From the NCBI RefSeq assembly GCF_001592735.1, contig NZ_LUKE01000003.1, forward strand, positions 124,001 through 188,000: a DNA stretch of 64,000 nucleotides, written 5' to 3'. This DNA is from Bdellovibrio bacteriovorus (GTDB taxonomy: Bacteria; Bdellovibrionota; Bdellovibrionia; Bdellovibrionales; Bdellovibrionaceae). Of the stretch, positions 1-64,000 are shown piece after piece; positions within the stretch are counted from its first letter, which is position 1, and each line of letters begins with the position of its first letter. The translations under genes and the position numbers were made by a program. The notes under the pieces were generated by a model. That model made no database searches, was not told the origin of the DNA, and saw only the letters and a list, made by a program, of their open reading frames with translations.

Positions 1-1
1 A

Positions 2-673
2 GAAAAAAGCAGTGCAATTTATATCTTGGATAATAATAAAGTGACGGTGAACTCTTCCCAAGGGGATGCGGTTTTAGTGAAAATGAACGACACGCACGCA
101 TTTATTGATCAGCAAAATAAAACCGTAAAATCTTTTTTTGCCGGTCAATGGTCAGACACGTTAGGTGTCTTGGCGCAAGATCTTCGCGAAGGAAAACTTG
201 ATGTGGGAGCAGACAAGATCATCGATATGTTTTATGGTGATGCGTATTCTTGTGTTTTAACCAATCGCAAGTTGATATGTAAGGCCAACACATCCGGCGC
301 TTATGCGAGCACGGAGATAAGAAATATGAATCCGGTAGGATTCATTTATGTTTCTTCAACGAAGTTAGTGCAATCAAAAACACCCTATGTAGTCGGCCAA
401 GACGGATATTTATACCGTATGCCTTTAGACTATGAAACTTTGAAGTCTCAGGGAGAATCCAGTTTCACCAAGACTAAGCAGAAATATCCTTATAAAAAAA
501 TTGTGACAGTGCCTGCCGTTCCGGGAGAATTCGTTTTAACCATAGAAGGCCAGGTCTTGCACACTCCAGGAGGCTCTAAAAACTTAAAACCGGTTAAAGA
601 GCTTGAAGGAAAGATTTTCCGTTCCATTGCTCCAGTGGATCTTTGGTCGGAAGAACTAAACGACTTCTTATGA
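2..673 (+). CDS. Hypothetical protein, 5' end outside window
   Basis: The reading frame is open back to the left edge (first whole codon at position 2), so this is the C-terminal part of a longer protein; the TTG at 26 is just the first start-like codon. About 223 residues are visible. They are beta-rich in appearance, with alternating hydrophobic and polar residues and phrases such as GQDGYLYRMP and VLTIEGQVLHTPGG, which resemble blades of a beta-propeller or a surface-associated protein. I do not recognise the family. The stop (TGA 671-673) overlaps the next start (ATG 670) as ATGA, so the two genes are translationally coupled and probably work together. Confidence 0.7.
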   Translation, partial: EKSSAIYILDNNKVTVNSSQGDAVLVKMNDTHAFIDQQNKTVKSFFAGQWSDTLGVLAQDLREGKLDVGADKIIDMFYGDAYSCVLTNRKLICKANTSGAYASTEIRNMNPVGFIYVSSTKLVQSKTPYVVGQDGYLYRMPLDYETLKSQGESSFTKTKQKYPYKKIVTVPAVPGEFVLTIEGQVLHTPGGSKNLKPVKELEGKIFRSIAPVDLWSEELNDFL

Positions 674-1554
674 AAATAAGCCGCCTTTTAGAATTACACC
701 AGCAACATCAATCTCAAGGGCTGTTTGGCAGCTTTGGGGATGGGTATTTGGTGGCTCACAATCGGGTGTTTCGCGGCGTACGCACGATGGCTTTAGCGGC
801 GGGGTATAAATTTAGTGATAGCCGGGACGAGGCTTATGATGCCTTCCCACTGTTGCAGTTGGATCGTATTTTAGAAAGCAAGACGTTGCCTTACGCCAAT
901 AACGTCGTTCCATTTGAAAGTCTCACATCCGCACAGCAGGAGCTGATTTCCTGGGATGATGTGGATGGAAATTTAAAAAGAAACTTTGTCTTTCATGAAG
1001 GCTCGCATGCTGTGTTTCGTTCCTTAAAGCCAGCTCACAGGTCTGAAGATGTTTCGGTGCAAGTGGTGTGGATGCTGCTTGAAGAATCTTTTGCGAATAC
1101 TATGGAGTTGCTAGCCGTGATTGATGCGGGGGATGCGGCTCACCGGATTTTCTTTGAGTTGAATTCTTATGTCTGTGAATTTGACCATCGCCATCATCTT
1201 TTGAAAGCTTTGACGGAATTTGGTGAAAAGGTTCTTGTTCCTTTTATGGTGCTTTCTTATCTGCATTCGAATTTTCTGCGGGAAAAAATCGAAGATAAAG
1301 ACTTTAATCAGATCTTTAAGATGCTTTCTTTAGAAAACTTATCAGATACACAGATAAAAACGCTTAGAGCCCTTTCAAAAGTGGTCTTTAATTTAAGTGA
1401 AAGGTTTCGCTATCAAACCACGGACTTTCATTTGCGCTTAGCGGGCGTTAAAAATCCTTATGAGCTGCTTTATAAAACAGACTTTTTAAAGATCTGTGCG
1501 CTCGAAGAAGAAATCTCAAAAGTTATTTCTAAAATTTCTTCTATGCGCTTTTAG
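670..1554 (+). CDS. Hypothetical protein with HExxH metallopeptidase-like motif
   Basis: A 294-residue protein with no signal peptide. The start at 670 is chosen because it forms an ATGA overlap with the upstream stop; a longer reading from 643 would sit fully inside the upstream gene. Residues 109-113 read HEGSH, an HExxH zinc-site pattern inside a hydrophobic stretch (FVFHEGSHAVF). A pair of glutamates follows about 25 residues later (LLEESFAN, residues 136-143), the spacing seen in gluzincin-type metalloproteases. A His-rich patch (FDHRHHLL) lies further on. A zinc peptidase or a non-peptidase metal protein would both fit. The family is not recognised; the enzymatic role is inferred only from the motif. 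Confidence 0.72.
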   Translation: MKISRLLELHQQHQSQGLFGSFGDGYLVAHNRVFRGVRTMALAAGYKFSDSRDEAYDAFPLLQLDRILESKTLPYANNVVPFESLTSAQQELISWDDVDGNLKRNFVFHEGSHAVFRSLKPAHRSEDVSVQVVWMLLEESFANTMELLAVIDAGDAAHRIFFELNSYVCEFDHRHHLLKALTEFGEKVLVPFMVLSYLHSNFLREKIEDKDFNQIFKMLSLENLSDTQIKTLRALSKVVFNLSERFRYQTTDFHLRLAGVKNPYELLYKTDFLKICALEEEISKVISKISSMRF

Positions 1555-1570
1555 ATCAGAATGTTCTTTT

Positions 1571-1906
1571 TTATTTACAAATGAGCCATTCAATATAATT
1601 CGCGTCCTTGTAAATATCTACCAAGTTACCCTGGTTGTCCAACTCTACGCTGTACAAATCCTTTGATGAACGAGTTAACTTTGCTGAAACGAATTTTTTG
1701 TTAACTAGGGTACAGAAGCCATTAGAATAACGAAGGGGAAGATAAGTGCCGCTGACGAATACTTTCGGCGTTTTGAAGTACACAGAGCCATCGAAATTAT
1801 TTGAAATTTGATCGTATGAAATTCCATCCGGAATCTGTTGACAGAACTCGGCAGCTGCTGCGGCGTTCGTGAATAAAAATGTTATGGCTAGTAACGCGAT
1901 TTTCAT
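1571..1906 (-). CDS. Small secreted hypothetical protein
   Basis: A 111-residue protein with a clear N-terminal signal peptide (MKIALLAITFLFTNAAAAA, cleavage near residue 19). The mature part is about 90 residues with three cysteines (FCQQ, GFCTL, LICK), which could allow a disulfide in the periplasm or outside the cell. An AGGAG-like Shine-Dalgarno sits just before the ATG. It lies downstream, on the same strand, of the secreted protein at 1934-2905 with 27 bases between them, so the two may be co-transcribed. No family recognised. Confidence 0.65.
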   Translation of the reverse strand: MKIALLAITFLFTNAAAAAEFCQQIPDGISYDQISNNFDGSVYFKTPKVFVSGTYLPLRYSNGFCTLVNKKFVSAKLTRSSKDLYSVELDNQGNLVDIYKDANYIEWLICK

Positions 1907-1933
1907 AAATTTCTCCTTAGCTGTTGTTTTAAA

Positions 1934-2905
1934 TTAGTGTAATTGACCACATGTAATTTCAGTAAAATCGGTGTCGGTAGGGGGCTCGTCCTTGGTGACC
2001 GCGAAGAATAATTTTACGTAGGTGTTGCCGGTAAAATCGCCGGTCTGGTATCGCCACCAAAGAGTACGACCTTCGGAGATTTTAGATTGAACGACACCGT
2101 AATCTTGGCCTGCACGGCTGGATGAGGTGGCGGGGTGGATGAATTCGGAAAAACGTAAGTTCGTAGTTATCGACATGCGAGAAAACCTGAGCTTTCCATC
2201 GAATGCATAAAATTGAAAAGTGGCTAAAGAATCTGTGTCGATTGAGCTGGGGGTAATATAGAATTCATATTTTCGGCTTTCAGTGTCTTTGCAGTAAAAA
2301 TATCTTTTTGCATCGAGGCCCTGTTTAATTGGAACTAGTTCTTCGGTTGAAAGTAAATAGGCCACAACTTTTCGAGTGTAAAAAGAGTCTTTTTCGCTCC
2401 AATAGCGCATAATTTTGTAAATATATTCATGAAGAGTCAGCGCTGCTCTATTTCGAACATCCATCTTTTGCCAGTAATCTCCATCTACGAGCAGGGTCCC
2501 GTCCTCAAGATAATTGGCCAGTTGTATTATTTCACAGTTTTCTGTAATGATAGGAATATCTCCGGAATCTTCAATTGGTTTTAAATGTACGCCTGATGGC
2601 AGAAACTGCATTTTCTCCCGTATTTTTTTTAAGTCGTCTTGCACGAATGTTGCCGAGATACTTTGAGTTTCGGCAACGCGCTGACCGAGAAGGTTTAATA
2701 TTTCTGAATAAGACAGGCCTTCGTAGGTGGCTGGGGTTAGGCCATGAATTATAGAGGCTTCGTAAAGGTCGAGTGAGTTCACCGAAAAAAGATTTCCAGT
2801 CGAATCGGAGCAAGCCACACCTTGTCCGCCGTTACCGACAACTTTGGCATTCGCAAAAGCAAACGAAGTTGTAATCGCTATTAAGAAAAATAAAACCGAT
2901 TTCAC
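1934..2905 (-). CDS. Secreted GNGG-motif protein paired with TIGR02147 regulator
   Basis: A 323-residue secreted protein: signal peptide at residues 1-20, then VVGNGGQGVACSD and a short LDLYEA stretch, a combination I associate with a family of exported proteins common in Bdellovibrio and of unknown function. The start is GTG at 2905, preceded by a G-rich Shine-Dalgarno (GGGGG) at good spacing. It overlaps the stop of the upstream regulator gene as GTGA, so expression is coupled to that regulator. The C-terminal half looks beta-rich and ends with a cysteine-containing segment (ITCGQLH). Function cannot be assigned; the coupling suggests the regulator controls this export product. Confidence 0.75.
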   Translation of the reverse strand: MKSVLFFLIAITTSFAFANAKVVGNGGQGVACSDSTGNLFSVNSLDLYEASIIHGLTPATYEGLSYSEILNLLGQRVAETQSISATFVQDDLKKIREKMQFLPSGVHLKPIEDSGDIPIITENCEIIQLANYLEDGTLLVDGDYWQKMDVRNRAALTLHEYIYKIMRYWSEKDSFYTRKVVAYLLSTEELVPIKQGLDAKRYFYCKDTESRKYEFYITPSSIDTDSLATFQFYAFDGKLRFSRMSITTNLRFSEFIHPATSSSRAGQDYGVVQSKISEGRTLWWRYQTGDFTGNTYVKLFFAVTKDEPPTDTDFTEITCGQLH

Positions 2906-3738
2906 AATTCCCCCTTTGGATTTATAACGGAAAATAACTGGGCGCTAAAGCACATGACGTCTTCACGAGTTTGATGACTCTCGTCTGCCAGCGAGACAAT
3001 TTTGGCGATGGCTTCATCTAAAATCTTTTTAGCTCTAGGTACGCGGTCCTTGGATAAAGATATAACCGCCGTCTTGACCGTTCTTTTTTCGATGTCGGCG
3101 GTATCCAATTTTTTAATGGCCAGGTTTAGAACGCTTCGATGAAATTTTCTTATAGCTTCGCTCGGTATTCCGTCAGTCGTGCTGAAAAGGGGAGATGCGT
3201 CGATCCATTTATTGGTGGATTCGTCGCAAGTAAGCAGGCCTGCAGTTTTAAGCCTTGATATGGAATCGGTAACGCTGGTTTCTGACGCGTCAATTTTTTT
3301 GGAAATCCAGGATGCTGCGGGCTTAAATTCGGGAAGATAAGTCAGTTCAAGAATGGCGAGATCTACCCAAGAAGTCAAAGCCCGCATCGCGGTATGATTA
3401 ATCAGGCGAAGGGAGTTTTCTTGTTTTCGCTCGCTTATACGTATTTTAGCTGCTCGCCGATCTGCAGGGCTCTTGGCATGATCTTGTGTAACGAGGTCGC
3501 AGAAGAGCTGTGATTGCCATTCCGGAAGCCGCAGAAGTTTAGCAAATTGAAGAGCTCTTCGAGGAGAGATTCCTTTTTTTCTGCTCAGGACTTCAGAAAG
3601 GGTGGAAGATGGCACACCCAAATCGCGGGCAAATGAGCGCATCGAATAGCTTGGATTGGCAACGCTTCGATCTTGATATATTTGCAGAAGGATGTCCCTG
3701 TATGTGGTTTGCATAAAACCGTTGTGCCCGGGGCTCAT
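2902..3738 (-). CDS. TIGR02147 family transcriptional regulator (DUF4423)
   Basis: A 278-residue protein of the TIGR02147/DUF4423 type. The N-terminal quarter holds an HTH (residues about 25-65, with RSFARDLGVPSSTLSEVLS) and the remainder is the alpha-helical DUF4423 region containing a second winged-helix-like part (SWISKKIDASETSVTDSISR). It is inferred to be a DNA-binding regulator. The ATG at 3738 and an internal ATG at 3714 (starting MQTTYRDIL) are both possible starts; neither has a strong Shine-Dalgarno. Its stop overlaps the start of the secreted GNGG protein (GTGA), so the two form an operon. Confidence 0.85.
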   Translation of the reverse strand: MSPGHNGFMQTTYRDILLQIYQDRSVANPSYSMRSFARDLGVPSSTLSEVLSRKKGISPRRALQFAKLLRLPEWQSQLFCDLVTQDHAKSPADRRAAKIRISERKQENSLRLINHTAMRALTSWVDLAILELTYLPEFKPAASWISKKIDASETSVTDSISRLKTAGLLTCDESTNKWIDASPLFSTTDGIPSEAIRKFHRSVLNLAIKKLDTADIEKRTVKTAVISLSKDRVPRAKKILDEAIAKIVSLADESHQTREDVMCFSAQLFSVINPKGEL

Positions 3739-3844
3739 GCTAAAAGCAATATTTCAGCGAAAATAGTGCTCGCTAAGGTTCGCTCTCCTGCCAGGATCAA
3801 CGGGTGACGCAAGGCGGAACCGCATCGGTGGTGAATCTCAAGCC

Positions 3845-4732
3845 TTAAGATTTAAAATTGTCCGACAAAGCGATTTCACGCGTCAGCCCACGGAAGGCAC
3901 CAAAATAAACAGTTTCTTCCAGCCATTTGATTTCGTCTTGCAAGGTTTCTTTGTTGATCACCTTGTTCCAAAACTTATTAGTGTTATCCCAGCTGTAACC
4001 CCGGCCCTTTAATTGGTCTTTAGTTTCAAAAGGGGCGGAGGTCGCAATCACGTGGGTTTGGCTTTTCTTGGCATTATTTAAAAGTTCATGCAGATAACTT
4101 TTATCGTCGTCTGCTTGAGGCAGACTTAAAAGATAAAGAAGCGCGTCCACATCGTTGATCGCACGGTGAGAATCTGTAAAAAAACCGTGATAGACATTTA
4201 AAAGCTCTAACTTGGAGCTGGTAAAACCTTGCGCACGCCAGTCGATTTGTTTGATTGAACATCCCCAGATTTTCTCTCTGGAAACCGCAGATTTTTTATC
4301 AATAAAGGGACGATCAAAGCGGGCATTGTGGGCGATGATAATACTGGCTTCTTCTAAAAGCGCATCTACGACCGGCCATTCGATATTTTTACCTGCGACC
4401 ATGTCATCTGTAATGCCCGTGAGCTCGGTGATTTCAGCTGGAATGGGGCGCCCGGGATCTTGAAATGAACTGTAAGCTTTGCTTAAAGCTAAGATTTCGC
4501 CAGTTTGGCGATTGAATAAAAACTGTCGGAGACCGATTTCAATAATGGCGTCTTCAACGTGATTAAGTCCCGTGGTTTCAGTATCTAGCACCACGCCTGT
4601 GCGCACGATATCGGCATTCAGTTCAAGCCAAGAAGGGGTGGCGTAAAAGGGAGTTTGCACTGGGCAACCTTCTAAACGGTGAAGGGTGACGGTGGCCCCA
4701 TCTTCAGATTTTCCTAGCCAACGAAATGCCAT
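3845..4732 (-). CDS. DEDDh 3'-5' exonuclease (DnaQ/epsilon-like)
   Basis: A 295-residue DnaQ-type exonuclease. Exo I is VLDTETTGL with D50 and E52; Exo II lies around IIIAHNARFDRPFID; Exo III is SHRAINDVDALLYLL, giving the DEDDh set. The C-terminal tail contains LKGRGYSWDNTNKFW, a short domain seen in stand-alone exonucleases of this group in which RGYxW precedes an aromatic residue. It removes nucleotides from 3' DNA (or RNA) ends, in repair or proofreading. It does not look like the main polymerase III subunit, because N-terminal residues 1-45 precede the nuclease fold and no polymerase gene is nearby. The next gene downstream on the minus strand is the regulator at 3738. Confidence 0.88.
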   Translation of the reverse strand: MAFRWLGKSEDGATVTLHRLEGCPVQTPFYATPSWLELNADIVRTGVVLDTETTGLNHVEDAIIEIGLRQFLFNRQTGEILALSKAYSSFQDPGRPIPAEITELTGITDDMVAGKNIEWPVVDALLEEASIIIAHNARFDRPFIDKKSAVSREKIWGCSIKQIDWRAQGFTSSKLELLNVYHGFFTDSHRAINDVDALLYLLSLPQADDDKSYLHELLNNAKKSQTHVIATSAPFETKDQLKGRGYSWDNTNKFWNKVINKETLQDEIKWLEETVYFGAFRGLTREIALSDNFKS

Positions 4733-4743
4733 AGAAGGACTTC

Positions 4744-5382
4744 CTATTCTGAAATTGAAAAACGAATGTGATACTGCACGCGCTCATCCGGACGCGACAT
4801 GCGCTTGTAAGCCAAGATCCCAGGATAGTCGGGCAGATTGAAATACCAGCTGCTCATATCCAAACGGCCTTTGCGCTGCTGAAAAATCTCTTGCAAGCCT
4901 AAGTCCGTGTCCATGTTTTGAAAGAAAGTATTTTTATAAGCACTTTTCACCCGATGGGGATTGCAGTTGAATTTTTCTTCAAAAGGAATTGGCGAAGTTA
5001 AACCCTCCACCAATTCCCATTTTCCATCACGCCAGTAATAAAGTTCAAAAGAGTATGGCTTGTGGAGGGCCGGATTTTTATAAGCATTGAGACATTTTTG
5101 TGGATTTACTTCTAAGCGGTGGTGAACTTTAAAATCACTTTCGCCGGCAAGCTTCGTCGACATCTCTAACACGACTTTATCTTGCAAGGCGCTTAAAACC
5201 GTATACCGCTCAGTCGAATACAATGAGCCATCTTGATAGTATTTCCAATGCCATCTTTGGCCGGGTTTGAAAAAATCTGTGGTGATGGTCATTAAAGCCG
5301 GACCGGGCAAAACCTCTGCCTGGGAAAGATTTCCTAGCAGAGAGGTTGCGAATACAAAAATGAAGGAGACAAAAAAATTCAT
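4744..5382 (-). CDS. Secreted hypothetical protein
   Basis: A 212-residue protein with a signal peptide (MNFFVSFIFVFATSLLGNLSQA, cleavage near 22). The mature part is beta-rich with many aromatic residues (RWHWKYYQDGSLYSTERY, SFELYYWRDGKWELVEG), like a periplasmic or outer-membrane-associated beta-sandwich. Two cysteines in the mature part could form a disulfide. It lies 10 bases downstream of the M48 protease gene on the same strand and 11 bases upstream of the exonuclease gene, so it sits in a three-gene run. No family recognised. Confidence 0.72.
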   Translation of the reverse strand: MNFFVSFIFVFATSLLGNLSQAEVLPGPALMTITTDFFKPGQRWHWKYYQDGSLYSTERYTVLSALQDKVVLEMSTKLAGESDFKVHHRLEVNPQKCLNAYKNPALHKPYSFELYYWRDGKWELVEGLTSPIPFEEKFNCNPHRVKSAYKNTFFQNMDTDLGLQEIFQQRKGRLDMSSWYFNLPDYPGILAYKRMSRPDERVQYHIRFSISE

Positions 5383-5392
5383 TTTAAAATCA

Positions 5393-6193
5393 CTATTTTA
5401 TCGGAGCGCCGATACCATATTTTTGCGGAGCTTGCGCGTAAGCTTGTTCAGCTTGGGGCAACCATGAACTTAAATTTCCTTGGCGAGTTTGATCCGAAGG
5501 ATGCGTGGACATGAACTCCGGAGGGGCCGCCCCTTTTTGCGCGGCATTCATACGCTGCCACAGCTTTAAGGACTCGGCCGGATCATAACCTGCACGTGCC
5601 ATTAACATCTGACCTTCTTTGTCCGCGGAAGTTTCATCTCCGCGAGAAAATTTCCGGTCTAAGAATGTCAAAGCGAACCCCGCGGCCACGCCACCCAATT
5701 GGCTGAGCTGACGACATTGTTCTGTTTTACACAGAACCTGACCGCCCACGATGGTCGCAATACCGATAGCAAGCCCGGCGTAATTAGATTGTTTGGCCCG
5801 CGCATATCCGGCCATACCGTGACGAAGTGTTGCATGCGCCACCTCATGGCCCATCACCGCAGCCAAGGCCCCTTCCGTTTTAAGGACGGGCATGATGCCC
5901 GTGTACACTGCCATCTTTCCGCCCGGCATACACCAAGCATTCACTTCAGGACTATCAATTAAAACCACTTCCCATTGAAAATTTTCACCCGAGGACTGCG
6001 CGATTCTTTGCGCCACTCGCTGAACCATCGCGTTCCATTCCGCATTGTTCGACATTTTGGATTTTGCTTTAATTTCGGCATAAGCTTTCGCGGCTTCGGC
6101 ATTAATGTCAGACTCGCTCACACCTCCGCCCAGGGAAGAACAGCTTAATTGGAAGGCACAAATAAGAGCTAGAACGTATTTCGTCATTTTCAT
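5393..6193 (-). CDS. M48 family zinc metalloprotease lipoprotein
   Basis: I place the start at the ATG at 6193 (or 6187), because the earlier residues lack any signal sequence while this start gives MKMTKYVLALICAFQLSC, a lipoprotein signal with lipobox ending at C18. The mature protein has the M48 motif HEVAH (about residues 116-120), flanked by MGHEVAHATLRHG, and the third zinc ligand region (SRGDETSADKEGQ). It is expected to be an outer-membrane-anchored periplasmic protease of the LoiP/BepA type, which degrade or help assemble outer-membrane proteins. About 266 residues, a usual length for the single-domain members without TPR repeats. Confidence 0.88.
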   Translation of the reverse strand: MKMTKYVLALICAFQLSCSSLGGGVSESDINAEAAKAYAEIKAKSKMSNNAEWNAMVQRVAQRIAQSSGENFQWEVVLIDSPEVNAWCMPGGKMAVYTGIMPVLKTEGALAAVMGHEVAHATLRHGMAGYARAKQSNYAGLAIGIATIVGGQVLCKTEQCRQLSQLGGVAAGFALTFLDRKFSRGDETSADKEGQMLMARAGYDPAESLKLWQRMNAAQKGAAPPEFMSTHPSDQTRQGNLSSWLPQAEQAYAQAPQKYGIGAPIK

Positions 6194-6350
6194 GGCTGAG
6201 AGAATATTCTGTTTTGCCCAGAAATCAATCTTTCGGAGCGAGGCACGCCGCTTATGACTATCAGCAGATAAGCATTCTGTAACTGGGCGCGAAACGAAAT
6301 TTGACCGCATAATAGGCAGGTCTGATTTTAAAGCCACCAGGAGGCATTAT

Positions 6351-7232
6351 ATGCAAAAACAGAACGTTCAGCAGGAGCCAAAACCACCCTTTCCACGCCA
6401 AAAATTGAAAGCTCCGGGCTTAGAAGCCCAGATGAAAGAAAAGCCTCGTTACAAGGCTCCGCAATATCGCGCCGCAAACAAGTTAGAAAACAAATGCGCG
6501 CTGATCACGGGCGGGGATTCGGGTATTGGTCGAGCGGTCGCCTATCTGTACGCCCGTGAAGGGGCCGATGTCGCAATCACCTATTTGCCAGTCGAAAAAA
6601 AAGATGCGCAAAAAATAAAATCTGAAATTGAGGCCTTGGGACAGAAATGTATTTTGTTAGAGGGTGATTTGACGAATGAAAAATTCTGCCAAAAAGCGGT
6701 GAAAGAGACGGTAAAAAAGCTGGGAAAAATTGATATCCTCGTAAGCAACGCCGCTCATCAAATGCGCAAAGATGATATTTCAGAAATCACCACGAAAGAA
6801 TTTGATCGCACCTTTAAAACCAATGTTTATGCTTATTTTCATTTGGCCAAAGCCGCTGTTCCTTACATGAAACCAGGATCCGCCATTATCGCGACAAGTT
6901 CCGAAACATCCACGCGCGCTCCAGATCAACTTTTGGATTACTCTTCAACCAAAGGAGCGATTAACACTTTTACCAAATCATTGGCAAAGATGTTAGCTCC
7001 TAAGGGCATTCGCGTGAATGCCGTGGCTCCGGGCCCGGTATGGACCCCGCTCAATCCGGCAGATGCCGGGGCGAGTATGGAAAAAATCCGCAACTTTGGA
7101 AAGAAAACACCGATGGAACGTCCAGGTCAGCCCGAAGAAATGGCGCCGGCCTATGTGTTTCTCGCCTCGGAAGCAGATTCCAGTTTCATATCGGGAATTG
7201 TTTTGCCGATCATGGGGGGTGAGTCCATCTAA
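6351..7232 (+). CDS. SDR family oxidoreductase (YghA/YdaD-like)
   Basis: A 293-residue short-chain dehydrogenase. The first 40 residues are a polar, Pro/Lys-rich extension typical of the YghA/general stress protein 39 group. The NAD(P) site is TGGDSGIGRA (near residue 55), NAAH follows, and the catalytic pair is YSSTK. The C-terminal part has MERPGQPEEMAPAYVFLAS. A strong Shine-Dalgarno (AGGAGG) stands before the ATG at 6351. Substrate unknown; family members are stress-induced NADP-dependent aldehyde or keto reductases. It is divergent from the M48 gene. Confidence 0.9.
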   Translation: MQKQNVQQEPKPPFPRQKLKAPGLEAQMKEKPRYKAPQYRAANKLENKCALITGGDSGIGRAVAYLYAREGADVAITYLPVEKKDAQKIKSEIEALGQKCILLEGDLTNEKFCQKAVKETVKKLGKIDILVSNAAHQMRKDDISEITTKEFDRTFKTNVYAYFHLAKAAVPYMKPGSAIIATSSETSTRAPDQLLDYSSTKGAINTFTKSLAKMLAPKGIRVNAVAPGPVWTPLNPADAGASMEKIRNFGKKTPMERPGQPEEMAPAYVFLASEADSSFISGIVLPIMGGESI

Positions 7233-7324
7233 AGTCGAGGTCCTGGTGCCTAAAATTCCTTAAGAAACTTGCGGTAATTTCCGAAATACAGAACAGGACT
7301 CAAGCGGTTCAATTTCGGAGAGTA

Positions 7325-8260
7325 TTGTTGAAGGATCATCGCGATTTTGCAGATTTTTATGAAGCGTCGTTGCAGTTTTTTTATGAAGCTGGAATGGCGA
7401 TTCGTTTAAGCGCGGGCAAACAAACATTTCGCCTTTTATGTATGGTGGTGATTGTTATTGCGACGGCCTGTCTGTGGGGGCGTGCGCCGAAGGTTCTACT
7501 TATTCCCGCGGCCGCTGCCGGTCTTTATTGGCTGGCCACCAGTCACAGCTTTAAAAATGAAAAATACCGGGTGTCCCTGGCAAAGGTTCACCAAGAAGCT
7601 TTAAATGAGCTTGTATGGATTCATGATCGAGCTTGGCGCTACACATTGCGCGCACCCAAGGTCAGACGTGAAATCCGTGAGAGTGGTCTTTTTAATCACA
7701 ACGTCGATTTTATCCACGAAAAAGGCTGTATCTCAGGGCCGGTCGGAATGTGTTTAATGGCAGCGGTCAAAGTGGATATGGGAAATATCCTAGAGGTCAC
7801 GCAAAGAATCGGGCGACTTTCAATGACTAAACGTCATCATCGCCCGACATTTTCTGGTTTTTTTATCGCGATGGATTTTCCGCGGTCTTTCACCGGGACA
7901 GTGATCTTGCGTCGCGGGGCTCAAAGCAATCTTTCTATGAATCATGAAGCTTTTGACAATATTTTCCAAGTGCAAACGCGGGATCATGATTTGGCGCGCG
8001 AGGTGTTAACTCCGTTTATGCTGGATCAATTGGTGAATCTTGACTCTCGTCTTTCTCAATTTCCATTCACGGTGACATTTAAAGATTCTTGCGTGTACGT
8101 GTCCCTTCCTTGGGAAAAGGAACTTTTTGCCCCGGCGTTTGATGACAACGCTCGTTTTCAAGCCGCCTATGATGACTCTTTGGCGATTGAAGTTATCTCT
8201 GTGATTTCTAAAGAACTTCTCGCCGAACAATTCATGGATAGAAAAAGAAAGACATCATGA
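7325..8260 (+). CDS. DUF3137 domain membrane protein
   Basis: A 311-residue protein starting at TTG 7325 (a second TTG follows at 7328), with GGAG a few bases upstream. Two adjacent hydrophobic segments near residues 35-75 anchor it in the inner membrane. The rest matches the pattern of DUF3137: FSGFFIAMDFPRSFTGTVIL, then EAFDNIFQVQTRDHDLAREVLTPFML. The biochemical role of this family is unknown. The stop overlaps the next start as ATGA, so it is expressed with the small membrane protein at 8257-8730. Confidence 0.75.
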   Translation: MLKDHRDFADFYEASLQFFYEAGMAIRLSAGKQTFRLLCMVVIVIATACLWGRAPKVLLIPAAAAGLYWLATSHSFKNEKYRVSLAKVHQEALNELVWIHDRAWRYTLRAPKVRREIRESGLFNHNVDFIHEKGCISGPVGMCLMAAVKVDMGNILEVTQRIGRLSMTKRHHRPTFSGFFIAMDFPRSFTGTVILRRGAQSNLSMNHEAFDNIFQVQTRDHDLAREVLTPFMLDQLVNLDSRLSQFPFTVTFKDSCVYVSLPWEKELFAPAFDDNARFQAAYDDSLAIEVISVISKELLAEQFMDRKRKTS

Positions 8261-8730
8261 AAACAAGCATGATCATTCCGACCGTCGCGATTATTTCATT
8301 TGTGCTGTTTGCATTGCGATCACGTTATTCGCGGGCCGTGAACCTTTTGATGGCGGCCGCTGAAGGTTTTTCGAAAGCCAGCGTGGTGACCGCCGGTTTG
8401 GTATTCGTCATGCACTTTGCTCAAAAAGAAGCAAAATCGGGTTTGCCATTAGTGATGAAGGCTTCAGCCGTGGCCTTTATGATTGTCTTTGTGGGGGTTG
8501 TTTTAAAGACGATCTTTAATCATCTGGGCGAGATTAAAAGCACGCTAGATTCAAAAGAAAAAATTGAATTAACCCAAGTGGCTCGAAAAATTTTAAACGA
8601 CGACAGCGATTACTTTCAAGCTATCGTCGTTCCGCCAAAGGCCGCTAGATGGCGCGATTACGCGCGCTCTTCGCAACTTTTCCCGCGAACGAAGCCTCGC
8701 CACATTCGCGTTCCATCGGCCTGGAAATAA
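8257..8730 (+). CDS. Hypothetical membrane protein
   Basis: A 157-residue protein translationally coupled to the DUF3137 gene (ATGA overlap at 8257-8260). It has an N-terminal hydrophobic segment (MIIPTVAIISFVLFAL), a second one near residues 45-55, and a third near 68-88 (ASAVAFMIVFVGVVLKTIF), followed by a polar, Arg-rich cytoplasmic tail. No family recognised. Its overlap suggests a partner of the DUF3137 protein. It converges on the siderophore receptor gene with only three bases between. Confidence 0.68.
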   Translation: MKTSMIIPTVAIISFVLFALRSRYSRAVNLLMAAAEGFSKASVVTAGLVFVMHFAQKEAKSGLPLVMKASAVAFMIVFVGVVLKTIFNHLGEIKSTLDSKEKIELTQVARKILNDDSDYFQAIVVPPKAARWRDYARSSQLFPRTKPRHIRVPSAWK

Positions 8731-8733
8731 CCA

Positions 8734-10848
8734 CTACCAGAAATAACTGACACGTAAGCCGAACTCTCTTGGAGAGTTCACTTGATTCACGTCCACGGTT
8801 TGTCCACCCAAAGTCGTTGAGTGGTCGTAAAGTACATATTGCGTGTCCAAGACGTTTTGCACATAAAAGTCCGTGGTCAGGCTTAAGGACGCCAAAATGT
8901 ATTGCGCACTTAAATCTAAGTAAAACTGTTCCGGAGACTTCACGGTATTTTCAGCGTCCGAATAAGACTTGCTTAAATAGCGAAGCAAGCTTGTCGCATT
9001 CCAGTTGTCGTTAAAGGCGTAGTTATAAGAAAGACGACCCGTCCAATTAGGAGCATAGGGGAATTCGTTGCCTGTATAGTTTGTCGTTAGGATGCTGAAA
9101 TCATCAAAACGAGTTTGCACGTAACCGGCCCCTAAACCCAGATCATGCTTGGCGGCTGGTTTCCAGTGACCTTCAGCTTCTGCTCCGTAAAGAGTTGAAG
9201 ACGCCGCATTCGCTACTTGTGTGTCATACATTCCATTGGTCAGTTTCACCTGGACTTGTTGGTCTAACCATTTTGTGAAAAAGGCATTTGAACTGAATGT
9301 AAAGCCATCTTGTTGTAGTTTGTAAGACAATTCATAGTTTTGTGTTTTTTCCGGATCATAGGAATTGGTGGTCGCCCGCGCGCGGTTGATACTGATGCCA
9401 CCGGTACGATAACCCTCGGCATAGCTAACACCCCAGGCTTGTGAATTGAATTCATAAATGTAAGCCACTTTTGGCAAAAGAATCGAATTGGAGTTCGTAT
9501 CATCATAAGAGCTGATCATCGGCGCTAAGCGACTGTCGATCAGGGCATCAATAGCAGGACCATAGCTCTGAGTACGAGCGCCACGCGTGCTCGCGCCATA
9601 TTTGTTTTTCGTATATTCATAACGAAGGCCTAAATTGATCGACTGATTTTCCGCGAATTTGACTAAATAAGAATCAAACACGGCAAAAACCGTGCGGTAT
9701 TTATCCGTTGTCTGGCCGATGGCGATCGGCACGTAATTATTAGCGGAAATCGGATAAGGCACATTAAAGTCCGCATTGTCATACAAGTAATAGTCATGAG
9801 CATGGAAGCCCAAAACGTTCTTAACTTTATCATCTTGGTATTTTAAAAGATTTTCGACGCTATAGTAGCGATCGTGATTGTCCTCTTTGCGCGCCCCATA
9901 GTTGAGGTTCGCGGAATAATCGGCATCGGCCGTGGCATCACGAGTGGAGTTCGAGTAAGCGGCGATAATTTCATTACTCCAGTTGTCGTTGATTTTTTTG
10001 AAATAACGAAGGCTGGTTTGAATGTTTTTGCCGACAGTTTCAGAGTCAATATCTTGGTTGACTTCATAATCAAAGGGATTAGCACTTTGAACGTAAGATT
10101 CGCCACCGGATTTTTTTTGCATCAGTTTCGTATTTAAACGAACAAAGTCCGCATCGTTGATTTTATAAACTAGGTCCAACCCCACTTGTTCTTTGCTGGA
10201 ACGGCCCCAGTTCGGATTGTCAGTGGCGATATTTTTGATGAAACCATCATCTTTTTCTTGGTTATAAGAAATACGACTTAAAAGGACCCCATCAAACCAA
10301 GTGTTATTGGTGACTGCGCCTAATTCGAATTTATTGTAACTGCCATAACCAATCTTAGCGGCTCCTTCGGTCTGTTCATTGGCTTTGTTGTGGTAAAGAA
10401 GAATGCTGCCGGCCAGGGAGTTGACACCTTGAGAGGTGGACTGGGGCCCTCGATAAACTTCGGCTTGATGGATATCCCAAAGGTCAAAACTTCCGGCATC
10501 AACAGCCAAATCTGTTTGAAAGACATCATCCACGATAATGCTAGCTAAGTTGTCTTTTTGAAAACCGGTGACGCCGGTGTTGTTAATTCCGCGAATAGAA
10601 AATGAGTTGTCATTTTTGGGGGTGACGACATTGGGAATGGCATTGAGAGCATGAATGGAGGTGGGTTGATTGGGGGCATCAAGTTCTTTGCTGGGAACAA
10701 TGGCGATACTTTCAGTGCTTTCCGCGTAAGTTTTATTTTCTTTATTCCCTTGAACTTGGATCGTCTCCATTTTGGATTCTTGGGCAAAGGCTTGAGTTTG
10801 AACAAGGAACAGGATCGAAGCTAATAATACTTTCATTGGTTTTTCCAT
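8734..10848 (-). CDS. iutA: TonB-dependent siderophore receptor, IutA-like
   Basis: A 704-residue outer-membrane receptor. A signal peptide (residues 5-22, ending QAFA) is followed by a TonB box-like ETIQVQG (28-34), a plug domain (about 45-160, with SIRGINNTGVTGF) and a 22-strand barrel pattern ending in an aromatic residue (FGLRVSYFW). It would import a ferric siderophore across the outer membrane using TonB energy. It is the last gene of the seven-gene operon, where iutA sits in the enterobacterial aerobactin operon, so aerobactin or a close relative is the likely ligand. The start overlaps the iucD stop (TAATG). Length is close to IutA of about 730 residues. The ligand is inferred from context only. 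Confidence 0.85.
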   Translation of the reverse strand: MEKPMKVLLASILFLVQTQAFAQESKMETIQVQGNKENKTYAESTESIAIVPSKELDAPNQPTSIHALNAIPNVVTPKNDNSFSIRGINNTGVTGFQKDNLASIIVDDVFQTDLAVDAGSFDLWDIHQAEVYRGPQSTSQGVNSLAGSILLYHNKANEQTEGAAKIGYGSYNKFELGAVTNNTWFDGVLLSRISYNQEKDDGFIKNIATDNPNWGRSSKEQVGLDLVYKINDADFVRLNTKLMQKKSGGESYVQSANPFDYEVNQDIDSETVGKNIQTSLRYFKKINDNWSNEIIAAYSNSTRDATADADYSANLNYGARKEDNHDRYYSVENLLKYQDDKVKNVLGFHAHDYYLYDNADFNVPYPISANNYVPIAIGQTTDKYRTVFAVFDSYLVKFAENQSINLGLRYEYTKNKYGASTRGARTQSYGPAIDALIDSRLAPMISSYDDTNSNSILLPKVAYIYEFNSQAWGVSYAEGYRTGGISINRARATTNSYDPEKTQNYELSYKLQQDGFTFSSNAFFTKWLDQQVQVKLTNGMYDTQVANAASSTLYGAEAEGHWKPAAKHDLGLGAGYVQTRFDDFSILTTNYTGNEFPYAPNWTGRLSYNYAFNDNWNATSLLRYLSKSYSDAENTVKSPEQFYLDLSAQYILASLSLTTDFYVQNVLDTQYVLYDHSTTLGGQTVDVNQVNSPREFGLRVSYFW

Positions 10849-12119
10849 TATGTATAGGTCACAAAGTTGCTAACAACGTTTTTGATAGGGAAGATCTGCT
10901 TTTTAGTCAGATCGTTAATGATGGTCGCTGAACGCCAAGCCATTAAGCTTGTTTGTGGTTCAGAAATTCCATGGCCATGACGGCTGAAGTTCAAGGCATA
11001 GATTTTATTTTTTTCTGATCCCGACCACGCGACATCAAAGTTTTTACTTAATTTAAAGCGACCTTCAGAATCAAAATCGATCTGCGGACGCAAAGGCTCA
11101 ATCAAAGCGGGGATATTTACACGGAACCCCGTGCTCAAGATAACGGTGTCAGCTTGAGCGATTTCGGTTTTATGCGTAAAGCCATTGCGGATGCGAAGAT
11201 CATAACGGCCCTCGGCCGCATTGATATCCACGACACGTCGGAATGGAAGAACTTGGATTTCACGTTTATCGCCATACACGTGCTTTAACTGATAAAGATC
11301 GCGGTATAACAGGTCCAAATACTCAGGCGTGTTTCCATCGCTGGCAAGTTTTTGGTACTTAACGATAGGATCTTTCATGCTTTGATCTAAGCCCAAGAAT
11401 TCTTCGACGTAAGAAGGGGCAAAGTATTCGTTCACAAAAGGGGAGTTGTCTAGCGGCTCTAAATTCGCACGGCTAGAAATAAGTTTTAAACTCTTTGGCG
11501 GACCCCATTTGCCTTGCAAGCAATTGCGGAAGATCTCTAAACCTGTTTGGCCACCACCGACAACAACGATGTCTTTGTTGGTGGCATCTAAAATTTTTAG
11601 ATAGCTCGATTTCGCATGAAATACTTCCGGACCTTCCACTTTTTCGGCAAAAAGAGGAATGTGTGGCACAATGCCAGTTCCAATACAGATATTATCTGCC
11701 GTGTAGGTTTCGCCGTTGACTTGCAAAATGAAATGCTTGCCGTCGTAATCCACCGACTGAATGTCGCAGCTGAACTTTAATTGGTCTTGCAAGTTTTCGC
11801 TGACCCATTGACAGTACATTTCAAATTCACGGCGTGAGATGGATTTGCGATTGGTGTTGATGAAAGAATAAAAAAGACCTTTTTGAACCAGATAGTTCAT
11901 AAAGCTGTAAGGATTGGTCGGATCCACCGGTGTCACCAAGTCTTTTAAAAATGAAGTCTGCATTTCCGAATCCGCAAAGCTGATTTCAGAATGCCAATCA
12001 AAGCGATGCTTGCGATCAAAGAAAAGACTGCGAACCCCCGGGGTTTTATCTAATAAAGCCGCCAAGCTCAGATTAAATAAACCAATGCCGATACCAATCA
12101 GGTTGTAGTGATTGTTCAT
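10848..12119 (-). CDS. iucD: L-lysine N6-monooxygenase, IucD-like
   Basis: A 423-residue flavoprotein of the IucD/SidA/PvdA family. It has the FAD site GIGIGLFNLS (residues 9-18), FLKDLVTPVDPTNPYSF typical of lysine/ornithine hydroxylases (58-74), the NADPH site VVVGGGQTGLE (186-196) and the C-terminal HGHGISEPQTSLMAWRS. It hydroxylates the side-chain amine of lysine, the first step of hydroxamate siderophore synthesis. It is closer to IucD than to the longer ornithine enzymes by length and by the absence of a C-terminal extension. ATGA overlap with the iucC stop upstream and TAATG with the receptor gene downstream. Confidence 0.92.
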   Translation of the reverse strand: MNNHYNLIGIGIGLFNLSLAALLDKTPGVRSLFFDRKHRFDWHSEISFADSEMQTSFLKDLVTPVDPTNPYSFMNYLVQKGLFYSFINTNRKSISRREFEMYCQWVSENLQDQLKFSCDIQSVDYDGKHFILQVNGETYTADNICIGTGIVPHIPLFAEKVEGPEVFHAKSSYLKILDATNKDIVVVGGGQTGLEIFRNCLQGKWGPPKSLKLISSRANLEPLDNSPFVNEYFAPSYVEEFLGLDQSMKDPIVKYQKLASDGNTPEYLDLLYRDLYQLKHVYGDKREIQVLPFRRVVDINAAEGRYDLRIRNGFTHKTEIAQADTVILSTGFRVNIPALIEPLRPQIDFDSEGRFKLSKNFDVAWSGSEKNKIYALNFSRHGHGISEPQTSLMAWRSATIINDLTKKQIFPIKNVVSNFVTYT

Positions 12120-13870
12120 AAAATCACCCCCGAATGGTTCAGGCTATAATAAATCGGATTCTTAAGATTTTCACCTAACATAGGAACAGGTCTTTCAGCA
12201 GAGTCGGCATAGCCAATCTTGAAACGAACTTTATTAACTAAGACGCGCAAAAGTTCCGGAGCAAGAATATTGATATCATTGAAATGAGGAAGCTTTGCCA
12301 CGTGAGGATGCTCCTCTAGATAATTTTTTAACTCTGTTCCCAAGATCGCGTAAAATACCTCTTCCGAAAGTCCGTCACACTCTTTTAAGGTTTCAGAGAT
12401 AAAGCGCAAAACCGTCACAAAGTGACCCGTCACTAAATCATGGATCAAATAGTTCGCCGGCAAGCGAGTCAGATCATGAGAAAGCGCAGTGGAAGTGGTC
12501 GTCATTCGTAAATCACCTTGGAAGTCTTTAAGTAACAAGCCCGTAGGCACCAAACCTTTTAATCGAATGACGACATTCTGTCCATGAGCCACGAGTCCCA
12601 GGCCGTATTGAGCTTGTAAATGATAAAGGGGAAGGACGACATTTCTGAAATAGGCTCGCAACCATTCTTTTTGGCTTAATCCCGACTGACGGATGTAAGC
12701 GCCGATCAGGGAGTTTCCTTGGGCATCGCGGTGAAAAAGGCTGCCGGCAATGATCGCTAATTCCCCGGGGTGGAGCTTTGAAGCCGAACTTTGGCGCCAT
12801 AAAACCCCTAAAAGCTCCTGATAACGATAAGGAGCACCCGCAACCTGGGAATAAAGATGGTGTTTGACGGAAACTCCGGCTTTTTCTTCTAAAACTTCGG
12901 TGCTCGCTAAATCCGCATCTTGACGGCACAGCCGGGTTAAATCGGCCGAGAGGGAAGGGCCTTGAGCCATGTATTTACCTGGAATCCCACGAATGGCCGA
13001 AGTGTTTAGAATGGTCAAAGGCAGCTTGATATCCATTTTTTCAGGACGTGCGATGTTTGAAAAAGTACGTAAAGAAATCTGCGGTAAATAAAGATCGCCG
13101 TAAGCGCCAAGAAAATGCAACTTTCCTGAAGCTAAATCTGCCGCAAACTGAATTTTTAAATATCTTTGCCATTGCCAAGGATGAACTGGGATAAAGAAGT
13201 AATCTTGATCATAAAGTTCACGTCGAGCCGTTTCGGCTTTAAATTCTTTAAAGACTTGGTCACTAAAGCTTTCGCGCAAAATATCATCAAAGCTTAAATC
13301 TGCCGCGATTCCTGAAAGACATAATGACTTGTGGGCCGCGAGCCACAAAAACTGCACGGGATTTTCTTTTTCCGGGCCATAAAGATCTTGATCGGCGGCA
13401 CTCCAACCGATGCGACCTTTGTTTAATAATAACTTGGGATGGCCTTTTAATACACTCTGGATCTTTTCACCGGGCCATGCGGTCATTTCTTCAGCGGTGA
13501 CTGTTAAAGATCTCTCTAGGACCGCTTGATCGGCATAAAGAGTGTTGTGCATTTCTTCTAAAAAGTTAGCCAGGATAATATCATCCATCCCGGTTTCTTT
13601 TTGGATATCGATAAAAAACTGTCCGGCACTGGTGGGTACTTCGCCATTACGGCGAATGCTTGAAATTTGAACTTTTAAATCCGTCCAAATCCCGGTCCAA
13701 GCCTGAAACTGATATGAAACACCACTAGCTAATGAAAGCTCATAAGGTGCTAACTGGTCTGCTGAACCCGATAAACGACGCGCGACCAGCACTTGCTCAT
13801 AGCTAAGCTCTTGCAGGCTTTTTGCGATCATTTCGATATTCAGTTTTTGCCAATCAGCGCGGAAGCTCAT
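12116..13870 (-). CDS. iucC: IucA/IucC family NIS siderophore synthetase, IucC-like
   Basis: A 584-residue NRPS-independent siderophore (NIS) synthetase. Motifs include GHPKLLLNKGRIGWS (about residues 143-157, where family members carry the ATP-binding GHPxxxxxKxRxG), VHPWQWQ (229-235), TSAIRGIPGKYM, and a C-terminal half with GLVAHGQNVVIRL and KDFQGDLRM. It uses ATP to form an amide between a carboxylate of citrate and N6-acetyl-N6-hydroxylysine. By operon position, after iucB and before iucD, it corresponds to IucC, which adds the second arm. ATGA overlap on both sides. Confidence 0.9.
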   Translation of the reverse strand: MSFRADWQKLNIEMIAKSLQELSYEQVLVARRLSGSADQLAPYELSLASGVSYQFQAWTGIWTDLKVQISSIRRNGEVPTSAGQFFIDIQKETGMDDIILANFLEEMHNTLYADQAVLERSLTVTAEEMTAWPGEKIQSVLKGHPKLLLNKGRIGWSAADQDLYGPEKENPVQFLWLAAHKSLCLSGIAADLSFDDILRESFSDQVFKEFKAETARRELYDQDYFFIPVHPWQWQRYLKIQFAADLASGKLHFLGAYGDLYLPQISLRTFSNIARPEKMDIKLPLTILNTSAIRGIPGKYMAQGPSLSADLTRLCRQDADLASTEVLEEKAGVSVKHHLYSQVAGAPYRYQELLGVLWRQSSASKLHPGELAIIAGSLFHRDAQGNSLIGAYIRQSGLSQKEWLRAYFRNVVLPLYHLQAQYGLGLVAHGQNVVIRLKGLVPTGLLLKDFQGDLRMTTTSTALSHDLTRLPANYLIHDLVTGHFVTVLRFISETLKECDGLSEEVFYAILGTELKNYLEEHPHVAKLPHFNDINILAPELLRVLVNKVRFKIGYADSAERPVPMLGENLKNPIYYSLNHSGVIL

Positions 13871-14856
13871 AGAAAATTGCCACCAAAGAAAGCTTCACGA
13901 CGGCATTCCAATAAGGCGGCGCGTTTGTGAGGGAAATCAAATTCTTTTAATTTTTTCCAAGCCGTGAAGGTCTCCACATAACGAAGAACTTTGGCGTTAT
14001 CCGAACGGGGCTCGGCCATGATTTTGCGCGTGCGCGGTTCTTCTAAAAACAAATAATGAGTGACCGACTTTAAAATCGCGTCCGTGTTGGCAAAGCCTAA
14101 GAACTTTTCATTGCCGATGAGGAAATGCAAACCACGGTCGAAGGCTTCAGAATCATAATAAGGACCTAAGCGATCTTCCTTGGTCCAATACATTTCAAAA
14201 TAACCGACCGACGTTTCATCAAATTCCACGATCACCGGGAATTGATGGGGATCTTCTAAGCCCTTTTTTAGATATTCACGCAGTTCTTCTTTGGGTTTAT
14301 TCAATTCCCAAAAATCAAAAACGCGGGGTTGATTGTGCCAGTCATGGAAGATATCCAAATCTTTTTCGATGTCCGCAACTCTTAAACGCAGAGTTTTACC
14401 CAAATGAGTTAAACTTCTTTGGTAAAGGATCTGACCCGGTTTTACGCGAGGACGCACGGGGTGAGAAACTTCTTTAGTAAGGGTCCAAGTTTCGGGTGTG
14501 ATGTTTTCTTTTCCGTTATGCACCCAAAGCGGGCGCAATTGGAAGAACTCTTGGCGAGTCACTTCTAAGGGAGTTCCCGATTTGCCTAAAAGCCGTGAAA
14601 ATCCCGCCGGCACTTTATTGAGCCACAGACTTTGGAGGGAGGAATTTTGCACAAACAAAGCTTCCAAGACCGCTAAGGTCATCACGTCGCAAGCATCAGC
14701 CTGGATGTTTACAAAAAGCTTATCGGCCTCCGTGAAGGTGTCAAAAAGGAGAGCCTCTTTCGGGGAACGCACTTGCCCGCTATGACCCGCAATTTGCACG
14801 GTCAAAGCTTCTTGAGTGGAGCAAGCATAAGTTGAAAAAAGAAAGGTAGTACTCAT
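13867..14856 (-). CDS. iucB: N6-hydroxylysine acetyltransferase, IucB-like
   Basis: A 329-residue protein with the C-terminal GNAT domain of the IucB/RhbD/siderophore-acetyltransferase type: HNQPRVFDFWEL, EELREYL, DPHQFPVIVEFD, GYFEMYWTKEDRLGPYYD, FDRGLHFLIG and HYLFLEEPRTRKIMAEPR in the usual order. It transfers acetyl from acetyl-CoA to N6-hydroxylysine. The N-terminal 120 residues are less conserved, as in IucB. It overlaps iucA and iucC by ATGA junctions. Confidence 0.92.
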   Translation of the reverse strand: MSTTFLFSTYACSTQEALTVQIAGHSGQVRSPKEALLFDTFTEADKLFVNIQADACDVMTLAVLEALFVQNSSLQSLWLNKVPAGFSRLLGKSGTPLEVTRQEFFQLRPLWVHNGKENITPETWTLTKEVSHPVRPRVKPGQILYQRSLTHLGKTLRLRVADIEKDLDIFHDWHNQPRVFDFWELNKPKEELREYLKKGLEDPHQFPVIVEFDETSVGYFEMYWTKEDRLGPYYDSEAFDRGLHFLIGNEKFLGFANTDAILKSVTHYLFLEEPRTRKIMAEPRSDNAKVLRYVETFTAWKKLKEFDFPHKRAALLECRREAFFGGNFL

Positions 14857-16619
14857 AACGATTTTCCTTGTTCTGAAGGAATATAAAGCGGATTTTTAAT
14901 TAAATTGTAAATCGCCAAAGGGTTGGCGGCGGTGTTTTCATTTAAATTTTGCAAGCTGCAGTTGAAGTTTCCTTTTTGGTAAATTTCAGGGCGCGCTAAA
15001 CAATAGTTTAAAAAACTGGCGTCCGGTAAACCCGGGACTAGTAATGCCTTTAAGAAAGCTCGTAAATCATCCACCAAAACTTCTTCGGTGACGCCATTGT
15101 CATGAGCGATTGCACTGATCACATTAAAGGTTGAATTTACTAAAAGATAATATCCAAAAAGAATGTTTCCTTTTTCATCTAGGATGTTGCCATTTTCTTT
15201 GACCAAGCTTGCGACTTCGTGACGGTATAGTTCAAAGCCGTGCTCGCTGTAACCCGTGCCCTGGCAATCGCGGAAATAAGCTTTCATGGGCATGTGGTCT
15301 TTTATTGTAAGGACCATATTCTGTTGATGCGCGCCCAATAAAATACCGTATTCACTTTGCGCGGTGATAAAGGGCTTGATGGCAATTGTCAGGTATTTCT
15401 TAAACCATTCACGGCTGACATCGTGGATGCTTTGACCGGTGGCTTGAGATTTTGCCAAGATGTGCTTGAAGATTAAAGTCTCGCCCCCCAAGGGATTGTC
15501 TTGAGCCAAAGTGGAAAGCACGATGTTTTCACCAGAAGCTTCTTTATCTTGAAATGGGTTTTCGCGACAAACAACGATAGACTCGGCAATACTTTTGCCA
15601 TTTTCATCTTTGATCGCGGCAAAGGCCGGTTCAAAGATCACGTGGAAATCAGGATAACGATTTTTAAACTCGTCTGCCTTGGCTGTGGCAAAAACATCAT
15701 ACACTTGCAAGCCGCGCACGACTTCCACATCCGTCAAATGGCGGATCGAGTTTGTCAGTTTTAAAGTTAAAGAAAACTTCAACATATAAGGGCTGTGCGG
15801 GGCATAGATGGAACGCAAGCTTGAGGTGGGATACCACATCAAAGATGTGCCACCAGCGTCGATGATCTTTTTATCTAGCACGTACTGCTTTATTGTTTTG
15901 TTTTTTAAAAGATGATTTTTCTGCCAAGGATGAACGGGGAAGGGGAGATAGCCTTCGGGCACAGAGATCTCCGCCTTTTCTGTAACATAAAGTTTCGAAG
16001 TCCAATCCTTGGTTTTAAACTGCGCCGCGGTTTGATTGTGCAAAACTTCAGGTTTCACAAAGAACCAGTGCAGGGCGAATTTGCCGCCCATTTCGGGGGA
16101 ATAAATCGCATATTCGGCATCATCAAAGCCTTCACGCATTTTGGGATACGGGTGAAAGTTATGACCAATCATCAAGCCTTGTTCTGCCGCCTTGAAGTTT
16201 GTGGGCTCCTCGTAAAGCTTAGCCATGTCGGCGGCTCGAGCCTCTAAAGCCAGTTCCATATTGTGCAGGCTGTTTTGCACTCGGCGCAGGAAAATTTCTT
16301 TTTTGCTAGGGTCTTCACGCCAAACTTCTGAAAGAAAGCCCACAATGAGGTCGACAGCATCCATAAAACCCAATGAGGTGAGCTGTCCCTCGCGCAAAAT
16401 ATAAAACTGATCTAGATACTGGTGGCGCCCTAACGAAGATTTCTTTTTTAAAGGAATCAGGAGTGTGTTCTTTTCAGAAACTTTCACCGAAATACTATCT
16501 TGGCTTGCGGGGATCAAAGATGCCGTATTTATAATTTCATAGGCATGGAATTCTCTGAATAAAGCATTAAAGAAACAAGAGATTGAATGCATGAGGGAGA
16601 GTTCTTTAAACTTGTGCAT
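14853..16619 (-). CDS. iucA: IucA/IucC family NIS siderophore synthetase, IucA-like
   Basis: Starting at ATG 16619 (GAGG seven bases upstream) the protein has 588 residues; a longer reading from 16676 would extend far into the upstream gene, and the ATG at 16592 has no Shine-Dalgarno. NIS synthetase motifs are visible: GHNFHPYPKMREGF, FPVHPWQKNHL, TNSIRHLTDVEVVRG, LLGAHQQNMVL and YFRDCQGTGYSEHG. It should join N6-acetyl-N6-hydroxylysine to citrate; its place at the head of the biosynthetic genes fits IucA, which makes the first coupling. It overlaps the MFS gene stop by 14 bases and the iucB start by ATGA. Confidence 0.9.
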   Translation of the reverse strand: MHKFKELSLMHSISCFFNALFREFHAYEIINTASLIPASQDSISVKVSEKNTLLIPLKKKSSLGRHQYLDQFYILREGQLTSLGFMDAVDLIVGFLSEVWREDPSKKEIFLRRVQNSLHNMELALEARAADMAKLYEEPTNFKAAEQGLMIGHNFHPYPKMREGFDDAEYAIYSPEMGGKFALHWFFVKPEVLHNQTAAQFKTKDWTSKLYVTEKAEISVPEGYLPFPVHPWQKNHLLKNKTIKQYVLDKKIIDAGGTSLMWYPTSSLRSIYAPHSPYMLKFSLTLKLTNSIRHLTDVEVVRGLQVYDVFATAKADEFKNRYPDFHVIFEPAFAAIKDENGKSIAESIVVCRENPFQDKEASGENIVLSTLAQDNPLGGETLIFKHILAKSQATGQSIHDVSREWFKKYLTIAIKPFITAQSEYGILLGAHQQNMVLTIKDHMPMKAYFRDCQGTGYSEHGFELYRHEVASLVKENGNILDEKGNILFGYYLLVNSTFNVISAIAHDNGVTEEVLVDDLRAFLKALLVPGLPDASFLNYCLARPEIYQKGNFNCSLQNLNENTAANPLAIYNLIKNPLYIPSEQGKSL

Positions 16620-17808
16620 AAAGAACCTCGTTTTGATCTCCACGACCGCGGTACAGAATTGCAATATTAAACCCAATCACGACCACAAAAGCCACTAGCA
16701 GATGCTCTACCTCAAAGCGATTGATCTGAAAAGTTATCGCCGCGAAAGCTCCACCCAATGAATAGCCTAAGGTGTTCGCGGCTCCCACCAAACCGGTGCG
16801 GCGGCCCAGGTTCGTGTCTTTGTGACCCGAGGCCATGAGTGACAGATAGCTGGGGGGAATTAAAGCAATGCCTAGCGACAGCATCGCAATCGCGCCCCAA
16901 AGTTCGCCCTGGGAACTCATTTCTCCTAACAACAGGGATCCACCTAAAAGTCCCAAAGAGCCTAAAATAAATGAACCTTGCCAAGGATTCTTAAAAAAGA
17001 CTTTACCCAAGCCTTGAGTTAAGACGGCAAGGATCGCGCTGACTAATAAAACCTGCGCCATGAGAACACTTGAATCCGCACCTGTAAGTGCAAAGCTTTT
17101 CTTTAAGATCGCGGCTAAAGAGAAATTTAAAATTCCGATAAAGATTGTAAATAACAACGCCAAAGAAAAAACCGCGCGCATTTTACTGAAAGTTCCAAAC
17201 CACGACGCTAAGGAAACAGTTTCGGCTTTTTGCGTTTGCTGAAGGCTTTTTCCGATCAAAGTGACATTGGCTAAGAATAAAACCATCGACCAAACAACCG
17301 CGCCTTGCAAAACGGGCAGCATATTCTGCCCCCCACCGATGAGCAGGTACAGCGGGCCTAAAGCGCGTCCGATGTTTAAGCTCATAGAATTTGAAAGCAT
17401 CGCCTTCATCGGGGATTTTTTTGGGTTTAAATCAATCTGCAAAGCTTGCGCAACTGGGACGATGCCCGCAGCCGTCAGGCCGTAAAGAATGCGGCTGGCC
17501 CACAGAATCAAAGAGCTTTGGTCTGAAAGTTCAGGGACCATTAACAGCAAAACTAGAAGTGCGGTGGATACGGTCAATCCCGCCATGCCTAGGCAAAGAA
17601 CCTTCATGCGTCCCCACGAATCACTGCGCGAAGACCAAAAGGGGCTAGACCATAAAAACAAGAAAGAACCGACGCTGAAACTTGCGACAATCGAGGTCAT
17701 GCTTAATTGCGTCTTTTCAGAAATAAACGGAATCAACGTAAACAGCATCATCTGCAAAGCGCTAAAGGTGGCGGTATTAAGATGTCCTATGGCCCGTAAG
17801 GTCTTCAT
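16606..17808 (-). CDS. MFS transporter, probable siderophore exporter
   Basis: With the start at ATG 17808 (ATGA overlap with the upstream PepSY gene) the protein has 400 residues and about 12 membrane segments. An upstream extension to 17994 lies inside the PepSY gene and has no membrane or signal character, so it is rejected. It has the MFS loop 2-3 pattern (SSRSDSWGRMKVLC) and RRTGLVGAANTLGYSLGGA in the second half. Position in the operon implies export of the siderophore from the cytoplasm; MFS exporters often accompany NIS synthetases. Substrate is inferred from context. Confidence 0.85.
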   Translation of the reverse strand: MKTLRAIGHLNTATFSALQMMLFTLIPFISEKTQLSMTSIVASFSVGSFLFLWSSPFWSSRSDSWGRMKVLCLGMAGLTVSTALLVLLLMVPELSDQSSLILWASRILYGLTAAGIVPVAQALQIDLNPKKSPMKAMLSNSMSLNIGRALGPLYLLIGGGQNMLPVLQGAVVWSMVLFLANVTLIGKSLQQTQKAETVSLASWFGTFSKMRAVFSLALLFTIFIGILNFSLAAILKKSFALTGADSSVLMAQVLLVSAILAVLTQGLGKVFFKNPWQGSFILGSLGLLGGSLLLGEMSSQGELWGAIAMLSLGIALIPPSYLSLMASGHKDTNLGRRTGLVGAANTLGYSLGGAFAAITFQINRFEVEHLLVAFVVVIGFNIAILYRGRGDQNEVLYAQV

Positions 17809-19112
17809 TTGCGTGGACCTCTTATCCAAGTCCACAAGACTCGGACTGAAAAATAAACCGGAACCAAAAGACCGCTCACAAAAACAGGATTCATCGCACC
17901 GTGAGTAACGAAGCTTCCCACAATGGCCAAAGCCGAAATCACCATCAATGTGGTGGGGACTAGATAAGCTCTTTGGAAAAGACCCGAAGTCCAAAGTAAA
18001 ATATTTGCTTTCTTTTCAGAGGCCGCGGCTTTTTTAGACTTACGGCGACGATCCCACCAAATGTAAATTCCTAAAATAGGCAACGCCAAAGAAATCAAAG
18101 AGAGTGTTAACCACACGAGCTTCAGAAACAAACCGCCATAGTTCCCGAAATGCAAAGGCTCTGACAGCATCGTGAATTTCAAGTACCAGGGCAGGGCACG
18201 CACTTCGGTCAATTCGCCCGTCACGGCATCAATCACCACGACTTCCACCAGACGTTCGGTGAAAGCCGTGTTTCCATGCATTAACACCAAGTGATGACCC
18301 GGAGGCGAAAATTGAGTGTCAGCAAAAGCAAGATAATCAAAGCTTGATTCCGGCAATGCTTTTTGGGCGGATTCTAAAACCTTGTCTAGCGAAGCGCGCG
18401 GACCGCTCGGAGCGGTGGGATATTGAGCCGTCAGTTTCTTTAGTTCGCTAAATTGATAAACTTTAATCAGTGTTGAACTTAAGCCTAAGAATAAACCTGT
18501 GATGGCAATTAATAAACCCCACGCAAAAACTGTCATGCCCAGGAAGCGATGCAAATCTCCTGAAAAAGTACGCGCGGATTGCTGACGGATTTCACCGAAT
18601 TTTGTTTTTTTAGAAAAGTTACCGTAAATGAAAAAACCAGAAATCAACGTGAAGGCGTAAAGCAGACCGATCAGTCCCACATAGATCTTGCCGTTAGAAC
18701 CTAAAAAGAACTCACGATGTAAAATTAAAACGGCTTCCATAAAGGAGCCGGTCTTTTTTGGAGCTTCGACTTCAAGGCCTGTTTTCGTATCAAAGTAAAC
18801 TCGGCGGGAACCGCGGAACATTTTCGAGTTGTCTTTTCCTAAACGAAGCTGAGCGATGTCGTGGTCGGCCTCTTCAATGGAAAGGGCTAAAGGACGCTCG
18901 TTTGGGTATTTCTGCAACATGTTTTGAAAAAAAGTATCGATCTGGGGGAGGGCCCCCGCCGCGATATGTTCTTCATGGGATTCATGTCCCTCGATCTCGT
19001 CCTTGAAAAGTAAAATGGATCCCGTGAGTGTTAAAACAAGCAAGTGCAGGGATACGAAAATGCCGACGTAAATATGTGTTTTATAAAAGAGTTTAAAGAG
19101 TCTGTTATTCAC
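17805..19112 (-). CDS. PepSY-associated TM helix protein
   Basis: A 435-residue inner-membrane protein. It begins FKLFYKTHIYVGIFVSLHLLVLTLTGSILLF, the first PepSY-associated transmembrane helix, then has a periplasmic part with a PepSY-like region (YFDTKTGLEVEAP), an HRFLGMTVFAWGLLIAITGLF helix, and C-terminal helices (FVTHGAMNPVFVSGLL). Such proteins (PiuB-like) are common next to siderophore receptors and are implicated in ferric-siderophore reduction or iron handling at the inner membrane. It is the first gene of the operon. The molecular activity is not settled for the family. Confidence 0.85.
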   Translation of the reverse strand: MNNRLFKLFYKTHIYVGIFVSLHLLVLTLTGSILLFKDEIEGHESHEEHIAAGALPQIDTFFQNMLQKYPNERPLALSIEEADHDIAQLRLGKDNSKMFRGSRRVYFDTKTGLEVEAPKKTGSFMEAVLILHREFFLGSNGKIYVGLIGLLYAFTLISGFFIYGNFSKKTKFGEIRQQSARTFSGDLHRFLGMTVFAWGLLIAITGLFLGLSSTLIKVYQFSELKKLTAQYPTAPSGPRASLDKVLESAQKALPESSFDYLAFADTQFSPPGHHLVLMHGNTAFTERLVEVVVIDAVTGELTEVRALPWYLKFTMLSEPLHFGNYGGLFLKLVWLTLSLISLALPILGIYIWWDRRRKSKKAAASEKKANILLWTSGLFQRAYLVPTTLMVISALAIVGSFVTHGAMNPVFVSGLLVPVYFSVRVLWTWIRGPRK

Positions 19113-19274
19113 TGGCTTTTGTTATCACGCGCGTTAAAAAGGTGCAAAGATCCAGAGGGAAATCACTAAATCTGTGAAGAGATTACTAGCGAAAAATCCA
19201 AGGAATATCAAAGGGGTTACCCAGTGAGGACCCCTTGTGAAAAGCAGTCGACAGCAAGACGTAAGCTAAATGAG

Positions 19275-19300
19275 AAAAGCCCCTTTTTTAAGGGGCTTTT
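19275..19300. terminator. Rho-independent terminator (bidirectional shape)
   Basis: A perfect 11-bp stem, AAAAGCCCCTT with AAGGGGCTTTT, closes a 4-base loop, with A- and T-tracts built into the stem ends. It lies just after the stop of the minus-strand gene at 19315-19854 and upstream of the siderophore operon, separating the two. Confidence 0.8.
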
Positions 19301-19314
19301 AGAGGAAACTAAGG

Positions 19315-19854
19315 TTATTGGGGTTGGGTCGGAGTATTGTTGCGAACCCGTTCAAAGACCACGCGAAAGTGATCCGCACCCTCGCCGCAGACTTCAGAGG
19401 CTGTCGGGGTCGTGATTTTTAAGGAAATAAAGCGGATCGGATTTTTCGTGTACGTGTAAGGCAAGCGTCCTGAAAAAAGCTTATCAAGTTCTTCTTTGCC
19501 TTGGATGCAGTCTGAAGTTCCGTCAATTGCAAAAGCCTTAGAGTCTGTTTTCACTAAAGCATTGTTGCGAGCCCGAGTTAAAACCATCGAATAACGGCAA
19601 GTAGAATCGTCTTGTTTAAAGTTTGCCGCGACTAAGAATTGGATTAACATACGGTCCGCTAAAAGTTTTTCGATTTGCACATCGTGCGTCTTTAAAGCCG
19701 AAGGCGTGTTCACGCCGACCTCATCAAAAGAATCACAGATCAAACGATTGTAAAGAGCGCCGAAGAAAGCTCCATCCGGAAGGGTCAAATCACCTTCCAT
19801 CGCAAAAGCTGGAGACGTTAAAGACAAAGAAAGTAAAAGGGCTAAAAAGCGCAC
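19315..19854 (-). CDS. Small secreted hypothetical protein
   Basis: A 179-residue protein starting at GTG 19854, preceded by a strong GGAGGA Shine-Dalgarno. The signal peptide is MRFLALLLSLSLTSPAFA (residues 1-18). Four cysteines occur in the mature part, in a periplasmic-type arrangement. A 15-bp perfect inverted repeat ends immediately upstream of the Shine-Dalgarno, which suggests RNA-level or operator control. A terminator follows the stop. No family recognised. Confidence 0.68.
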   Translation of the reverse strand: MRFLALLLSLSLTSPAFAMEGDLTLPDGAFFGALYNRLICDSFDEVGVNTPSALKTHDVQIEKLLADRMLIQFLVAANFKQDDSTCRYSMVLTRARNNALVKTDSKAFAIDGTSDCIQGKEELDKLFSGRLPYTYTKNPIRFISLKITTPTASEVCGEGADHFRVVFERVRNNTPTQPQ

Positions 19855-19864
19855 AAATTCCTCC

Positions 19865-19900
19865 GCGGAAAAGTTATCTGCGGCAAGATAACTTTTCCGC
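19865..19900. repeat. 15-bp perfect inverted repeat abutting a Shine-Dalgarno
   Basis: The arms GCGGAAAAGTTATCT (19865-19879) and AGATAACTTTTCCGC (19886-19900) are exactly complementary around a 6-base loop. In the minus-strand transcript the hairpin ends directly before GGAGGA, the ribosome site of the gene starting at 19854. No T-run follows, so it is a poor terminator candidate; a regulatory hairpin or protein site is more likely. Confidence 0.75.
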
Positions 19901-19983
19901 CTAAAAAGTGCCAGGTCCTATTTGCAGAAAGCGGTGTTTCTCGCTGTTATCAGGAAGAGTTTTCACACTCTCAAGGCCTTTTC

Positions 19984-20469
19984 TCAGTTGTGTTTCAAAG
20001 AGTCCGAGGCGGCGGGTTTATTTTCGTTCGAAAGGGTTAATAAAATCGGAACTTCCTCACGTCCGAGGCCTTTAAAGTTCTTAGAATAAACTTCAATCAA
20101 AGGTCCTCCGGGTTTTAGCCCCGCCTTGGGGACTTCATCAAAAATCAGATTGCAAGTGCTGCCGATTTCTTGAACGGTGCCATCGTGAACAAATTGGGCG
20201 TAGGATCTGGGAGTGAGGACCATCGTGGTCATGTCTTCCGGTTTTTCTCCGAAGTCACTCACCTCCATCATGGCGCTGTATTTAACATCTTCGCCGTTAA
20301 ACTCGGAGATGCCATAACTGGTACCTAAAGAGTTTTCGATCTTGTCTTTGTTTTGATTGAACCTTTCCCAAAGGGCAAAAATCTTCTCGCGCTCTTCCGG
20401 CATTTTGATGTGGATAGAATATCCAACACATTTTGTGGGCTCAGTTTTGTCAATAAAATCGTACTTCAT
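19984..20469 (-). CDS. GyrI-like effector-binding domain protein
   Basis: A 161-residue protein starting at ATG 20469, with GGAGG five bases upstream; an ATG at 20481 overlaps that Shine-Dalgarno and is rejected. The fold pattern (about five beta strands and two helices) and phrases such as IFALWERF, GTSYGISEF, YSAMMEVSDF and AQFVHDGTVQEI match the GyrI-like/SoxS-effector-binding family. There is no DNA-binding domain, so it is a stand-alone small-molecule binder; some relatives bind or hydrolyse cyclopropanoid toxins or inhibit gyrase. Function here unknown. A near-palindrome CGTGAATTTT/TTAAATCACG lies in its upstream region (20486-20510). Confidence 0.78.
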   Translation of the reverse strand: MKYDFIDKTEPTKCVGYSIHIKMPEEREKIFALWERFNQNKDKIENSLGTSYGISEFNGEDVKYSAMMEVSDFGEKPEDMTTMVLTPRSYAQFVHDGTVQEIGSTCNLIFDEVPKAGLKPGGPLIEVYSKNFKGLGREEVPILLTLSNENKPAASDSLKHN

Positions 20470-20557
20470 TAAAACCTCCACATATCGTGAATTTTACGTA
20501 TTAAATCACGTTTTAAAAGAATCTTCATGGGGGAATTGCCAGTCAAATGACAGAGTA

Positions 20558-21298
20558 TTAAAGATCTATAATCTGCAAAACCCAAAAACCGTCTTCGCGG
20601 ATTTCGTATTTCACGTCGTAATCTAAAACGGCAAAACCATAACGGGTCTTCCACGTGGCGGGATCTGACGGGGGATTTTTTCTTTTTTGAAAAGCGGGGC
20701 GAGGATCTAATTCTAAAACTTCGATGATGATTTCTTTTAAATTTTGCATTCCATCTGCATCTTTTAGCTGTAAATCAACAAGGGCTTCATCTTCAAAGTG
20801 CACCGGTGTCTTGGTGATCGGAGCCGCGGCCCAGCCAGGATTGGCATCGGGAATGGAATCTGCATAAGGGATGTAAGGTTTGATATCTAAAACCGGCGTG
20901 CCATCTAAAAGGTCCACACCACCAACCGTGATCTCTGGTCCCCCCGCGGCTTCAAGATCGATTTTTTCAATGCTCACTGCTGAAATACCAATAGGATTGG
21001 GACGGTGCGGGGAGCGTGAAGCCAGGACCCCGACTTTGACGTTGCCCCCAAGTCTTGGCGGTCGAATGCTGGGCTTCCAATTCTTGCCACCGTGTTCGTG
21101 AAAAACAAAAACAATCCACAAGTGACTGAATTGGTCTAAAGTGCGCAACGCGGTTTTAAGATCCGGAGTGTTTTTAAGTTTAATAACACCCTTGGCATTT
21201 GCGACAAGTCCTGGCTGACGGGGAATCCCGAATTTATCTTTGAACATGGTTTTCACATGTCCGATAGCTTCAAATTCAAAACTCCCCGAGGGTGTCAT
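20558..21298 (-). CDS. trmO: tRNA (N6-threonylcarbamoyladenosine37-N6)-methyltransferase TrmO
   Basis: A 246-residue TrmO/UPF0066 (YaeB) protein. It shows IGHVKTMFKDKFGIPRQPG, then LWIVFVFHEHG, VGVLASRSPHRPNPIGIS and LDIKPYIPYADSIPDA, all hallmark segments. It methylates t6A37 of tRNAs that read threonine codons, using S-adenosylmethionine. The length matches the E. coli enzyme (about 235). It starts 2 bases after the ileS stop and is thus co-transcribed with the tRNA synthetase gene, a sensible translation-related pair. Confidence 0.93.
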   Translation of the reverse strand: MTPSGSFEFEAIGHVKTMFKDKFGIPRQPGLVANAKGVIKLKNTPDLKTALRTLDQFSHLWIVFVFHEHGGKNWKPSIRPPRLGGNVKVGVLASRSPHRPNPIGISAVSIEKIDLEAAGGPEITVGGVDLLDGTPVLDIKPYIPYADSIPDANPGWAAAPITKTPVHFEDEALVDLQLKDADGMQNLKEIIIEVLELDPRPAFQKRKNPPSDPATWKTRYGFAVLDYDVKYEIREDGFWVLQIIDL

Positions 21299-21300
21299 AT

Positions 21301-24300
21301 CTAAGCTCTTGGCAGGGCGGTGACGCCGATTTTGATCGCTTCGCCGTCGATATCACCCTCGTCCACATGATGACCTTTCGGAGCCCCGGTCAAAGGCAAG
21401 ATGTGAAGATCGGCCGTAAGGGTTTCAGTCACCAGCATGTTTTTGTGCGCATTCAAGGCGGCAAGCAAAGCACCATCACAGGCGATTTCTAAACGGATCT
21501 TATCATCCATTTGGAAGTCCGCCGTTTTACGCGCCACTTGGATCTTACGCATGATTTCGCGAGCTAAACCCTCTTGTTCTTGCTCTGGAGTCACAGTTGG
21601 ATCCACTTCAATGGATACCACTTGGTGAACCGCGAGGTTTTTGTTGTCACCTTTTGGTGCACGACGGATTTCAACGTCAGACAAAGTGATCTCTTCGCCG
21701 TCGACAGTAACTGCCGCCCCTGATTCAAGTTTCAGGATGCTCGCAAGATCTAGTTTTTGAATCCCAGCACCCACGGTTTTCATCTTAGGTCCCAGGCGTT
21801 TACCAAGAACCGGGAAGTTGGCCTTAGCAGACACTTGCACGTAATGATCTTCGTTATTGTCATAAATAACTTTTTGGAAGTTCAGTTCGTCGACAAAGTA
21901 CGGCTCAAACTTTTTCAAAGTTTCTAAAACTTTCGCATTACGGTGAATGATTTTGATTTCACGTAATGGGATTTTCGCTTTCACCGCGATTTTTTCACGG
22001 TGCATACGCCCTAGCTGGACTAGCACATCCATCGCTTGCACGGCTTCTTCAAGTTCTGGACGCAACATCTTAAGATCGGCTTCCGGGAAGCTTTCTAAGT
22101 GCACAGACTCTTTTTTATTAGGCAATACTTGCGCTAAATTTTTATAAGTGACTTCGGCCATAAACGGCGCAAACGGCGCCATAAGTTTTGATAACGTCAC
22201 TAGAACTTCATGCAAAGTTTCGTAAGCCAAACGCTTTTCTTCGGGCATTCCGTCTTGCCAGAAATGACTGCGGTTAAAGCGGATGTAGGTGTTGGTTAAG
22301 TCTTCGATGAACTGTAAAAGGTGAGGCACAACGTTATACAGGCGATACGCGTCCATCTCTTTTTGCGTATTGGCGATCAAACCATTCAAACGCGAAAGCA
22401 CCCATTGATCTAAGATGTTCGGCGAGTTCTTAGCATCGCCTTTTGGAACAAAGCCATCGATGTTGGCATAGTTGGCAAAGAACGAATACGAATTCCACCA
22501 ACGAAGTAAGATTTTACGAACGACATCGTAAACGCCTTTTTCCGAGAATTTGAGCTCTTGTGCTTTCACGACGGGCGAATCAATCAAGTACAGGCGTAAT
22601 GCGTCCGCACCATGCTGATTTAAAACTTCCATCGGATCTGGATAGTTTTTTAAAGACTTCGACATCTTGCGACCGTCTTCAGCTAAAACCAGACCGTTGA
22701 CGACCACATTTTTAAACGGCGCTTTACCGAACAAAGCCGTGCCGATCACCATCAGGGTGTAGAACCAACCCCGCGTTTGATCTAAACCTTCGGCAATAAA
22801 ATCAGCCGGGAAGGCTTTTTTAAATTCTTCGACATTGGTTTTCGGATAGCCCCATTGCGCGTAAGGCATAGAGCCTGATTCAAACCAACAATCCAAAACG
22901 CCTTCGATGCGCTTCAAATCTGATTTGCCAGTAGGGGAAGGAATGGTGATTTTATCGACAAACTCGATATGCAAATCATCGACTTTTTTGCCCGAAAGTT
23001 TTTCTAGCTCCTCTTTTGAACCAATGCAGATCACTTCGCCTTCAGCGTTTCTCCACAATGGCAAGGGGGTTCCCCAGAAACGATTGCGCGAAATAGCCCA
23101 ATCACGAGCATTTTCTAACCAGTTCCCAAAGCGTCCGTCACGCAAGTGATCTGGAACCCAGGTCGTCGTTTTATTAGCGGCGATCAGTTGTTCTTTGATT
23201 TTTTCAACCGACACAAACCAGCTTGAAACCGCACGGTAAATGAGTGGTGTATCTGAACGATAACAGAACGGATAGCTATGTTGGATGGTGTCTTGTTTGA
23301 ACACGCGACCTTTTTTCTTAAGATCGGCGATAATGTCCTTATCGGCATCTTTAACTCGGCGGCCTTTGTAATCAGGAACTTCGGCAGTGAACATGCCGTC
23401 ATCATCCACCGGATTCACCAAAGGGATGTGATACTTAGAACAAGCCAAGTAATCTTCCTCACCGAAGGCGGGCGCCATATGCACGATCCCTGTACCACTG
23501 TCTGTAGTCACGTGATCAGCTAAGATAATACGGAACGCCCCTTGATCCGCGCGATCGGCAAAGTAAGGGAATAAAGGTTCATAAGTCAGATTTAAAAGAT
23601 CCTGACCTTTCATCATTTGTAAAACTTCAACTTCTTTGGCGGGATCTTTCCACACCGAAGCCATCAAGGCTTGCGCCACGATAAAGTTCTTCTCTGACGA
23701 ATGTTCTTTCACTTTCACATAGTCGATGTCTTTACCCACAGCCAAAGCGAGGTTGGAAGGCAAGGTCCAAGGAGTTGTCGTCCAAGCCATCACGAAAGTG
23801 TTGGCTTGATTGATAAGCGGGAACATCACGGTCAAGGCCGGATCTTGAACCATTTTGTAATTTGAATTGGCTTCAAAATTTGAAAGCGAGGTTGAGATTC
23901 CTACAGAGTAAGGAACGACTTTGTAACCTTCATAGATCAAACCTTTTTGGAAAAGCTGCTGGAACACCCACCACACACTTTGCATGAACTCGGTGTCCAT
24001 CGTGAAGTAGGGATTTTCCATATCAACCCAACGGCCCACACGGCGCACGGTTTTTTTCCAGTCTTCAGAATAGCGTTTTACGATTCCACGGCAAGCCGAG
24101 TTGTATTCCGCCACACCCATTTTGAAAACGTCTTTACGACTTTCAATTTTATGGGTTTTATTGATTTCATACTCCACCGGCAAACCGTGACAGTCCCAAC
24201 CAAAACGGCGAGGCACGCGGTAGCCCTTCATCGTCCAATAGCGAGGGACCACGTCTTTTAAAACTCCGGCAAGCAAGTGACCATAATGCGGAAGACCGGT

Positions 24301-24474
24301 TGCAAACGGAGGACCATCATAAAAACTGTAAGTCGGTTTTGATGAATCCAAAGTTTGCGCGAAAATGTTCTGCTGATCCCAGAAATCAAGAATGCCTTCT
24401 TCTTGCTTTGCAAGTTGGACATCGGGTTTTACGGCAGAATAGGGGGCTTTTCGAGTGGTAGGTGCATTTGTCAT
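21301..24474 (-). CDS. ileS: Isoleucine--tRNA ligase, type 2 (long form)
   Basis: A 1057-residue class I synthetase. The HIGH signature appears as HYGH (residues 63-66) in LPHYGHLLAG, the KMSKS loop is at 603-607, and WDCHGLPVEYEI is characteristic of IleRS. The length and C-terminal region, which lacks the terminal CxxC zinc finger of E. coli-type enzymes, place it in the eukaryote-like type 2 group (IleS2), known from other organisms to tolerate mupirocin. It charges tRNA-Ile; the CP1 editing domain is present between the motifs. No clear Shine-Dalgarno precedes the ATG at 24474. Confidence 0.95.
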   Translation of the reverse strand: MTNAPTTRKAPYSAVKPDVQLAKQEEGILDFWDQQNIFAQTLDSSKPTYSFYDGPPFATGLPHYGHLLAGVLKDVVPRYWTMKGYRVPRRFGWDCHGLPVEYEINKTHKIESRKDVFKMGVAEYNSACRGIVKRYSEDWKKTVRRVGRWVDMENPYFTMDTEFMQSVWWVFQQLFQKGLIYEGYKVVPYSVGISTSLSNFEANSNYKMVQDPALTVMFPLINQANTFVMAWTTTPWTLPSNLALAVGKDIDYVKVKEHSSEKNFIVAQALMASVWKDPAKEVEVLQMMKGQDLLNLTYEPLFPYFADRADQGAFRIILADHVTTDSGTGIVHMAPAFGEEDYLACSKYHIPLVNPVDDDGMFTAEVPDYKGRRVKDADKDIIADLKKKGRVFKQDTIQHSYPFCYRSDTPLIYRAVSSWFVSVEKIKEQLIAANKTTTWVPDHLRDGRFGNWLENARDWAISRNRFWGTPLPLWRNAEGEVICIGSKEELEKLSGKKVDDLHIEFVDKITIPSPTGKSDLKRIEGVLDCWFESGSMPYAQWGYPKTNVEEFKKAFPADFIAEGLDQTRGWFYTLMVIGTALFGKAPFKNVVVNGLVLAEDGRKMSKSLKNYPDPMEVLNQHGADALRLYLIDSPVVKAQELKFSEKGVYDVVRKILLRWWNSYSFFANYANIDGFVPKGDAKNSPNILDQWVLSRLNGLIANTQKEMDAYRLYNVVPHLLQFIEDLTNTYIRFNRSHFWQDGMPEEKRLAYETLHEVLVTLSKLMAPFAPFMAEVTYKNLAQVLPNKKESVHLESFPEADLKMLRPELEEAVQAMDVLVQLGRMHREKIAVKAKIPLREIKIIHRNAKVLETLKKFEPYFVDELNFQKVIYDNNEDHYVQVSAKANFPVLGKRLGPKMKTVGAGIQKLDLASILKLESGAAVTVDGEEITLSDVEIRRAPKGDNKNLAVHQVVSIEVDPTVTPEQEQEGLAREIMRKIQVARKTADFQMDDKIRLEIACDGALLAALNAHKNMLVTETLTADLHILPLTGAPKGHHVDEGDIDGEAIKIGVTALPRA

Positions 24475-24496
24475 AGCTTGTGAAAGTACCAGATTT

Positions 24497-24552
24497 CCCT
24501 GCCATATGCATCATCTGGCAGGGTTGACAAAGCCATTGCTGGACCGCATCAT
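24497..24552 (+). promoter_or_regulatory. Promoter with operator-like inverted repeat (possible leaderless start)
   Basis: TTGACA (24524-24529) is an exact -35 hexamer, followed after 17 bases by CATCAT (24547-24552; 4 of 6 to TATAAT). The expected transcript start falls at or next to the A of the ATG at 24560. The inverted repeat CCCTGCCA/TGGCAGGG (24497-24504 and 24516-24523) directly abuts the -35 box and could be an operator. The lack of a Shine-Dalgarno before 24560 agrees with a leaderless message. Confidence 0.4.
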
Positions 24553-24559
24553 CTGCCTT

Positions 24560-25516
24560 ATGCAAAAGTTATTTATCAGCTATCCCGCTCCACCGAATGT
24601 TATTAAGAAAGCTCAAGGGCTTTTTATCACGACAGCCGCTGAAAAAGCCGTGAAGGCCGAAGAGATTTTAGCTTATGCCCTTCAATACGATCCAGACGCG
24701 ATCTTGGTCTCTCACCAAAAGAGAATAAGCGCCGAGATTATTTCAAAACTGCCAAAATCCGTAAAAATCATTGCGACTTCCAGTGTGGGATTTGACCACA
24801 TTGATATCCAAGCCGCAAAAGCGAAGGGGATTGAAGTGACAAATACTCCCGATGTCCTGACGGACTGCACGGCCGATCTTGCCATGATGTTACTCATGAA
24901 TGCCTGTCGTCGGGGCCGAGAATATCTCGAGATCATGCAAGAAGGCTGGGGGAAAAGTTATTCACAAAGTGAAATGCTGGGACTTAAGGTGAGCGGCAAG
25001 ACTTTGGGGATTTTAGGTATGGGGCGCATTGGTCAGGCCCTTGCTGACAGGGCCCGGGGTTTTGGGATGAAGATTCTTTACACCAATCGCACAAGACTCA
25101 GTCCCGAATTAGAAAAGGGTGCGGTGTATTTTTCAGATTTTAAGGAAATGCTTCCCCTGTGCGAGATTCTTTCTTTGAACGCGCCGGTGACCGATGAAAC
25201 TAAGAACATTATGAACGATGAGACCTTTGGACTTTTACCTCAAGACGCGGTTTTTGTGAATGCCGCGCGTGGAGGCTTGGTGGACGAGTCCGCCCTGATT
25301 CGCGCTTTAGAATCAGGCCGTCTTTTTGCGGCGGGTTTAGATGTTTTTCAGGATGAACCTAACTACAACCAAGATCTTTTGAAATTTCATAATGTGTTTT
25401 TAACTCCGCATATGGGAAGTGCCACGCGGGAAACCCGCGATGCGATGGGTTTTCGGGCCCTTGCTAATATCGAAGCTGTTTTAAGAGGAGAAAAACCGCA
25501 GGATTCGCTTTGGTAA
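24560..25516 (+). CDS. D-2-hydroxyacid dehydrogenase family protein
   Basis: A 318-residue NAD(P)-dependent 2-hydroxyacid dehydrogenase. The ATG at 24560 is preferred because alignment-like features begin there (MQKLFISYPAPPNV); the ORF extension to 24455 lies in the ileS promoter. It has the Rossmann motif LGILGMGRIGQALA, AARGGLVDESAL with the substrate Arg, the catalytic Glu in FQDEP and the catalytic His in LTPHMGSAT. It most resembles glyoxylate/hydroxypyruvate reductases. It reduces 2-oxoacids to D-hydroxyacids or the reverse; substrate undetermined. It is transcribed divergently from ileS. Confidence 0.9.
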   Translation: MQKLFISYPAPPNVIKKAQGLFITTAAEKAVKAEEILAYALQYDPDAILVSHQKRISAEIISKLPKSVKIIATSSVGFDHIDIQAAKAKGIEVTNTPDVLTDCTADLAMMLLMNACRRGREYLEIMQEGWGKSYSQSEMLGLKVSGKTLGILGMGRIGQALADRARGFGMKILYTNRTRLSPELEKGAVYFSDFKEMLPLCEILSLNAPVTDETKNIMNDETFGLLPQDAVFVNAARGGLVDESALIRALESGRLFAAGLDVFQDEPNYNQDLLKFHNVFLTPHMGSATRETRDAMGFRALANIEAVLRGEKPQDSLW

Positions 25517-25636
25517 GCTAAAAGAGTTTGCTTAAGAGTTTTACGATATTTTAAATTTTCAAAAAAGTAATGCGTTTTCTAAGTCAGTGTGAGACGTCTT
25601 CTTTTTGTCTGCCTATTCCTTTGGCAAAATGGAAGA

Positions 25637-25804
25637 ATGAAATTTAGAGCAATACGTAAATACTATACTCATTTCATCACACTCCTGTCGCTCTCAGGTT
25701 TTATGCTGCTGTGTTTTTCTAACTGCCAACAGATTCAACTGATCCCTGTCGAAATTGAAAATCATCAAGTGATCACCATTGATCAGACGTCTGTCTCAAA
25801 TTGA
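25637..25804 (+). CDS. Small hydrophobic or lipoprotein-like peptide
   Basis: A 55-residue reading from ATG 25637 (a longer start at 25589 has no better support). It has one hydrophobic segment (FITLLSLSGFMLLCF) ending FSNC, a weak lipobox, then about 30 polar residues. It stands 31 bases before the secreted amidoligase-like gene and may be its operon partner. The Shine-Dalgarno is unclear; a real but unassigned small protein is possible, or a non-translated reading. Confidence 0.35.
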   Translation: MKFRAIRKYYTHFITLLSLSGFMLLCFSNCQQIQLIPVEIENHQVITIDQTSVSN

Positions 25805-25835
25805 GACTGGTATCTCCTTTGCCTATTAGCTGTGG

Positions 25836-27248
25836 GTGAAGAAAAATCGCGGTTCATATCCATTTAAACTCCCGCTACTGATCAGCTTTTTAACGGCTGT
25901 CGTCGTAATTGCGTCGGGCGCTTGGGCTCAGGCCCAAATGCAAATTGGTGGGGAGTTTGAATTCGTGGATTTTTCAGTTCCGGTGGTCTTAGGCAGTGGC
26001 CTGAAGGGTCATGAAGAAGCCATGGCCGATCGCATGGTGAAAGCCATTCAAGAAATCTGCCCACCCCCACAATGTCAAGAAACGCGCGTGGAAGGAAAGT
26101 TTGGACAAGAAAGCCGCTTCCAATTGGAAAATGGTTTTTGGTTTCAAATAAGTTGGGACCCGAATGTCGTGGAAGTCACCACAAAACCATCAACCGTGGC
26201 CGAAGTGCGTGCGATGGCCCCTGTTTTACAGAAGCTGATTTGGGGAAGTGCCAAGCTTGCCGGGCTAAGTCCTGATCCCGAACGGCGCGCGGGACATTTT
26301 AATTTTGGCGCGATGAAAAGTTTTGATGGCAATGCGCTAGAGTTTTTAAAATTTATAATTGATTATGCCAATCGCCCGGAACTGGCTAACGGCATTTTTC
26401 GCGATACCAACAGTTTAAACGCGCCTCATTTAGCCCAGCTCGGTGAAGAGCAGCGCCGCGCTTTAAGTGATCTTGCGGCTAAGGCATTAACAAAGCCCCA
26501 AGAAGAAAAAATGACATTAGCCAATTTATTTTCGAAACCCCGAAAGCATCCCACGCAAATGACGATCGCGGAAATGGCTTACGACCTTGTCCGCCATGTA
26601 TTTTATGAAACCACAAATCCGATGTATTCCGGCCCCGAAGCTTGGCACTATCAAGCCTTGGGACTAAAAAGTGTGTTAATGATTCGACCCGATAGTGATC
26701 GTCCTTTAGAAAACCGCGCCGTGCGATCGCAACGGGATATCTATGATTTTATTTTAATGGCCGAGCTGATGGAAGCGCGTATTGCTTACTTAAAGACCTT
26801 ACCTAAAGAAACCGCATTTACCGTGACAGAAACAACCAAAGGAAAATTCACCGCGCAAGAACTTGTGAACCGCTATTACATCTATGTGACCGAAACAGGG
26901 CTTTCGTGGGATGTATATAAGCGTCTCTTGCCGGCAAAGTTATTGATCCGTAAGCCGCATCCATTATTAATGGTCGTTGCCGCTCCGTCAGAAAAATCAA
27001 AGAGCGTTAAAGAGATCGTGGAGGTTTTAGATCTTTTAGCGACCAGCCCATGGTTGCAAAAAAAAGTGCAAGAGATTTTGCTTAATGAGCAAATTCCTTA
27101 CGAGCAACGAGAACTTTTGCTTCATGAAATCAAACGTCTAGAAGTAAGCACGGATTACTCGCACGAGATGCGGAGGCGTTTAAAGCAGCTCGATTTTGCC
27201 GTCATCCCCGGCGGTGGCAGCATGTCTTGCCGAGCGCTCTTTTTATAA
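25836..27248 (+). CDS. Secreted protein with amidoligase-like (COOH-NH2 ligase) motifs
   Basis: A 470-residue protein from GTG 25836. An N-terminal hydrophobic segment ending AWAQA (about residue 33) reads as a signal peptide. After it come GGEFEF (residues 38-43, E40/E42), VVEVTTKPS (112-120), GHFNFG (154-159, H155 and N157) and later LENRAVRSQRD. The order ExE, ExxxxP, HxN, ExR matches the glutamine-synthetase-fold amidoligases (Amidoligase_2). Those enzymes use ATP, so a periplasmic location would be odd; the protein may be a catalytically altered relative. No strong Shine-Dalgarno. Function is a motif-based inference. Confidence 0.6.
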   Translation: MKKNRGSYPFKLPLLISFLTAVVVIASGAWAQAQMQIGGEFEFVDFSVPVVLGSGLKGHEEAMADRMVKAIQEICPPPQCQETRVEGKFGQESRFQLENGFWFQISWDPNVVEVTTKPSTVAEVRAMAPVLQKLIWGSAKLAGLSPDPERRAGHFNFGAMKSFDGNALEFLKFIIDYANRPELANGIFRDTNSLNAPHLAQLGEEQRRALSDLAAKALTKPQEEKMTLANLFSKPRKHPTQMTIAEMAYDLVRHVFYETTNPMYSGPEAWHYQALGLKSVLMIRPDSDRPLENRAVRSQRDIYDFILMAELMEARIAYLKTLPKETAFTVTETTKGKFTAQELVNRYYIYVTETGLSWDVYKRLLPAKLLIRKPHPLLMVVAAPSEKSKSVKEIVEVLDLLATSPWLQKKVQEILLNEQIPYEQRELLLHEIKRLEVSTDYSHEMRRRLKQLDFAVIPGGGSMSCRALFL

Positions 27249-27575
27249 ATTTATTTTTTCGCTGAAGTCTTTTGCCCGAGCCGCCCAAGAAACATGGAGT
27301 TATAAATTTAACAACTTTGTTCTTGCCATGATCTTCTTGTTCTTAAAGTCCTCGATAATAAATGTTTTTGCGCTCTTCGTGATGGATCTCAAATGCAACT
27401 TTATAGGTTCACTAGGGCCTTATAAACGCCTTTGCGATTCTTTGTAAATATCTTGCTTCGGTCAAAATCCTCAGAAAAAACCTTAAAAAATCGAGTTTTC
27501 GAAAAAAGAAAGCAAAAAGCCGGGGATGCCGGCTTTTTACAGGACGTGCTTTTGGTAATTATCGGGAGTCGCCTC
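27249..27575. other. Gene-free stretch between convergent genes
   Basis: About 327 AT-rich bases between the amidoligase-like gene and tsx. The short readings inside have no Shine-Dalgarno or protein-like composition. The only recognisable structure is the terminator at 27514-27538. No tRNA, repeat or promoter stands out. Confidence 0.6.
27514..27538. terminator. Bidirectional rho-independent terminator
   Basis: A perfect 10-bp stem, AAAAAGCCGG/CCGGCTTTTT, with a 5-base loop. It has a T-tract in both directions and lies between convergent genes, so it can end transcription of both the plus-strand gene ending at 27248 and the minus-strand tsx gene. Confidence 0.88.
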
Positions 27576-28382
27576 TTAAAACTTATACGTCACAGAAAGG
27601 TAATGACCAAATCCTGTGGTCTCTCCGGCAATGCCGCCGTCTTTTAACAGCGCCATGTCTTTATAGTACTTTAAGCCGTAACCCAAAGCATAGCGTTGAG
27701 TGTGCCAGTAAAGACCGTTGAACCATTCTAAAGAATCTTCAGAGTAGTTCGTCGAATCAGAAATTTGTGTCGCACCAAATTTATAATCTAAATAACCTTG
27801 ATAAGTCAGATTGCCGCCGATTTCCCAAAAAGGTCTAAACCAGTTTGTTGAAATGATGTATCCATCCCAACGTTTTTCGTTTGGATTGGTGTAATTTTCA
27901 CGAACATAGCGAGCCATCAAATTTGCACCCACGCGGCCCAGCCACGGAACTTGGATGTCAGAACCAAGACCGATGTATTGTTCAAACAAAGATTGATCAC
28001 CGACGTTCATCAAACCTGAGATGTAAACTTCAGAAACAAAACCTTGGTATTTTTCGTGCCCCAACATCGCGTTGATTGAAACGCGCGGAGCAAATTTAAA
28101 GAAAAAATTATCTTTGCCGTGGCGATCGCTGTCGGGGCTGTCAAAGATATCAAAAACATCTAGATAGCCGTAAAGATCAAAGATCCCTGAACGGCCTCCG
28201 AATTCCATTTCCAAGTAAGTATCGTCTTGGTTTTGGAAAGGAATTTTATTGTCGATACTTTGCATGATATTGAACTGAAACCATTTAAAGTCGTTCTTAT
28301 GCAGATCCGAACTTGGGTTGTCTTGAGCAAAGGACAATGTTGAAGAAAGCAACACGAACAAAAGGCTTAATTTAAATTTCAT
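27576..28382 (-). CDS. tsx: Tsx-like nucleoside-specific outer-membrane channel
   Basis: A 268-residue outer-membrane protein starting at ATG 28382, where GGAGA stands upstream. The signal peptide is MKFKLSLLFVLLSSTLSFA. The mature part shows the Tsx pattern DDTYLEMEFGGRSGIFDLYGYLDV, FFKFAPRVSIN, YIGLGSDIQ, ARYVRENYTNPNEKRWDGY and a C-terminal FGHYLSVTYKF with a terminal Phe. Tsx forms a 12-stranded barrel that admits nucleosides. In a predator this could serve uptake of nucleosides from prey DNA, which is inference. Length equals the E. coli protein (about 270 mature). Confidence 0.9.
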   Translation of the reverse strand: MKFKLSLLFVLLSSTLSFAQDNPSSDLHKNDFKWFQFNIMQSIDNKIPFQNQDDTYLEMEFGGRSGIFDLYGYLDVFDIFDSPDSDRHGKDNFFFKFAPRVSINAMLGHEKYQGFVSEVYISGLMNVGDQSLFEQYIGLGSDIQVPWLGRVGANLMARYVRENYTNPNEKRWDGYIISTNWFRPFWEIGGNLTYQGYLDYKFGATQISDSTNYSEDSLEWFNGLYWHTQRYALGYGLKYYKDMALLKDGGIAGETTGFGHYLSVTYKF

Positions 28383-28421
28383 TTTGTGGTCTCCGGCTGG
28401 AGCCACTAGCTAGCAAAAACG

Positions 28422-28466
28422 ACCGCATTTCTCAATGTTAATTCTAAACATCCTCAGAAATGCGGT
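28422..28466. terminator. Inverted repeat, possible terminator
   Basis: Arms ACCGCATTTCT and AGAAATGCGGT pair perfectly over 11 bp around a 23-base loop. In the minus direction the structure is followed by CGTTTTTG, so it could end the upstream SDR transcript before tsx. The large loop lowers confidence. Confidence 0.5.
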
Positions 28467-28475
28467 GAGTTATGA

Positions 28476-29516
28476 CTAAATTCTACCCTCATTGTTTTTC
28501 TGGGCTGCTTTTTCTGCTTTTAAAGTCGCTATACTTGGCACCACGGGAGAGTCTATTTCCATTCCCAGTTTTGCTTCTTGATGCAAGTCTCGGCGAGCGG
28601 GCGAGGGTAAAATCGCGTTGGCAAGATTTACGGCATCCGAGGTGAGTTCGGGCATCAGGGCGCGAAGCTTCACGGCCAGCTTGGCAGGTAAAGAAATGAT
28701 GAGCTCTGCTTGGCCGACTTCGGCAGCATCGCAAATGGCTTTGGCCGCTTTTTCGGCCGATACACTTAATAGGGGCAAGGAGGACGCTAAAGCAAACCAA
28801 GAATACTCTAAAGTTTCTTGTCCTTTTATTTGGGCATGGCCGATCGAGCCAGTGCGCATAAGTCCTGGTGATACGGAGGTGACATAGATGTTATCTTTCA
28901 TCAGCTCGGCTCTTAAAGAATCTGAATATCCGGTGAGTGCAAATTTGCTGGCACAGTAAGGTGCTAGGTGGGGCACAGAAACTTTTCCTCCGATAGAGCC
29001 GATATTCACAATCCTCCCGCCGCGATGGGCTTTGAAATGAGGAAGGGCGGCTTCAATTAAATGGAAAGGTCCCCAGAAGTGTGTGTCCATGGCATCTTTA
29101 AAATCATCTTCGCTGGCATTTTCATAGGGCATGACAGAAATAATACCTGCATTATTGATAATCATATCTAAGCTGCCAAAGTGGATGAAGACTTGCTTAA
29201 TTGCCCAGAGGATTTGATATTTTTGCGTCAGATCGCAAGGGACCATCAAAACTTCACATTCTGGGTAAAGCTCTTGAATTTGATTTTGCGCTTTTTGCAG
29301 CTCTTCTTTGTCGCGAGCTAATAAAACTAAATGAGCTCCGCGCGAAGCAAGTTCTCGAGCTAAGACCAAGCCGAGGCCTCTTGATCCTCCGGTGATTAAG
29401 ACGACCTTGTTCTGATAGCTAAAGTGCCGCAAACGCCGCTTGATAAATCCCCAGGCAAAATATCCAGCGGTGATAAGGCCTGCAGCGCCTAAAATTTTAC
29501 GACGTAATTTTCCCAT
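28476..29516 (-). CDS. Membrane-anchored SDR family oxidoreductase
   Basis: A 346-residue short-chain dehydrogenase with an N-terminal hydrophobic anchor (residues 9-25, AAGLITAGYFAWGF). The NAD(P) site is TGGSRGLGLVLA, NNAG is present (IINNAGIISV), and the catalytic pair is YCASKFAL. A C-terminal extension of some 50 residues is polar and Lys/Glu-rich. It resembles membrane SDRs acting on lipids or sterol-like ketones; substrate unknown. It is 2 bases downstream of the yceI gene and so co-transcribed with it. Confidence 0.88.
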   Translation of the reverse strand: MGKLRRKILGAAGLITAGYFAWGFIKRRLRHFSYQNKVVLITGGSRGLGLVLARELASRGAHLVLLARDKEELQKAQNQIQELYPECEVLMVPCDLTQKYQILWAIKQVFIHFGSLDMIINNAGIISVMPYENASEDDFKDAMDTHFWGPFHLIEAALPHFKAHRGGRIVNIGSIGGKVSVPHLAPYCASKFALTGYSDSLRAELMKDNIYVTSVSPGLMRTGSIGHAQIKGQETLEYSWFALASSLPLLSVSAEKAAKAICDAAEVGQAELIISLPAKLAVKLRALMPELTSDAVNLANAILPSPARRDLHQEAKLGMEIDSPVVPSIATLKAEKAAQKNNEGRI

Positions 29517-29518
29517 AA

Positions 29519-30133
29519 CTATTTTCCTTTAGCGGGTGGGGTGACCGCAATCCCTTCTGTCCAGATGCGAATTTTAACTTCATCGCCCACCGCCGGGCCT
29601 AAAGCGACTTTGTCGTTATAATTAATATTAAAATCTTTGCGGTTGATGGTGCCGGTCATTTGGAACGCAGCTCTTTGTTTTCCCCAGGTATCTACGACAA
29701 AGCCCGTGCATTTACCCTCGAAGGTCACGTCTTTAGTGACGTCCTTGATGGTCAAGGTCGCAACCACTTTAAAAGAATCATCCGTGCCCGTAATCGATTT
29801 ACTGACAAGTTTCATCGAAGGATATTTTGCGGCTTCAAAAAAATCTTTTGATTTTAAATGGTCATCACGTTGTTTAACCCCTGTATCGATAGAAGAAACG
29901 GGGATGGTCGCCGAAAAACTAGAGGCCGCAAAAGGTTCGGCTAAATTAAATTCGCCTTTAACTTCGTTAAAACGTCCTTCGACTTCTGAAACCACAAAGT
30001 GAGGAATGACAAAAGAAATACGCGTGTGAGCGGGATCGACATCATATTTTCCTTTAACGTAGCCCTTCACGGCCCCGGCATTAAACGAAAATAAAAGTGT
30101 TAAGAAAGCAAGCGATTGAACCAGGAACTTCAT
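29519..30133 (-). CDS. YceI family periplasmic protein
   Basis: A 204-residue YceI protein. ATG 30133 is chosen because GGGAG sits six bases upstream and a signal peptide follows directly (MKFLVQSLAFLTLLFSFNAGA); the longer reading runs into the divergent yecM promoter. Family features include YDVDPAHTRISFVIPHFVVSEVEG, FSATIPVSSIDTGVKQRDDHLKSKDFF and GEVKIRIWTE near the end. YceI proteins are lipocalin-like and bind isoprenoid or amide lipids in the periplasm. Co-transcribed with the SDR just downstream, hinting at a shared lipid substrate (inference). Confidence 0.92.
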   Translation of the reverse strand: MKFLVQSLAFLTLLFSFNAGAVKGYVKGKYDVDPAHTRISFVIPHFVVSEVEGRFNEVKGEFNLAEPFAASSFSATIPVSSIDTGVKQRDDHLKSKDFFEAAKYPSMKLVSKSITGTDDSFKVVATLTIKDVTKDVTFEGKCTGFVVDTWGKQRAAFQMTGTINRKDFNINYNDKVALGPAVGDEVKIRIWTEGIAVTPPAKGK

Positions 30134-30211
30134 AAGATCTCCCATAAAAAGTGATATGGGACATCTTAACGTGAGGGTCGCTGAAAGGCATAGACATTCC
30201 CTGGGATTTGG

Positions 30212-30217
30212 TATTAT
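30212..30217 (+). promoter_or_regulatory. Extended -10-like element before yecM
   Basis: TATTAT (5 of 6 to TATAAT) preceded by TGG, giving an extended -10 (TGnTATTAT). The start codon at 30227 is 9 bases downstream and no Shine-Dalgarno is present, so the leader would be 0-2 bases long. A convincing -35 is missing (nearest TAGACA, 15-bp spacer). Confidence 0.35.
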
Positions 30218-30226
30218 ACATGCGCT

Positions 30227-30742
30227 ATGCAATTCCAAGAATTTCAAGCTCAAGCTCATGACTTTTTAGGCCGCCTGTTTGAAGACATGGCCGCGCATAA
30301 AATTGAAATTCCTAGCCATTGGAAAATTGATCATCTTTGCTATCGTGTGCCGTCTTTGGATCGTTACGAATTATTAAAGGATGAATTTGCCAAGTTTGGA
30401 CGCCTGCTGATTGAAAATGATGTCAATGGACGTCCGATTGCCACCTATAAATTAAACGAACCTATTGTGTTTTTTAGCGGGGTTGTTGATGTGGTTGAGC
30501 TTCCGGCTCCGAAGGCCGGAAAAGCCAGTGAAGAAGGTTTTGAACATATTGAAATCGTCTGTGATGTGCCATTTGCAGAATTAGAAAAACGCTATGGTCA
30601 TCTCAATTTAGATCGCGGAGGCTTAAAAAAAGAAATCAATCCCGAGCTTGAGATCTGTTTAGGGCGACGCAATTTAAAATTCCATCATCAATCTTTAGAA
30701 GAAGTCATCGCCATGGAGTTAAACTCCACGGCGCATGCTTGA
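30227..30742 (+). CDS. yecM: YecM-like VOC family protein
   Basis: A 171-residue protein matching YecM: NGRPIATYKLNEPIVFF, VVELPAPKAGK, EEGFEHIEIV and LKFHHQSLEEVIAMEL occur in the same order as in the E. coli protein. The fold is a vicinal-oxygen-chelate type; metal binding and a catalytic role have been suggested but no reaction is established. No signal peptide, so cytoplasmic. It is divergent from yceI and converges with the ThrRS-like gene, with four bases between stops. Confidence 0.9.
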   Translation: MQFQEFQAQAHDFLGRLFEDMAAHKIEIPSHWKIDHLCYRVPSLDRYELLKDEFAKFGRLLIENDVNGRPIATYKLNEPIVFFSGVVDVVELPAPKAGKASEEGFEHIEIVCDVPFAELEKRYGHLNLDRGGLKKEINPELEICLGRRNLKFHHQSLEEVIAMELNSTAHA

Positions 30743-30746
30743 TTTT

Positions 30747-31961
30747 TTAAGGTTGTTTTAAAAGTTCTTTAAGTCGGAAAATCATTTCTTGTAAGCCCAT
30801 CAGCTCCGACATATTGGACCTCTGTAAGTTGTAAACTCCTTCTTTGATTTCTTTATCACCGATGACGAGATAAGAAAATGGACGAAGGCGATGGGAGAAG
30901 AGCAGTTTTTTAGAAACACTGCCTTGGCTCATCTCGACCTGAGCTCGAACACCTTGCATTCTTAATTCTTGAGCCAATTGCCGGGCATTTTCGATATGCT
31001 CTTCGCGCACCGGGATAAGATGCACTTGAATCGGCGCCAGCCATCCCGGCAATCGGCCTTGATAGAACTCTAAAAGCAAGGCGACAAAGCGTTCATGACT
31101 GCCTAACGGGGCCCGGTGCACAATCCAAGGGTGTTCTGATTTTCCGTCTTGATTGATAAACTGCAAATTAAATTTTTTGCCAGAATTAAAGTCTAACTGC
31201 ACACTCGCAATGGACTCTTCAATTCCAGAATTCATTTTCATCTGCACATCGATCTTAGGTCCGTAAAAAGCCGCTTCGCCTTCGGCCTCGAAGTATTCTA
31301 AGTTTAATTTATCTAAGGCTTCTTTTAAGATCTTTTCGCTTTCTTGCCACAATGAAACTTCGCCGTCAAATTTCTGCATTTGATGGGGATCATGTTTTGA
31401 AAGTCGATAACGATACCCCTTAAGCCCTAAAGCGCGGTAGCATCGTTCGTGCAGCTCCAAGACGGAGATGACTTCGTCTAAGGATTTTGAACGTGGCATG
31501 TAAATATGTCCGTCGTTCTGACAGAGTCCTCGCACGCGACTTAAGCCCTTTAAGGAACCGCTTCTTTCGAAGCGATACACTTGCCCGTATTCCGCCAGGC
31601 GCAATGGCAGATCTCGATAGCTTCGTGGTAACGCGGCAAAGGCCATATGGTGATGCGGACAGTTCATGGGTTTAAGATAATACTGCGACTGATCTTCAGG
31701 CCATTGTATAGGTGGATACATGTCCTCTTTAAAAGCACGTAAGTGTCCTGAGGCTTGATAAAGATCGGCTTTGGCTAAGTGGGGACTGATGACTCGCTGA
31801 TAGCCGCCCTTAAATTCAAGGTCTTTTACAAAGGCTTCTAAGGAGTCACGGATGGCCACGCCATGGGGAAGCCAGTTGGGTAAACCGGCGCCGACGGATT
31901 CGTTTAAAAAATAGATCTCCATTTCATCAGCCAATTGGCGATGATCGATAGGGGATGACAT
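30747..31961 (-). CDS. Threonyl-tRNA synthetase core (no TGS/editing domains)
   Basis: A 404-residue class II synthetase equal to the catalytic plus anticodon-binding parts of ThrRS; the N-terminal TGS and editing domains (about 240 residues in E. coli ThrRS of 642) are absent. Zinc ligands are preserved: C101 in PMNCPHHH, H152 in QNDGHIYM, H282 in VHRAPLGSHERF; the 51-residue C-H spacing equals the E. coli one. Motif 2 is YRFERSGSLKGLSRVRG. It should activate threonine and charge tRNA, but without cis-editing of serine. It is probably a second, specialised copy. Preceded by a structured leader. Confidence 0.88.
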   Translation of the reverse strand: MSSPIDHRQLADEMEIYFLNESVGAGLPNWLPHGVAIRDSLEAFVKDLEFKGGYQRVISPHLAKADLYQASGHLRAFKEDMYPPIQWPEDQSQYYLKPMNCPHHHMAFAALPRSYRDLPLRLAEYGQVYRFERSGSLKGLSRVRGLCQNDGHIYMPRSKSLDEVISVLELHERCYRALGLKGYRYRLSKHDPHQMQKFDGEVSLWQESEKILKEALDKLNLEYFEAEGEAAFYGPKIDVQMKMNSGIEESIASVQLDFNSGKKFNLQFINQDGKSEHPWIVHRAPLGSHERFVALLLEFYQGRLPGWLAPIQVHLIPVREEHIENARQLAQELRMQGVRAQVEMSQGSVSKKLLFSHRLRPFSYLVIGDKEIKEGVYNLQRSNMSELMGLQEMIFRLKELLKQP

Positions 31962-31986
31962 AAAATCTCCAAAAAAATAAATTGTT

Positions 31987-32079
31987 GAAGCGAAAGGCTT
32001 CGAAAGTTGTTCAGTAAAAAATGCGTGAGTTTTGAGGTCTTAAAGCTAAGACCAAATACAGATGTGACCCCTACGGGGT
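31987..32079 (-). promoter_or_regulatory. Leader with three hairpins before the ThrRS core gene
   Basis: In the minus-strand transcript a leader ORF is followed by ACCCC-GTA-GGGGT (32067-32079), GGTCTTA-GCTT-TAAGACC (32036-32053, 7-bp perfect arms) and GAAGC-CTTTC-GCTTC (31987-32001), then a T-rich stretch ahead of the gene's Shine-Dalgarno (GGAGATTTT before ATG). The last hairpin is short and its T-run is 8 bases away, so terminator strength is doubtful. The arrangement is like an attenuator. Confidence 0.4.
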
Positions 32080-32124
32080 GGTGATCAAGGCACTAGAAAG
32101 AAAAAGAAGAGCAAAAGGACTCAT
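32071..32124 (-). CDS. Candidate leader peptide (17 residues) ending in two Thr codons
   Basis: ATG at 32124 to TAG at 32071 encodes MSPFALLFLSSALITTP. The last codons are Ile-Thr-Thr-Pro and the stop lies in the first leader hairpin, an arrangement used in amino-acid attenuation. No Shine-Dalgarno is seen before the ATG, and two Thr codons in 17 is a modest enrichment, so translation is unproven. Confidence 0.3.
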   Translation of the reverse strand: MSPFALLFLSSALITTP

Positions 32125-32197
32125 GAAGGCAGATTAACAAATAGAACGCATAAAGGAAATTCAGAAATTTTTATGAGCAACCAAAGAAATTCTAATA

Positions 32198-32974
32198 CTA
32201 TTTCCCAGTTTTAGGCGGGGCGGGCATCGTGAACCGGTCATCGACAAGCTTAATAAAGCGCTCGTCTTTTTTAAGCTTTGAAAGCAAGGGCTCTAATTTT
32301 TCCCGGCGGATGCGACCGGTGGGATTAAAAACAACCCCCAGCTTGTAAGTAGAGTCATAATTATTTGAGATCGTAAATTTGTCGCGATTTTCCGTATGCT
32401 GTCGCAGATATTCATAAATATAAGATTTTGCCAGTACCGTGACATCTGCCACGCCAGTTAAAACCAAATGAATAGCCCCGTCGGAGTCATCAGCCATTTC
32501 TACTCGGAAATTGCGCTTTAATGTTCTTTCATCGGCATCCAGCCCCGCAAAGCCATAATGAAATCCCTTAACGATGGCAATTTTCATGGCCTTAAGTTCT
32601 TCAAAATTTTTTGGCGCGGAGGAGCCCGCCTTGGTAATATAAACTTCTCCGTCTTCAACATCTAAAGGCAAAAACTCGTAAGTGCTTTTAGACCATTCCC
32701 AAGCCGGGTCCTCAAAAAGAAACATATCAATGCGTTTGCCAAAGTGGGCATAGCGTTGACTGGCTGGTAGGCGCTGAATTTCGAAATTATAGTCTCGTTG
32801 AATAGAGTTTAAAATATTCACAGTTTCGACGGTCAGGCCGTGTGTTTTGTTGCTTCCGGCGTCAAAGTAAGGAGGAAATTGATAGGCGCCCACGCGAATA
32901 GCGGTGCGGGCCGCGAATGAAGGAAAGGAAAATCCCAGTGCCGAAAGTGCCAAAACGAGTATGAAGCGTGACAT
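32198..32974 (-). CDS. Periplasmic solute-binding protein, family 3 type
   Basis: A 258-residue secreted protein (signal peptide residues 1-21, ending SFAA) of the amino-acid-binding SBP_bac_3 type: IRVGAYQFPPYFDAG, GLTVETVNIL, DMFLFEDPAWEWSKSTYEFLPL, FEELKAMKIAIVKGFHYG and LVLTGVADVTVLAKSY. No transporter genes are adjacent, so it may be a stand-alone receptor or sensor-type binding protein, as is common in Bdellovibrio-like genomes. Ligand unknown. Confidence 0.82.
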   Translation of the reverse strand: MSRFILVLALSALGFSFPSFAARTAIRVGAYQFPPYFDAGSNKTHGLTVETVNILNSIQRDYNFEIQRLPASQRYAHFGKRIDMFLFEDPAWEWSKSTYEFLPLDVEDGEVYITKAGSSAPKNFEELKAMKIAIVKGFHYGFAGLDADERTLKRNFRVEMADDSDGAIHLVLTGVADVTVLAKSYIYEYLRQHTENRDKFTISNNYDSTYKLGVVFNPTGRIRREKLEPLLSKLKKDERFIKLVDDRFTMPAPPKTGK

Positions 32975-33120
32975 GGGCCTATCTTAACCACGACTGCTAG
33001 AGGCTTTCTAGTCCTTTTTGCGCGTCCTGAAGCGTCTTAATTTTTGACAGTGATGGAGCTTTTACAACGCGTGCTCTTGGTATGTAAAAAGGCAGATTTT
33101 CTGCAGTATAAAGGCAAGTT

Positions 33121-33204
33121 ATGTCGTTACGAATCGTTTTTATTTGCGCTCTTTGCCTTATGGTTCTCTCTATAGCGAGTGCCGAAACTCTTCTTTTGCC
33201 CTAG
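33121..33204 (+). CDS. Very short signal-peptide-like ORF
   Basis: ATG 33121 to TAG 33204 encodes 27 residues, MSLRIVFICALCLMVLSIAS then AETLLLP. It reads as a signal peptide with a seven-residue remainder. A weak AAGG stands upstream. The end overlaps the stop of the convergent membrane-protein gene. It could be a micro-protein, a decayed gene or chance. Confidence 0.2.
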   Translation: MSLRIVFICALCLMVLSIASAETLLLP

Positions 33205-33845
33205 TGATGGGCAAACATAAACACACACAGCGAATAGAAGCTTGAAAAAATCAGCACAAAACCTGCAATTTTTTGATTGCGTGCGGGTGTGCCCGCGATC
33301 AAGCTTTTGATCAATTGGGGGGCTGAGTATAAAACAGGCAATCCACCCAGCCAAAAAAGAGTCATGACTAAAACGCCACTCCAAATACTTCCGCTAGCCA
33401 TCGCGGCAAGAACGTAAGTGTAAAGCCACCCGCAAGGAAGCAGGGCCGTTAAGAGACCAAACACCCAGCCCGAATTACGAGAACGGAAAAACTTCGCGGA
33501 ATGAAAACGTTGGATTAAATTTTTTAGGTAACTCCATTGACCGGGACTTTTAAAACGTTTTGGAAAGAGCATAGACATAGCTAAATAAAATAGAAATAGG
33601 GCAAGAAAGCTTGCTGAAATCCAGCGTAAAGTCACCACATGGGAATTTAAAAAAACTTGCCCTAAGCTTCCCGCAACACCACCCAAAGTGGCGTAAGAAA
33701 CCAGACGACCTAAGTGATAACTGACTAAGGACTTTCTTTGCGCCATCAAACTTGCCACCGGTCCACACATCGCAGCACAATGCCAGCTTCCTAAGAAGCT
33801 GGTCGACACAATGCTGAGCGCAAGAACCAGGGAGCTTGTCATCAT
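33201..33845 (-). CDS. DsbD_2/TauE-SafE-like membrane protein of cbb3 cluster
   Basis: A 214-residue inner-membrane protein with six or so helices, of the DsbD_2 (UreH-like) group: LGSWHCAAMCGPVASL near the N-terminus with a CxxxC pair and LLTALLPCGWLYTYVLAAMAS in the middle, a repeat-like arrangement of Pro-Cys motifs. Such genes are regularly the last gene of ccoGHIS clusters and are thought to help copper or redox steps of oxidase assembly. ATGA overlap with ccoG. Confidence 0.82.
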   Translation of the reverse strand: MMTSSLVLALSIVSTSFLGSWHCAAMCGPVASLMAQRKSLVSYHLGRLVSYATLGGVAGSLGQVFLNSHVVTLRWISASFLALFLFYLAMSMLFPKRFKSPGQWSYLKNLIQRFHSAKFFRSRNSGWVFGLLTALLPCGWLYTYVLAAMASGSIWSGVLVMTLFWLGGLPVLYSAPQLIKSLIAGTPARNQKIAGFVLIFSSFYSLCVFMFAHH

Positions 33846-35239
33846 AGCTGCGGTCCAATCAAAATCACATCACGTGAAGTTTTAAAGTCCGATTCCAAAT
33901 CACGCACTTCTATTTTTACAGAAATTTTCGATGAATTTTTAAAGTACTCTGGGGGCACGCGGAAAAAGAAGAACCATTCGCGGAACTCTTTAGGTGCCAG
34001 CGTCAATGGGTTTTCAGCCACTTGCATTTGTAAATCGGGATGATCTACAGACTTAACTAAAGCCAGTTCATAGCGAGCTCGGTGTTCACCCTGGTTTTGG
34101 ATATGCAAACGGAACTGATTTAAAATCAAATCTTCATTCTGAACGCCTTTGACGTAAGAATAGGGCACCCCTAGGCCGCGCAAAATCGCGATATGCGCCG
34201 GCTCTCGAGAAGCCACGGCCCAGGCTAGGCCACCGATTAAAATCGCAATGCCAGTCATGTAAATAATCGAACGCGGCTTTTTGAGGGATAACTTGCTGCC
34301 ATCTAAAGTATCATAGCGAATAAGGCCCTTAGGTTTTTTCACCTTGGTCATGATTTCATCACAAGCATCAATGCAGGCGGTACAGGCAATACATTCCATT
34401 TGTAAGCCATTGCGAATATCAATTCCCGTTGGGCAGACCTGCACGCAGCGATTGCAAGAAACGCAGTCACCAACTTTGCTTTGAGGATCTTTATTAAGAC
34501 CTTTGCGGGGCTCCCCGCGGTTGACATCATAAACCACGGCCAAGGATTTTGAATCTAAAAGCACGGACTGAATCCGCCCGTAAGGGCACATGATCACGCA
34601 GAACTGCTCGCGAAACCAACCAAAATCAAAAAGTATCAAAGCGGTGAAAAAACTTGCTAGCAAAAAGTAAGTTCTATTTTCTTGAGGCGAACCTTGCATC
34701 ATCCCAAGGAGGTCTTGGGCCCCCACGAAGTAAGCTAAAAAGCTGTGCGCGATGGCCGAAGAGACGGCAAAAAACAAAAACCATTTTAAGCCACTCTTTC
34801 GAAACTTTTCGGCATTTAATGGGGCCGCCTGGAGGCGGCGACGATCGATATAGCTGCCTTCGGTCCACTTTTCTATACGACGAAAAACACCGTCAATGAA
34901 AACAGTCTGTGGACAGGCCCAGCCGCACCACACACGGCCCCAGACCGACGTCACAAACGCCAGCCCTAAGGTTAAAGCCGCCAAGATAAAAAATAACAAC
35001 GGCACATCATGGGCCCGGAAAACAACACCGAAAACATAAAACTCCCTTTCTGGGATATCCAGTAAAAGAGTTTGATGTCCGCCGATCTTAGTCCAAGGTA
35101 AACCTAAAAAAATCACCAAAAGAACTATTTGAGTCCACGTCCTATGCTTACGGAAAAATCCGCGCACCTCGGCGGGAATCAAGTTGATCCGGTCTCCGTT
35201 GGCGTCGACACTGGTAAGTTTTCCGGGGTCTAAATTCAT
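33842..35239 (-). CDS. ccoG: Cytochrome c oxidase accessory protein CcoG
   Basis: A 465-residue membrane-bound iron-sulfur protein (FixG). About five membrane helices carry GRVWCGWACPQTVFIDGVFRRIE, then FREQFCVIMCPYGRIQ, and a ferredoxin part CVSCNRCVQVCPTGIDIRNG and CIACTACIDACDEI with two [4Fe-4S] cysteine sets. The C-terminal 130 residues form the FixG Ig-like domain. CcoG reduces copper(II) during maturation of the cbb3 oxidase. It overlaps the downstream gene by ATGA and follows ccoP by 6 bases. Confidence 0.94.
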   Translation of the reverse strand: MNLDPGKLTSVDANGDRINLIPAEVRGFFRKHRTWTQIVLLVIFLGLPWTKIGGHQTLLLDIPEREFYVFGVVFRAHDVPLLFFILAALTLGLAFVTSVWGRVWCGWACPQTVFIDGVFRRIEKWTEGSYIDRRRLQAAPLNAEKFRKSGLKWFLFFAVSSAIAHSFLAYFVGAQDLLGMMQGSPQENRTYFLLASFFTALILFDFGWFREQFCVIMCPYGRIQSVLLDSKSLAVVYDVNRGEPRKGLNKDPQSKVGDCVSCNRCVQVCPTGIDIRNGLQMECIACTACIDACDEIMTKVKKPKGLIRYDTLDGSKLSLKKPRSIIYMTGIAILIGGLAWAVASREPAHIAILRGLGVPYSYVKGVQNEDLILNQFRLHIQNQGEHRARYELALVKSVDHPDLQMQVAENPLTLAPKEFREWFFFFRVPPEYFKNSSKISVKIEVRDLESDFKTSRDVILIGPQL

Positions 35240-35245
35240 AAATAC

Positions 35246-35812
35246 CTACTTATAATCTTCGACAGCGTCTCCTTGAGGGCCTTTGCTGCCGGCAGGGTGA
35301 CTGCCTTTTTTTGATAAAATAAACGAAGCCACGGCGTAAATTTCATCGCGTTTCATGACGGGTCCCCAAGGTGGCATTCCTTTTTCAGGAACACCTTCCC
35401 GGATCACTTTTAAAAGATCTAAGCGCGTGCCTTTTCCGTGAATCCAAAACTTGTCGGTCAAATCAGGCCCAATAAGCCCTTGCATCTCCGCGCCATGACA
35501 AGCGGCACACTTTGCCGAAAATTGTGCCGCACCGACGGTAAGCATCTCGGGCTTATCAAAGATTTCTTTTAAGGAATCTTCTGTTTCCATCGGGGCGCTC
35601 GCGACGGCAGCTGATTTTGATTTTTCTAGCTCTGCCATCGCGATTTTTAGTTCATCATTTAAGGTCGGCGAATCCGTTCCTAAAGAATAATGAATGAAAT
35701 AAATGAACGAAAAGATAATGGTTAAAAAGAAAGTCCACAGCCACCAGGTCGGCAGTGGATTGTCGTGTTCAACGATATCATCATAAACGTGGTATTTTTG
35801 ATCGTCCGACAT
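35246..35812 (-). CDS. ccoP: cbb3 oxidase subunit CcoP with a single heme c
   Basis: A 188-residue subunit III. The N-terminal helix domain is standard for CcoP (DNPLPTWWLWTFFLTIIFSFIYFIHY, residues 17-42 in part). There is only one heme-binding site, CAACHG (C102, C105, H106), with the distal Met in GMPPWG. The usual CcoP of about 300 residues has two hemes, so one cytochrome domain is missing. It passes electrons from soluble cytochrome c to CcoO. ccoQ lies directly upstream on the same strand. Confidence 0.9.
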   Translation of the reverse strand: MSDDQKYHVYDDIVEHDNPLPTWWLWTFFLTIIFSFIYFIHYSLGTDSPTLNDELKIAMAELEKSKSAAVASAPMETEDSLKEIFDKPEMLTVGAAQFSAKCAACHGAEMQGLIGPDLTDKFWIHGKGTRLDLLKVIREGVPEKGMPPWGPVMKRDEIYAVASFILSKKGSHPAGSKGPQGDAVEDYK

Positions 35813-35814
35813 GA

Positions 35815-35979
35815 TTATTCTCCTTCACTTAAAGGTAAATGTGTCATGCGGGCATAATGCCCAGCGCTGTGTTTGCGGTACACCCACAAACATACACCTA
35901 CAAAAAAACCAAAGAATATCACTAGCCCTATGGCAGTCAGATAAGTGTCCGTAAAATATTTTAAAGCTTCTTGTTTCAT
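35815..35979 (-). CDS. ccoQ: cbb3 oxidase small subunit CcoQ
   Basis: A 54-residue membrane peptide: MKQEALKYFTDTYLTAIGLV, then a single helix (IFFGFFVGVCLWVY) and a short charged tail. Size, one helix and position between the ccoNO and ccoP genes identify CcoQ, which stabilises the complex. The ATG at 35979 overlaps the ccoNO stop (TAATG) and the stop is two bases before the ccoP start. Confidence 0.88.
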   Translation of the reverse strand: MKQEALKYFTDTYLTAIGLVIFFGFFVGVCLWVYRKHSAGHYARMTHLPLSEGE

Positions 35980-38102
35980 TATTGTTTCCCTTTCTGACCC
36001 AAGGCTTGAAGGTAAGCGATCAGTGCTACGATTTCTTTTTTTGCTAAGCCCTTAGCGGCACCATTGGCTTCTAAATCGGCGGCAATTTCTTGAGCTTGTT
36101 TTTGGGCGTGAATATCGGCGTTGGCCACGACTTCATCGTCATAGGGAACGCCCAAGTATTTCATCACCGATAATTTTTTACGAAGCACGATAAAATCCGT
36201 ATTTTTTTCTAAGAGCCACGGATAGTTTGGCATAATGCTTTTTGGTGTGACCGAACGGGGATCTATCATGTGATTCAGATGCCATAAGTTCGGATATTTT
36301 TTGCCGACGCGAGCTAAATCAGGTCCGGTGCGTTTTGATCCCCATTGGAAAGGACGGTCATACATCGACTCTTCGATGGTGGACGCTTTTCCGTAACGTA
36401 ATACTTCAGAGACGATCGGGCGGATTTGTTGTGAGTGACAGACATAGCAGCCTTCTTTTAAATAGACATCCCGGCCCGCAAGCTCTAAGGGGGTGTAAGG
36501 GTCAGTGATTTGGTTTGGATTGACATATTTATGCATAGACAGAGTCGGATAAATTTCAATCACCGAGCCCACCAAGATCGCTAAGAAAGCAAGGACGCTA
36601 AATACAAAGCCCATGCCTTCAAGTTTACGATGAGAGCCCGCATTTTGTTCGTCGTAACCCGTGCGAGACACGTTGACAGATTTTTCGGGAACCGCTTTTG
36701 GCGCTAAGCGGATGGTCATGTAAATGTTGTAACACATTAACAAGAAACCGATGATAAAGAGCAATCCACCTAAAGCACGCACCCAGTATAACGGCACGAT
36801 GCGAACGACAGTTTCAATAAAGTCCGGATAAACTAGGTTTCCGTCTTTATCAATCGCTCTCCACATCATCCCTTGAGTGATACCTGCCACGACCATCGAG
36901 ATGTAATAAAATAAAATCCCCGTTAAACCGATCCAGAAATGGTTCTCTAAAAGTTTTTTAGAATATAAAGTTGTATTCCACAGACGAGGAACTAAGAAGT
37001 AAATCATCCCGAAAGTTAAAAATCCATTCCAACCTAAAGCACCCGAATGAACGTGACCTACAATCCAATCGGTGTAGTGACCTAGGGCTGACACAGATTT
37101 GATCGAAAGAAGGGGACCTTCGAACGTCGCCATGCCGTAAAAAGTGAGGGCGGCGACGAAAAACTTAATCAACGGTTCGGTACGTAATAAGTGCCAAGAA
37201 CCTTTTAAAGTTAAAAGACCATTGATCATCCCACCCCAAGATGGCGCCCACAACATCAAAGAAAAAATCATCCCTAAAGTTTGCGCCCAGTCCGGCAAAG
37301 ACGTGTAAAGTAAATGATGGGGCCCGGCCCAGATATAAATAAACACCAAAGCCCAAAAGTGAATAATCGAAAGACGGTAAGAGTAAACCGGGCGGTTGGC
37401 TGCTTTGGGTACATAGTAGTACATCAAACCCAAAAACGGGGTGGTTAAGAAAAATGCGACGGCATTATGTCCGTACCACCATTGGACCATGGCGTCTTGG
37501 ATGCCAGCATAAACCGGATAAGATTGTAAGAAGGACACCGGAATCTCAATGGAGTTTACGATATGTAAAACGGCGACCGTGATGATGGTGGCGATATAAA
37601 ACCACAAGGCCACGTAAAGATGTTTTTCACGGCGGTTGCGGATCGTCATAAAGAAATTCACCGCGAACACCACCCAAATCAAAGTGATTGCGATATCAAT
37701 CGGCCATTCAAGTTCCGCGTATTCTTTGGATTGAGTATAACCAAGTGGTAAAGTGATGGCGGCGGCCACGATGATAAGTTGCCAACCCCAGAAGTGAATG
37801 CGGGATAAGGTGTCTGAAAACATGCGCGTTTTTAAAAGTCTTTGCGAAGAATGATAAATCCCGGCAAAGATCGCGTTGCCCGCAAACGCAAAGATGGCGG
37901 CATTGGTGTGCAGGGGACGCAAACGACCAAAGGTCACCCATTCCAAGTTTAAATTCATCGGCCAGAAGGCCAGCTGAATTGCGGCAATCAAACCAAAAAG
38001 AAACGCGGCCCCGGCCCAAATCATGGTCGCCAGGACGAATTTCTTAACTATATCGTCGTCATAAAAAATGTTTTCAATCAAAGATCCGGATGGATTTTTC
38101 AC
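35979..38102 (-). CDS. ccoNO: Fused cbb3 oxidase subunits CcoN and CcoO
   Basis: A 707-residue fusion. Residues 1 to about 480 are CcoN, with heme and copper ligands visible: LRPLHTNAAIFAF (H65), WWYGHNAVAFF (CuB His and cross-linked Tyr region), AGPHHLLYT and GHYTDWIVGHVHSGALGW. After a linker (about 480-505) comes CcoO, with an anchor helix (FVFSVLAFLAILVGSV) and a heme c site EGCYVCHSQQIRP. It reduces O2 to water at high affinity. Start is GTG at 38102, overlapping the ccoS stop. Separate ccoN and ccoO are the usual form; fusions occur in some Bacteroidetes and Bdellovibrio-like bacteria. Confidence 0.93.
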   Translation of the reverse strand: MKNPSGSLIENIFYDDDIVKKFVLATMIWAGAAFLFGLIAAIQLAFWPMNLNLEWVTFGRLRPLHTNAAIFAFAGNAIFAGIYHSSQRLLKTRMFSDTLSRIHFWGWQLIIVAAAITLPLGYTQSKEYAELEWPIDIAITLIWVVFAVNFFMTIRNRREKHLYVALWFYIATIITVAVLHIVNSIEIPVSFLQSYPVYAGIQDAMVQWWYGHNAVAFFLTTPFLGLMYYYVPKAANRPVYSYRLSIIHFWALVFIYIWAGPHHLLYTSLPDWAQTLGMIFSLMLWAPSWGGMINGLLTLKGSWHLLRTEPLIKFFVAALTFYGMATFEGPLLSIKSVSALGHYTDWIVGHVHSGALGWNGFLTFGMIYFLVPRLWNTTLYSKKLLENHFWIGLTGILFYYISMVVAGITQGMMWRAIDKDGNLVYPDFIETVVRIVPLYWVRALGGLLFIIGFLLMCYNIYMTIRLAPKAVPEKSVNVSRTGYDEQNAGSHRKLEGMGFVFSVLAFLAILVGSVIEIYPTLSMHKYVNPNQITDPYTPLELAGRDVYLKEGCYVCHSQQIRPIVSEVLRYGKASTIEESMYDRPFQWGSKRTGPDLARVGKKYPNLWHLNHMIDPRSVTPKSIMPNYPWLLEKNTDFIVLRKKLSVMKYLGVPYDDEVVANADIHAQKQAQEIAADLEANGAAKGLAKKEIVALIAYLQALGQKGKQ

Positions 38103-38254
38103 AAGTGTTTCCTTTCGTTATCATCTTTCAAAATTCGGTGGGCGGGGGTTTCAAGGTCATCAAACTGTCCTTGAGAGGTCGCCCAAAAAAAGGCGACCAC
38201 AAAACCCACACCTAAGAGCAATGCCATCGGAATCATCAGGGTCATGATATTCAT
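38099..38254 (-). CDS. ccoS: cbb3 oxidase assembly protein CcoS
   Basis: A 51-residue membrane protein: MNIMTLMIPMALLLGVGFVV, AFFWATSQGQFDDLETPAHR and a charged end. The helix followed by SGQFDDLE-PxxRIL is the CcoS signature. It is needed for heme/copper insertion into CcoN. ATGA overlap with ccoI at one end and GTGA-type overlap with ccoNO at the other. Confidence 0.92.
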   Translation of the reverse strand: MNIMTLMIPMALLLGVGFVVAFFWATSQGQFDDLETPAHRILKDDNERKHL

Positions 38255-40524
38255 CGAAACCCCCAGAGTGATGACAAAATAATAAGTGCAGAGCTGATCG
38301 GCATTAAGATCGCGGCCATCATGGGATTGATAAATCCCATCAAAGCCAAAACTCCACCAACCAGATTGTAAATTAATGAAATGCTTAAGTTGCGAATCAA
38401 AACATTTTGCGTTTGTTTTGAAAGTTTTAAGAGATCTAAAAACGGAGTCAGTCCTCCGCGGGTAAAATAGATATCCGCGCTGTGCAGGCTTAAATCCACG
38501 CTGCCTTTCACCGCAATGCCGACATCCGCTGCTTTCAAGCTGAGGCTGTCATTGGCACCATCACCGATCATGCAAGTATTTTTAAATTTTTCGACATAGT
38601 CTTTTTTATCTTCTGGAAAAAGTTCTGCGGAAACTTGATCGGCAGGGATGCCGCATTTTTCGCTAACGTCAAATACGCGGGATTTTTTGTCGCCAGATAA
38701 AAGGTGGCACTGAATATCTTTGTGTTGTAAGGTCTCAATGAGCTTTTGAGCTTCGGGACGAAGAGCATCTGAAAAATAAAGACGACATTGACTTAGGCCA
38801 TCTTTAATCACTTCAATAGCCAGTTCAGATTCATGAACGGTGTCTGAAAGGTGACGGATTTCGTAAAAAGATCCTAGCCAGGTTCCACGCACTCCGCGAC
38901 CTAAGATCTCTTCAGCCACAATGGGGTAAAGATCTTGCGGATGATTCCAGGCGCTACGAATCGCAAAAGCCACCGGGTGATACGATGGGGCCTCTAGGCT
39001 AAGAATGATTTTTTGCAAATCCGCGGGGATGACGGCAGGCTCTGAATAAGCAAGTTTGAGCTGACCTTCCGTTAAAGTTCCGGTTTTATCAAAAAAGACG
39101 TGCTTAAGTTGCAGGATTTTTTCTAGGGAACTAGCGTCTTTAAGCAGAATCCCTTTTTTTTGTGCCTTCTTAAGAGCTAAGCCGTAAGTTAAAGGTGAGC
39201 CAAAGGCCAGCGCGCACGGGCAGGCTAAAACCACTAAAGCTAACGAGCGGTTGAAAGCCTCTTGCATATCAATAAAGGCATAAAAAATGAAAAACCCGAT
39301 GGCGAGCGTAAAGACCACCATAATAAGCTGCTGGGCTAAACGATCGGTGAGCGCGATAAAAGGACTTTTTACTAAAGCCCCTTCATCAAGCTCTTTTAAA
39401 AGTTTTCCTAGACGACTTTCGGAAAAAGTCCCTAAGAGTTTTACTTCAATATCGCGATCAAGGACTTGAGTGCCGGCAAAAAGCTTCATGCCATGAGAGA
39501 ATGTGCGAGGCAGTGATTCGCCGTTGAAAAGGGACATATCCACATTAGCAAAGCTGCTTAAAAGTTCTGCTTCAGCGGGAATCGTTTGGCCGCGAGTGAT
39601 TTTAAGTATGTCGTCTTGGTGTAATGAGTTGGCGGGCACGGCTTCCCAGGCAGAAAGGTTCTTTTTTAGGAACTTTTGATCTTTAAAAAATGAACGAATT
39701 TTTAAGGGTGCCAGATAATTCTGTTGAACACGTTTAAGCAGAAATCTTGCCGACAGAATAAAAAACATAAAGCTGGCCGTGCTATCATAATAAATATGAC
39801 CTTCACCGTGCAGTAAATTGAAAGTTGATAAAGTAAAACCGGAAAGCATTGCCAAAGTGATGGGTAAATCCACATTCACTGTTTGGTATTTAATCGCAGT
39901 CCAAGCGCCTTTGTAAAAAGGAACGGCGCTGTAAAATAAAATGGGTAAGAACAATAAAAAGCTTAAAAAATTAAAAATATGCGCCCAAGTTCCTGTGAGG
40001 CCAGCGTACACCGGGATCACAAAAAGCATGGTGTTTCCGGCGCAAAAACCCGCCACGGCAATGCGTTTGATGATAGTGCGATTTTCACTTTGAAATTTAC
40101 CGCTGATATCTTCTTGGGGTGAAACAAATGACGGCCGGTAACCCAGTTCTTCCACGACATGCGCCACTTGAGCTAGCGATGCTCCGGGTTTTAAATGTAC
40201 GACCACACTGCTCTGAGAAAAATTCACGCGAGCGGATTGCACCTCGGGCATATAGCTTGGAAGTTTTTCTAAGAGATGCACGCAAGAAGTGCAGTGCAGG
40301 CCTTCCGCAAAAATCACGTAGCATTCTTCCGATGAGTTTTTAGAGTGCTGATAAAGATCACGAAATTCGGGTTGATCTAAATACGCGTAAGGATTTTGAT
40401 CCTTTCCTAAAACAGGCACCGGGCCCCAGTCGGCCGCTAGAATCTTACAAGCATTGCAGCAGTATTCGCCACTTGAAGGGGTGCCGCAGTGTAAGCAGAG
40501 CTGTAGTGTTTGGGTTGAGGACAT
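38251..40524 (-). CDS. ccoI: Copper-exporting P-type ATPase CcoI (FixI)
   Basis: A 757-residue P1B ATPase. It begins with the CcoI-type cysteine-rich part (LCLHCGTPSSGEYCCNACKIL), then an HMA domain (EGLHCTSCVHLLEKL), transmembrane helices with ACPCALAFGSP, the phosphorylation motif DKTGTLTEG and MIGDGANDSLSLKAADVGIA. It delivers copper to the periplasm for oxidase assembly. The ATG at 40524 is preferred over GTG 40530, with AAGGAAG at suitable distance. It is the first gene of the cbb3 transcript and has an FNR-like box 45 bases upstream. Confidence 0.93.
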   Translation of the reverse strand: MSSTQTLQLCLHCGTPSSGEYCCNACKILAADWGPVPVLGKDQNPYAYLDQPEFRDLYQHSKNSSEECYVIFAEGLHCTSCVHLLEKLPSYMPEVQSARVNFSQSSVVVHLKPGASLAQVAHVVEELGYRPSFVSPQEDISGKFQSENRTIIKRIAVAGFCAGNTMLFVIPVYAGLTGTWAHIFNFLSFLLFLPILFYSAVPFYKGAWTAIKYQTVNVDLPITLAMLSGFTLSTFNLLHGEGHIYYDSTASFMFFILSARFLLKRVQQNYLAPLKIRSFFKDQKFLKKNLSAWEAVPANSLHQDDILKITRGQTIPAEAELLSSFANVDMSLFNGESLPRTFSHGMKLFAGTQVLDRDIEVKLLGTFSESRLGKLLKELDEGALVKSPFIALTDRLAQQLIMVVFTLAIGFFIFYAFIDMQEAFNRSLALVVLACPCALAFGSPLTYGLALKKAQKKGILLKDASSLEKILQLKHVFFDKTGTLTEGQLKLAYSEPAVIPADLQKIILSLEAPSYHPVAFAIRSAWNHPQDLYPIVAEEILGRGVRGTWLGSFYEIRHLSDTVHESELAIEVIKDGLSQCRLYFSDALRPEAQKLIETLQHKDIQCHLLSGDKKSRVFDVSEKCGIPADQVSAELFPEDKKDYVEKFKNTCMIGDGANDSLSLKAADVGIAVKGSVDLSLHSADIYFTRGGLTPFLDLLKLSKQTQNVLIRNLSISLIYNLVGGVLALMGFINPMMAAILMPISSALIILSSLWGFR

Positions 40525-40550
40525 AATCACTTCCTTGGATATGATTATGT
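40521..40550 (-). repeat. Inverted repeat around ccoI start
   Basis: ACATAATCA (minus strand, 40550-40542) and TGATTATGT (40529-40521) are perfect 9-bp arms with 12 bases between. The loop holds the AAGGAAG Shine-Dalgarno and the second arm holds the ATG of ccoI, so a transcript reading through could mask initiation. The first arm also contains CATAAT, a -10-like hexamer. Confidence 0.5.
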
Positions 40551-40588
40551 CGATGTGACTTGTTTCGTGACATGATCGTGATCATGTC
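40544..40588 (-). promoter_or_regulatory. FNR/CRP-like palindrome and -10 upstream of ccoI
   Basis: GACATGATC-GT-GATCATGTC (40569-40588) is a perfect 9-bp-arm palindrome with TGAT-N4-ATCA, the core of FNR boxes (TTGAT-N4-ATCAA), though the outer bases are A/T rather than T/A. Its centre lies 32 bases from the centre of CATAAT (40544-40549), the spacing of a class II FNR-dependent promoter with the box at -41.5. The regulator gene is immediately upstream. Confidence 0.55.
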
Positions 40589-40636
40589 TAGGAGGGGGGA
40601 TGAAGAAATCCACCTAGCCGGTGGAGGGGTTGCACT

Positions 40637-41329
40637 TTAGCTTGCTCTGTCTCGTAAACGATCTTTTTGAATGATACGAATGTTTCTTCCATCTGTCTGG
40701 TCAATCAGACCTTCTTTTTCAAATTGAGCCAAGGTACGAATAACGGTTTCCGGTGTGGTTCCCGCCCATTGCGCGATTTCTCGACGTGTCCAGTTTTGTT
40801 GATGGAAGTGTTCGTTTAAAAATAAAACAGCTTCGGCGATACGCTCAGAAGCCCCTTTATCCATTTGATCCATCCACTTTTCTTCCGCTTGGCGCAGGTC
40901 TTTAGATAAGTGGTTTAAAAGTTTCATCGTGAGGTCGGGATGAGATCTAAAGATTTCTAGAATATCTGTTTTTGAGATAAAACAAAGCTCACAATCTTTC
41001 ACCGCAACAGCTGTCGCGTGATAAGGCTCGTTGGCAAATAAAGAACGATAACCTAATACTCCGCCAGGCCCCACCATCCGAAGAGTGTGAGCGGCCCCAT
41101 TGGGTGAGGTGACCTCCAGCTTTACAAGTCCTGACTGAATCGTGAAAAGGCCTAGGGGGTCGTTACCAGCATAAAAGATCATCTGACCCGCTTTAAAGCG
41201 GCACACGGTGCGGGCTTTTTCTACCAGCCCTAAAACTTCCGGCGTTGAGCATAAAAGACTGTCCTCGCGAGATTCGCAATTTGCGCAGGAAGATGTATCT
41301 TGGGGATGGCATTCACGTTTCAAACTCAT
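40637..41329 (-). CDS. Crp/Fnr family regulator with N-terminal Cys cluster
   Basis: A 230-residue regulator: cyclic-nucleotide-type sensor domain (residues about 30-145) and a C-terminal HTH (WTRREIAQWAGTTPETVIRTLAQFEKEG). The recognition helix has E...R as in FNR. Cysteines at 7, 15, 18 and 27 plus CELC further on resemble the iron-sulfur cluster cysteines of FNR (C-x2-C-x8-C here against C-x2-C-x5-C in E. coli). It likely senses oxygen or redox state and controls the cbb3 cluster that starts about 110 bases downstream. No strong Shine-Dalgarno. Confidence 0.88.
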   Translation of the reverse strand: MSLKRECHPQDTSSCANCESREDSLLCSTPEVLGLVEKARTVCRFKAGQMIFYAGNDPLGLFTIQSGLVKLEVTSPNGAAHTLRMVGPGGVLGYRSLFANEPYHATAVAVKDCELCFISKTDILEIFRSHPDLTMKLLNHLSKDLRQAEEKWMDQMDKGASERIAEAVLFLNEHFHQQNWTRREIAQWAGTTPETVIRTLAQFEKEGLIDQTDGRNIRIIQKDRLRDRAS

Positions 41330-41360
41330 ACTGTCATCTTAGCAGAAGAGTCCGCATTCG

Positions 41361-42386
41361 TCATGGAAACTTATTCAGAGCAACATCAAGTAGCAGGGCG
41401 TCTTCCGGAAGCCTAGACGAAGGGGTGTTTAAACGCAAAGCCGCCTCCCAGGAAGCTTTATCTAAAGCCCAGGGCTTCAAGGAAACTTGAAATAAATCTA
41501 AGAATTCCCGTTCCTCCACCGCGCCCAGGGGGGCCTTGAAGTCGGCCTCACGATGGCGCTTAAAGTGTCCCAAAATAATCGCTTTTAAGGTCTTTAAAAG
41601 GTGCAATGGAACGGAGTTCATATCCGACATTATATAATAAAATTCAGAGCGAAAAACGGGGTCTGTGTGAAGCAGATTCTGAATTTGCGGCAGGGTGTAG
41701 ACGTGACGCAGTTTTTGGCAGAAAAGAACCTGGGCTTGGGCGCGCGCAGGGTCGGCAAAAAAGTGATCGGCGTGAATAAGATCATGCACGATAAAGCCTA
41801 AAACATCGCGACCTTCTTCAACGAAATTTTCAATTTCCTCAAGTTCGGTCAGCATACTGACACAGCGTTGACCTTGGCACTGCATTTCTAAGACGTGTTC
41901 GGGAGTTGGAACAGAGGTCAGAAGTTCCAGTGGATAAAGTCCACGTTCCCACGCGCGTAAAGAGCGTGGGACAGAAAGGGGGATGGAGCGCCAGCTTAAG
42001 GAGCAAAACTCTTCGACGAAATAGTTTTCGGTGTCTAAGCGGTTGAGGACTTTTCGATCGTTCAAGTGCGGCGGTAAGTGTGCGCGCAAAATTTCAATAA
42101 CCTTGCGACCGCGGATTCCTTGTTCTTGGGGATCAAATTTAAAATCACTATGCGGTCCGCCTAAAAAATCAGCGGGCCTGCGAAAGAAGGAGAAAATCAG
42201 AATATACACAGACGCTATTTCGAAATCTTTAAGCTCCCGTTGTTTCCACATCGCTAAAAAAGGATGAAGCGCATGATGAATTTCAGAGGCGTGTTGTTTT
42301 AAAAATGAGGTCTCTAAAAGACGATGACGAAAGCGTCCTGGGCGCAACATGGGGTCATATTGCTTGAGGCAGGATCGTTTTGTCAC
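41361..42386 (-). CDS. Hypothetical protein with HDxxH motif
   Basis: A 341-residue cytoplasmic protein (GTG 42386, or ATG 42350 starting MLRPGRF). No signal peptide or membrane segments. Around residue 200 is FIVHDLIHADHFF, with a cluster of His/Asp that could bind a metal; another His-rich stretch is SEIHHALHPF near the N-terminus. Not recognised. It is 31 bases upstream of the Crp/Fnr gene on the same strand and may be co-transcribed with it. An inverted repeat AAGTATT-AAAA-AATACTT (42393-42410) sits just before its start. Confidence 0.6.
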   Translation of the reverse strand: MTKRSCLKQYDPMLRPGRFRHRLLETSFLKQHASEIHHALHPFLAMWKQRELKDFEIASVYILIFSFFRRPADFLGGPHSDFKFDPQEQGIRGRKVIEILRAHLPPHLNDRKVLNRLDTENYFVEEFCSLSWRSIPLSVPRSLRAWERGLYPLELLTSVPTPEHVLEMQCQGQRCVSMLTELEEIENFVEEGRDVLGFIVHDLIHADHFFADPARAQAQVLFCQKLRHVYTLPQIQNLLHTDPVFRSEFYYIMSDMNSVPLHLLKTLKAIILGHFKRHREADFKAPLGAVEEREFLDLFQVSLKPWALDKASWEAALRLNTPSSRLPEDALLLDVALNKFP

Positions 42387-42550
42387 TACTTTAAGTATTA
42401 AAAAATACTTTAACGAGATCGCGCAAGATTGCGAAATATTGTGATTATTTAAAATATGGAAGAAATTCGTAAAATTGGTACGCCCGTTGCTTTGGTGCTT
42501 CAGTGATCCTTGAGTCGATCATGAACATGAACAAAACCATCGGGGGAAAA

Positions 42551-43141
42551 ATGAAATCATTAATTTTAATGGCCGCTACAATGATGTTGTCACTCGGAGC
42601 TTTCGCTCAAGATTGGCGACCCGGCCCTGGTCGACCAGGTGGTCCCGGTCCCGGCAGACCCTGGCCCGGAGATCGCGAAGAAACTCGCGTGATTCGTTGT
42701 GAAAGCAATGATCGTCGCCCCGCATCTTGTGGCGTGGGTGGGTATATTTTAAATGCACGCGTTTCTCGCCAACTTTCAAGTGCGGCTTGCAACCCCGGAA
42801 ATACTTGGGGATATGATCGTGATTATATTTGGGTTCAAAGTGGCTGTCGTGCCGAGTTCGTCGTTACGATTCGCAGCGAAGGTCGTCCTGGGCCCGGCCC
42901 CGGTTATCCCCCAGGACCTGGCCCCGGTCCTCGTCCGCCTTATGCTGACTTAATTCGTTGTGGCAGCCAAAACTATGGCTTTAACCGCTGTGGAGTTCGT
43001 GCGGGCTTCATCGGGTCTGTCGAGGTAGAGCGCCAGCATTCACGGGCCGCGTGTGTAAGAGGCCAGACCTATGGCTTTGATCGCCAAAGCGTGTGGGTGG
43101 ATCGTGGTTGTGAAGCGACATTTCGCGTTTACTATCGTTAG
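42551..43141 (+). CDS. DUF3011 domain secreted protein
   Basis: A 196-residue exported protein starting at ATG 42551, after GGGGG. The signal peptide (MKSLILMAATMMLSLGAFA) is followed by a Pro/Gly/Arg-rich linker (WRPGPGRPGGPGPGRPWPG). Two DUF3011 units follow: IRCESNDRRPASCGVGG through WVQSGCRAEF, and IRCGSQNYGFNRCGV through WVDRGCEATF, with a second Pro/Gly linker between. Each unit has four cysteines, probably in disulfides. Function unknown; surface or matrix role possible. A terminator follows. Confidence 0.88.
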   Translation: MKSLILMAATMMLSLGAFAQDWRPGPGRPGGPGPGRPWPGDREETRVIRCESNDRRPASCGVGGYILNARVSRQLSSAACNPGNTWGYDRDYIWVQSGCRAEFVVTIRSEGRPGPGPGYPPGPGPGPRPPYADLIRCGSQNYGFNRCGVRAGFIGSVEVERQHSRAACVRGQTYGFDRQSVWVDRGCEATFRVYYR

Positions 43142-43170
43142 TTAAATAAAAATATTTCTGTATGTGTTTC

Positions 43171-43205
43171 AACCCGCCTTGGAAGAGGCGGGTTTTTTTT
43201 TTTTT
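43171..43205 (+). terminator. Rho-independent terminator
   Basis: AACCCGCCT/AGGCGGGTT stem (9 bp) with a 6-base loop, followed by an unbroken run of 13 T. It ends the DUF3011 transcript. Confidence 0.93.
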
Positions 43206-43241
43206 AAGCATTGATAGAATGAGGTTTGCGGAGGCATTTTT

Positions 43242-43448
43242 GTGGGGCAGTTTAAAGAAATAAAAATTGAAGAAACCGACGTGGTCTTGCAAGACATTGA
43301 CGGAGTTAAAAACTTGTTTCATCAGCAAGACGAATCCGTGGACGTGTATTCTCTTTTTTTACCCCATTTCGATGAAGAACTTGGGGGGCTTTTGCCACAC
43401 GAAAAACATTTTATTCCGGCCGCGCGAGTTTTGGATTCTCTTAAATAA
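43242..43448 (+). CDS. Small acidic hypothetical protein
   Basis: A 68-residue protein from GTG 43242 with a good GGAGG Shine-Dalgarno (43230-43234, seven bases away). It reads as a soluble, acidic protein (EIKIEETDVVLQDIDGV, PHFDEELGGLLPHEK). Another frame here (from 43267) lacks a Shine-Dalgarno and belongs to the following GNAT gene's upstream extension. Not recognised. Confidence 0.55.
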   Translation: MGQFKEIKIEETDVVLQDIDGVKNLFHQQDESVDVYSLFLPHFDEELGGLLPHEKHFIPAARVLDSLK

Positions 43449-43470
43449 TCTTTTTAGATATGCTTTATCG

Positions 43471-43953
43471 ATGGAATCGGCTCGCCTGCGTTTACGCCGT
43501 TTTACGGCCCATGATTTTGAAAACTTACGCGAACTTGAATCAGACGCGGAAGTCATGAAGTTCACCTCCTTAAGGGTGGCTTTATCAGCAGAACAAACCG
43601 CCTCTCGCTTACAGTCTTTGATTGAAAAAGAAACGGAGCGGGCGCCGTTGGGTGTTTGGGCCTTAGAGCTTAAAGACGATGCTGACTTTGTTGGTTGGTT
43701 TATGTTGTTAAAAACAAAAACCGAAACTCCCGAGTTAGGATTTATGATTGTGCGTCGACATTGGGGCAAGGGTTACACCACCGAAGGAAGTCGCTTGCTA
43801 GTGGATTATGCTTTTCATGCTCTAGGATTTTCAAAACTCACCGCGACGACGGATCCGCTCAATGAGGCCTCCAAGAAAGTTCTTTTAAAGCTCGGGTTTT
43901 CATGGATGCGCCAAGAAAACGGCCTAGATATCTTTGAAATCACGAAGCTCTAA
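43471..43953 (+). CDS. GNAT family N-acetyltransferase (RimJ-like)
   Basis: A 160-residue acetyltransferase starting at ATG 43471; upstream codons from 43267 have no fold character. Features are RLRLRRFTAHDFENL, the acetyl-CoA site IVRRHWGKGYTTEGSRLL and the closing LGFSKLTATTDPLNEASKKVLLKLGF. It resembles RimJ/RimL-type enzymes that acetylate protein N-termini or small molecules; the substrate is unknown. Weak Shine-Dalgarno. Confidence 0.85.
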   Translation: MESARLRLRRFTAHDFENLRELESDAEVMKFTSLRVALSAEQTASRLQSLIEKETERAPLGVWALELKDDADFVGWFMLLKTKTETPELGFMIVRRHWGKGYTTEGSRLLVDYAFHALGFSKLTATTDPLNEASKKVLLKLGFSWMRQENGLDIFEITKL

Positions 43954-44029
43954 TCAAATCTAATGATTTTCGCCATTAACAATATGCAGAAAACTTGCAA
44001 GGTCGGATTTTTTAGCATGTAATTTACCT

Positions 44030-44446
44030 ATGACAAGACGTCTTTTGTTATTAACAGCAATAATGATTCTTTCAGGGTGTGTAACGACGACGTATCGTGA
44101 TGGTAAGGCGATTGAAACTTCCAAAGACTCTTCATCGGGCCGATTTAATAACGCTAAGATGCCAACACCCCCGCCGGCGGGTCTCGGCACTGATGTGCGT
44201 GTTTCTCTAGTTCCGCGCAAGGACAATCCGCAATTTTATGAATACCGCGTGGCGGAAGTTTATCCAAAAACGATTTATTCCAGAGCGGGGATAAAGTCCG
44301 GCGATACTTTGTTAAGTATTGACGGTCGCCCGATTCAAACCATGGAAGACGCCGTTAATATCCCAAACCGTATCAGCGCATTAGATTTTAATAAGCTCTT
44401 GGTGCGCCGAAACGGAAAGAATATTATTTTACAGGCGAAAAATTAG
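44030..44446 (+). CDS. PDZ-domain lipoprotein
   Basis: A 138-residue lipoprotein: signal with lipobox LSGC (C17) in MTRRLLLLTAIMILSGC. After a Pro-rich linker (MPTPPPAGLG) there is a single PDZ-type domain, YRVAEVYPKTIYSRAGIKSGDTLLSIDGRPI, near residues 70-135. It could bind C-termini of envelope proteins or support a protease. It converges on the DEAD-box helicase gene with two bases between. Confidence 0.8.
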   Translation: MTRRLLLLTAIMILSGCVTTTYRDGKAIETSKDSSSGRFNNAKMPTPPPAGLGTDVRVSLVPRKDNPQFYEYRVAEVYPKTIYSRAGIKSGDTLLSIDGRPIQTMEDAVNIPNRISALDFNKLLVRRNGKNIILQAKN

Positions 44447-44448
44447 AT

Positions 44449-45687
44449 CTATTTTTTCTTCTTTTTGCGTTTAGCTTGAGCAATCAAGTTTTCTTCAAAC
44501 TCGATCATTTCGGCAAAGCTCATCTCTTTAGGAGGCTCTGCCGTGATGGCTTTGTAATCAACAGTGCTGACTTTAAGCACTTCGATTTTTTTACCTAAAA
44601 GTTCTTCGATGTCTTTAAGTAATTCTTTTTCTTCAGGTGCGCAGAAAGAAACCGCGATACCTTTGTTAAAACCACGACCGGTACGACCGATGCGGTGAAC
44701 ATAGTTTTCTGGTTTTTCTGGAAGATCGTAATTAATCACGTGGGTCACATTGGGCACGTCAATACCACGAGCGCTCACGTCCGTTGCGATGAGGATCTGG
44801 CATTTTCCGGCACGGAAGGCCTTCATGACCTCATCACGATCTGTTTGATCTTTTTCTCCGTGCAAAGTCATGCTGGCGATTTCAGAACGCTCTAATACTT
44901 TAGCCACGCGTTCGGCGCGAACACGGGTGCGCACAAAGATGATAAACTTTCCCTCGGGATTTTGTTTTAGGTATTCGACTAAGAAGAAACGTTTGTCATC
45001 CATTTCCATCGACATGGTAAAGTGCGATACGTTTTTTGAAACCGGATCTTCGGGGGAAATCTGGATGCGAATGGCATTGCTGCGAACTTGCGAATAGGCA
45101 AGCTTCTTGATTTCTGCATTGATCGTGGCCGAAAAAAACAAAGTTTGATGGTGATGGGGCAGTTTTCTTTTGATGGACTCAATATCTTCGATAAAACCAA
45201 GATCCAACATATGATCGGCTTCATCTAAAACCAAGGTCTCTACGGATCTTAGGTGAATGAACCCTTGGCTGATCAAATCAAACATCCGCCCTGGGGTGGT
45301 GATTAAAATATCGATGCCATCTTGAAGTTTGGTGATTTGGCGATCTTGTTCCACGCCCCCAAAAAGAGCAAAGGCTTTCACCTTGGTGTGTTTGGCTAAA
45401 GAATTAAAAACGTCGCCGATTTGTTGGGCCAGCTCACGCGTGGGGACCATGACTAAGCACTTGATGCCTAAAACTCTTTTGCTCGCTTTATTGCTGTGGA
45501 TGTTATTCACAATCGGAATCGCGAAGGCCGCGGTTTTTCCCGTGCCCGTTTGGGCGATGGCTAAAACGTCTTCGCCTTTTAAGATCGAGGGGATGGCTTT
45601 GTATTGGATGTCGGTGGTACGGAAGAAGCCAAGGCCTTCAAGGTTGCGTAAAAGGTCTTCAGAAAGGTGGAATTTTTCAAATTTCAT
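44449..45687 (-). CDS. rhlE: DEAD-box RNA helicase, RhlE-like
   Basis: A 412-residue ATP-dependent RNA helicase. Motifs in order: Q motif (GFFRTTDIQYKAIP), AQTGTGKT (I), PTRELAQ (Ia), TPGR (Ib), VLDEADHMLD (II), FSATI (III), FVRTRVRAERV (IV), ATDVSARGID (V) and HRIGRTGRG (VI). The C-terminal tail is short and ends in Lys residues (AKRKKKKK), which bind RNA. It acts in ribosome or RNA remodelling. RhlE is the closest group by length. Confidence 0.93.
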   Translation of the reverse strand: MKFEKFHLSEDLLRNLEGLGFFRTTDIQYKAIPSILKGEDVLAIAQTGTGKTAAFAIPIVNNIHSNKASKRVLGIKCLVMVPTRELAQQIGDVFNSLAKHTKVKAFALFGGVEQDRQITKLQDGIDILITTPGRMFDLISQGFIHLRSVETLVLDEADHMLDLGFIEDIESIKRKLPHHHQTLFFSATINAEIKKLAYSQVRSNAIRIQISPEDPVSKNVSHFTMSMEMDDKRFFLVEYLKQNPEGKFIIFVRTRVRAERVAKVLERSEIASMTLHGEKDQTDRDEVMKAFRAGKCQILIATDVSARGIDVPNVTHVINYDLPEKPENYVHRIGRTGRGFNKGIAVSFCAPEEKELLKDIEELLGKKIEVLKVSTVDYKAITAEPPKEMSFAEMIEFEENLIAQAKRKKKKK

Positions 45688-45738
45688 GATGCGCCGTTTA
45701 TCGGCTCCAGAGCCATTTTTGTCAAAGATTATTGTTAT

Positions 45739-46383
45739 TTACGAAAGTCTCTTCTGCAGAATGATTTTAAGGCCTTTAGTCGAGGAGTTTTCCGTCCCTA
45801 TCACCTCAAAACCATGTTTTAAGTTCAAAATGAACATCTCCCGGAAGTGATTTTGGGTCTTGGTCTGCAGGATTTGATATCCTTGCTTAAGGCACCATTG
45901 GTGTTGAGTTTTGATCAGCTCACTGGCAATTCCGACCCCGCGATATTCGGGCAAAACGCCACCAAGCCAGCTATAAAAGATCTCCCCACTGAGTTCATAT
46001 CCCAGCTTAAAGCCAGCAAGCTTTCCGTCGACTGTAGCGACCAAGAGTTCGGCTTTGGCGCTTTTCATTTTTTCGTCAAATCGGACAGGATCGAAATCAC
46101 CGAAAATTTTGCGGCAAAGTTTTGCGATGGTTTCTTTTGCTTGGGTGTCGATAAAGGAAGTCGGAGTGATCTGGATCCGCGCTTTTCTAAATCGAGGCGT
46201 CATTTTGCCTTCAAACTCAATCTCACTTTCAAAGATTTCCCGAGGACGAACCCACAGCGTCGCCAGCTCGTTTGGATAACGCGTTTCATAGACCACGAGA
46301 TCTTCAAGCGTCTCACTGTGTTTGGCGATGCCGAGAAATTTGTAGGGTTTGTTTTTATAGTGATAATAAAGTGTCATGCTCAT
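45739..46383 (-). CDS. DUF1653-GNAT fusion protein
   Basis: A 214-residue protein from ATG 46383 (the earlier reading up to 46509 lacks support). Residues 6-65 are a DUF1653-type domain: YHYKNKPYKFLGIAKHSETL, EDLVVYETRYPNE, LWVRPREIFESEI. Residues about 110-210 are a GNAT acetyltransferase with the acetyl-CoA site PEYRGVGIASELI. DUF1653 proteins are usually stand-alone, so the fusion is unusual. It may use the first domain to recognise an effector or modified base; that is only a guess. Confidence 0.82.
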   Translation of the reverse strand: MSMTLYYHYKNKPYKFLGIAKHSETLEDLVVYETRYPNELATLWVRPREIFESEIEFEGKMTPRFRKARIQITPTSFIDTQAKETIAKLCRKIFGDFDPVRFDEKMKSAKAELLVATVDGKLAGFKLGYELSGEIFYSWLGGVLPEYRGVGIASELIKTQHQWCLKQGYQILQTKTQNHFREMFILNLKHGFEVIGTENSSTKGLKIILQKRLS

Positions 46384-46581
46384 AGTGTCTGCAGACAATT
46401 TATCCCGCGTCCACTTCAAGTCAACAAAGTTTCTTGTTATGAGGATGCGTAAAATAAACCTTAAAATAATGGATTCAATTATATACCGGTAACAATACTC
46501 AATAAACATTCAATGGTGGAAGATTAGAGAGTAAATATGTGGTTCGAAATAAAATTAACACTGTTTAGGAAAGAGGTTTCT

Positions 46582-46887
46582 ATGCAACTAGTGCAATTCA
46601 TCAAAGAGTGTCGACAGGCTAAAGCTTGGAGACAGAGTGAAATGGCCGATCAAATGGGAATTTCAACCCAAGCGATTTCAAATATAGAGCGCGGAGTGAT
46701 GAAACCACCTATTCATTTTTTGATTAAGTTCTGTAAGGTTTTTGATGTACCCGAGGATAAGGTTCAAGAACTGTTTGTTGCTTACCAGATGGATGTGGCT
46801 GAAAAAGAGTCCGCTGAAAAATGGAAAAAGGCGGTCGTCACCAAATCAATTAAGGAACTTCAAAAAAGTCCTATCATCTGGAACTAA
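46582..46887 (+). CDS. XRE-family HTH protein
   Basis: A 101-residue protein from ATG 46582 (AGAGG five bases upstream; an earlier ATG at 46537 has no Shine-Dalgarno). The HTH is at residues 5-60, with WRQSEMADQMGISTQAISNIERGV, followed by KPPIHFLIKFCKVFDVPEDKV and a C-terminal coil (AEKESAEKWKKAV). A small DNA-binding regulator; target not known. No toxin or antitoxin partner gene is adjacent. Confidence 0.85.
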   Translation: MQLVQFIKECRQAKAWRQSEMADQMGISTQAISNIERGVMKPPIHFLIKFCKVFDVPEDKVQELFVAYQMDVAEKESAEKWKKAVVTKSIKELQKSPIIWN

Positions 46888-47067
46888 AATAAAAATTGCC
46901 AGAAAGTATGTCTCTCATCAAGAGAGCGGCAGGCTGGCGTGTTTTAAAAAAATCCAAATTGATTTAATGATCATTGGTTTTCTGCAAAGTTTTTCTTGAA
47001 GTCTTGGCTTCGGTTTGAAATCCCTCCATGGTGAAGAAGATTGCTTCTCACTATGGAAAGGATGAGC

Positions 47068-47676
47068 ATGGAAACCACACGAATTTCTCACTCAAAAAAT
47101 GAAAACCTAAAAAATCAAAGCAGCGCCTTAGCGGCGAAATATTTTCCAGAAGAGGGCTCGGGTCGCAGGCCTCTTAGTGCCACCATCTACAAAAAAACAG
47201 TGTCTGAGGTTTTTGACCTTTTACGGAATGTCGAAAACTTCCCGCAATTTTTTGAAAGCTTAAAAAAAGTGGAAACCGCCGGAGAGGGGAAGGCACAGTG
47301 GTATTTTCAAGGCATTCCGTCGGAGGGATTTTCATCTCACGATTCTTTTTCTGTTCCGATGAATGTTCAGTTTGATCAAAGCAACAACAGCCTAGTCTGG
47401 AAAGCGGAAGATAAGGCGGGATTTGATTATACCATCGCGATCGAATTGCTCCCCGCACCTGCAGATCGTGGCACGATTGTGCGTCTGATGGTCGCCTATG
47501 AAAATATGTTAGGAGAAATTGCCGGGAAGTTTGAAAAAATTTTCGGTAAAGATGCGGAAGTCACGTCAAAGAAAAACCTGCAACGTCTAAAAGCATTTTG
47601 TGAAACGGGCAGTGTGCCGACCACCGAAGGTCAGCCCAGTGGTCGTGAAGAAGATTTAGAAGAAACAAAGCACTAA
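47068..47676 (+). CDS. SRPBCC family protein
   Basis: A 202-residue protein from ATG 47068 (AAGGA six bases upstream); other in-frame starts at 47041-47062 have poorer spacing. The START/cyclase-like SRPBCC pattern appears in SATIYKKTVSEVFDLLRNVENFPQFF, WYFQGIP, ISIEL-type strands and the C-terminal helix KKNLQRLKAFCE. It likely binds a hydrophobic ligand. It starts a four-gene plus-strand run with a zinc dehydrogenase, a DUF6766 protein and a DUF6496 protein. Confidence 0.82.
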   Translation: METTRISHSKNENLKNQSSALAAKYFPEEGSGRRPLSATIYKKTVSEVFDLLRNVENFPQFFESLKKVETAGEGKAQWYFQGIPSEGFSSHDSFSVPMNVQFDQSNNSLVWKAEDKAGFDYTIAIELLPAPADRGTIVRLMVAYENMLGEIAGKFEKIFGKDAEVTSKKNLQRLKAFCETGSVPTTEGQPSGREEDLEETKH

Positions 47677-47689
47677 GGAAGGATTATTT

Positions 47690-48865
47690 ATGAGAGCACT
47701 TACCTGGGAAGGCAAACAAAGCGTTGCCGTTAAAAATGTCCGTGATCCAAAAATTCTAAGACCTGAAGATGTGATTATCAAAATCACCACGGCCGCCATC
47801 TGCGGCTCGGATTTGCATCTTTATAATGGCGTGATTCCAACTATGAAAAAGGGCGACATCTTGGGCCATGAAAACATGGGAGAAATTGTCGAAGTAGGAT
47901 CTGCCGTGAAAAATCTTAAAGTCGGCGACAAAATCGTGGTGGCATTTGATATTGGTTGCGGCAAATGTTGGCACTGCGAACATGAAGAGTATTCGGTCTG
48001 TGATAACTCTAATCCCAACGCGCATATCGCGGAAATGCTTTATGGATCTAGCGGGGCGGGCCTTTTTGGTTATTCCCATATTTACGGTGGCTACGCCGGG
48101 GGACAAGCCGAATACTTGCGCGTCCCTTACGCCGAAACAAATTCAATTGTTGTTCCCAAAGGGATTGATGACGAAAAGGTTTTATTTTTAAGTGACATCT
48201 TTCCTACCGGTTGGATGGCTGCTGAAAATGCCAATATTAAAGAAGGCGACACCGTGGCCATCTGGGGCGCGGGTCCCGTCGGTCAAATGGCTATTCGCAG
48301 TGCTTTCTTAATGGGGGCCGAGCGAGTGATCGCCATTGATCACTATGAAAGTCGTCTGCAATTAGCCGCCGAGGCCGGGGCGGAAGTCATCAACTTTGAT
48401 AAAACCGGGGATGGCATTTTAGACGAAATAAAATATCTGACTGGTGGTGTGGGCCCGGATTCATGTATTGATGCCGTGGGATTGGAAGCTCACGGACAGA
48501 CGGTGACGGCGATGATGGACCGAGCAAAAATGGCGTTGTCGCTAGCGACGGATCGTCCCGATGTTCTTCGCCAATGCATGCAAGCTTGCCGTAAGGCCGG
48601 AACAGTCTCCATTCCTGGGGTTTATGGTGGGCTTTTAGATAAAGTCCCATTTGGTGCGGCCTTTGGTAAAGGTTTAAAATTCGGTATGGGACAAACCCAC
48701 ACGCAAAAATATATGAAGCCTTTATTAGATCTGATCCTTGAAGGAAAAATCGATCCCTCTGAAATTATCAGTCACCGCATCGATATCAGCCAAGGGCCAG
48801 ATGCTTATAAAAACTTTAATGACAACAAAGAGGAATACCGCAAGGTCGTTATTAAAATGCACTAG
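47690..48865 (+). CDS. Zinc-dependent alcohol/formaldehyde dehydrogenase
   Basis: A 391-residue medium-chain dehydrogenase. Catalytic zinc region AAICGSDLHLYNG with GHENMGEIVEVG; structural zinc site CGKCWHCEHEEYSVC; NAD-binding GAGPVGQMA. Length and sequence style match glutathione-independent formaldehyde dehydrogenases and related threonine-type enzymes. It oxidises an alcohol or aldehyde with NAD; the substrate is not clear. Shine-Dalgarno AAGGAAGG stands 9 bases before ATG; genes either side are 13-25 bases away, so an operon is likely. Confidence 0.9.
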   Translation: MRALTWEGKQSVAVKNVRDPKILRPEDVIIKITTAAICGSDLHLYNGVIPTMKKGDILGHENMGEIVEVGSAVKNLKVGDKIVVAFDIGCGKCWHCEHEEYSVCDNSNPNAHIAEMLYGSSGAGLFGYSHIYGGYAGGQAEYLRVPYAETNSIVVPKGIDDEKVLFLSDIFPTGWMAAENANIKEGDTVAIWGAGPVGQMAIRSAFLMGAERVIAIDHYESRLQLAAEAGAEVINFDKTGDGILDEIKYLTGGVGPDSCIDAVGLEAHGQTVTAMMDRAKMALSLATDRPDVLRQCMQACRKAGTVSIPGVYGGLLDKVPFGAAFGKGLKFGMGQTHTQKYMKPLLDLILEGKIDPSEIISHRIDISQGPDAYKNFNDNKEEYRKVVIKMH

Positions 48866-48889
48866 CAGGATTTTTTTGTAGGAGAGAGC

Positions 48890-49591
48890 ATGACGAAGCT
48901 AAAAAAGATTTTTAAAAACAATGGTCTTTCAATCGTGATGTTTTCTTTATTTTTGGTGTTTATTCTTTCTCAGTTCTTTATTGGGCGAGTGGATTTCAAT
49001 GAAGACTTAGAACGCCATGGGCGGCCTCCGGTGACAATGTCTGAATACTTAAGCAGTGGGCATTTTATCGAGGCGACTTTTGAGAACTGGGAAAGTGAAT
49101 TCTTTCAGATGGGTCTCTATGTGATACTTACGGCCTTTTTGTATCAGCGCGGCTCCTCTGAATCTAATAAACTACCGGAAGAAAAACAGGATCCTTATGA
49201 AAGCCAAATTGAAGAGCTCGAAGAAGCTCAGAAGAAAGCTCTCTTAGCCCGTGAAGGCCATCCCTGGCCTTTAAAAGCGGGCGGGGTGTGGAAGTTTCTA
49301 TACAGTTACTCTTTATCCATCACATTATTGGTTTTATTTTTTATTTCTTGGTTTTTACAAGGTTATGGTGGCTGGAAAAATGAAAACTTGGAGAGATCTT
49401 TTTACAATGAAGCCCCTTTAGAATTTTTAGAGTTCTTTGCCTCAAGCAAATTTTGGTTTCAAACCATGCAGAACTGGCAAAGTGAATTCGTTTCAGTCGC
49501 ACTTTTAGTGGTCTTTTCAATATATCTTAGACAAAAAGGCTCTTCACAGTCCAAAGACGTGGATGCGCCTCACAGCATGACGGAGGGATAG
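48890..49591 (+). CDS. DUF6766 membrane protein with internal duplication
   Basis: A 233-residue membrane protein that carries two similar halves. The first has NNGLSIVMFSLFLVFILS, FENWESEFFQMGLYVI and YQRGSSES; the second has SYSLSITLLVLFFISWFL, MQNWQSEFVSVALLVV and RQKGSSQS. Each half has two hydrophobic helices. DUF6766 is of unknown function and is often near stress genes. GGAGAG precedes the ATG at 48890. Confidence 0.83.
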   Translation: MTKLKKIFKNNGLSIVMFSLFLVFILSQFFIGRVDFNEDLERHGRPPVTMSEYLSSGHFIEATFENWESEFFQMGLYVILTAFLYQRGSSESNKLPEEKQDPYESQIEELEEAQKKALLAREGHPWPLKAGGVWKFLYSYSLSITLLVLFFISWFLQGYGGWKNENLERSFYNEAPLEFLEFFASSKFWFQTMQNWQSEFVSVALLVVFSIYLRQKGSSQSKDVDAPHSMTEG

Positions 49592-49594
49592 ATC

Positions 49595-49852
49595 ATGGCA
49601 AGAAAGTATTCTAAATCAGCAGGTAAAGACGTTGAGTCGGCAATGCGCCGTAAGAAAAAGGGAAAGCTTAAAAGTGGCCCCGGCGGTAAAGGCGGTACGG
49701 TGAAAAGTCGTAAGCAGGCTATCGCCATAGGACTTTCTGAGGCCCGCGCGAAGGGGAAGAAAGTGCCAAAAAAGAAAACGGGAAAAAAGGCCACCACCAA
49801 GAAAAAGGCTTCAAAGAAAAAGACCGGCCGCAAAAAAGCTTCCCGGAAGTAA
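49595..49852 (+). CDS. DUF6496 protein, Lys-rich histone-like tail
   Basis: An 85-residue very basic protein. The N-terminal half (MARKYSKSAGKDVESAMRRK, KSGPGGKGGTVKSRKQAIAIGLSEAR) is DUF6496-like; the C-terminal third is a Lys/Ala-rich tail (KKKTGKKATTKKKASKKKTG) like histone H1 tails, so it probably binds nucleic acid. Last gene of the stress-like operon, 3 bases after DUF6766. Confidence 0.85.
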   Translation: MARKYSKSAGKDVESAMRRKKKGKLKSGPGGKGGTVKSRKQAIAIGLSEARAKGKKVPKKKTGKKATTKKKASKKKTGRKKASRK

Positions 49853-49910
49853 TTTTGCCGAAGCTTAGCTACAACGGCAACTTAGTGCTTCATCGGCAGC
49901 TGGGTTGCTG

Positions 49911-50483
49911 TTACAGACTGATACTGGCGGATATGGGTGTCTGTACTTTTAATTCATTTTTCATCAAACCCAAGGCCTGATCGTTCAGTGTCTTGGTGTT
50001 TGAGGCGATGCAGTCCCTTGGTACGGTGATTTTAAAATCGCGCATATGAGCATCATGCACGGTAAAAAGGATGCAAATATTGCCCGCCACGCCGGTAAGG
50101 ATTAAATTCTCAATTCCCAGGTCTTTCAGAAATACTTCTAAATTCGTTGAATAAAAAGCGGAGTGGCGCGGTTTTAAGATGAAGTAGTCTTCAGGGTCGG
50201 GATGCAGAATTTTTGCGATCTCTCGGCCTCGGCTTTTTGGAGCCGCACAGGTTTTATAAACTTCTTCCCAGCTGGATTTCCAATTGCCAAAGTTATCGTT
50301 CACATAGACGACCGCGGCACCCCTTTTTGCCATCTTCTTTTTTAGTTTTAAAATATTTTTTGCCACGGGCAGGGCCTGCTTAGCCAGCATCGGCCCTTCG
50401 GGAAAGTCCAAGGTGTTGAGCATATCAATAATCAGCAAGGCCGTTTTTGATTTCACCTTGGTTGGTTTGTCGTTGGGTTTCAT
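49911..50483 (-). CDS. Isochorismatase-family cysteine hydrolase
   Basis: A 190-residue cysteine hydrolase: LLIIDMLNTLDFPEG with the catalytic Asp, LKPRHSAFYSTNL with the Lys, and LTGVAGNICILFTVHDAHMR with the catalytic Cys. Family members hydrolyse amides or vinyl ethers, such as nicotinamide or ureidoacrylate; the substrate is not identifiable here. It follows the response-regulator gene by 3 bases and is probably co-transcribed with it. Confidence 0.9.
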   Translation of the reverse strand: MKPNDKPTKVKSKTALLIIDMLNTLDFPEGPMLAKQALPVAKNILKLKKKMAKRGAAVVYVNDNFGNWKSSWEEVYKTCAAPKSRGREIAKILHPDPEDYFILKPRHSAFYSTNLEVFLKDLGIENLILTGVAGNICILFTVHDAHMRDFKITVPRDCIASNTKTLNDQALGLMKNELKVQTPISASISL

Positions 50484-50486
50484 TTT

Positions 50487-50903
50487 CTAAATTAAGCTCA
50501 GCGTTTGCCCAACAGTTTTAATTTTTGTCGCCAGTGACTTTGATTTGTCGATAAAGCCGACATATTTAAAATGTTTTAACTCGGGCACGATCAGATCCGA
50601 ATAGTTCGCCGAAGTATAAATAAGCACCGGCATGCGCTTAGGACGAGGTTCTGAACTCCACATGTCTTCCATTGCTGACAGAGTGTCATAGCCCCCCAAG
50701 TTTGGCATATTCCAATCTAAAACGATCAGATCGTATTTTCTGGTGCGCATCAAGGTCAGCGCATCTTTTCCATCAAAAGCAATATCCGCATCGCAATGAT
50801 AGTGATTAAAAACAGTCGAAATAAGTCGCACTGAATCCAGGCAATCGTCAACGACGAGAACTTTAGGATTCGCAAAACAATTTAAATTAAGTTCTTGCAT
50901 CAT
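50487..50903 (-). CDS. Stand-alone response regulator receiver protein
   Basis: A 138-residue CheY-like receiver from ATG 50903 (or 50900), with AGGAG upstream. Acidic pocket in KVLVVDDC, phospho-acceptor Asp in LIVLDWNMPNLGGYDTL, Thr/Ser switch in LIYTSANYSDL and Lys in FIDKSKS. No output domain, so it signals by protein contact. No histidine kinase is nearby. It forms a transcription pair with the isochorismatase-like gene. Confidence 0.9.
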   Translation of the reverse strand: MMQELNLNCFANPKVLVVDDCLDSVRLISTVFNHYHCDADIAFDGKDALTLMRTRKYDLIVLDWNMPNLGGYDTLSAMEDMWSSEPRPKRMPVLIYTSANYSDLIVPELKHFKYVGFIDKSKSLATKIKTVGQTLSLI

Positions 50904-51087
50904 GGTGATTGTCTCCTCTTTAAAATTCAAAACTTAAGTAAGAATAAAAGAGGACAACCCGTGGAATCAAGGCCTGGGCCAATAGATTTCTAAAATTTCA
51001 TCTATGAAATATTTTAGGCGAAACTCCACGGGGATCAATTTATTTTCTGCTGTATATTTGCATTTTGTAAGTATAAATCCTCACTTA

Positions 51088-51360
51088 TTAGTTATGTGGT
51101 GGAGGCGTGGTGTTAGTTCCTGGGATTGTGTTTTGCATGGAACGCGGTCCCTGTTTAGAACTTTTCTTTTTGCCGTCATTGCCTTCACTAGATCCCATTT
51201 TTTGGCCGGAATGATCGGCGGTGGATTTTGTTTCCATCGTCGCATCTTTTTTTCCGCCATCGTTGCTATGCCCCGCTTGGTTGTTGCTGCCGTGTCCAGT
51301 GTCCGCGGCGATCGCTGAAGCAGCATAAACAAAAGCGAGCAGAACTAAATATTTTTTCAT
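51088..51360 (-). CDS. Small secreted polar protein
   Basis: A 90-residue protein with signal peptide MKKYLVLLAFVYAASAIAA and a mature part rich in Gly, Asn, Ser, His and Lys (DTGHGSNNQAGHSNDGGKKD, GPRSMQNTIPGTNTTPPPHN). It appears unstructured. GGAGA stands before the ATG. The opposite-strand reading at 51004-51318 is a shadow. Function unknown. Confidence 0.6.
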   Translation of the reverse strand: MKKYLVLLAFVYAASAIAADTGHGSNNQAGHSNDGGKKDATMETKSTADHSGQKMGSSEGNDGKKKSSKQGPRSMQNTIPGTNTTPPPHN

Positions 51361-51403
51361 AAAGTCTCCTTAAGTAAGTGTTTTGAAGTAAGTGTTTTGA
51401 TTT

Positions 51404-51907
51404 TTATTGCAGCTTGTGCGGATTGGATTTTCCGTCAAGCAAAGTTTTCCCGCGTTTTTTGAGTTCATTTTCGGCAAATCCTAAGCTTGCACCCCAAGCG
51501 AGATGTGCAAGAAGCATCATGGCGTTTCTTGACGGAGTCATCTTCGTTCCCGAAGGATTAAGATTCAATCCGGGAATAAGGCCAAAATAACTCACTCCCC
51601 AAACTCCTAATCCAAACAAAGATCCTTTAAGCAAAGGATGCATTTCACTCTTTTGGGTGAGGGCGCTGTAGGTCATCCCGCCTAAAGCGCCATAGCCATA
51701 GTGAGAAAACATCGTCAGCTCTTCTTTAATTTCTGCTGCGGCATTGGGAGCAAGACCGATTTTTCTTTGGATATCATCCGTTAAAAGGGCTGGAGGCAGG
51801 GGGGACTGTTCTTCGGAATCTAGACCTTGATGCATTTTAAACATGGCCATGGTCATCGAACTTGTGGCCATGACGCTGGCCCAAGCGCCTCGCAAAAGTA
51901 AATTCAT
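51404..51907 (-). CDS. DUF1440-like membrane protein
   Basis: A 167-residue protein with a hydrophobic N-terminus (LLLRGAWASVMATSSMTMAM) and three to four membrane-prone segments (GYGALGGMTYSAL, LLKGSLFGLGVWGVSYFGLI, NAMMLLAHLAWGASLGFAE). It resembles small DUF1440/DUF6789-like inner-membrane proteins, with the His of the LAHLAWG region. Function unknown. Starts at ATG 51907, with GAGGT upstream. Confidence 0.68.
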   Translation of the reverse strand: MNLLLRGAWASVMATSSMTMAMFKMHQGLDSEEQSPLPPALLTDDIQRKIGLAPNAAAEIKEELTMFSHYGYGALGGMTYSALTQKSEMHPLLKGSLFGLGVWGVSYFGLIPGLNLNPSGTKMTPSRNAMMLLAHLAWGASLGFAENELKKRGKTLLDGKSNPHKLQ

Positions 51908-52018
51908 AAGACCTCTCTTTCATGTCTTTCTAACAAAAGACCATCTTAAGCTTGGCAGAAAATAGACTTAGCGTAAATTTGTTGTAAGAGGCTTTGTTAA
52001 AATAAGGGGCATCAAAAA

Positions 52019-52813
52019 ATGGCAAAAAAACTTGCAGTGATCACTGGCGCATCAAGCGGCATAGGGTATGAGCTCGCTAAACAATTCGCCCAAAACGGGT
52101 ATGATATTTTTATCACTTCTGAAAGCCCAGGGATCTATAACGCCGAATTAGAGTTCCGTGAATTCGGGACGCAGGTCCATGTATTGGAAATGGATCTTCG
52201 CGACAGCGAAGGCGTTGAACTCCTGTACAGTCGTATTAAAGCGTTAAACAGGCCCATTGATGCCATCGCAATCAATGCAGGTGTCGGTGTAGGTGGCGCG
52301 AGCTTTTCGAAAACGGAACTGCACCGTGAAATCGACATGGTAAAACTGAATGTGATTTCCACTATCCATCTAACGAAGCTTGTGCTCAATGATATGTTAG
52401 CGCAAAAAAGCGGAAAGATTTTATTCACCTCGTCCGTCGCGGCCTTGATGCCGGGACCCTATGAGTCTGTTTACGCGGGGACAAAGTCCTTTATTTTATC
52501 TTTCGCCGAAGCCTTAAGATACGAAGTTCAAGATAAGGGTGTGACGATCACCGCCCTTTTGCCCGGTCCCACGGAAACGGGATTTTTTAGAAGAGCTTGC
52601 ATGGAGGACACCATCGTCGGCAAATCCAAAAAAGACCATCCCGCTCGCGTGGCCGAGCAAGGCTTTGCCGCGCTGATGAGGGGGGATGATATATGTGTGG
52701 CGGGCTCGATGATGAATAAGCTTCAATCATTCACGGCAAGATTTTTATCTTACTCTGCCGTCACACGTATGCATGGAAGTATGTCTAAACCCACTAAAGC
52801 GGCCAATAGATAG
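52019..52813 (+). CDS. SDR family oxidoreductase
   Basis: A 264-residue short-chain dehydrogenase. NAD(P) site TGASSGIGYELA, NAGVGVGG, catalytic Ser region TSSVAAL, pair YAGTKSFI and LLPGPTETGFF near the end. Resembles DltE/YohF-like reductases. Substrate unknown. AAGGGG stands 10 bases before the ATG. Confidence 0.9.
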   Translation: MAKKLAVITGASSGIGYELAKQFAQNGYDIFITSESPGIYNAELEFREFGTQVHVLEMDLRDSEGVELLYSRIKALNRPIDAIAINAGVGVGGASFSKTELHREIDMVKLNVISTIHLTKLVLNDMLAQKSGKILFTSSVAALMPGPYESVYAGTKSFILSFAEALRYEVQDKGVTITALLPGPTETGFFRRACMEDTIVGKSKKDHPARVAEQGFAALMRGDDICVAGSMMNKLQSFTARFLSYSAVTRMHGSMSKPTKAANR

Positions 52814-52822
52814 GCCGCGTTT
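52799..52822 (+). terminator. Terminator-like hairpin overlapping stop codon
   Basis: GCGGCC and GGCCGC (6-bp arms) flank an 8-base loop that includes the last codons and stop of the SDR gene; a short GTTT follows. It may serve as a terminator between two convergent genes, but the T-run is short. Confidence 0.4.
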
Positions 52823-52824
52823 AG

Positions 52825-53952
52825 CTAATGGGCCACGTCTTGGCCGTGCTGGTTGCTGACGACCAAGGGGCGGGGAGCGTCTTCTAATTCTTCAGATTGA
52901 ATAATCAGCGAGCGGCTGCCCAGGGCAAATGAAATGCCTTCTTCTTCAAAGCGACCTAAGATTTTATAAATCAGGGCTTGCTGACGATCCATATATTTTC
53001 CTTGATCAGGATCGGTCACCCAATAGACGAGTTCGTATTTTAAAGAGCTGTCGGTGAAAGTGGAAAGATGGCAGCGCTCAAAGCGTAAAAGATCTTGTTC
53101 CTTGACGAATCCTTCAATCCAAGTGGGGATTTGTTGCAGTTTTTCCACCGGCGTAAAATAACTGATATCAAAATTTAAAACGGCACGACGTTCATACATG
53201 CGCTTAAAGTTTTTCACGCGACTTTCTAAAAGGTCTTTATTAGCAAAGATCAATTCTTCACCCGAAAGACTGCGCAAACGAGTGGTCTTGACGCCAATGT
53301 TTTCAACTGTTCCCATGTCGTTTCCGACAACAATAAAATCTCCAACCACAAAAGGCTTATCTAAAACAATTGAAAGCGAGCCGAAAAGATCCCCTAAAAT
53401 ATTTTGCGCGGCCAAAGCCACCGCGATACCACCGATGCCTAAGCCCGCAATCAGGGCGGCGATATCCACTCCTAAGTTACTTAAACACATCAAGATCACG
53501 GCAGCGATAAAAACGGCTTGGATACCCGTGCTCATAAGTCCAATGGCCGAAGCAGCACTGCGATCTTTGCCCACGCGGATTTTTAGATAACCTTCTTTCC
53601 ATACGGAGATGGCTCTTAAACCCCAAACCACGACTTGCAGGGCTGACAAAACCACAAAAGCAATAAAGACCCCCCGCTTTGCCGGGGACGCGGCTTCGGT
53701 ACTCTGAACTATGCCGTGCATGATCCACATAAAGATGGCCCAGGACTTGGTGTGGTTTAGGACCTCAATAATAATGTCATCCGCAATACCCTTAAAATGT
53801 AATCGGATTTTTTCTAAACGAAGGCTAACAAATTTTAATGCGGCTTTGATAACGATCGTTCCGACGGCCGCCATCGCCAGCATCAAAAGCCATCCTAAGG
53901 AAGTGGCCTGTTGGACTTCACCTAATAGATCTTGGGGAATTTGTTCAAGCAT
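52825..53952 (-). CDS. MscS family mechanosensitive channel
   Basis: A 375-residue mechanosensitive channel. N-terminal helices (GWLLMLAMAAVGTIVIKA, others to about 170), the pore helix AALIAGLGIGGIAVALAAQN and the beta domain SIVLDKPFVVGDFIVVGN through VKTTRLRSLSGEELIFANK are MscS hallmarks. It opens on membrane tension to release solutes in osmotic downshift. The start overlaps the otsAB stop by 8 bases, so it is translationally coupled to trehalose synthesis. Confidence 0.93.
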   Translation of the reverse strand: MLEQIPQDLLGEVQQATSLGWLLMLAMAAVGTIVIKAALKFVSLRLEKIRLHFKGIADDIIIEVLNHTKSWAIFMWIMHGIVQSTEAASPAKRGVFIAFVVLSALQVVVWGLRAISVWKEGYLKIRVGKDRSAASAIGLMSTGIQAVFIAAVILMCLSNLGVDIAALIAGLGIGGIAVALAAQNILGDLFGSLSIVLDKPFVVGDFIVVGNDMGTVENIGVKTTRLRSLSGEELIFANKDLLESRVKNFKRMYERRAVLNFDISYFTPVEKLQQIPTWIEGFVKEQDLLRFERCHLSTFTDSSLKYELVYWVTDPDQGKYMDRQQALIYKILGRFEEEGISFALGSRSLIIQSEELEDAPRPLVVSNQHGQDVAH

Positions 53953-56173
53953 TGGCGCTCCTCAAAAAACCGTACTGGTTACGAATAAATGTGTTCATCG
54001 ACGTCAGCAAAGAAAGGACTTCGCTTTGTGAGGAAATTCTATAAGACGCTGATGTCGCTGACATACCAACCTTAATACCGACACCCTTATTTTCTAAAAC
54101 CTTAAACATGTCTTCGTCGGTGCGATCATCCCCCACGCAGATATAATAAGCGGTGTCCCGAAATGAGGACTGCATCAGCCAGCGCAAGAAGCTGCCCTTA
54201 TTACATTCGTTGGCCTTGGCTTCGACGATTTTAGAACCCATCATAATAGAGACGGGCTGGTTACCCAAACAGGTGTTGAGTTCGTCATCTAATTTTTTTG
54301 CCATATAATCCGCAAATTCCGGCGGGGATTGTCGGTAATGCCAAACAATCGAAGCTTCCTTTTTTTCCACAAAAGAAAAAGGGACCTTCACACTGTAGGA
54401 CTCCATCGCGCTGCTGACGTCATTATACCAAGAGCGAATGTCGGAATTAATACGGCTTTGCCATTTCTGTCCGGCAAGTTTGTAGAAGGCACCATGTTCC
54501 GCCACTAAATTCACGGGCATATTGCCAAATTGTTCCTCTAAGAAGCTGCGAGGACGACCGCTGACGATAAAGACTTCGATATCATCATTTAATTTGGCAA
54601 TTACTTCCCGCACGGCGGGATCTAGGACCGCGAGCTCCGGTTTCGGTTTGAGTGGGGTTAATGTTCCATCATAATCTAAAATCAAACGGACCTTATTAGA
54701 TCGCAAATGAATTTGCATCTGCGACGGCCAGTGATCTGGAGACGCCGGAAGAGTTTGGCAGTCTTTTTTAATCATGGCGTCGTGTTGTTCAAGATCGGCG
54801 AGAAAGCCTTCCGCCCATGCTGATGCCGAATAGCGCATCAAAGTCTGTTGTAAATTGTGCATGCGCTGTCTTTTTTCTTCTAAGGGCATAGTAAACGAAC
54901 GATGAATGGATTTTGCCACCATTTCCGCATCCCAAGGATTTATGATCAAAGCATCCGGCAAGAGAGAGGCCGCTCCGGTGAACTCACTTAAAATAAGAAC
55001 TCCGGGTGTTTGAATGTCTTGGGCAATCACATACTCCATAGCGACCAAATTCATACCATCCCGCTTACTTGTAACCAAGGTGGCATCGGCCCGACGATAT
55101 AGAGCTAAAAGAGTTTCTTCAGAGATTGATTTAAAAATGTATTGAACCGGAACATAATCAGGGGTCCCAAATTCACCGTTGATTGCGCCCACGAGCTGAT
55201 CCAGGTTTTTTTTGATCTCGCCATAAAGTGGAACTTTAAGTCTTGTCGGAACCGCCACCTGCAAAAGGCTGACTTTTCCCACCAGCTCGGGATACATGCG
55301 TAAGGCTTTTTGAAAGCCCTTTAACTTTAACTCTAAACCCTTGGTGTAATCTAAACGATCAATGCCTAAAAGCTTAAATTGACCTGTCCCTTGCGTGCGA
55401 TAAGATTGAGACAGCTTTTCGACTTTAGGCGACTCTGCTTTGCGCTTAAATTCTTCGGTGTCAATGCTAATGGGGTACACACCTAAGTTTAAAGTGTGAT
55501 TGCCGACTTCAGCTTTAAACAGCGTCGAATCCACACCTAAGAAAGCCTTCATGCAGCTAATAAAATGACGTAAGTAGGAATGCTCGTGAAAACCGACCAG
55601 GTCACAAGCCGTCAGACTGCGCAAGATTTCCTCTCGCACCGGCAGCTGACGGAATATTTCAGCTGCGGGAAAAGGAATGTGCAAAAAAAAGCCGATTTTG
55701 ATATGCGGATTTTTTTCTTTCAACATTTTAGGCAAGAGTAAAAAGTGAAAGTCGTGAATCCACACGGTGTCACCTTCATTGGCCACTTTTAAAATCTCTT
55801 CGGCCATCACGGCATTGGCTTGACGATACACGTCCCAGTTTTCGCGATTGAATACCGCTAATTGAGTTTCATAGTGGAATAAGGGCCACAACAAGTCATT
55901 TGAGATTCCGTCATAATAAGTGTCATAAATTTCTTTAGAAAGAAGAACGGGGTGACAGATCAAGTTTTTTTGAATCTCATGACTTTTTTCTGCCAGCAGG
56001 CGGGCTGACGCGGAATCGGTTTCAAAACCCATCCAGTAAAAAGACTCCTCTAAGTTCACTCCCAATAACGCCGAAACAAGTCCCCCCGAACCTCGAGTGA
56101 GGGTTTGGGTTTTTGTATTGGCAGTGAATGGAAGTCGGTTACTTACAAAAATTCTTTTAGAGTGTGTCAGCAT
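53945..56173 (-). CDS. otsAB: Trehalose-6-phosphate synthase/phosphatase fusion (OtsA-OtsB)
   Basis: A 742-residue protein starting at ATG 56173, with GGAG seven bases upstream (an earlier reading from 56236 has no Shine-Dalgarno). Residues 1 to about 470 are the GT20 synthase: SNRLPFT, VWIHDFHFLLLPKML, GIDRLDYTKGLELKL and LVTSKRDGMNLVAMEY. The rest is the HAD phosphatase: LILDYDGTLTPLKP, VSGRPRSF, GDDRTDEDMF. It makes trehalose from UDP-glucose (or similar) and glucose-6-phosphate in one polypeptide. Coupled to the MscS gene. Confidence 0.95.
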   Translation of the reverse strand: MLTHSKRIFVSNRLPFTANTKTQTLTRGSGGLVSALLGVNLEESFYWMGFETDSASARLLAEKSHEIQKNLICHPVLLSKEIYDTYYDGISNDLLWPLFHYETQLAVFNRENWDVYRQANAVMAEEILKVANEGDTVWIHDFHFLLLPKMLKEKNPHIKIGFFLHIPFPAAEIFRQLPVREEILRSLTACDLVGFHEHSYLRHFISCMKAFLGVDSTLFKAEVGNHTLNLGVYPISIDTEEFKRKAESPKVEKLSQSYRTQGTGQFKLLGIDRLDYTKGLELKLKGFQKALRMYPELVGKVSLLQVAVPTRLKVPLYGEIKKNLDQLVGAINGEFGTPDYVPVQYIFKSISEETLLALYRRADATLVTSKRDGMNLVAMEYVIAQDIQTPGVLILSEFTGAASLLPDALIINPWDAEMVAKSIHRSFTMPLEEKRQRMHNLQQTLMRYSASAWAEGFLADLEQHDAMIKKDCQTLPASPDHWPSQMQIHLRSNKVRLILDYDGTLTPLKPKPELAVLDPAVREVIAKLNDDIEVFIVSGRPRSFLEEQFGNMPVNLVAEHGAFYKLAGQKWQSRINSDIRSWYNDVSSAMESYSVKVPFSFVEKKEASIVWHYRQSPPEFADYMAKKLDDELNTCLGNQPVSIMMGSKIVEAKANECNKGSFLRWLMQSSFRDTAYYICVGDDRTDEDMFKVLENKGVGIKVGMSATSASYRISSQSEVLSLLTSMNTFIRNQYGFLRSANA

Positions 56174-56284
56174 ATAATCTCCTACAATACACTTCGAGCC
56201 AGAAGATAGATAATTGCAGATTGCTTCGAAGCGCAATTTTTCATTGCGCTTTTTGCTAAAAGAAAACTTTTAACCAGACACCGT

Positions 56285-58402
56285 TTAGTTTGTTTTCTGA
56301 ATGAGCATTAAACTGTGCGGAGTCAGGTTGAGTGGGTTTCTTAAATCCATTTCTTTTAGTGGAAACGAGTTTTTTTGATTAGTATCAATAATCAATTTCC
56401 ATTGTGCACTTTGAAGAGACTTCGGAAATGAAAATGGAATGTTGTGATCGCTGCCATTTAAGAGCCAAATAAAGTCTTTGTCTTTCACCAGTTGACCTTT
56501 TTCATCAAATTCCTGGATGTTAGTGCCACTTATAGAAAGCGCTAAGCATTTGGCATAGTTTTGGGTCCATTGTTCTTCTGTCATCTCATCGCCATTGGGT
56601 AAAAACCAAAAGACGTCTTTTTTTCCTCCCGGACGAAGACTCTCACCTTCGAAATAATGACGGCGATGAAATGCGGGGTGTTCGTTACGAACGGCAATCA
56701 AGTTTCGGGTAAAGTTCAAAAGATCAGGATCGGCAGCGTCCCAATGTATCCAGCTGAGTTCGTTATCCTGGCAATAGGCATTGTTATTTCCTTTTTGAGT
56801 GCGACCCAGTTCATCTCCGGCCGTCAACATCGGAACCCCTTGAGATAAAAATAAAGTGGCTAAAAGATTTTTCTTAATTCTTGTACGCAAGTTATTGATA
56901 TCTGTATTTTGAGTTTCGCCTTCATGACCCCAATTGGCGCTGTGATTATTGTCATTGCCGTCGCGGTTGTCCTCGTTGTTGGCCTCATTGTGCTTGTGAT
57001 CATAGCTGACCAAATCATGCAACGTAAAACCATCGTGAGCGGTGATAAAGTTTATACTTGCGCACGGCCCCCGGCCTGAGGATTCATAAAGATCGCTTGA
57101 GCCCATCAAACGATATCCTAGATCTGCCAGACGACCTTCTTCGCCTTTCCAAAATCCGCGCACGGTGTCGCGATACTTATCATTCCATTCTGACCAATAA
57201 TCCGGGAAATTGCCGACTTGATATCCACCTTCGCCAAGATCCCAGGGCTCGGCGATCAGTTTGACTTGGGATAAAACGGGGTCTTGCTGAAGGATGGCAA
57301 AAAACGAATGCAATTGATTTACGTCAAACATTTCGCGCGCTAAAGCAGAAGCCAAATCAAAACGGAATCCATCGACATGCATTTCCGTCACCCAATAGCG
57401 CAGACTGTCCGTGATCAGTCTTAAGACGTGGGGATTTTGCACGTTCAAGGTGTTCCCGCACCCTGTATAGTCCATGTAATGTTCTGGGGATTCGGGGTTT
57501 AAGCGATAGTAAGCGGCATTATCAATCCCTTTAAAGCTTAGCATGGGTCCTAAATGATTTCCTTCCGCCGTGTGATTGTACACGACGTCTAGAATAACTT
57601 CTAAACCTGCGGCGTGCAGGGTCTTTACCATGGCTTTAAATTCTTGTACTTGGTCGCCCGGATTTTGAGTTGATGAATATTTTAAAGCCGGGGAGAAATA
57701 GGAAATTGTATTATATCCCCAATAGTTTGATAAAGACTTTTCTTGCAAGGTTTGGTCTTCAATAAACTGATGCACGGGTAAAAGTTCAATCGTGGTAACA
57801 CCCAAGGTTTTAAAATGCTCAATCATATTCGGATGAGCAAGTCCTGCATAAGTCCCGCGCAAATTCTCAGGAATGTCTTTTCGCAGCTGCGACACGCCTT
57901 TGACGTGGGTCTCATAAATAATGGTTTTGTTCCAAGGAACTTGCGGGTGACGATCAGAGCTCCAATTAAAGCTATCGTCGATAACTAAGGATTTTGCCGC
58001 ACTCTTGCCGCTGTCTTGTTCATTAAAACTGCGATGAGCATCGTCCCCACCGAAGTTATAATGAAACAAAGAATTGTCCCACTGGATTTCTTTAGAAAGA
58101 GCTTTAGCGTAAGGATCCAGCAGAAGTTTATGAGAGTTAAAGTAATGTCCCTTTTCTGGATCAAAAGGACCCTCGACGCGGTACCCGTAAGCTTGTCCTG
58201 GTTTTATGCCCGGGATGAAGCCGTGCCAGACTTTGTAGGTTTGTTCTTTAAGCTCGATGCGATCCGTTTCTTGATCTTGGTCATCGTAAAGACATAAGAA
58301 AACTTTTTCGGCATTTTCTGAATAAAGCGCAAAATTAACACCATCTTTATTAACCGTAGCTCCTAGGGGGTTGGGGGAGCCGCGCCAGCACTCGCGTGAC
58401 AT
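56285..58402 (-). CDS. glgX: Glycogen debranching enzyme GlgX
   Basis: A 705-residue GH13 enzyme from ATG 58402, GAGGAGG upstream. N-terminal CBM48-like domain (GATVNKDGVNFALYSENAEKV), then catalytic barrel with VILDVVYNHTAEG, DGFRFDLASAL (nucleophile Asp), LIAEPWDLGEGGYQVG (acid Glu) and NFITAHDGFTLHDLVSY. It cleaves alpha-1,6 branches in limit dextrins or glycogen. It lies divergent from glgE across 190 bases. Downstream otsAB follows after 110 bases on the same strand. Confidence 0.95.
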   Translation of the reverse strand: MSRECWRGSPNPLGATVNKDGVNFALYSENAEKVFLCLYDDQDQETDRIELKEQTYKVWHGFIPGIKPGQAYGYRVEGPFDPEKGHYFNSHKLLLDPYAKALSKEIQWDNSLFHYNFGGDDAHRSFNEQDSGKSAAKSLVIDDSFNWSSDRHPQVPWNKTIIYETHVKGVSQLRKDIPENLRGTYAGLAHPNMIEHFKTLGVTTIELLPVHQFIEDQTLQEKSLSNYWGYNTISYFSPALKYSSTQNPGDQVQEFKAMVKTLHAAGLEVILDVVYNHTAEGNHLGPMLSFKGIDNAAYYRLNPESPEHYMDYTGCGNTLNVQNPHVLRLITDSLRYWVTEMHVDGFRFDLASALAREMFDVNQLHSFFAILQQDPVLSQVKLIAEPWDLGEGGYQVGNFPDYWSEWNDKYRDTVRGFWKGEEGRLADLGYRLMGSSDLYESSGRGPCASINFITAHDGFTLHDLVSYDHKHNEANNEDNRDGNDNNHSANWGHEGETQNTDINNLRTRIKKNLLATLFLSQGVPMLTAGDELGRTQKGNNNAYCQDNELSWIHWDAADPDLLNFTRNLIAVRNEHPAFHRRHYFEGESLRPGGKKDVFWFLPNGDEMTEEQWTQNYAKCLALSISGTNIQEFDEKGQLVKDKDFIWLLNGSDHNIPFSFPKSLQSAQWKLIIDTNQKNSFPLKEMDLRNPLNLTPHSLMLIQKTN

Positions 58403-58593
58403 AGAATTACCTCCTCGCAATCAATGTACATTATTGAGGTAGTTGCATCTTTGAAAATGAAGCCTATCAAAGCAATGAAAACCATCAAGCCTTGAGACTT
58501 AACAATATCGACGTATTGTTTTTCTCTATTCTAGTAAACATGAATTAGGCTGCTTACGTCTTCTTCTCTTTTTTCGAGCCGTGTAGGTGTACC

Positions 58594-60609
58594 ATGCAGA
58601 TAGACAAGCTCTTTAATGAATCAGAAAATCCTCCATCCATCGTCGTGATAGATCGCGTTTTGCCAGAGATAGATTCAGGTAAATTCGCTATCAAAAGATA
58701 CATCGACGAAGAAATAAAAATCACCGCGCATTTGCTGGTGCATGGTCATGACTTGCCCAAAGGTCGATTGTGGTATCGACACGAAACTGAAAAGAATTAC
58801 ACCAAGGTCGATTTAGTTTCCAAAGGCAATGATGAATGGGAAGCTTCATTTAAACCCAAAAAGCTAGGCCGTTACCTTTGTAAAATTGAAGCGGCCAAAG
58901 ATTCCTTTACGACCTGGACCACAGATTTGAAAAAGCGCATCAATGCCCAACAAGATATCAAGGTTGATTTGCAAATCGGTGAATCCATTATAAAGCACAC
59001 CTGGCGCCATACGCCTCAAGGCAAGCATAAAGACATTTTAGGAGAAGCACTGAGAACGATAGGCACGTGGAGTTCGGAAAAGTCGCAGACACCAAAAACA
59101 ATTTTGAATTTCTTTAGCAGTCCTGTTCTTGAAGCGGCGATGAATGAATTCTTTGAAAATCCGGTGTGGTACGACCATGAACTGCCAATTCAAGTAGAAC
59201 CCCTTTTGGCTCGCTATAGCAGTTGGTATGAATTCTTTCCGCGCTCAACAGTCAGTAAAGACATTCCTCATGGCACCTTTAAGATGGCTCAAGATCGGTT
59301 GAACTATATTAAAGATATGGGATTTAATGTTGTTTACTTTCCCCCGATCCATCCGGTCGGTCGTGAGTTTCGCAAAGGAAAAAACAACAGTACCAAGGCT
59401 GAAGCGGGTGACGTGGGAAGTCCTTGGGCGATTGGTGCGAAAGAAGGCGGACATAAAGACATTCTCCCAGCTCTTGGAACCTTAAAAGATTTCAAAGGCC
59501 TTATTGAGAAAGCACGTTCCCTAAAAATGGAAATTGCGATGGACATCGCTTTTCAGTGTGCACCTGATCACCCTTACGTCAAAGCGCATCCAGAATGGTT
59601 CAAACATCGCCCGGATGGCACGATTCAGTATGCCGAAAATCCTCCTAAAAAATACCAAGATATTTACCCCTTTGATTTTGAATGCAAAGAGTGGAAATCC
59701 CTGTGGCAAGAACTTTTAAGTGTGGTGACTTATTGGGTAAATCAGGGGGTCCGCGTATTTAGGGTGGATAATCCGCACACAAAGCCTTTCCATTTTTGGG
59801 AATGGTTGATTCGAGAGGTTCGCTTAAAAAATCCCGAAGTGATTTTTTTAGCGGAAGCTTTCACGCGTCCTAAGATGATGGCTTACCTTGCCAAGGCGGG
59901 CTTTAGCCAGTCATACACTTACTTCACCTGGAGAAATGTGAAATGGGAGCTCACTCAATATATGACCGAGCTTACCCAAACCGAGCTCAAAGATTATTTC
60001 GGTGCGAATTTCTGGCCCAACACGCCGGATATTTTGCACGAGCATTTACAGGAAGATAATCCGGGTGTTTATAAGCAGCGTCTCATCTTGGCGGCCACTC
60101 TGATGAGCAATTATGGCATTTACGGTCCGGCCTTTGAGTTGATGTCTTATCAACCTAAAGAAAAGGGCAGCGAAGAATATCTGCATTCCGAAAAATATGA
60201 AGTGAAAAACTGGAACTTGGATGATCCAAGGTCGCTGGCGCCCTTTATCAGACAAATCAATCAGATCCGAGAAAATCATCCGTCCCTGCAGCAAAATCGC
60301 ACCTTCCGTTTTCATCCCGTAGATAATGAAAGCATCATTGCTTATTCTAAAACTCATGGGGATGAGAAAATCGTGGTGGTTGTGAATTTGGACTCCCGAC
60401 GTTCCCAATCGGGATTGGTCGAGCTTCCGCTTATTGATTGGAAGATCGCGGAATCGGAAAATTATGAAATGGAAGATCTGCTGACAGGTGTGTTTTACAC
60501 CTGGCGGGGATGGCGTAATTTTGTCGAATTAAGACCCAATCAGCCTGCACACATTTTTAAACTTAAAACTCATAAAAATAAATTGGTGGCTTCAGGAGCA
60601 AATGCATGA
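58594..60609 (+). CDS. glgE: Alpha-1,4-glucan:maltose-1-phosphate maltosyltransferase GlgE
   Basis: A 671-residue GH13_3 enzyme. N-terminal domain (about 1-230) is the GlgE-specific part, then a barrel with NVVYFPPIHPVGREFRKG, FRVDNPHTKPFHFW (nucleophile D392), LAEAFTRP (acid E421) and YFTWRNVKWELT. It transfers maltosyl units from maltose-1-phosphate to linear glucan. The length matches other GlgE proteins (about 660). Together with the next gene it forms the trehalose-to-glucan route; the stop overlaps the next start as ATGA. Confidence 0.95.
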   Translation: MQIDKLFNESENPPSIVVIDRVLPEIDSGKFAIKRYIDEEIKITAHLLVHGHDLPKGRLWYRHETEKNYTKVDLVSKGNDEWEASFKPKKLGRYLCKIEAAKDSFTTWTTDLKKRINAQQDIKVDLQIGESIIKHTWRHTPQGKHKDILGEALRTIGTWSSEKSQTPKTILNFFSSPVLEAAMNEFFENPVWYDHELPIQVEPLLARYSSWYEFFPRSTVSKDIPHGTFKMAQDRLNYIKDMGFNVVYFPPIHPVGREFRKGKNNSTKAEAGDVGSPWAIGAKEGGHKDILPALGTLKDFKGLIEKARSLKMEIAMDIAFQCAPDHPYVKAHPEWFKHRPDGTIQYAENPPKKYQDIYPFDFECKEWKSLWQELLSVVTYWVNQGVRVFRVDNPHTKPFHFWEWLIREVRLKNPEVIFLAEAFTRPKMMAYLAKAGFSQSYTYFTWRNVKWELTQYMTELTQTELKDYFGANFWPNTPDILHEHLQEDNPGVYKQRLILAATLMSNYGIYGPAFELMSYQPKEKGSEEYLHSEKYEVKNWNLDDPRSLAPFIRQINQIRENHPSLQQNRTFRFHPVDNESIIAYSKTHGDEKIVVVVNLDSRRSQSGLVELPLIDWKIAESENYEMEDLLTGVFYTWRGWRNFVELRPNQPAHIFKLKTHKNKLVASGANA

Positions 60610-63600
60610 TCACGCGACAAGTGAACGAACAAAACCCTCTTTGGTATAAGGACGCGATTATTTATCAGCTCCACGTTCGGGCCTTTTTTGATTCTAACGA
60701 TGATGGAATCGGGGATTTTCAAGGCTTAATCCAGAAGTTGGACTATCTGGCCAATTTAGGGGTGACCGCTATCTGGCTTTTGCCTTTTTATCCATCGCCG
60801 TTAAAGGATGATGGTTATGATATTGCCGATTATACAAAAGTGAATCCCGCCTACGGAAACTTAGAAGATTTTAAAGAGTTCTTACATCAAGCCCATCGCC
60901 GCAATATGCGCGTGATCACAGAACTTGTCATCAATCACACCTCTGATCAGCATGAATGGTTTCAAAAATCTCGCCGTGCGCCGCCAGATTCTTATTGGCG
61001 CAACTTTTACGTGTGGAGTGATGATCCGAAAAAATATAAAGGCGTGCGGATTATTTTCAAAGACTTTGAAACTTCGAACTGGGCCTGGGATCCAGTCGCC
61101 AAAAGTTATTACTGGCATCGTTTTTATTCCCACCAGCCAGATCTTAATTTTGACAACCCCGAAGTGCAAAAAGCGGTGTTTCAAGCTTTTGATTTCTGGA
61201 TGGAGATGGGTGTGGACGGCATGCGCCTAGATGCCGTGCCTTACCTTTTTGAGCGCGAAGGGACGAGCTGTGAAAATTTGCCAGAAACCCATGACTTCTT
61301 AAAAAAACTCAGAGCCTATATCGATTCGAAATATCCCGGCACCATGCTTTTAGCTGAAGCCAATCAGTGGCCCGAAGATGCGGTTAATTATTTTGGCAAC
61401 GGCGATGAATGTCATATGAACTTTCACTTCCCGTTGATGCCGCGTCTTTTTATGGCGTTAAAAATGGAAGATCGTTACTCCATTATCGATATTTTAAAAC
61501 AAACGCCGGAAATTCCAGAAAATTGCCAGTGGGCGACTTTCTTAAGGAATCACGATGAATTGACTTTAGAAATGGTCACGGATGAAGAGCGTGACTATAT
61601 GTACAAGGTCTATGCCAGTGATCCTCGCGCGCGCATCAATTTAGGTGTACGTCGACGTTTGGCCCCGCTCGCGGGCAATGATCGCCGGCAGATAGAGCTC
61701 TTAAACAGTCTTCTTTTTTCACTGCCCGGATCGCCCATTATTTATTATGGCGATGAGATCGGGATGGGAGATAATATTTATCTAGGGGATCGAGATGGAG
61801 TAAGAACACCATTTCAGTGGAATCTGGATCGTAACGCCGGTTTTTCTAAAACCAATCCGCAACGTCTTTATTTGCCCGTGATTTCGACTCCCGAATACCA
61901 TGCGGAATCCATTAACGTTGAAAACCTAAGGGCCAACCCGACGTCCCTCTTATGGTGGATGACGAAATTAATTGCCCTGCGAACTTCGAACCCCGTGCTC
62001 AGTCGAGGCAAAATTAATTTTATCAACAATTCAAATCCCAAAGTTTTGTCTTACGTTCGGAAACTTGAGGGCGAGGGCATTGTGTGTGTGGTTAATCTTT
62101 CTCGCAATGCGCAGTTTGTGGAATTAAACCTGTCAGAATTTAAAGGCGCAACGCCCACGGAAATTTTTGGACAAACAGAATTTCCAAAGATCGGGGAGGG
62201 GGCCTATGTTTTAACCCTGGCCCCTTATTCCTTTTATTGGCTGCAAGTTTCGCAACAAGAAGCCGCTGAAAAAGCAGGATGGAGCACTAAAGAAACTCCT
62301 ATAATCTTTGACGAAGATCCTTTGCAGACCTTGCGAGATCGTAAAGTCTGGGCGCCGCTTTCGAAATCAATTAAACACTATCTAATGCGCAGTCGTTGGT
62401 ACAGCGGAAAAAACCGACGTATCAGTACGATTGAACTTGTTGAAAGCTTCCCAATCCCTATGCCTGACGAGGTCGGACCCGCACGTCTTGCTATTGTCAG
62501 AGTTCATTTTTCTGAAGGTCTTGCAGAAAGTTATCTTTTGGGGCTGGGCCATGCAAAAGGAGCGCGCGCTAAAAAAATGCGCGATGAAAAACCCCAAGTC
62601 GTTATCGGGGAAACCTCAAATGGCCATGATGGAGTGGTTTATGATGCCCTGATGGATGCAGACTTCTGTAAAAGCCTTTTAAAAGCCATGCTAACCAAAC
62701 AAAATATCGCGGGATCTTTTGGTAAGATCATCTCTGAATTTTATGATATGGAGGACGATCAGGAAATTCCAGAGCCGCAGTTTAAAGGTTTTGATCAAAG
62801 CAATTCATCCGTCTTATTTGGTGATAAGTACTATATGAAGTTCTACCGTCGCATCGAAGAAGGTGAAAATCCAGAGGTCGAACTGGGCCGATACTTAGGT
62901 GAAAAGAACTTTAAAAGCACTTCGAAATATTTAGGCAATCTTTCTTATTTGCACGGCACCCAAGCTTCTTCGTTAGCGGTGGTGCAAAAAGTTGTCAAAC
63001 ATGAAATTGATGGCTGGAACCTCATCGTAAATCGAGTGGAGCAATTAGGCGAAAGGTTAATCACTGAATCAATGTTGGAAAAGTCTTCGTTGAAGCCGCG
63101 CTTGAAAGTGGAATTGCTGCCCGAAATGAATCCTTCGGTTGGTTATCAAGAAGTGGCTGGTTATTCCTTGATGCTGGCTAAACTTTTAGGCGAAAGAACG
63201 GCCGACATGCATCTCGCACTGGGTTCTGATGATCGTGATCCGGTCTTTATTCCGGAGCCTTTTACACCTTTCCACCAAAGATCCGTATTCCAAAGTTTTA
63301 GAAACTTGACCGACAAAGTTTTAAACCTTTTAGAAAATGCGCTACCTCAACTTGAGGGTCAGACCTTAGAGCTCGCTAAAAAAGTATTGGCCGCGCAAAA
63401 TCTTATCTATGATCGTTTTGCTTATATGAAGCATGTACCTTTAAGTGGATTGCGTACGCGTATCCATGGGGACTACCACCTCGGGCAGGTCCTTTATACG
63501 GGCGAAGATTTCTTGATTATCGACTTTGAAGGAGAGCCCGCACGCGGATTTGGGGAAAGAAAATTAAAGCGCAGTCCGCTAAAAGATGTGGCCGGTATGA

Positions 63601-63926
63601 TCAGATCTTTTGCCTACGTCGCCGAGTTTTCAAATCGCAAGTATGTGATCAAAGAACAAGACCGGGCTTCGCTGATGGATCACTTACATACTTGGACCAC
63701 GTGGATGAGTGTCGAATTCCTAAAATCTTACTTAAACAAAATGGCGGGCAGTGAACTTTTGCCAAAAGAAGATCGGCAGATTGAAAGTCTGCTTAAAATG
63801 TTCTTATTAGAAAAAGCCCTGTATGAAGTGGGCTACGAAATCCAAAATCGCCCCGATTGGGTGAATATTCCTTTAACCGGAGTTTTAGAGATTTTAGAAG
63901 ACGGGGACGGAAGTGAAAAACGCTAA
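60606..63926 (+). CDS. treS: Trehalose synthase-maltokinase fusion (TreS-Mak)
   Basis: A 1106-residue two-domain enzyme. Residues 1 to about 555 are TreS, a GH13 trehalose/maltose isomerase: AIIYQLHVRAFFDSN, DYTKVNPAYG, MRLDAVPYLFEREGT (D209), LLAEANQWPED (E251), RNHDELTLEMV (D317). From about 580 onward is a maltokinase (Pep2): HYLMRSRWYSGKNR, IHGDYHLGQVLYTG (H954-D956) and DFEGEPARGFGERKLKRSPLKDVAGM. It converts trehalose to maltose and then to maltose-1-phosphate, feeding GlgE. Such fusions are common in proteobacteria. It overlaps the next start. Confidence 0.95.
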   Translation: MITRQVNEQNPLWYKDAIIYQLHVRAFFDSNDDGIGDFQGLIQKLDYLANLGVTAIWLLPFYPSPLKDDGYDIADYTKVNPAYGNLEDFKEFLHQAHRRNMRVITELVINHTSDQHEWFQKSRRAPPDSYWRNFYVWSDDPKKYKGVRIIFKDFETSNWAWDPVAKSYYWHRFYSHQPDLNFDNPEVQKAVFQAFDFWMEMGVDGMRLDAVPYLFEREGTSCENLPETHDFLKKLRAYIDSKYPGTMLLAEANQWPEDAVNYFGNGDECHMNFHFPLMPRLFMALKMEDRYSIIDILKQTPEIPENCQWATFLRNHDELTLEMVTDEERDYMYKVYASDPRARINLGVRRRLAPLAGNDRRQIELLNSLLFSLPGSPIIYYGDEIGMGDNIYLGDRDGVRTPFQWNLDRNAGFSKTNPQRLYLPVISTPEYHAESINVENLRANPTSLLWWMTKLIALRTSNPVLSRGKINFINNSNPKVLSYVRKLEGEGIVCVVNLSRNAQFVELNLSEFKGATPTEIFGQTEFPKIGEGAYVLTLAPYSFYWLQVSQQEAAEKAGWSTKETPIIFDEDPLQTLRDRKVWAPLSKSIKHYLMRSRWYSGKNRRISTIELVESFPIPMPDEVGPARLAIVRVHFSEGLAESYLLGLGHAKGARAKKMRDEKPQVVIGETSNGHDGVVYDALMDADFCKSLLKAMLTKQNIAGSFGKIISEFYDMEDDQEIPEPQFKGFDQSNSSVLFGDKYYMKFYRRIEEGENPEVELGRYLGEKNFKSTSKYLGNLSYLHGTQASSLAVVQKVVKHEIDGWNLIVNRVEQLGERLITESMLEKSSLKPRLKVELLPEMNPSVGYQEVAGYSLMLAKLLGERTADMHLALGSDDRDPVFIPEPFTPFHQRSVFQSFRNLTDKVLNLLENALPQLEGQTLELAKKVLAAQNLIYDRFAYMKHVPLSGLRTRIHGDYHLGQVLYTGEDFLIIDFEGEPARGFGERKLKRSPLKDVAGMIRSFAYVAEFSNRKYVIKEQDRASLMDHLHTWTTWMSVEFLKSYLNKMAGSELLPKEDRQIESLLKMFLLEKALYEVGYEIQNRPDWVNIPLTGVLEILEDGDGSEKR

Positions 63927-64000
63927 TTTGTGGCGAAAAGCGGCCCGCATGAGCGGGGTGCAGACTGATTTTATCGATGCGAATAAAAAGCTCATAAAAG
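63913..64000 (+). CDS. Partial gene, probable 4-alpha-glucanotransferase (MalQ-like)
   Basis: From GTG 63913 (a downstream ATG at 63949 is also possible) the frame runs off the right edge: about 29 residues, including LWRKAARMSGVQTDFIDANK. The phrase LxRxxGVQTxFxDAxGK is the usual start of proteobacterial MalQ proteins. It overlaps the TreS-Mak stop by 14 bases. MalQ would disproportionate maltodextrins and fit this cluster. Too short to be certain. Confidence 0.45.
   Translation, partial: MKNANLWRKAARMSGVQTDFIDANKKLIK

What the first reader, a model, noticed from the sequence alone, without database searches (positions are those of the whole stretch)
25836..27248. Secreted protein with amidoligase-like motif set
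GGEFEF, VEVTTKP, GHFNFG and ENR occur in the order typical of glutamine-synthetase-fold COOH-NH2 ligases, yet the protein has a signal-peptide-like N-terminus. An ATP-dependent amide ligase outside the cytoplasm would be very unusual. It may modify peptidoglycan peptides, be a non-ATP derivative, or have a wrongly assigned start.
Basis: partly seen in the sequence, partly recalled or inferred. Interest (0 to 1): 0.6.

Follow-up and report, generated by a model that had tools for sequence, protein, structure and literature searches.

The report
Exported glutamine-synthetase-fold ligase in Bdellovibrionota
A predatory-bacterium lineage makes and exports an unannotated enzyme family shaped like ATP-driven peptide-bond makers, with the catalytic residues kept and a short cysteine tag that it shares with other exported ATP-using enzymes, which suggests (but does not prove) that these enzymes work inside prey cells.

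Summary
The ORF 25836-27248 (+, 470 aa) carries the motif set in the stated order behind a signal peptide. Two AlphaFold2 models match only glutamine-synthetase-superfamily structures among the best rows (plant glutamate-cysteine ligase Z 12.3, YbdK, Dop, GS, PafA). A wrong start is very unlikely: relatives occur in 64 of 369 phylum genomes (44 genera), and those read carry a signal peptide or lipobox. The family has no Pfam or NCBIfam model and is not an Amidoligase_2 member by HMM (profile comparison about 2%). Residues E113, H154, D176, E292 and R294 are invariant in 34 relatives, so it looks like a working enzyme.

New here: a terminal tag C-x-x-[VIL]-F (here ..SMSCRALFL) on a disordered tail. 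It ends 10 of 634 exported and 0 of 1207 other sampled proteins. In this genome the tagged proteins are mostly ATP-, NAD- or chaperone-linked: GS-fold, Amidoligase_2, ATP-grasp, Fic, SelO, DnaJ. Best reading: an exported ATP-dependent amide ligase that works where ATP exists, probably in prey. Delivery, substrate and activity are untested.

The parts
25836..27248 (+). Exported GS-fold protein, 470 aa, GTG start, stop included
   Evidence: relatives
25836..25934 (+). Sec-type signal peptide, residues 1-33 (cleavage after AWA31 or AQA33, inferred)
   Evidence: sequence; same feature in relatives
25938..26954 (+). Glutamine-synthetase-fold catalytic domain, residues 35-373
   Evidence: AlphaFold2 models and structure comparison
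25947..25964 (+). GGEFEF, residues 38-43; E40 kept in all relatives that have the position, E42 replaced by T/N/S in many
   Evidence: assignment to metal/ATP site is by analogy with GS E129/E131 (own knowledge)
26058..26075 (+). C75-x4-C80, present in nearly all relatives; probable disulfide
26157..26189 (+). DPNVVEVTTKP, residues 108-118; beta-hairpin with D108 and invariant E113
26295..26303 (+). H154-F-N156; H154 invariant
26709..26717 (+). E292-N-R294; E and R invariant (analogue of GS E357/R359, own knowledge)
27228..27242 (+). Terminal tag CRALF, residues 465-469, at the end of a disordered tail
   Evidence: pLDDT under 50 over 451-470; terminal conservation; statistics

Best explanation
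The gene encodes an exported, catalytically competent GS-superfamily ligase. Shown: signal peptide (by sequence and conservation), GS fold (by prediction), conserved active-site-type residues, conserved Cys-containing terminal tag. Inferred: after Sec export the protein is sent on to a compartment that holds ATP and Mg2+, most likely the prey cell during predation. There it phosphorylates a carboxylate (a Glu/Asp side chain, a C-terminus or a small acid) and joins it to an amine, modifying a prey protein or metabolite. The terminal C-x-x-[VIL]-F tag is a sorting or anchoring signal shared with other exported ATP-, NAD- or chaperone-linked enzymes of these bacteria.
For: Fold: all 50 listed structural matches for both models are GS superfamily (best Z 12.3, 258-268 residues aligned). 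Catalysis: E113, H154, D176, E292, R294 invariant and E40 kept in 34 deeply divergent relatives. Export: signal peptides or lipoboxes across the phylum. Tag: 10/634 exported versus 0/1207 other proteins, against 0.16 expected from the motif's density elsewhere in the same exported proteins. Three relatives that lack the CxxxxC pair (L159, L164, L024) still have the terminal Cys, so it is probably not that pair's partner; relatives L026 and L022 carry the tag behind the signal peptide instead of at the end. Company: tagged proteins of this genome include Amidoligase_2 and ATP-grasp, Fic and DnaJ and SelO. Precedent: the actin-crosslinking domain.
Against: No activity, substrate, localisation or delivery route is known. 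The family is absent from the 23 other genomes searched in the same genus, so it is not a core predation factor. The tag also occurs on an M23 peptidase and an alpha/beta hydrolase, which need no ATP. E42, the second Glu of the first motif, is replaced in many relatives. The tag's motif was defined on part of the data, and signal peptides were called by a simple rule. The independent stretch gave one hit in 129 exported proteins.
Confidence: 0.42

Rival explanations
1. It is an enzyme of the predator's own envelope that uses the GS-fold site without net ATP turnover, for example as an amide hydrolase or transferase in the manner of Dop, acting on peptidoglycan peptides or exported peptides.
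For: Dop, a GS-fold deamidase/depupylase, is among the closest structures (Z 11.5). Lipoprotein-type relatives (L203-L205, L207) suggest an envelope location in other classes. E42 is variable, so the metal site may differ from true ligases.
Against: Dop still needs a bound nucleotide, which a periplasm does not supply (own knowledge). The invariant residues are the same ones that ligases use. The co-tagged ATP-grasp, Fic, SelO and DnaJ proteins would be hard to explain in a nucleotide-free place.
Confidence: 0.27
2. It is a pseudoenzyme or binding protein that kept the fold and uses the cleft to bind a peptide or ligand.
For: A periplasm lacks ATP; E42 is lost in many members.
Against: The catalytic-type residues are the most conserved positions in a family with about 20% mean column identity, the opposite of what decay gives.
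Confidence: 0.13
3. The start is misassigned and the enzyme is cytosolic.
For: GTG start without an obvious ribosome-binding site.
Against: Differing but equally hydrophobic signal peptides in relatives of many genera, and lipoboxes in others. The only alternative start, M35, sits three residues before the first GS-fold motif.
Confidence: 0.03
4. The terminal Cys motif is only a structural element (a last strand or a disulfide of the fold), not a sorting tag. This concerns the tag only and can be combined with the other explanations.
For: It is conserved in the GS-fold family itself, and C75/C80 are conserved Cys residues.
Against: It sits on a low-confidence tail of variable length, remains where C75/C80 are absent (L159, L164, L024), appears at the N-terminus in L026/L022, and occurs on proteins of unrelated folds.
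Confidence: 0.15

Closest known systems
GS-superfamily ligases: glutamate-cysteine ligase (2gwc), YbdK (1r8g), glutamine synthetase, PafA
   Same: Fold and order of the metal/ATP-site motifs
   Different: These are cytosolic or organellar (own knowledge); under 16% identity in the structural alignments; no signal peptide or terminal Cys tag
Pfam Amidoligase_2 (PF12224)
   Same: GxExE, E(I/V)xxxP, HxH/N, ExR motif order; some exported members in the same phylum also carry the terminal Cys tag
   Different: HMM does not match this family (profile-profile about 2%). One remote relative, L038, is reached by both models. The best-scoring PF12224 members of the phylum lack a signal peptide.
Actin-crosslinking domain of MARTX/VgrG toxins (PMC2908040, PMC3448709)
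   Same: GS-family ATP-dependent amide ligase that works outside the producer, in another cell's cytosol with that cell's ATP
   Different: Delivered by T1SS/T6SS as part of a larger toxin; eukaryotic target; no sequence relation was tested (name only)
R2K-clade ATP-grasp / CDC123 proteins proposed as secreted effectors (PMC4431377)
   Same: ATP-dependent peptide ligases proposed to be delivered in conflicts; R2K-like ATP-grasp proteins are paired or fused with exported Amidoligase_2 here
   Different: Different fold; the window gene has no such neighbour
MYXO-CTERM sorting tag (PMC11980579)
   Same: C-terminal tag with an invariant Cys on exported proteins
   Different: No transmembrane helix or Arg cluster follows the Cys here; the protein ends 0-5 residues after the motif, and some proteins carry it behind the signal peptide

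Membership tests
Glutamine-synthetase superfamily | GS-type catalytic fold | tested here: met
   Two AF2 models (pTM 0.77 and 0.83); all 50 best VIA rows GS superfamily, Z 9.7-12.3. Foldseek alone was marginal (best E 1.7e-3 with a GS-family enzyme; spermine synthase fragments first for the core model)
Glutamine-synthetase superfamily | Acidic/His/Arg residues of the metal-ATP site | tested here: met
   E40, E113, H154, E292, R294 conserved in relatives; E42 is not. Assignment to the metal sites is by motif order, not by superposition
Glutamine-synthetase superfamily | ATP-dependent amide or peptide ligation | not testable with these tools
   needs purified protein
Pfam Amidoligase_2 (PF12224) | Score above the curated cut-off (22 bits) | tested here: not met
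   no match for the window protein; 1 of 34 relatives matches, and that one is remote
Pfam Amidoligase_2 (PF12224) | Profile-profile similarity to family members | tested here: not met
   hhalign probability 0-2%, while divergent and canonical PF12224 members match each other at 99.8%
Sec-exported proteins | Cleavable signal peptide conserved in relatives | tested here: met
   no trained predictor available, judged by n-, h- and c-region
Delivered effector acting in prey | Presence in prey cytoplasm | not testable with these tools
   inferred only
MYXO-CTERM | Cys motif followed by transmembrane helix and Arg cluster at the C-terminus | tested here: not met
   tail is ..GGGSMSCRALFL-COOH

The most novel reading that the evidence does not exclude
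Bdellovibrionota carry a previously undescribed short sorting tag, C-x-x-[VIL]-F, at the very C-terminus or just behind the signal peptide. It sends a set of ATP-, NAD- and chaperone-dependent enzymes (GS-fold ligases, Amidoligase_2 with ATP-grasp, Fic, SelO, J-domain protein) through the periplasm into prey cytoplasm, and the window protein is one of them.
Probability: 0.22. Interest if true: 0.88.

Novelty: new variant of a known kind. Interest (0 to 1): 0.64.

Why it matters
A 2023 review lists how Bdellovibrio gains access to prey cytoplasmic contents as an open question (PMC10225642), and a 2025 paper calls secretion in B. bacteriovorus largely unexplored (PMC12622784). A tagged set of exported enzymes that need cytosolic cofactors gives named candidates and a five-residue element that can be tested directly. 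The family is also an unannotated branch of a well-studied ligase fold, present in 44 of 182 sampled genera of the phylum.

Tried and rejected
Single-sequence searches of Pfam, NCBIfam, the PDB, plasmids and phages found nothing; a first scan of genome contigs by single sequence found nothing. Amidoligase_2 membership was rejected. E42/N156 covariation looked like compensating metal-site change, but the tree shows it is essentially one clade split, so it is not counted as evidence. Recent insertion at the locus could not be judged: flanking genes are not neighbours in other species of the genus, and G+C is ordinary. No operon partner in the window; promoter and terminator scans are at chance level. 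The tag as a mark of prey-cytoplasm effectors only is weakened by a tagged M23 peptidase and alpha/beta hydrolase. Literature searches found no description of such a tag or of exported amidoligases in Bdellovibrio in the open-licence library held; the key 2009 amidoligase survey (Iyer et al.) is not held. Residue-by-residue superposition on GS could not be made (models are not readable in the script box).

Full report
WHAT IS THERE. The window lies in a Bdellovibrionaceae genome (G000, 3.93 Mb, contig C3; family name from named relatives; the genus is unnamed). ORF 25836-27248 (+) starts with GTG and encodes 470 residues. Neighbours are a 2-hydroxyacid-dehydrogenase-like gene upstream (24455-25516), a 55-residue lipoprotein-like ORF (25637-25804), and an outer-membrane-like gene downstream on the other strand (27576-28406, -); these names are by eye. 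There is no obvious operon partner.

THE START AND THE SIGNAL PEPTIDE. The N-terminus MKKNRGSYPFKLPLLISFLTAVVVIASGAWAQAQ has charged, hydrophobic and AxA regions. The only other nearby in-frame start is ATG at residue 35, three residues before the GGEFEF motif. A paralogue in the same genome (L003, 37% identity) and relatives in other genera have their own signal peptides; in other classes of the phylum several have lipoboxes (L203, L204, L205, L207). Export is therefore conserved while the segment's sequence drifts.

THE FOLD. No sequence search links the protein to a known family. AlphaFold2 with eight sequences gave pLDDT 75, pTM 0.77 for the whole protein and 80, 0.83 for the core. VIA-align comparison gave only GS-superfamily structures in the 50 rows shown: plant glutamate-cysteine ligase Z 12.3, YbdK 12.1, Dop 11.5, GS about 10.5, PafA 10.0, repeated with the core. 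Foldseek's own E-values are weak (1.7e-3 at best), so the conclusion rests on the Z-scores, on two models, and on the matching motif order.

THE RESIDUES. In 34 relatives from many genera (mean column identity 20%), E113, H154, D176, E292 and R294 are invariant; E40 is present in every row that has the position; D108 is replaced once. By order and secondary structure these correspond to the metal- and phosphate-binding residues of GS (E129, E212/E220, H269, E357, R359; own knowledge, not a superposition). E42, the second Glu, is replaced by T, N or S in about half of the relatives. The pattern E42/N156 versus T/N/S42/H156 follows essentially one deep split of the tree and is not independent evidence.

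DISTRIBUTION. The profile finds relatives in 15 of 66 genomes of the family, 22 of 141 of the order, 64 of 369 of the phylum (44 of 182 genera), but in none of 23 other genomes of the same genus. Presence is patchy. Other phyla were not searched thoroughly; the scan of 84,980 species genomes with one conserved peptide pattern returned only Bdellovibrio-like records.

THE AMIDOLIGASE_2 QUESTION. The family does not match PF12224, and profile-profile comparison gives 0-2% where true members give 99.8% with each other. One remote relative (L038/L166, G030) is reached by both PF12224 and the family profile. So it is a separate GS-fold family. The best-scoring PF12224 members of the phylum have no signal peptide, whereas several divergent ones do. 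In this same genome an Amidoligase_2 gene sits directly behind an ATP-grasp gene with overlapping stop and start; both products have signal peptides (L001/L049). In another species of the genus the two are fused in one exported protein (L034).

THE TERMINAL TAG. The last 20 residues are predicted disordered, yet end in C465-RALF-L. Of the 34 relatives in the alignment nearly all with a complete end have a Cys close to the C-terminus, mostly as C-x-x-hydrophobic-hydrophobic. L026 and L022 lack it there but have NRCSILL / NRCSLLL just behind the signal peptide. Three relatives without C75/C80 (L159, L164, L024) keep the terminal Cys, so it is unlikely to be the partner of that pair.

I then asked whether other proteins carry it. 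In samples from four genomes the strict motif C-x-x-[VIL]-F ends 10 of 634 exported proteins and 0 of 1207 others (Fisher P 2e-5); the motif's density elsewhere in the exported proteins predicts 0.16. Without the GS-fold proteins it is 5 observed, 0.16 expected (P 7e-7). Caveats: the motif was framed on part of this sample, some stretches were chosen because they held amidoligases, signal peptides were called by a simple rule, and one exported protein was reclassified by hand. In a fresh 400 kb of the same genome, 1 of 129 exported and 0 of 221 other proteins had it (P 0.03 by position; 0.37 by Fisher).

WHAT CARRIES THE TAG. In this genome, at the C-terminus: the two GS-fold paralogues, Amidoligase_2, a 1317-residue protein with a Fic domain (PF02661, 6e-8) and an ART-like N-terminal segment (by eye only), a J-domain protein (PF00226, 3e-15), and a SelO-like protein (PF02696, 4e-6; this is the out-of-sample hit). 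Behind the signal peptide: the ATP-grasp protein, its 748-residue neighbour with GS-like motifs, and an alpha/beta hydrolase. Elsewhere: transglutaminase-like, protein-glutaminase-like and M23 peptidase proteins. Among exported proteins of the G000 sample, each one with a Fic, J-domain or ATP-grasp signature was tagged (one protein each, so small numbers).

HOW IT PROBABLY WORKS. Shown: export signal, predicted GS fold, conserved site, tag. Inferred: the protein acts where ATP and Mg2+ are present. A periplasm has no ATP to speak of, but the prey compartment may; an ATP transport system of intracellular B. bacteriovorus was reported (Ruby and McCabe 1986, seen only as a citation in PMC4834554). 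The precedent for an exported GS-family ligase is the actin-crosslinking domain (PMC2908040, PMC3448709). The reaction would be phosphorylation of a carboxylate and attack by an amine. Substrate and delivery route are unknown.

VERDICT. Observation confirmed; interpretation right about fold and export, wrong about the named family; the tag and its company are the most interesting part and are worth a direct test.

Noticed in passing
L049:14590-15936 (-) and 13505-14614 (-), G000:C2 near 154 kb: Exported ATP-grasp gene overlapping an exported Amidoligase_2 gene, followed by a 748-residue exported protein (11249-13495) with GS-like motifs (GFESEY); all three carry the Cys tag.
   Followed up: partly
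L063:14922-18875 (-): Exported 1317-residue protein with a Fic domain and an N-terminal stretch resembling ADP-ribosyltransferases (YGPGVYMAES); C-terminal tag MCRNVFAI.
   Followed up: partly
L059:7301-8614 (-): Exported J-domain (DnaJ) protein with C-terminal tag KCSKVFAE.
   Followed up: partly
L250:7932-9737 (-); open frames of 610-680 aa in other genomes of the order: Divergent SelO-like (protein adenylyltransferase) protein, exported and tagged (GSCRSVFAG) in this genome; a divergent subgroup of similar length exists besides normal SelO. Termini of the others could not be read.
   Followed up: partly
L034:1351-3618 (+), G004; L185:1378-3630 (+), G337: Exported fusions of Amidoligase_2 with an R2K-like ATP-grasp domain.
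   Followed up: partly
L026:2475-3878 (+) and L022:92-1498 (-): Exported partner gene next to the GS-fold gene in two species, no Pfam match, with HGQN...RDYAD that resembles a kinase-like or SelO-like site; C-terminal SCRMLMSSI / SCKVLLAGA.
   Followed up: partly
L099:7817-11053 (+), G022: Exported 1078-residue protein with an Amidoligase_2-like domain, a second GS-like motif set and HEAT repeats; tail NSCQAVFQ.
   Followed up: no
window 25637-25804 (+): 55-residue lipoprotein-like ORF (MKFRAIRKYYTHFITLLSLSGFMLLCFSNCQQ...) just upstream of the finding.
   Followed up: no
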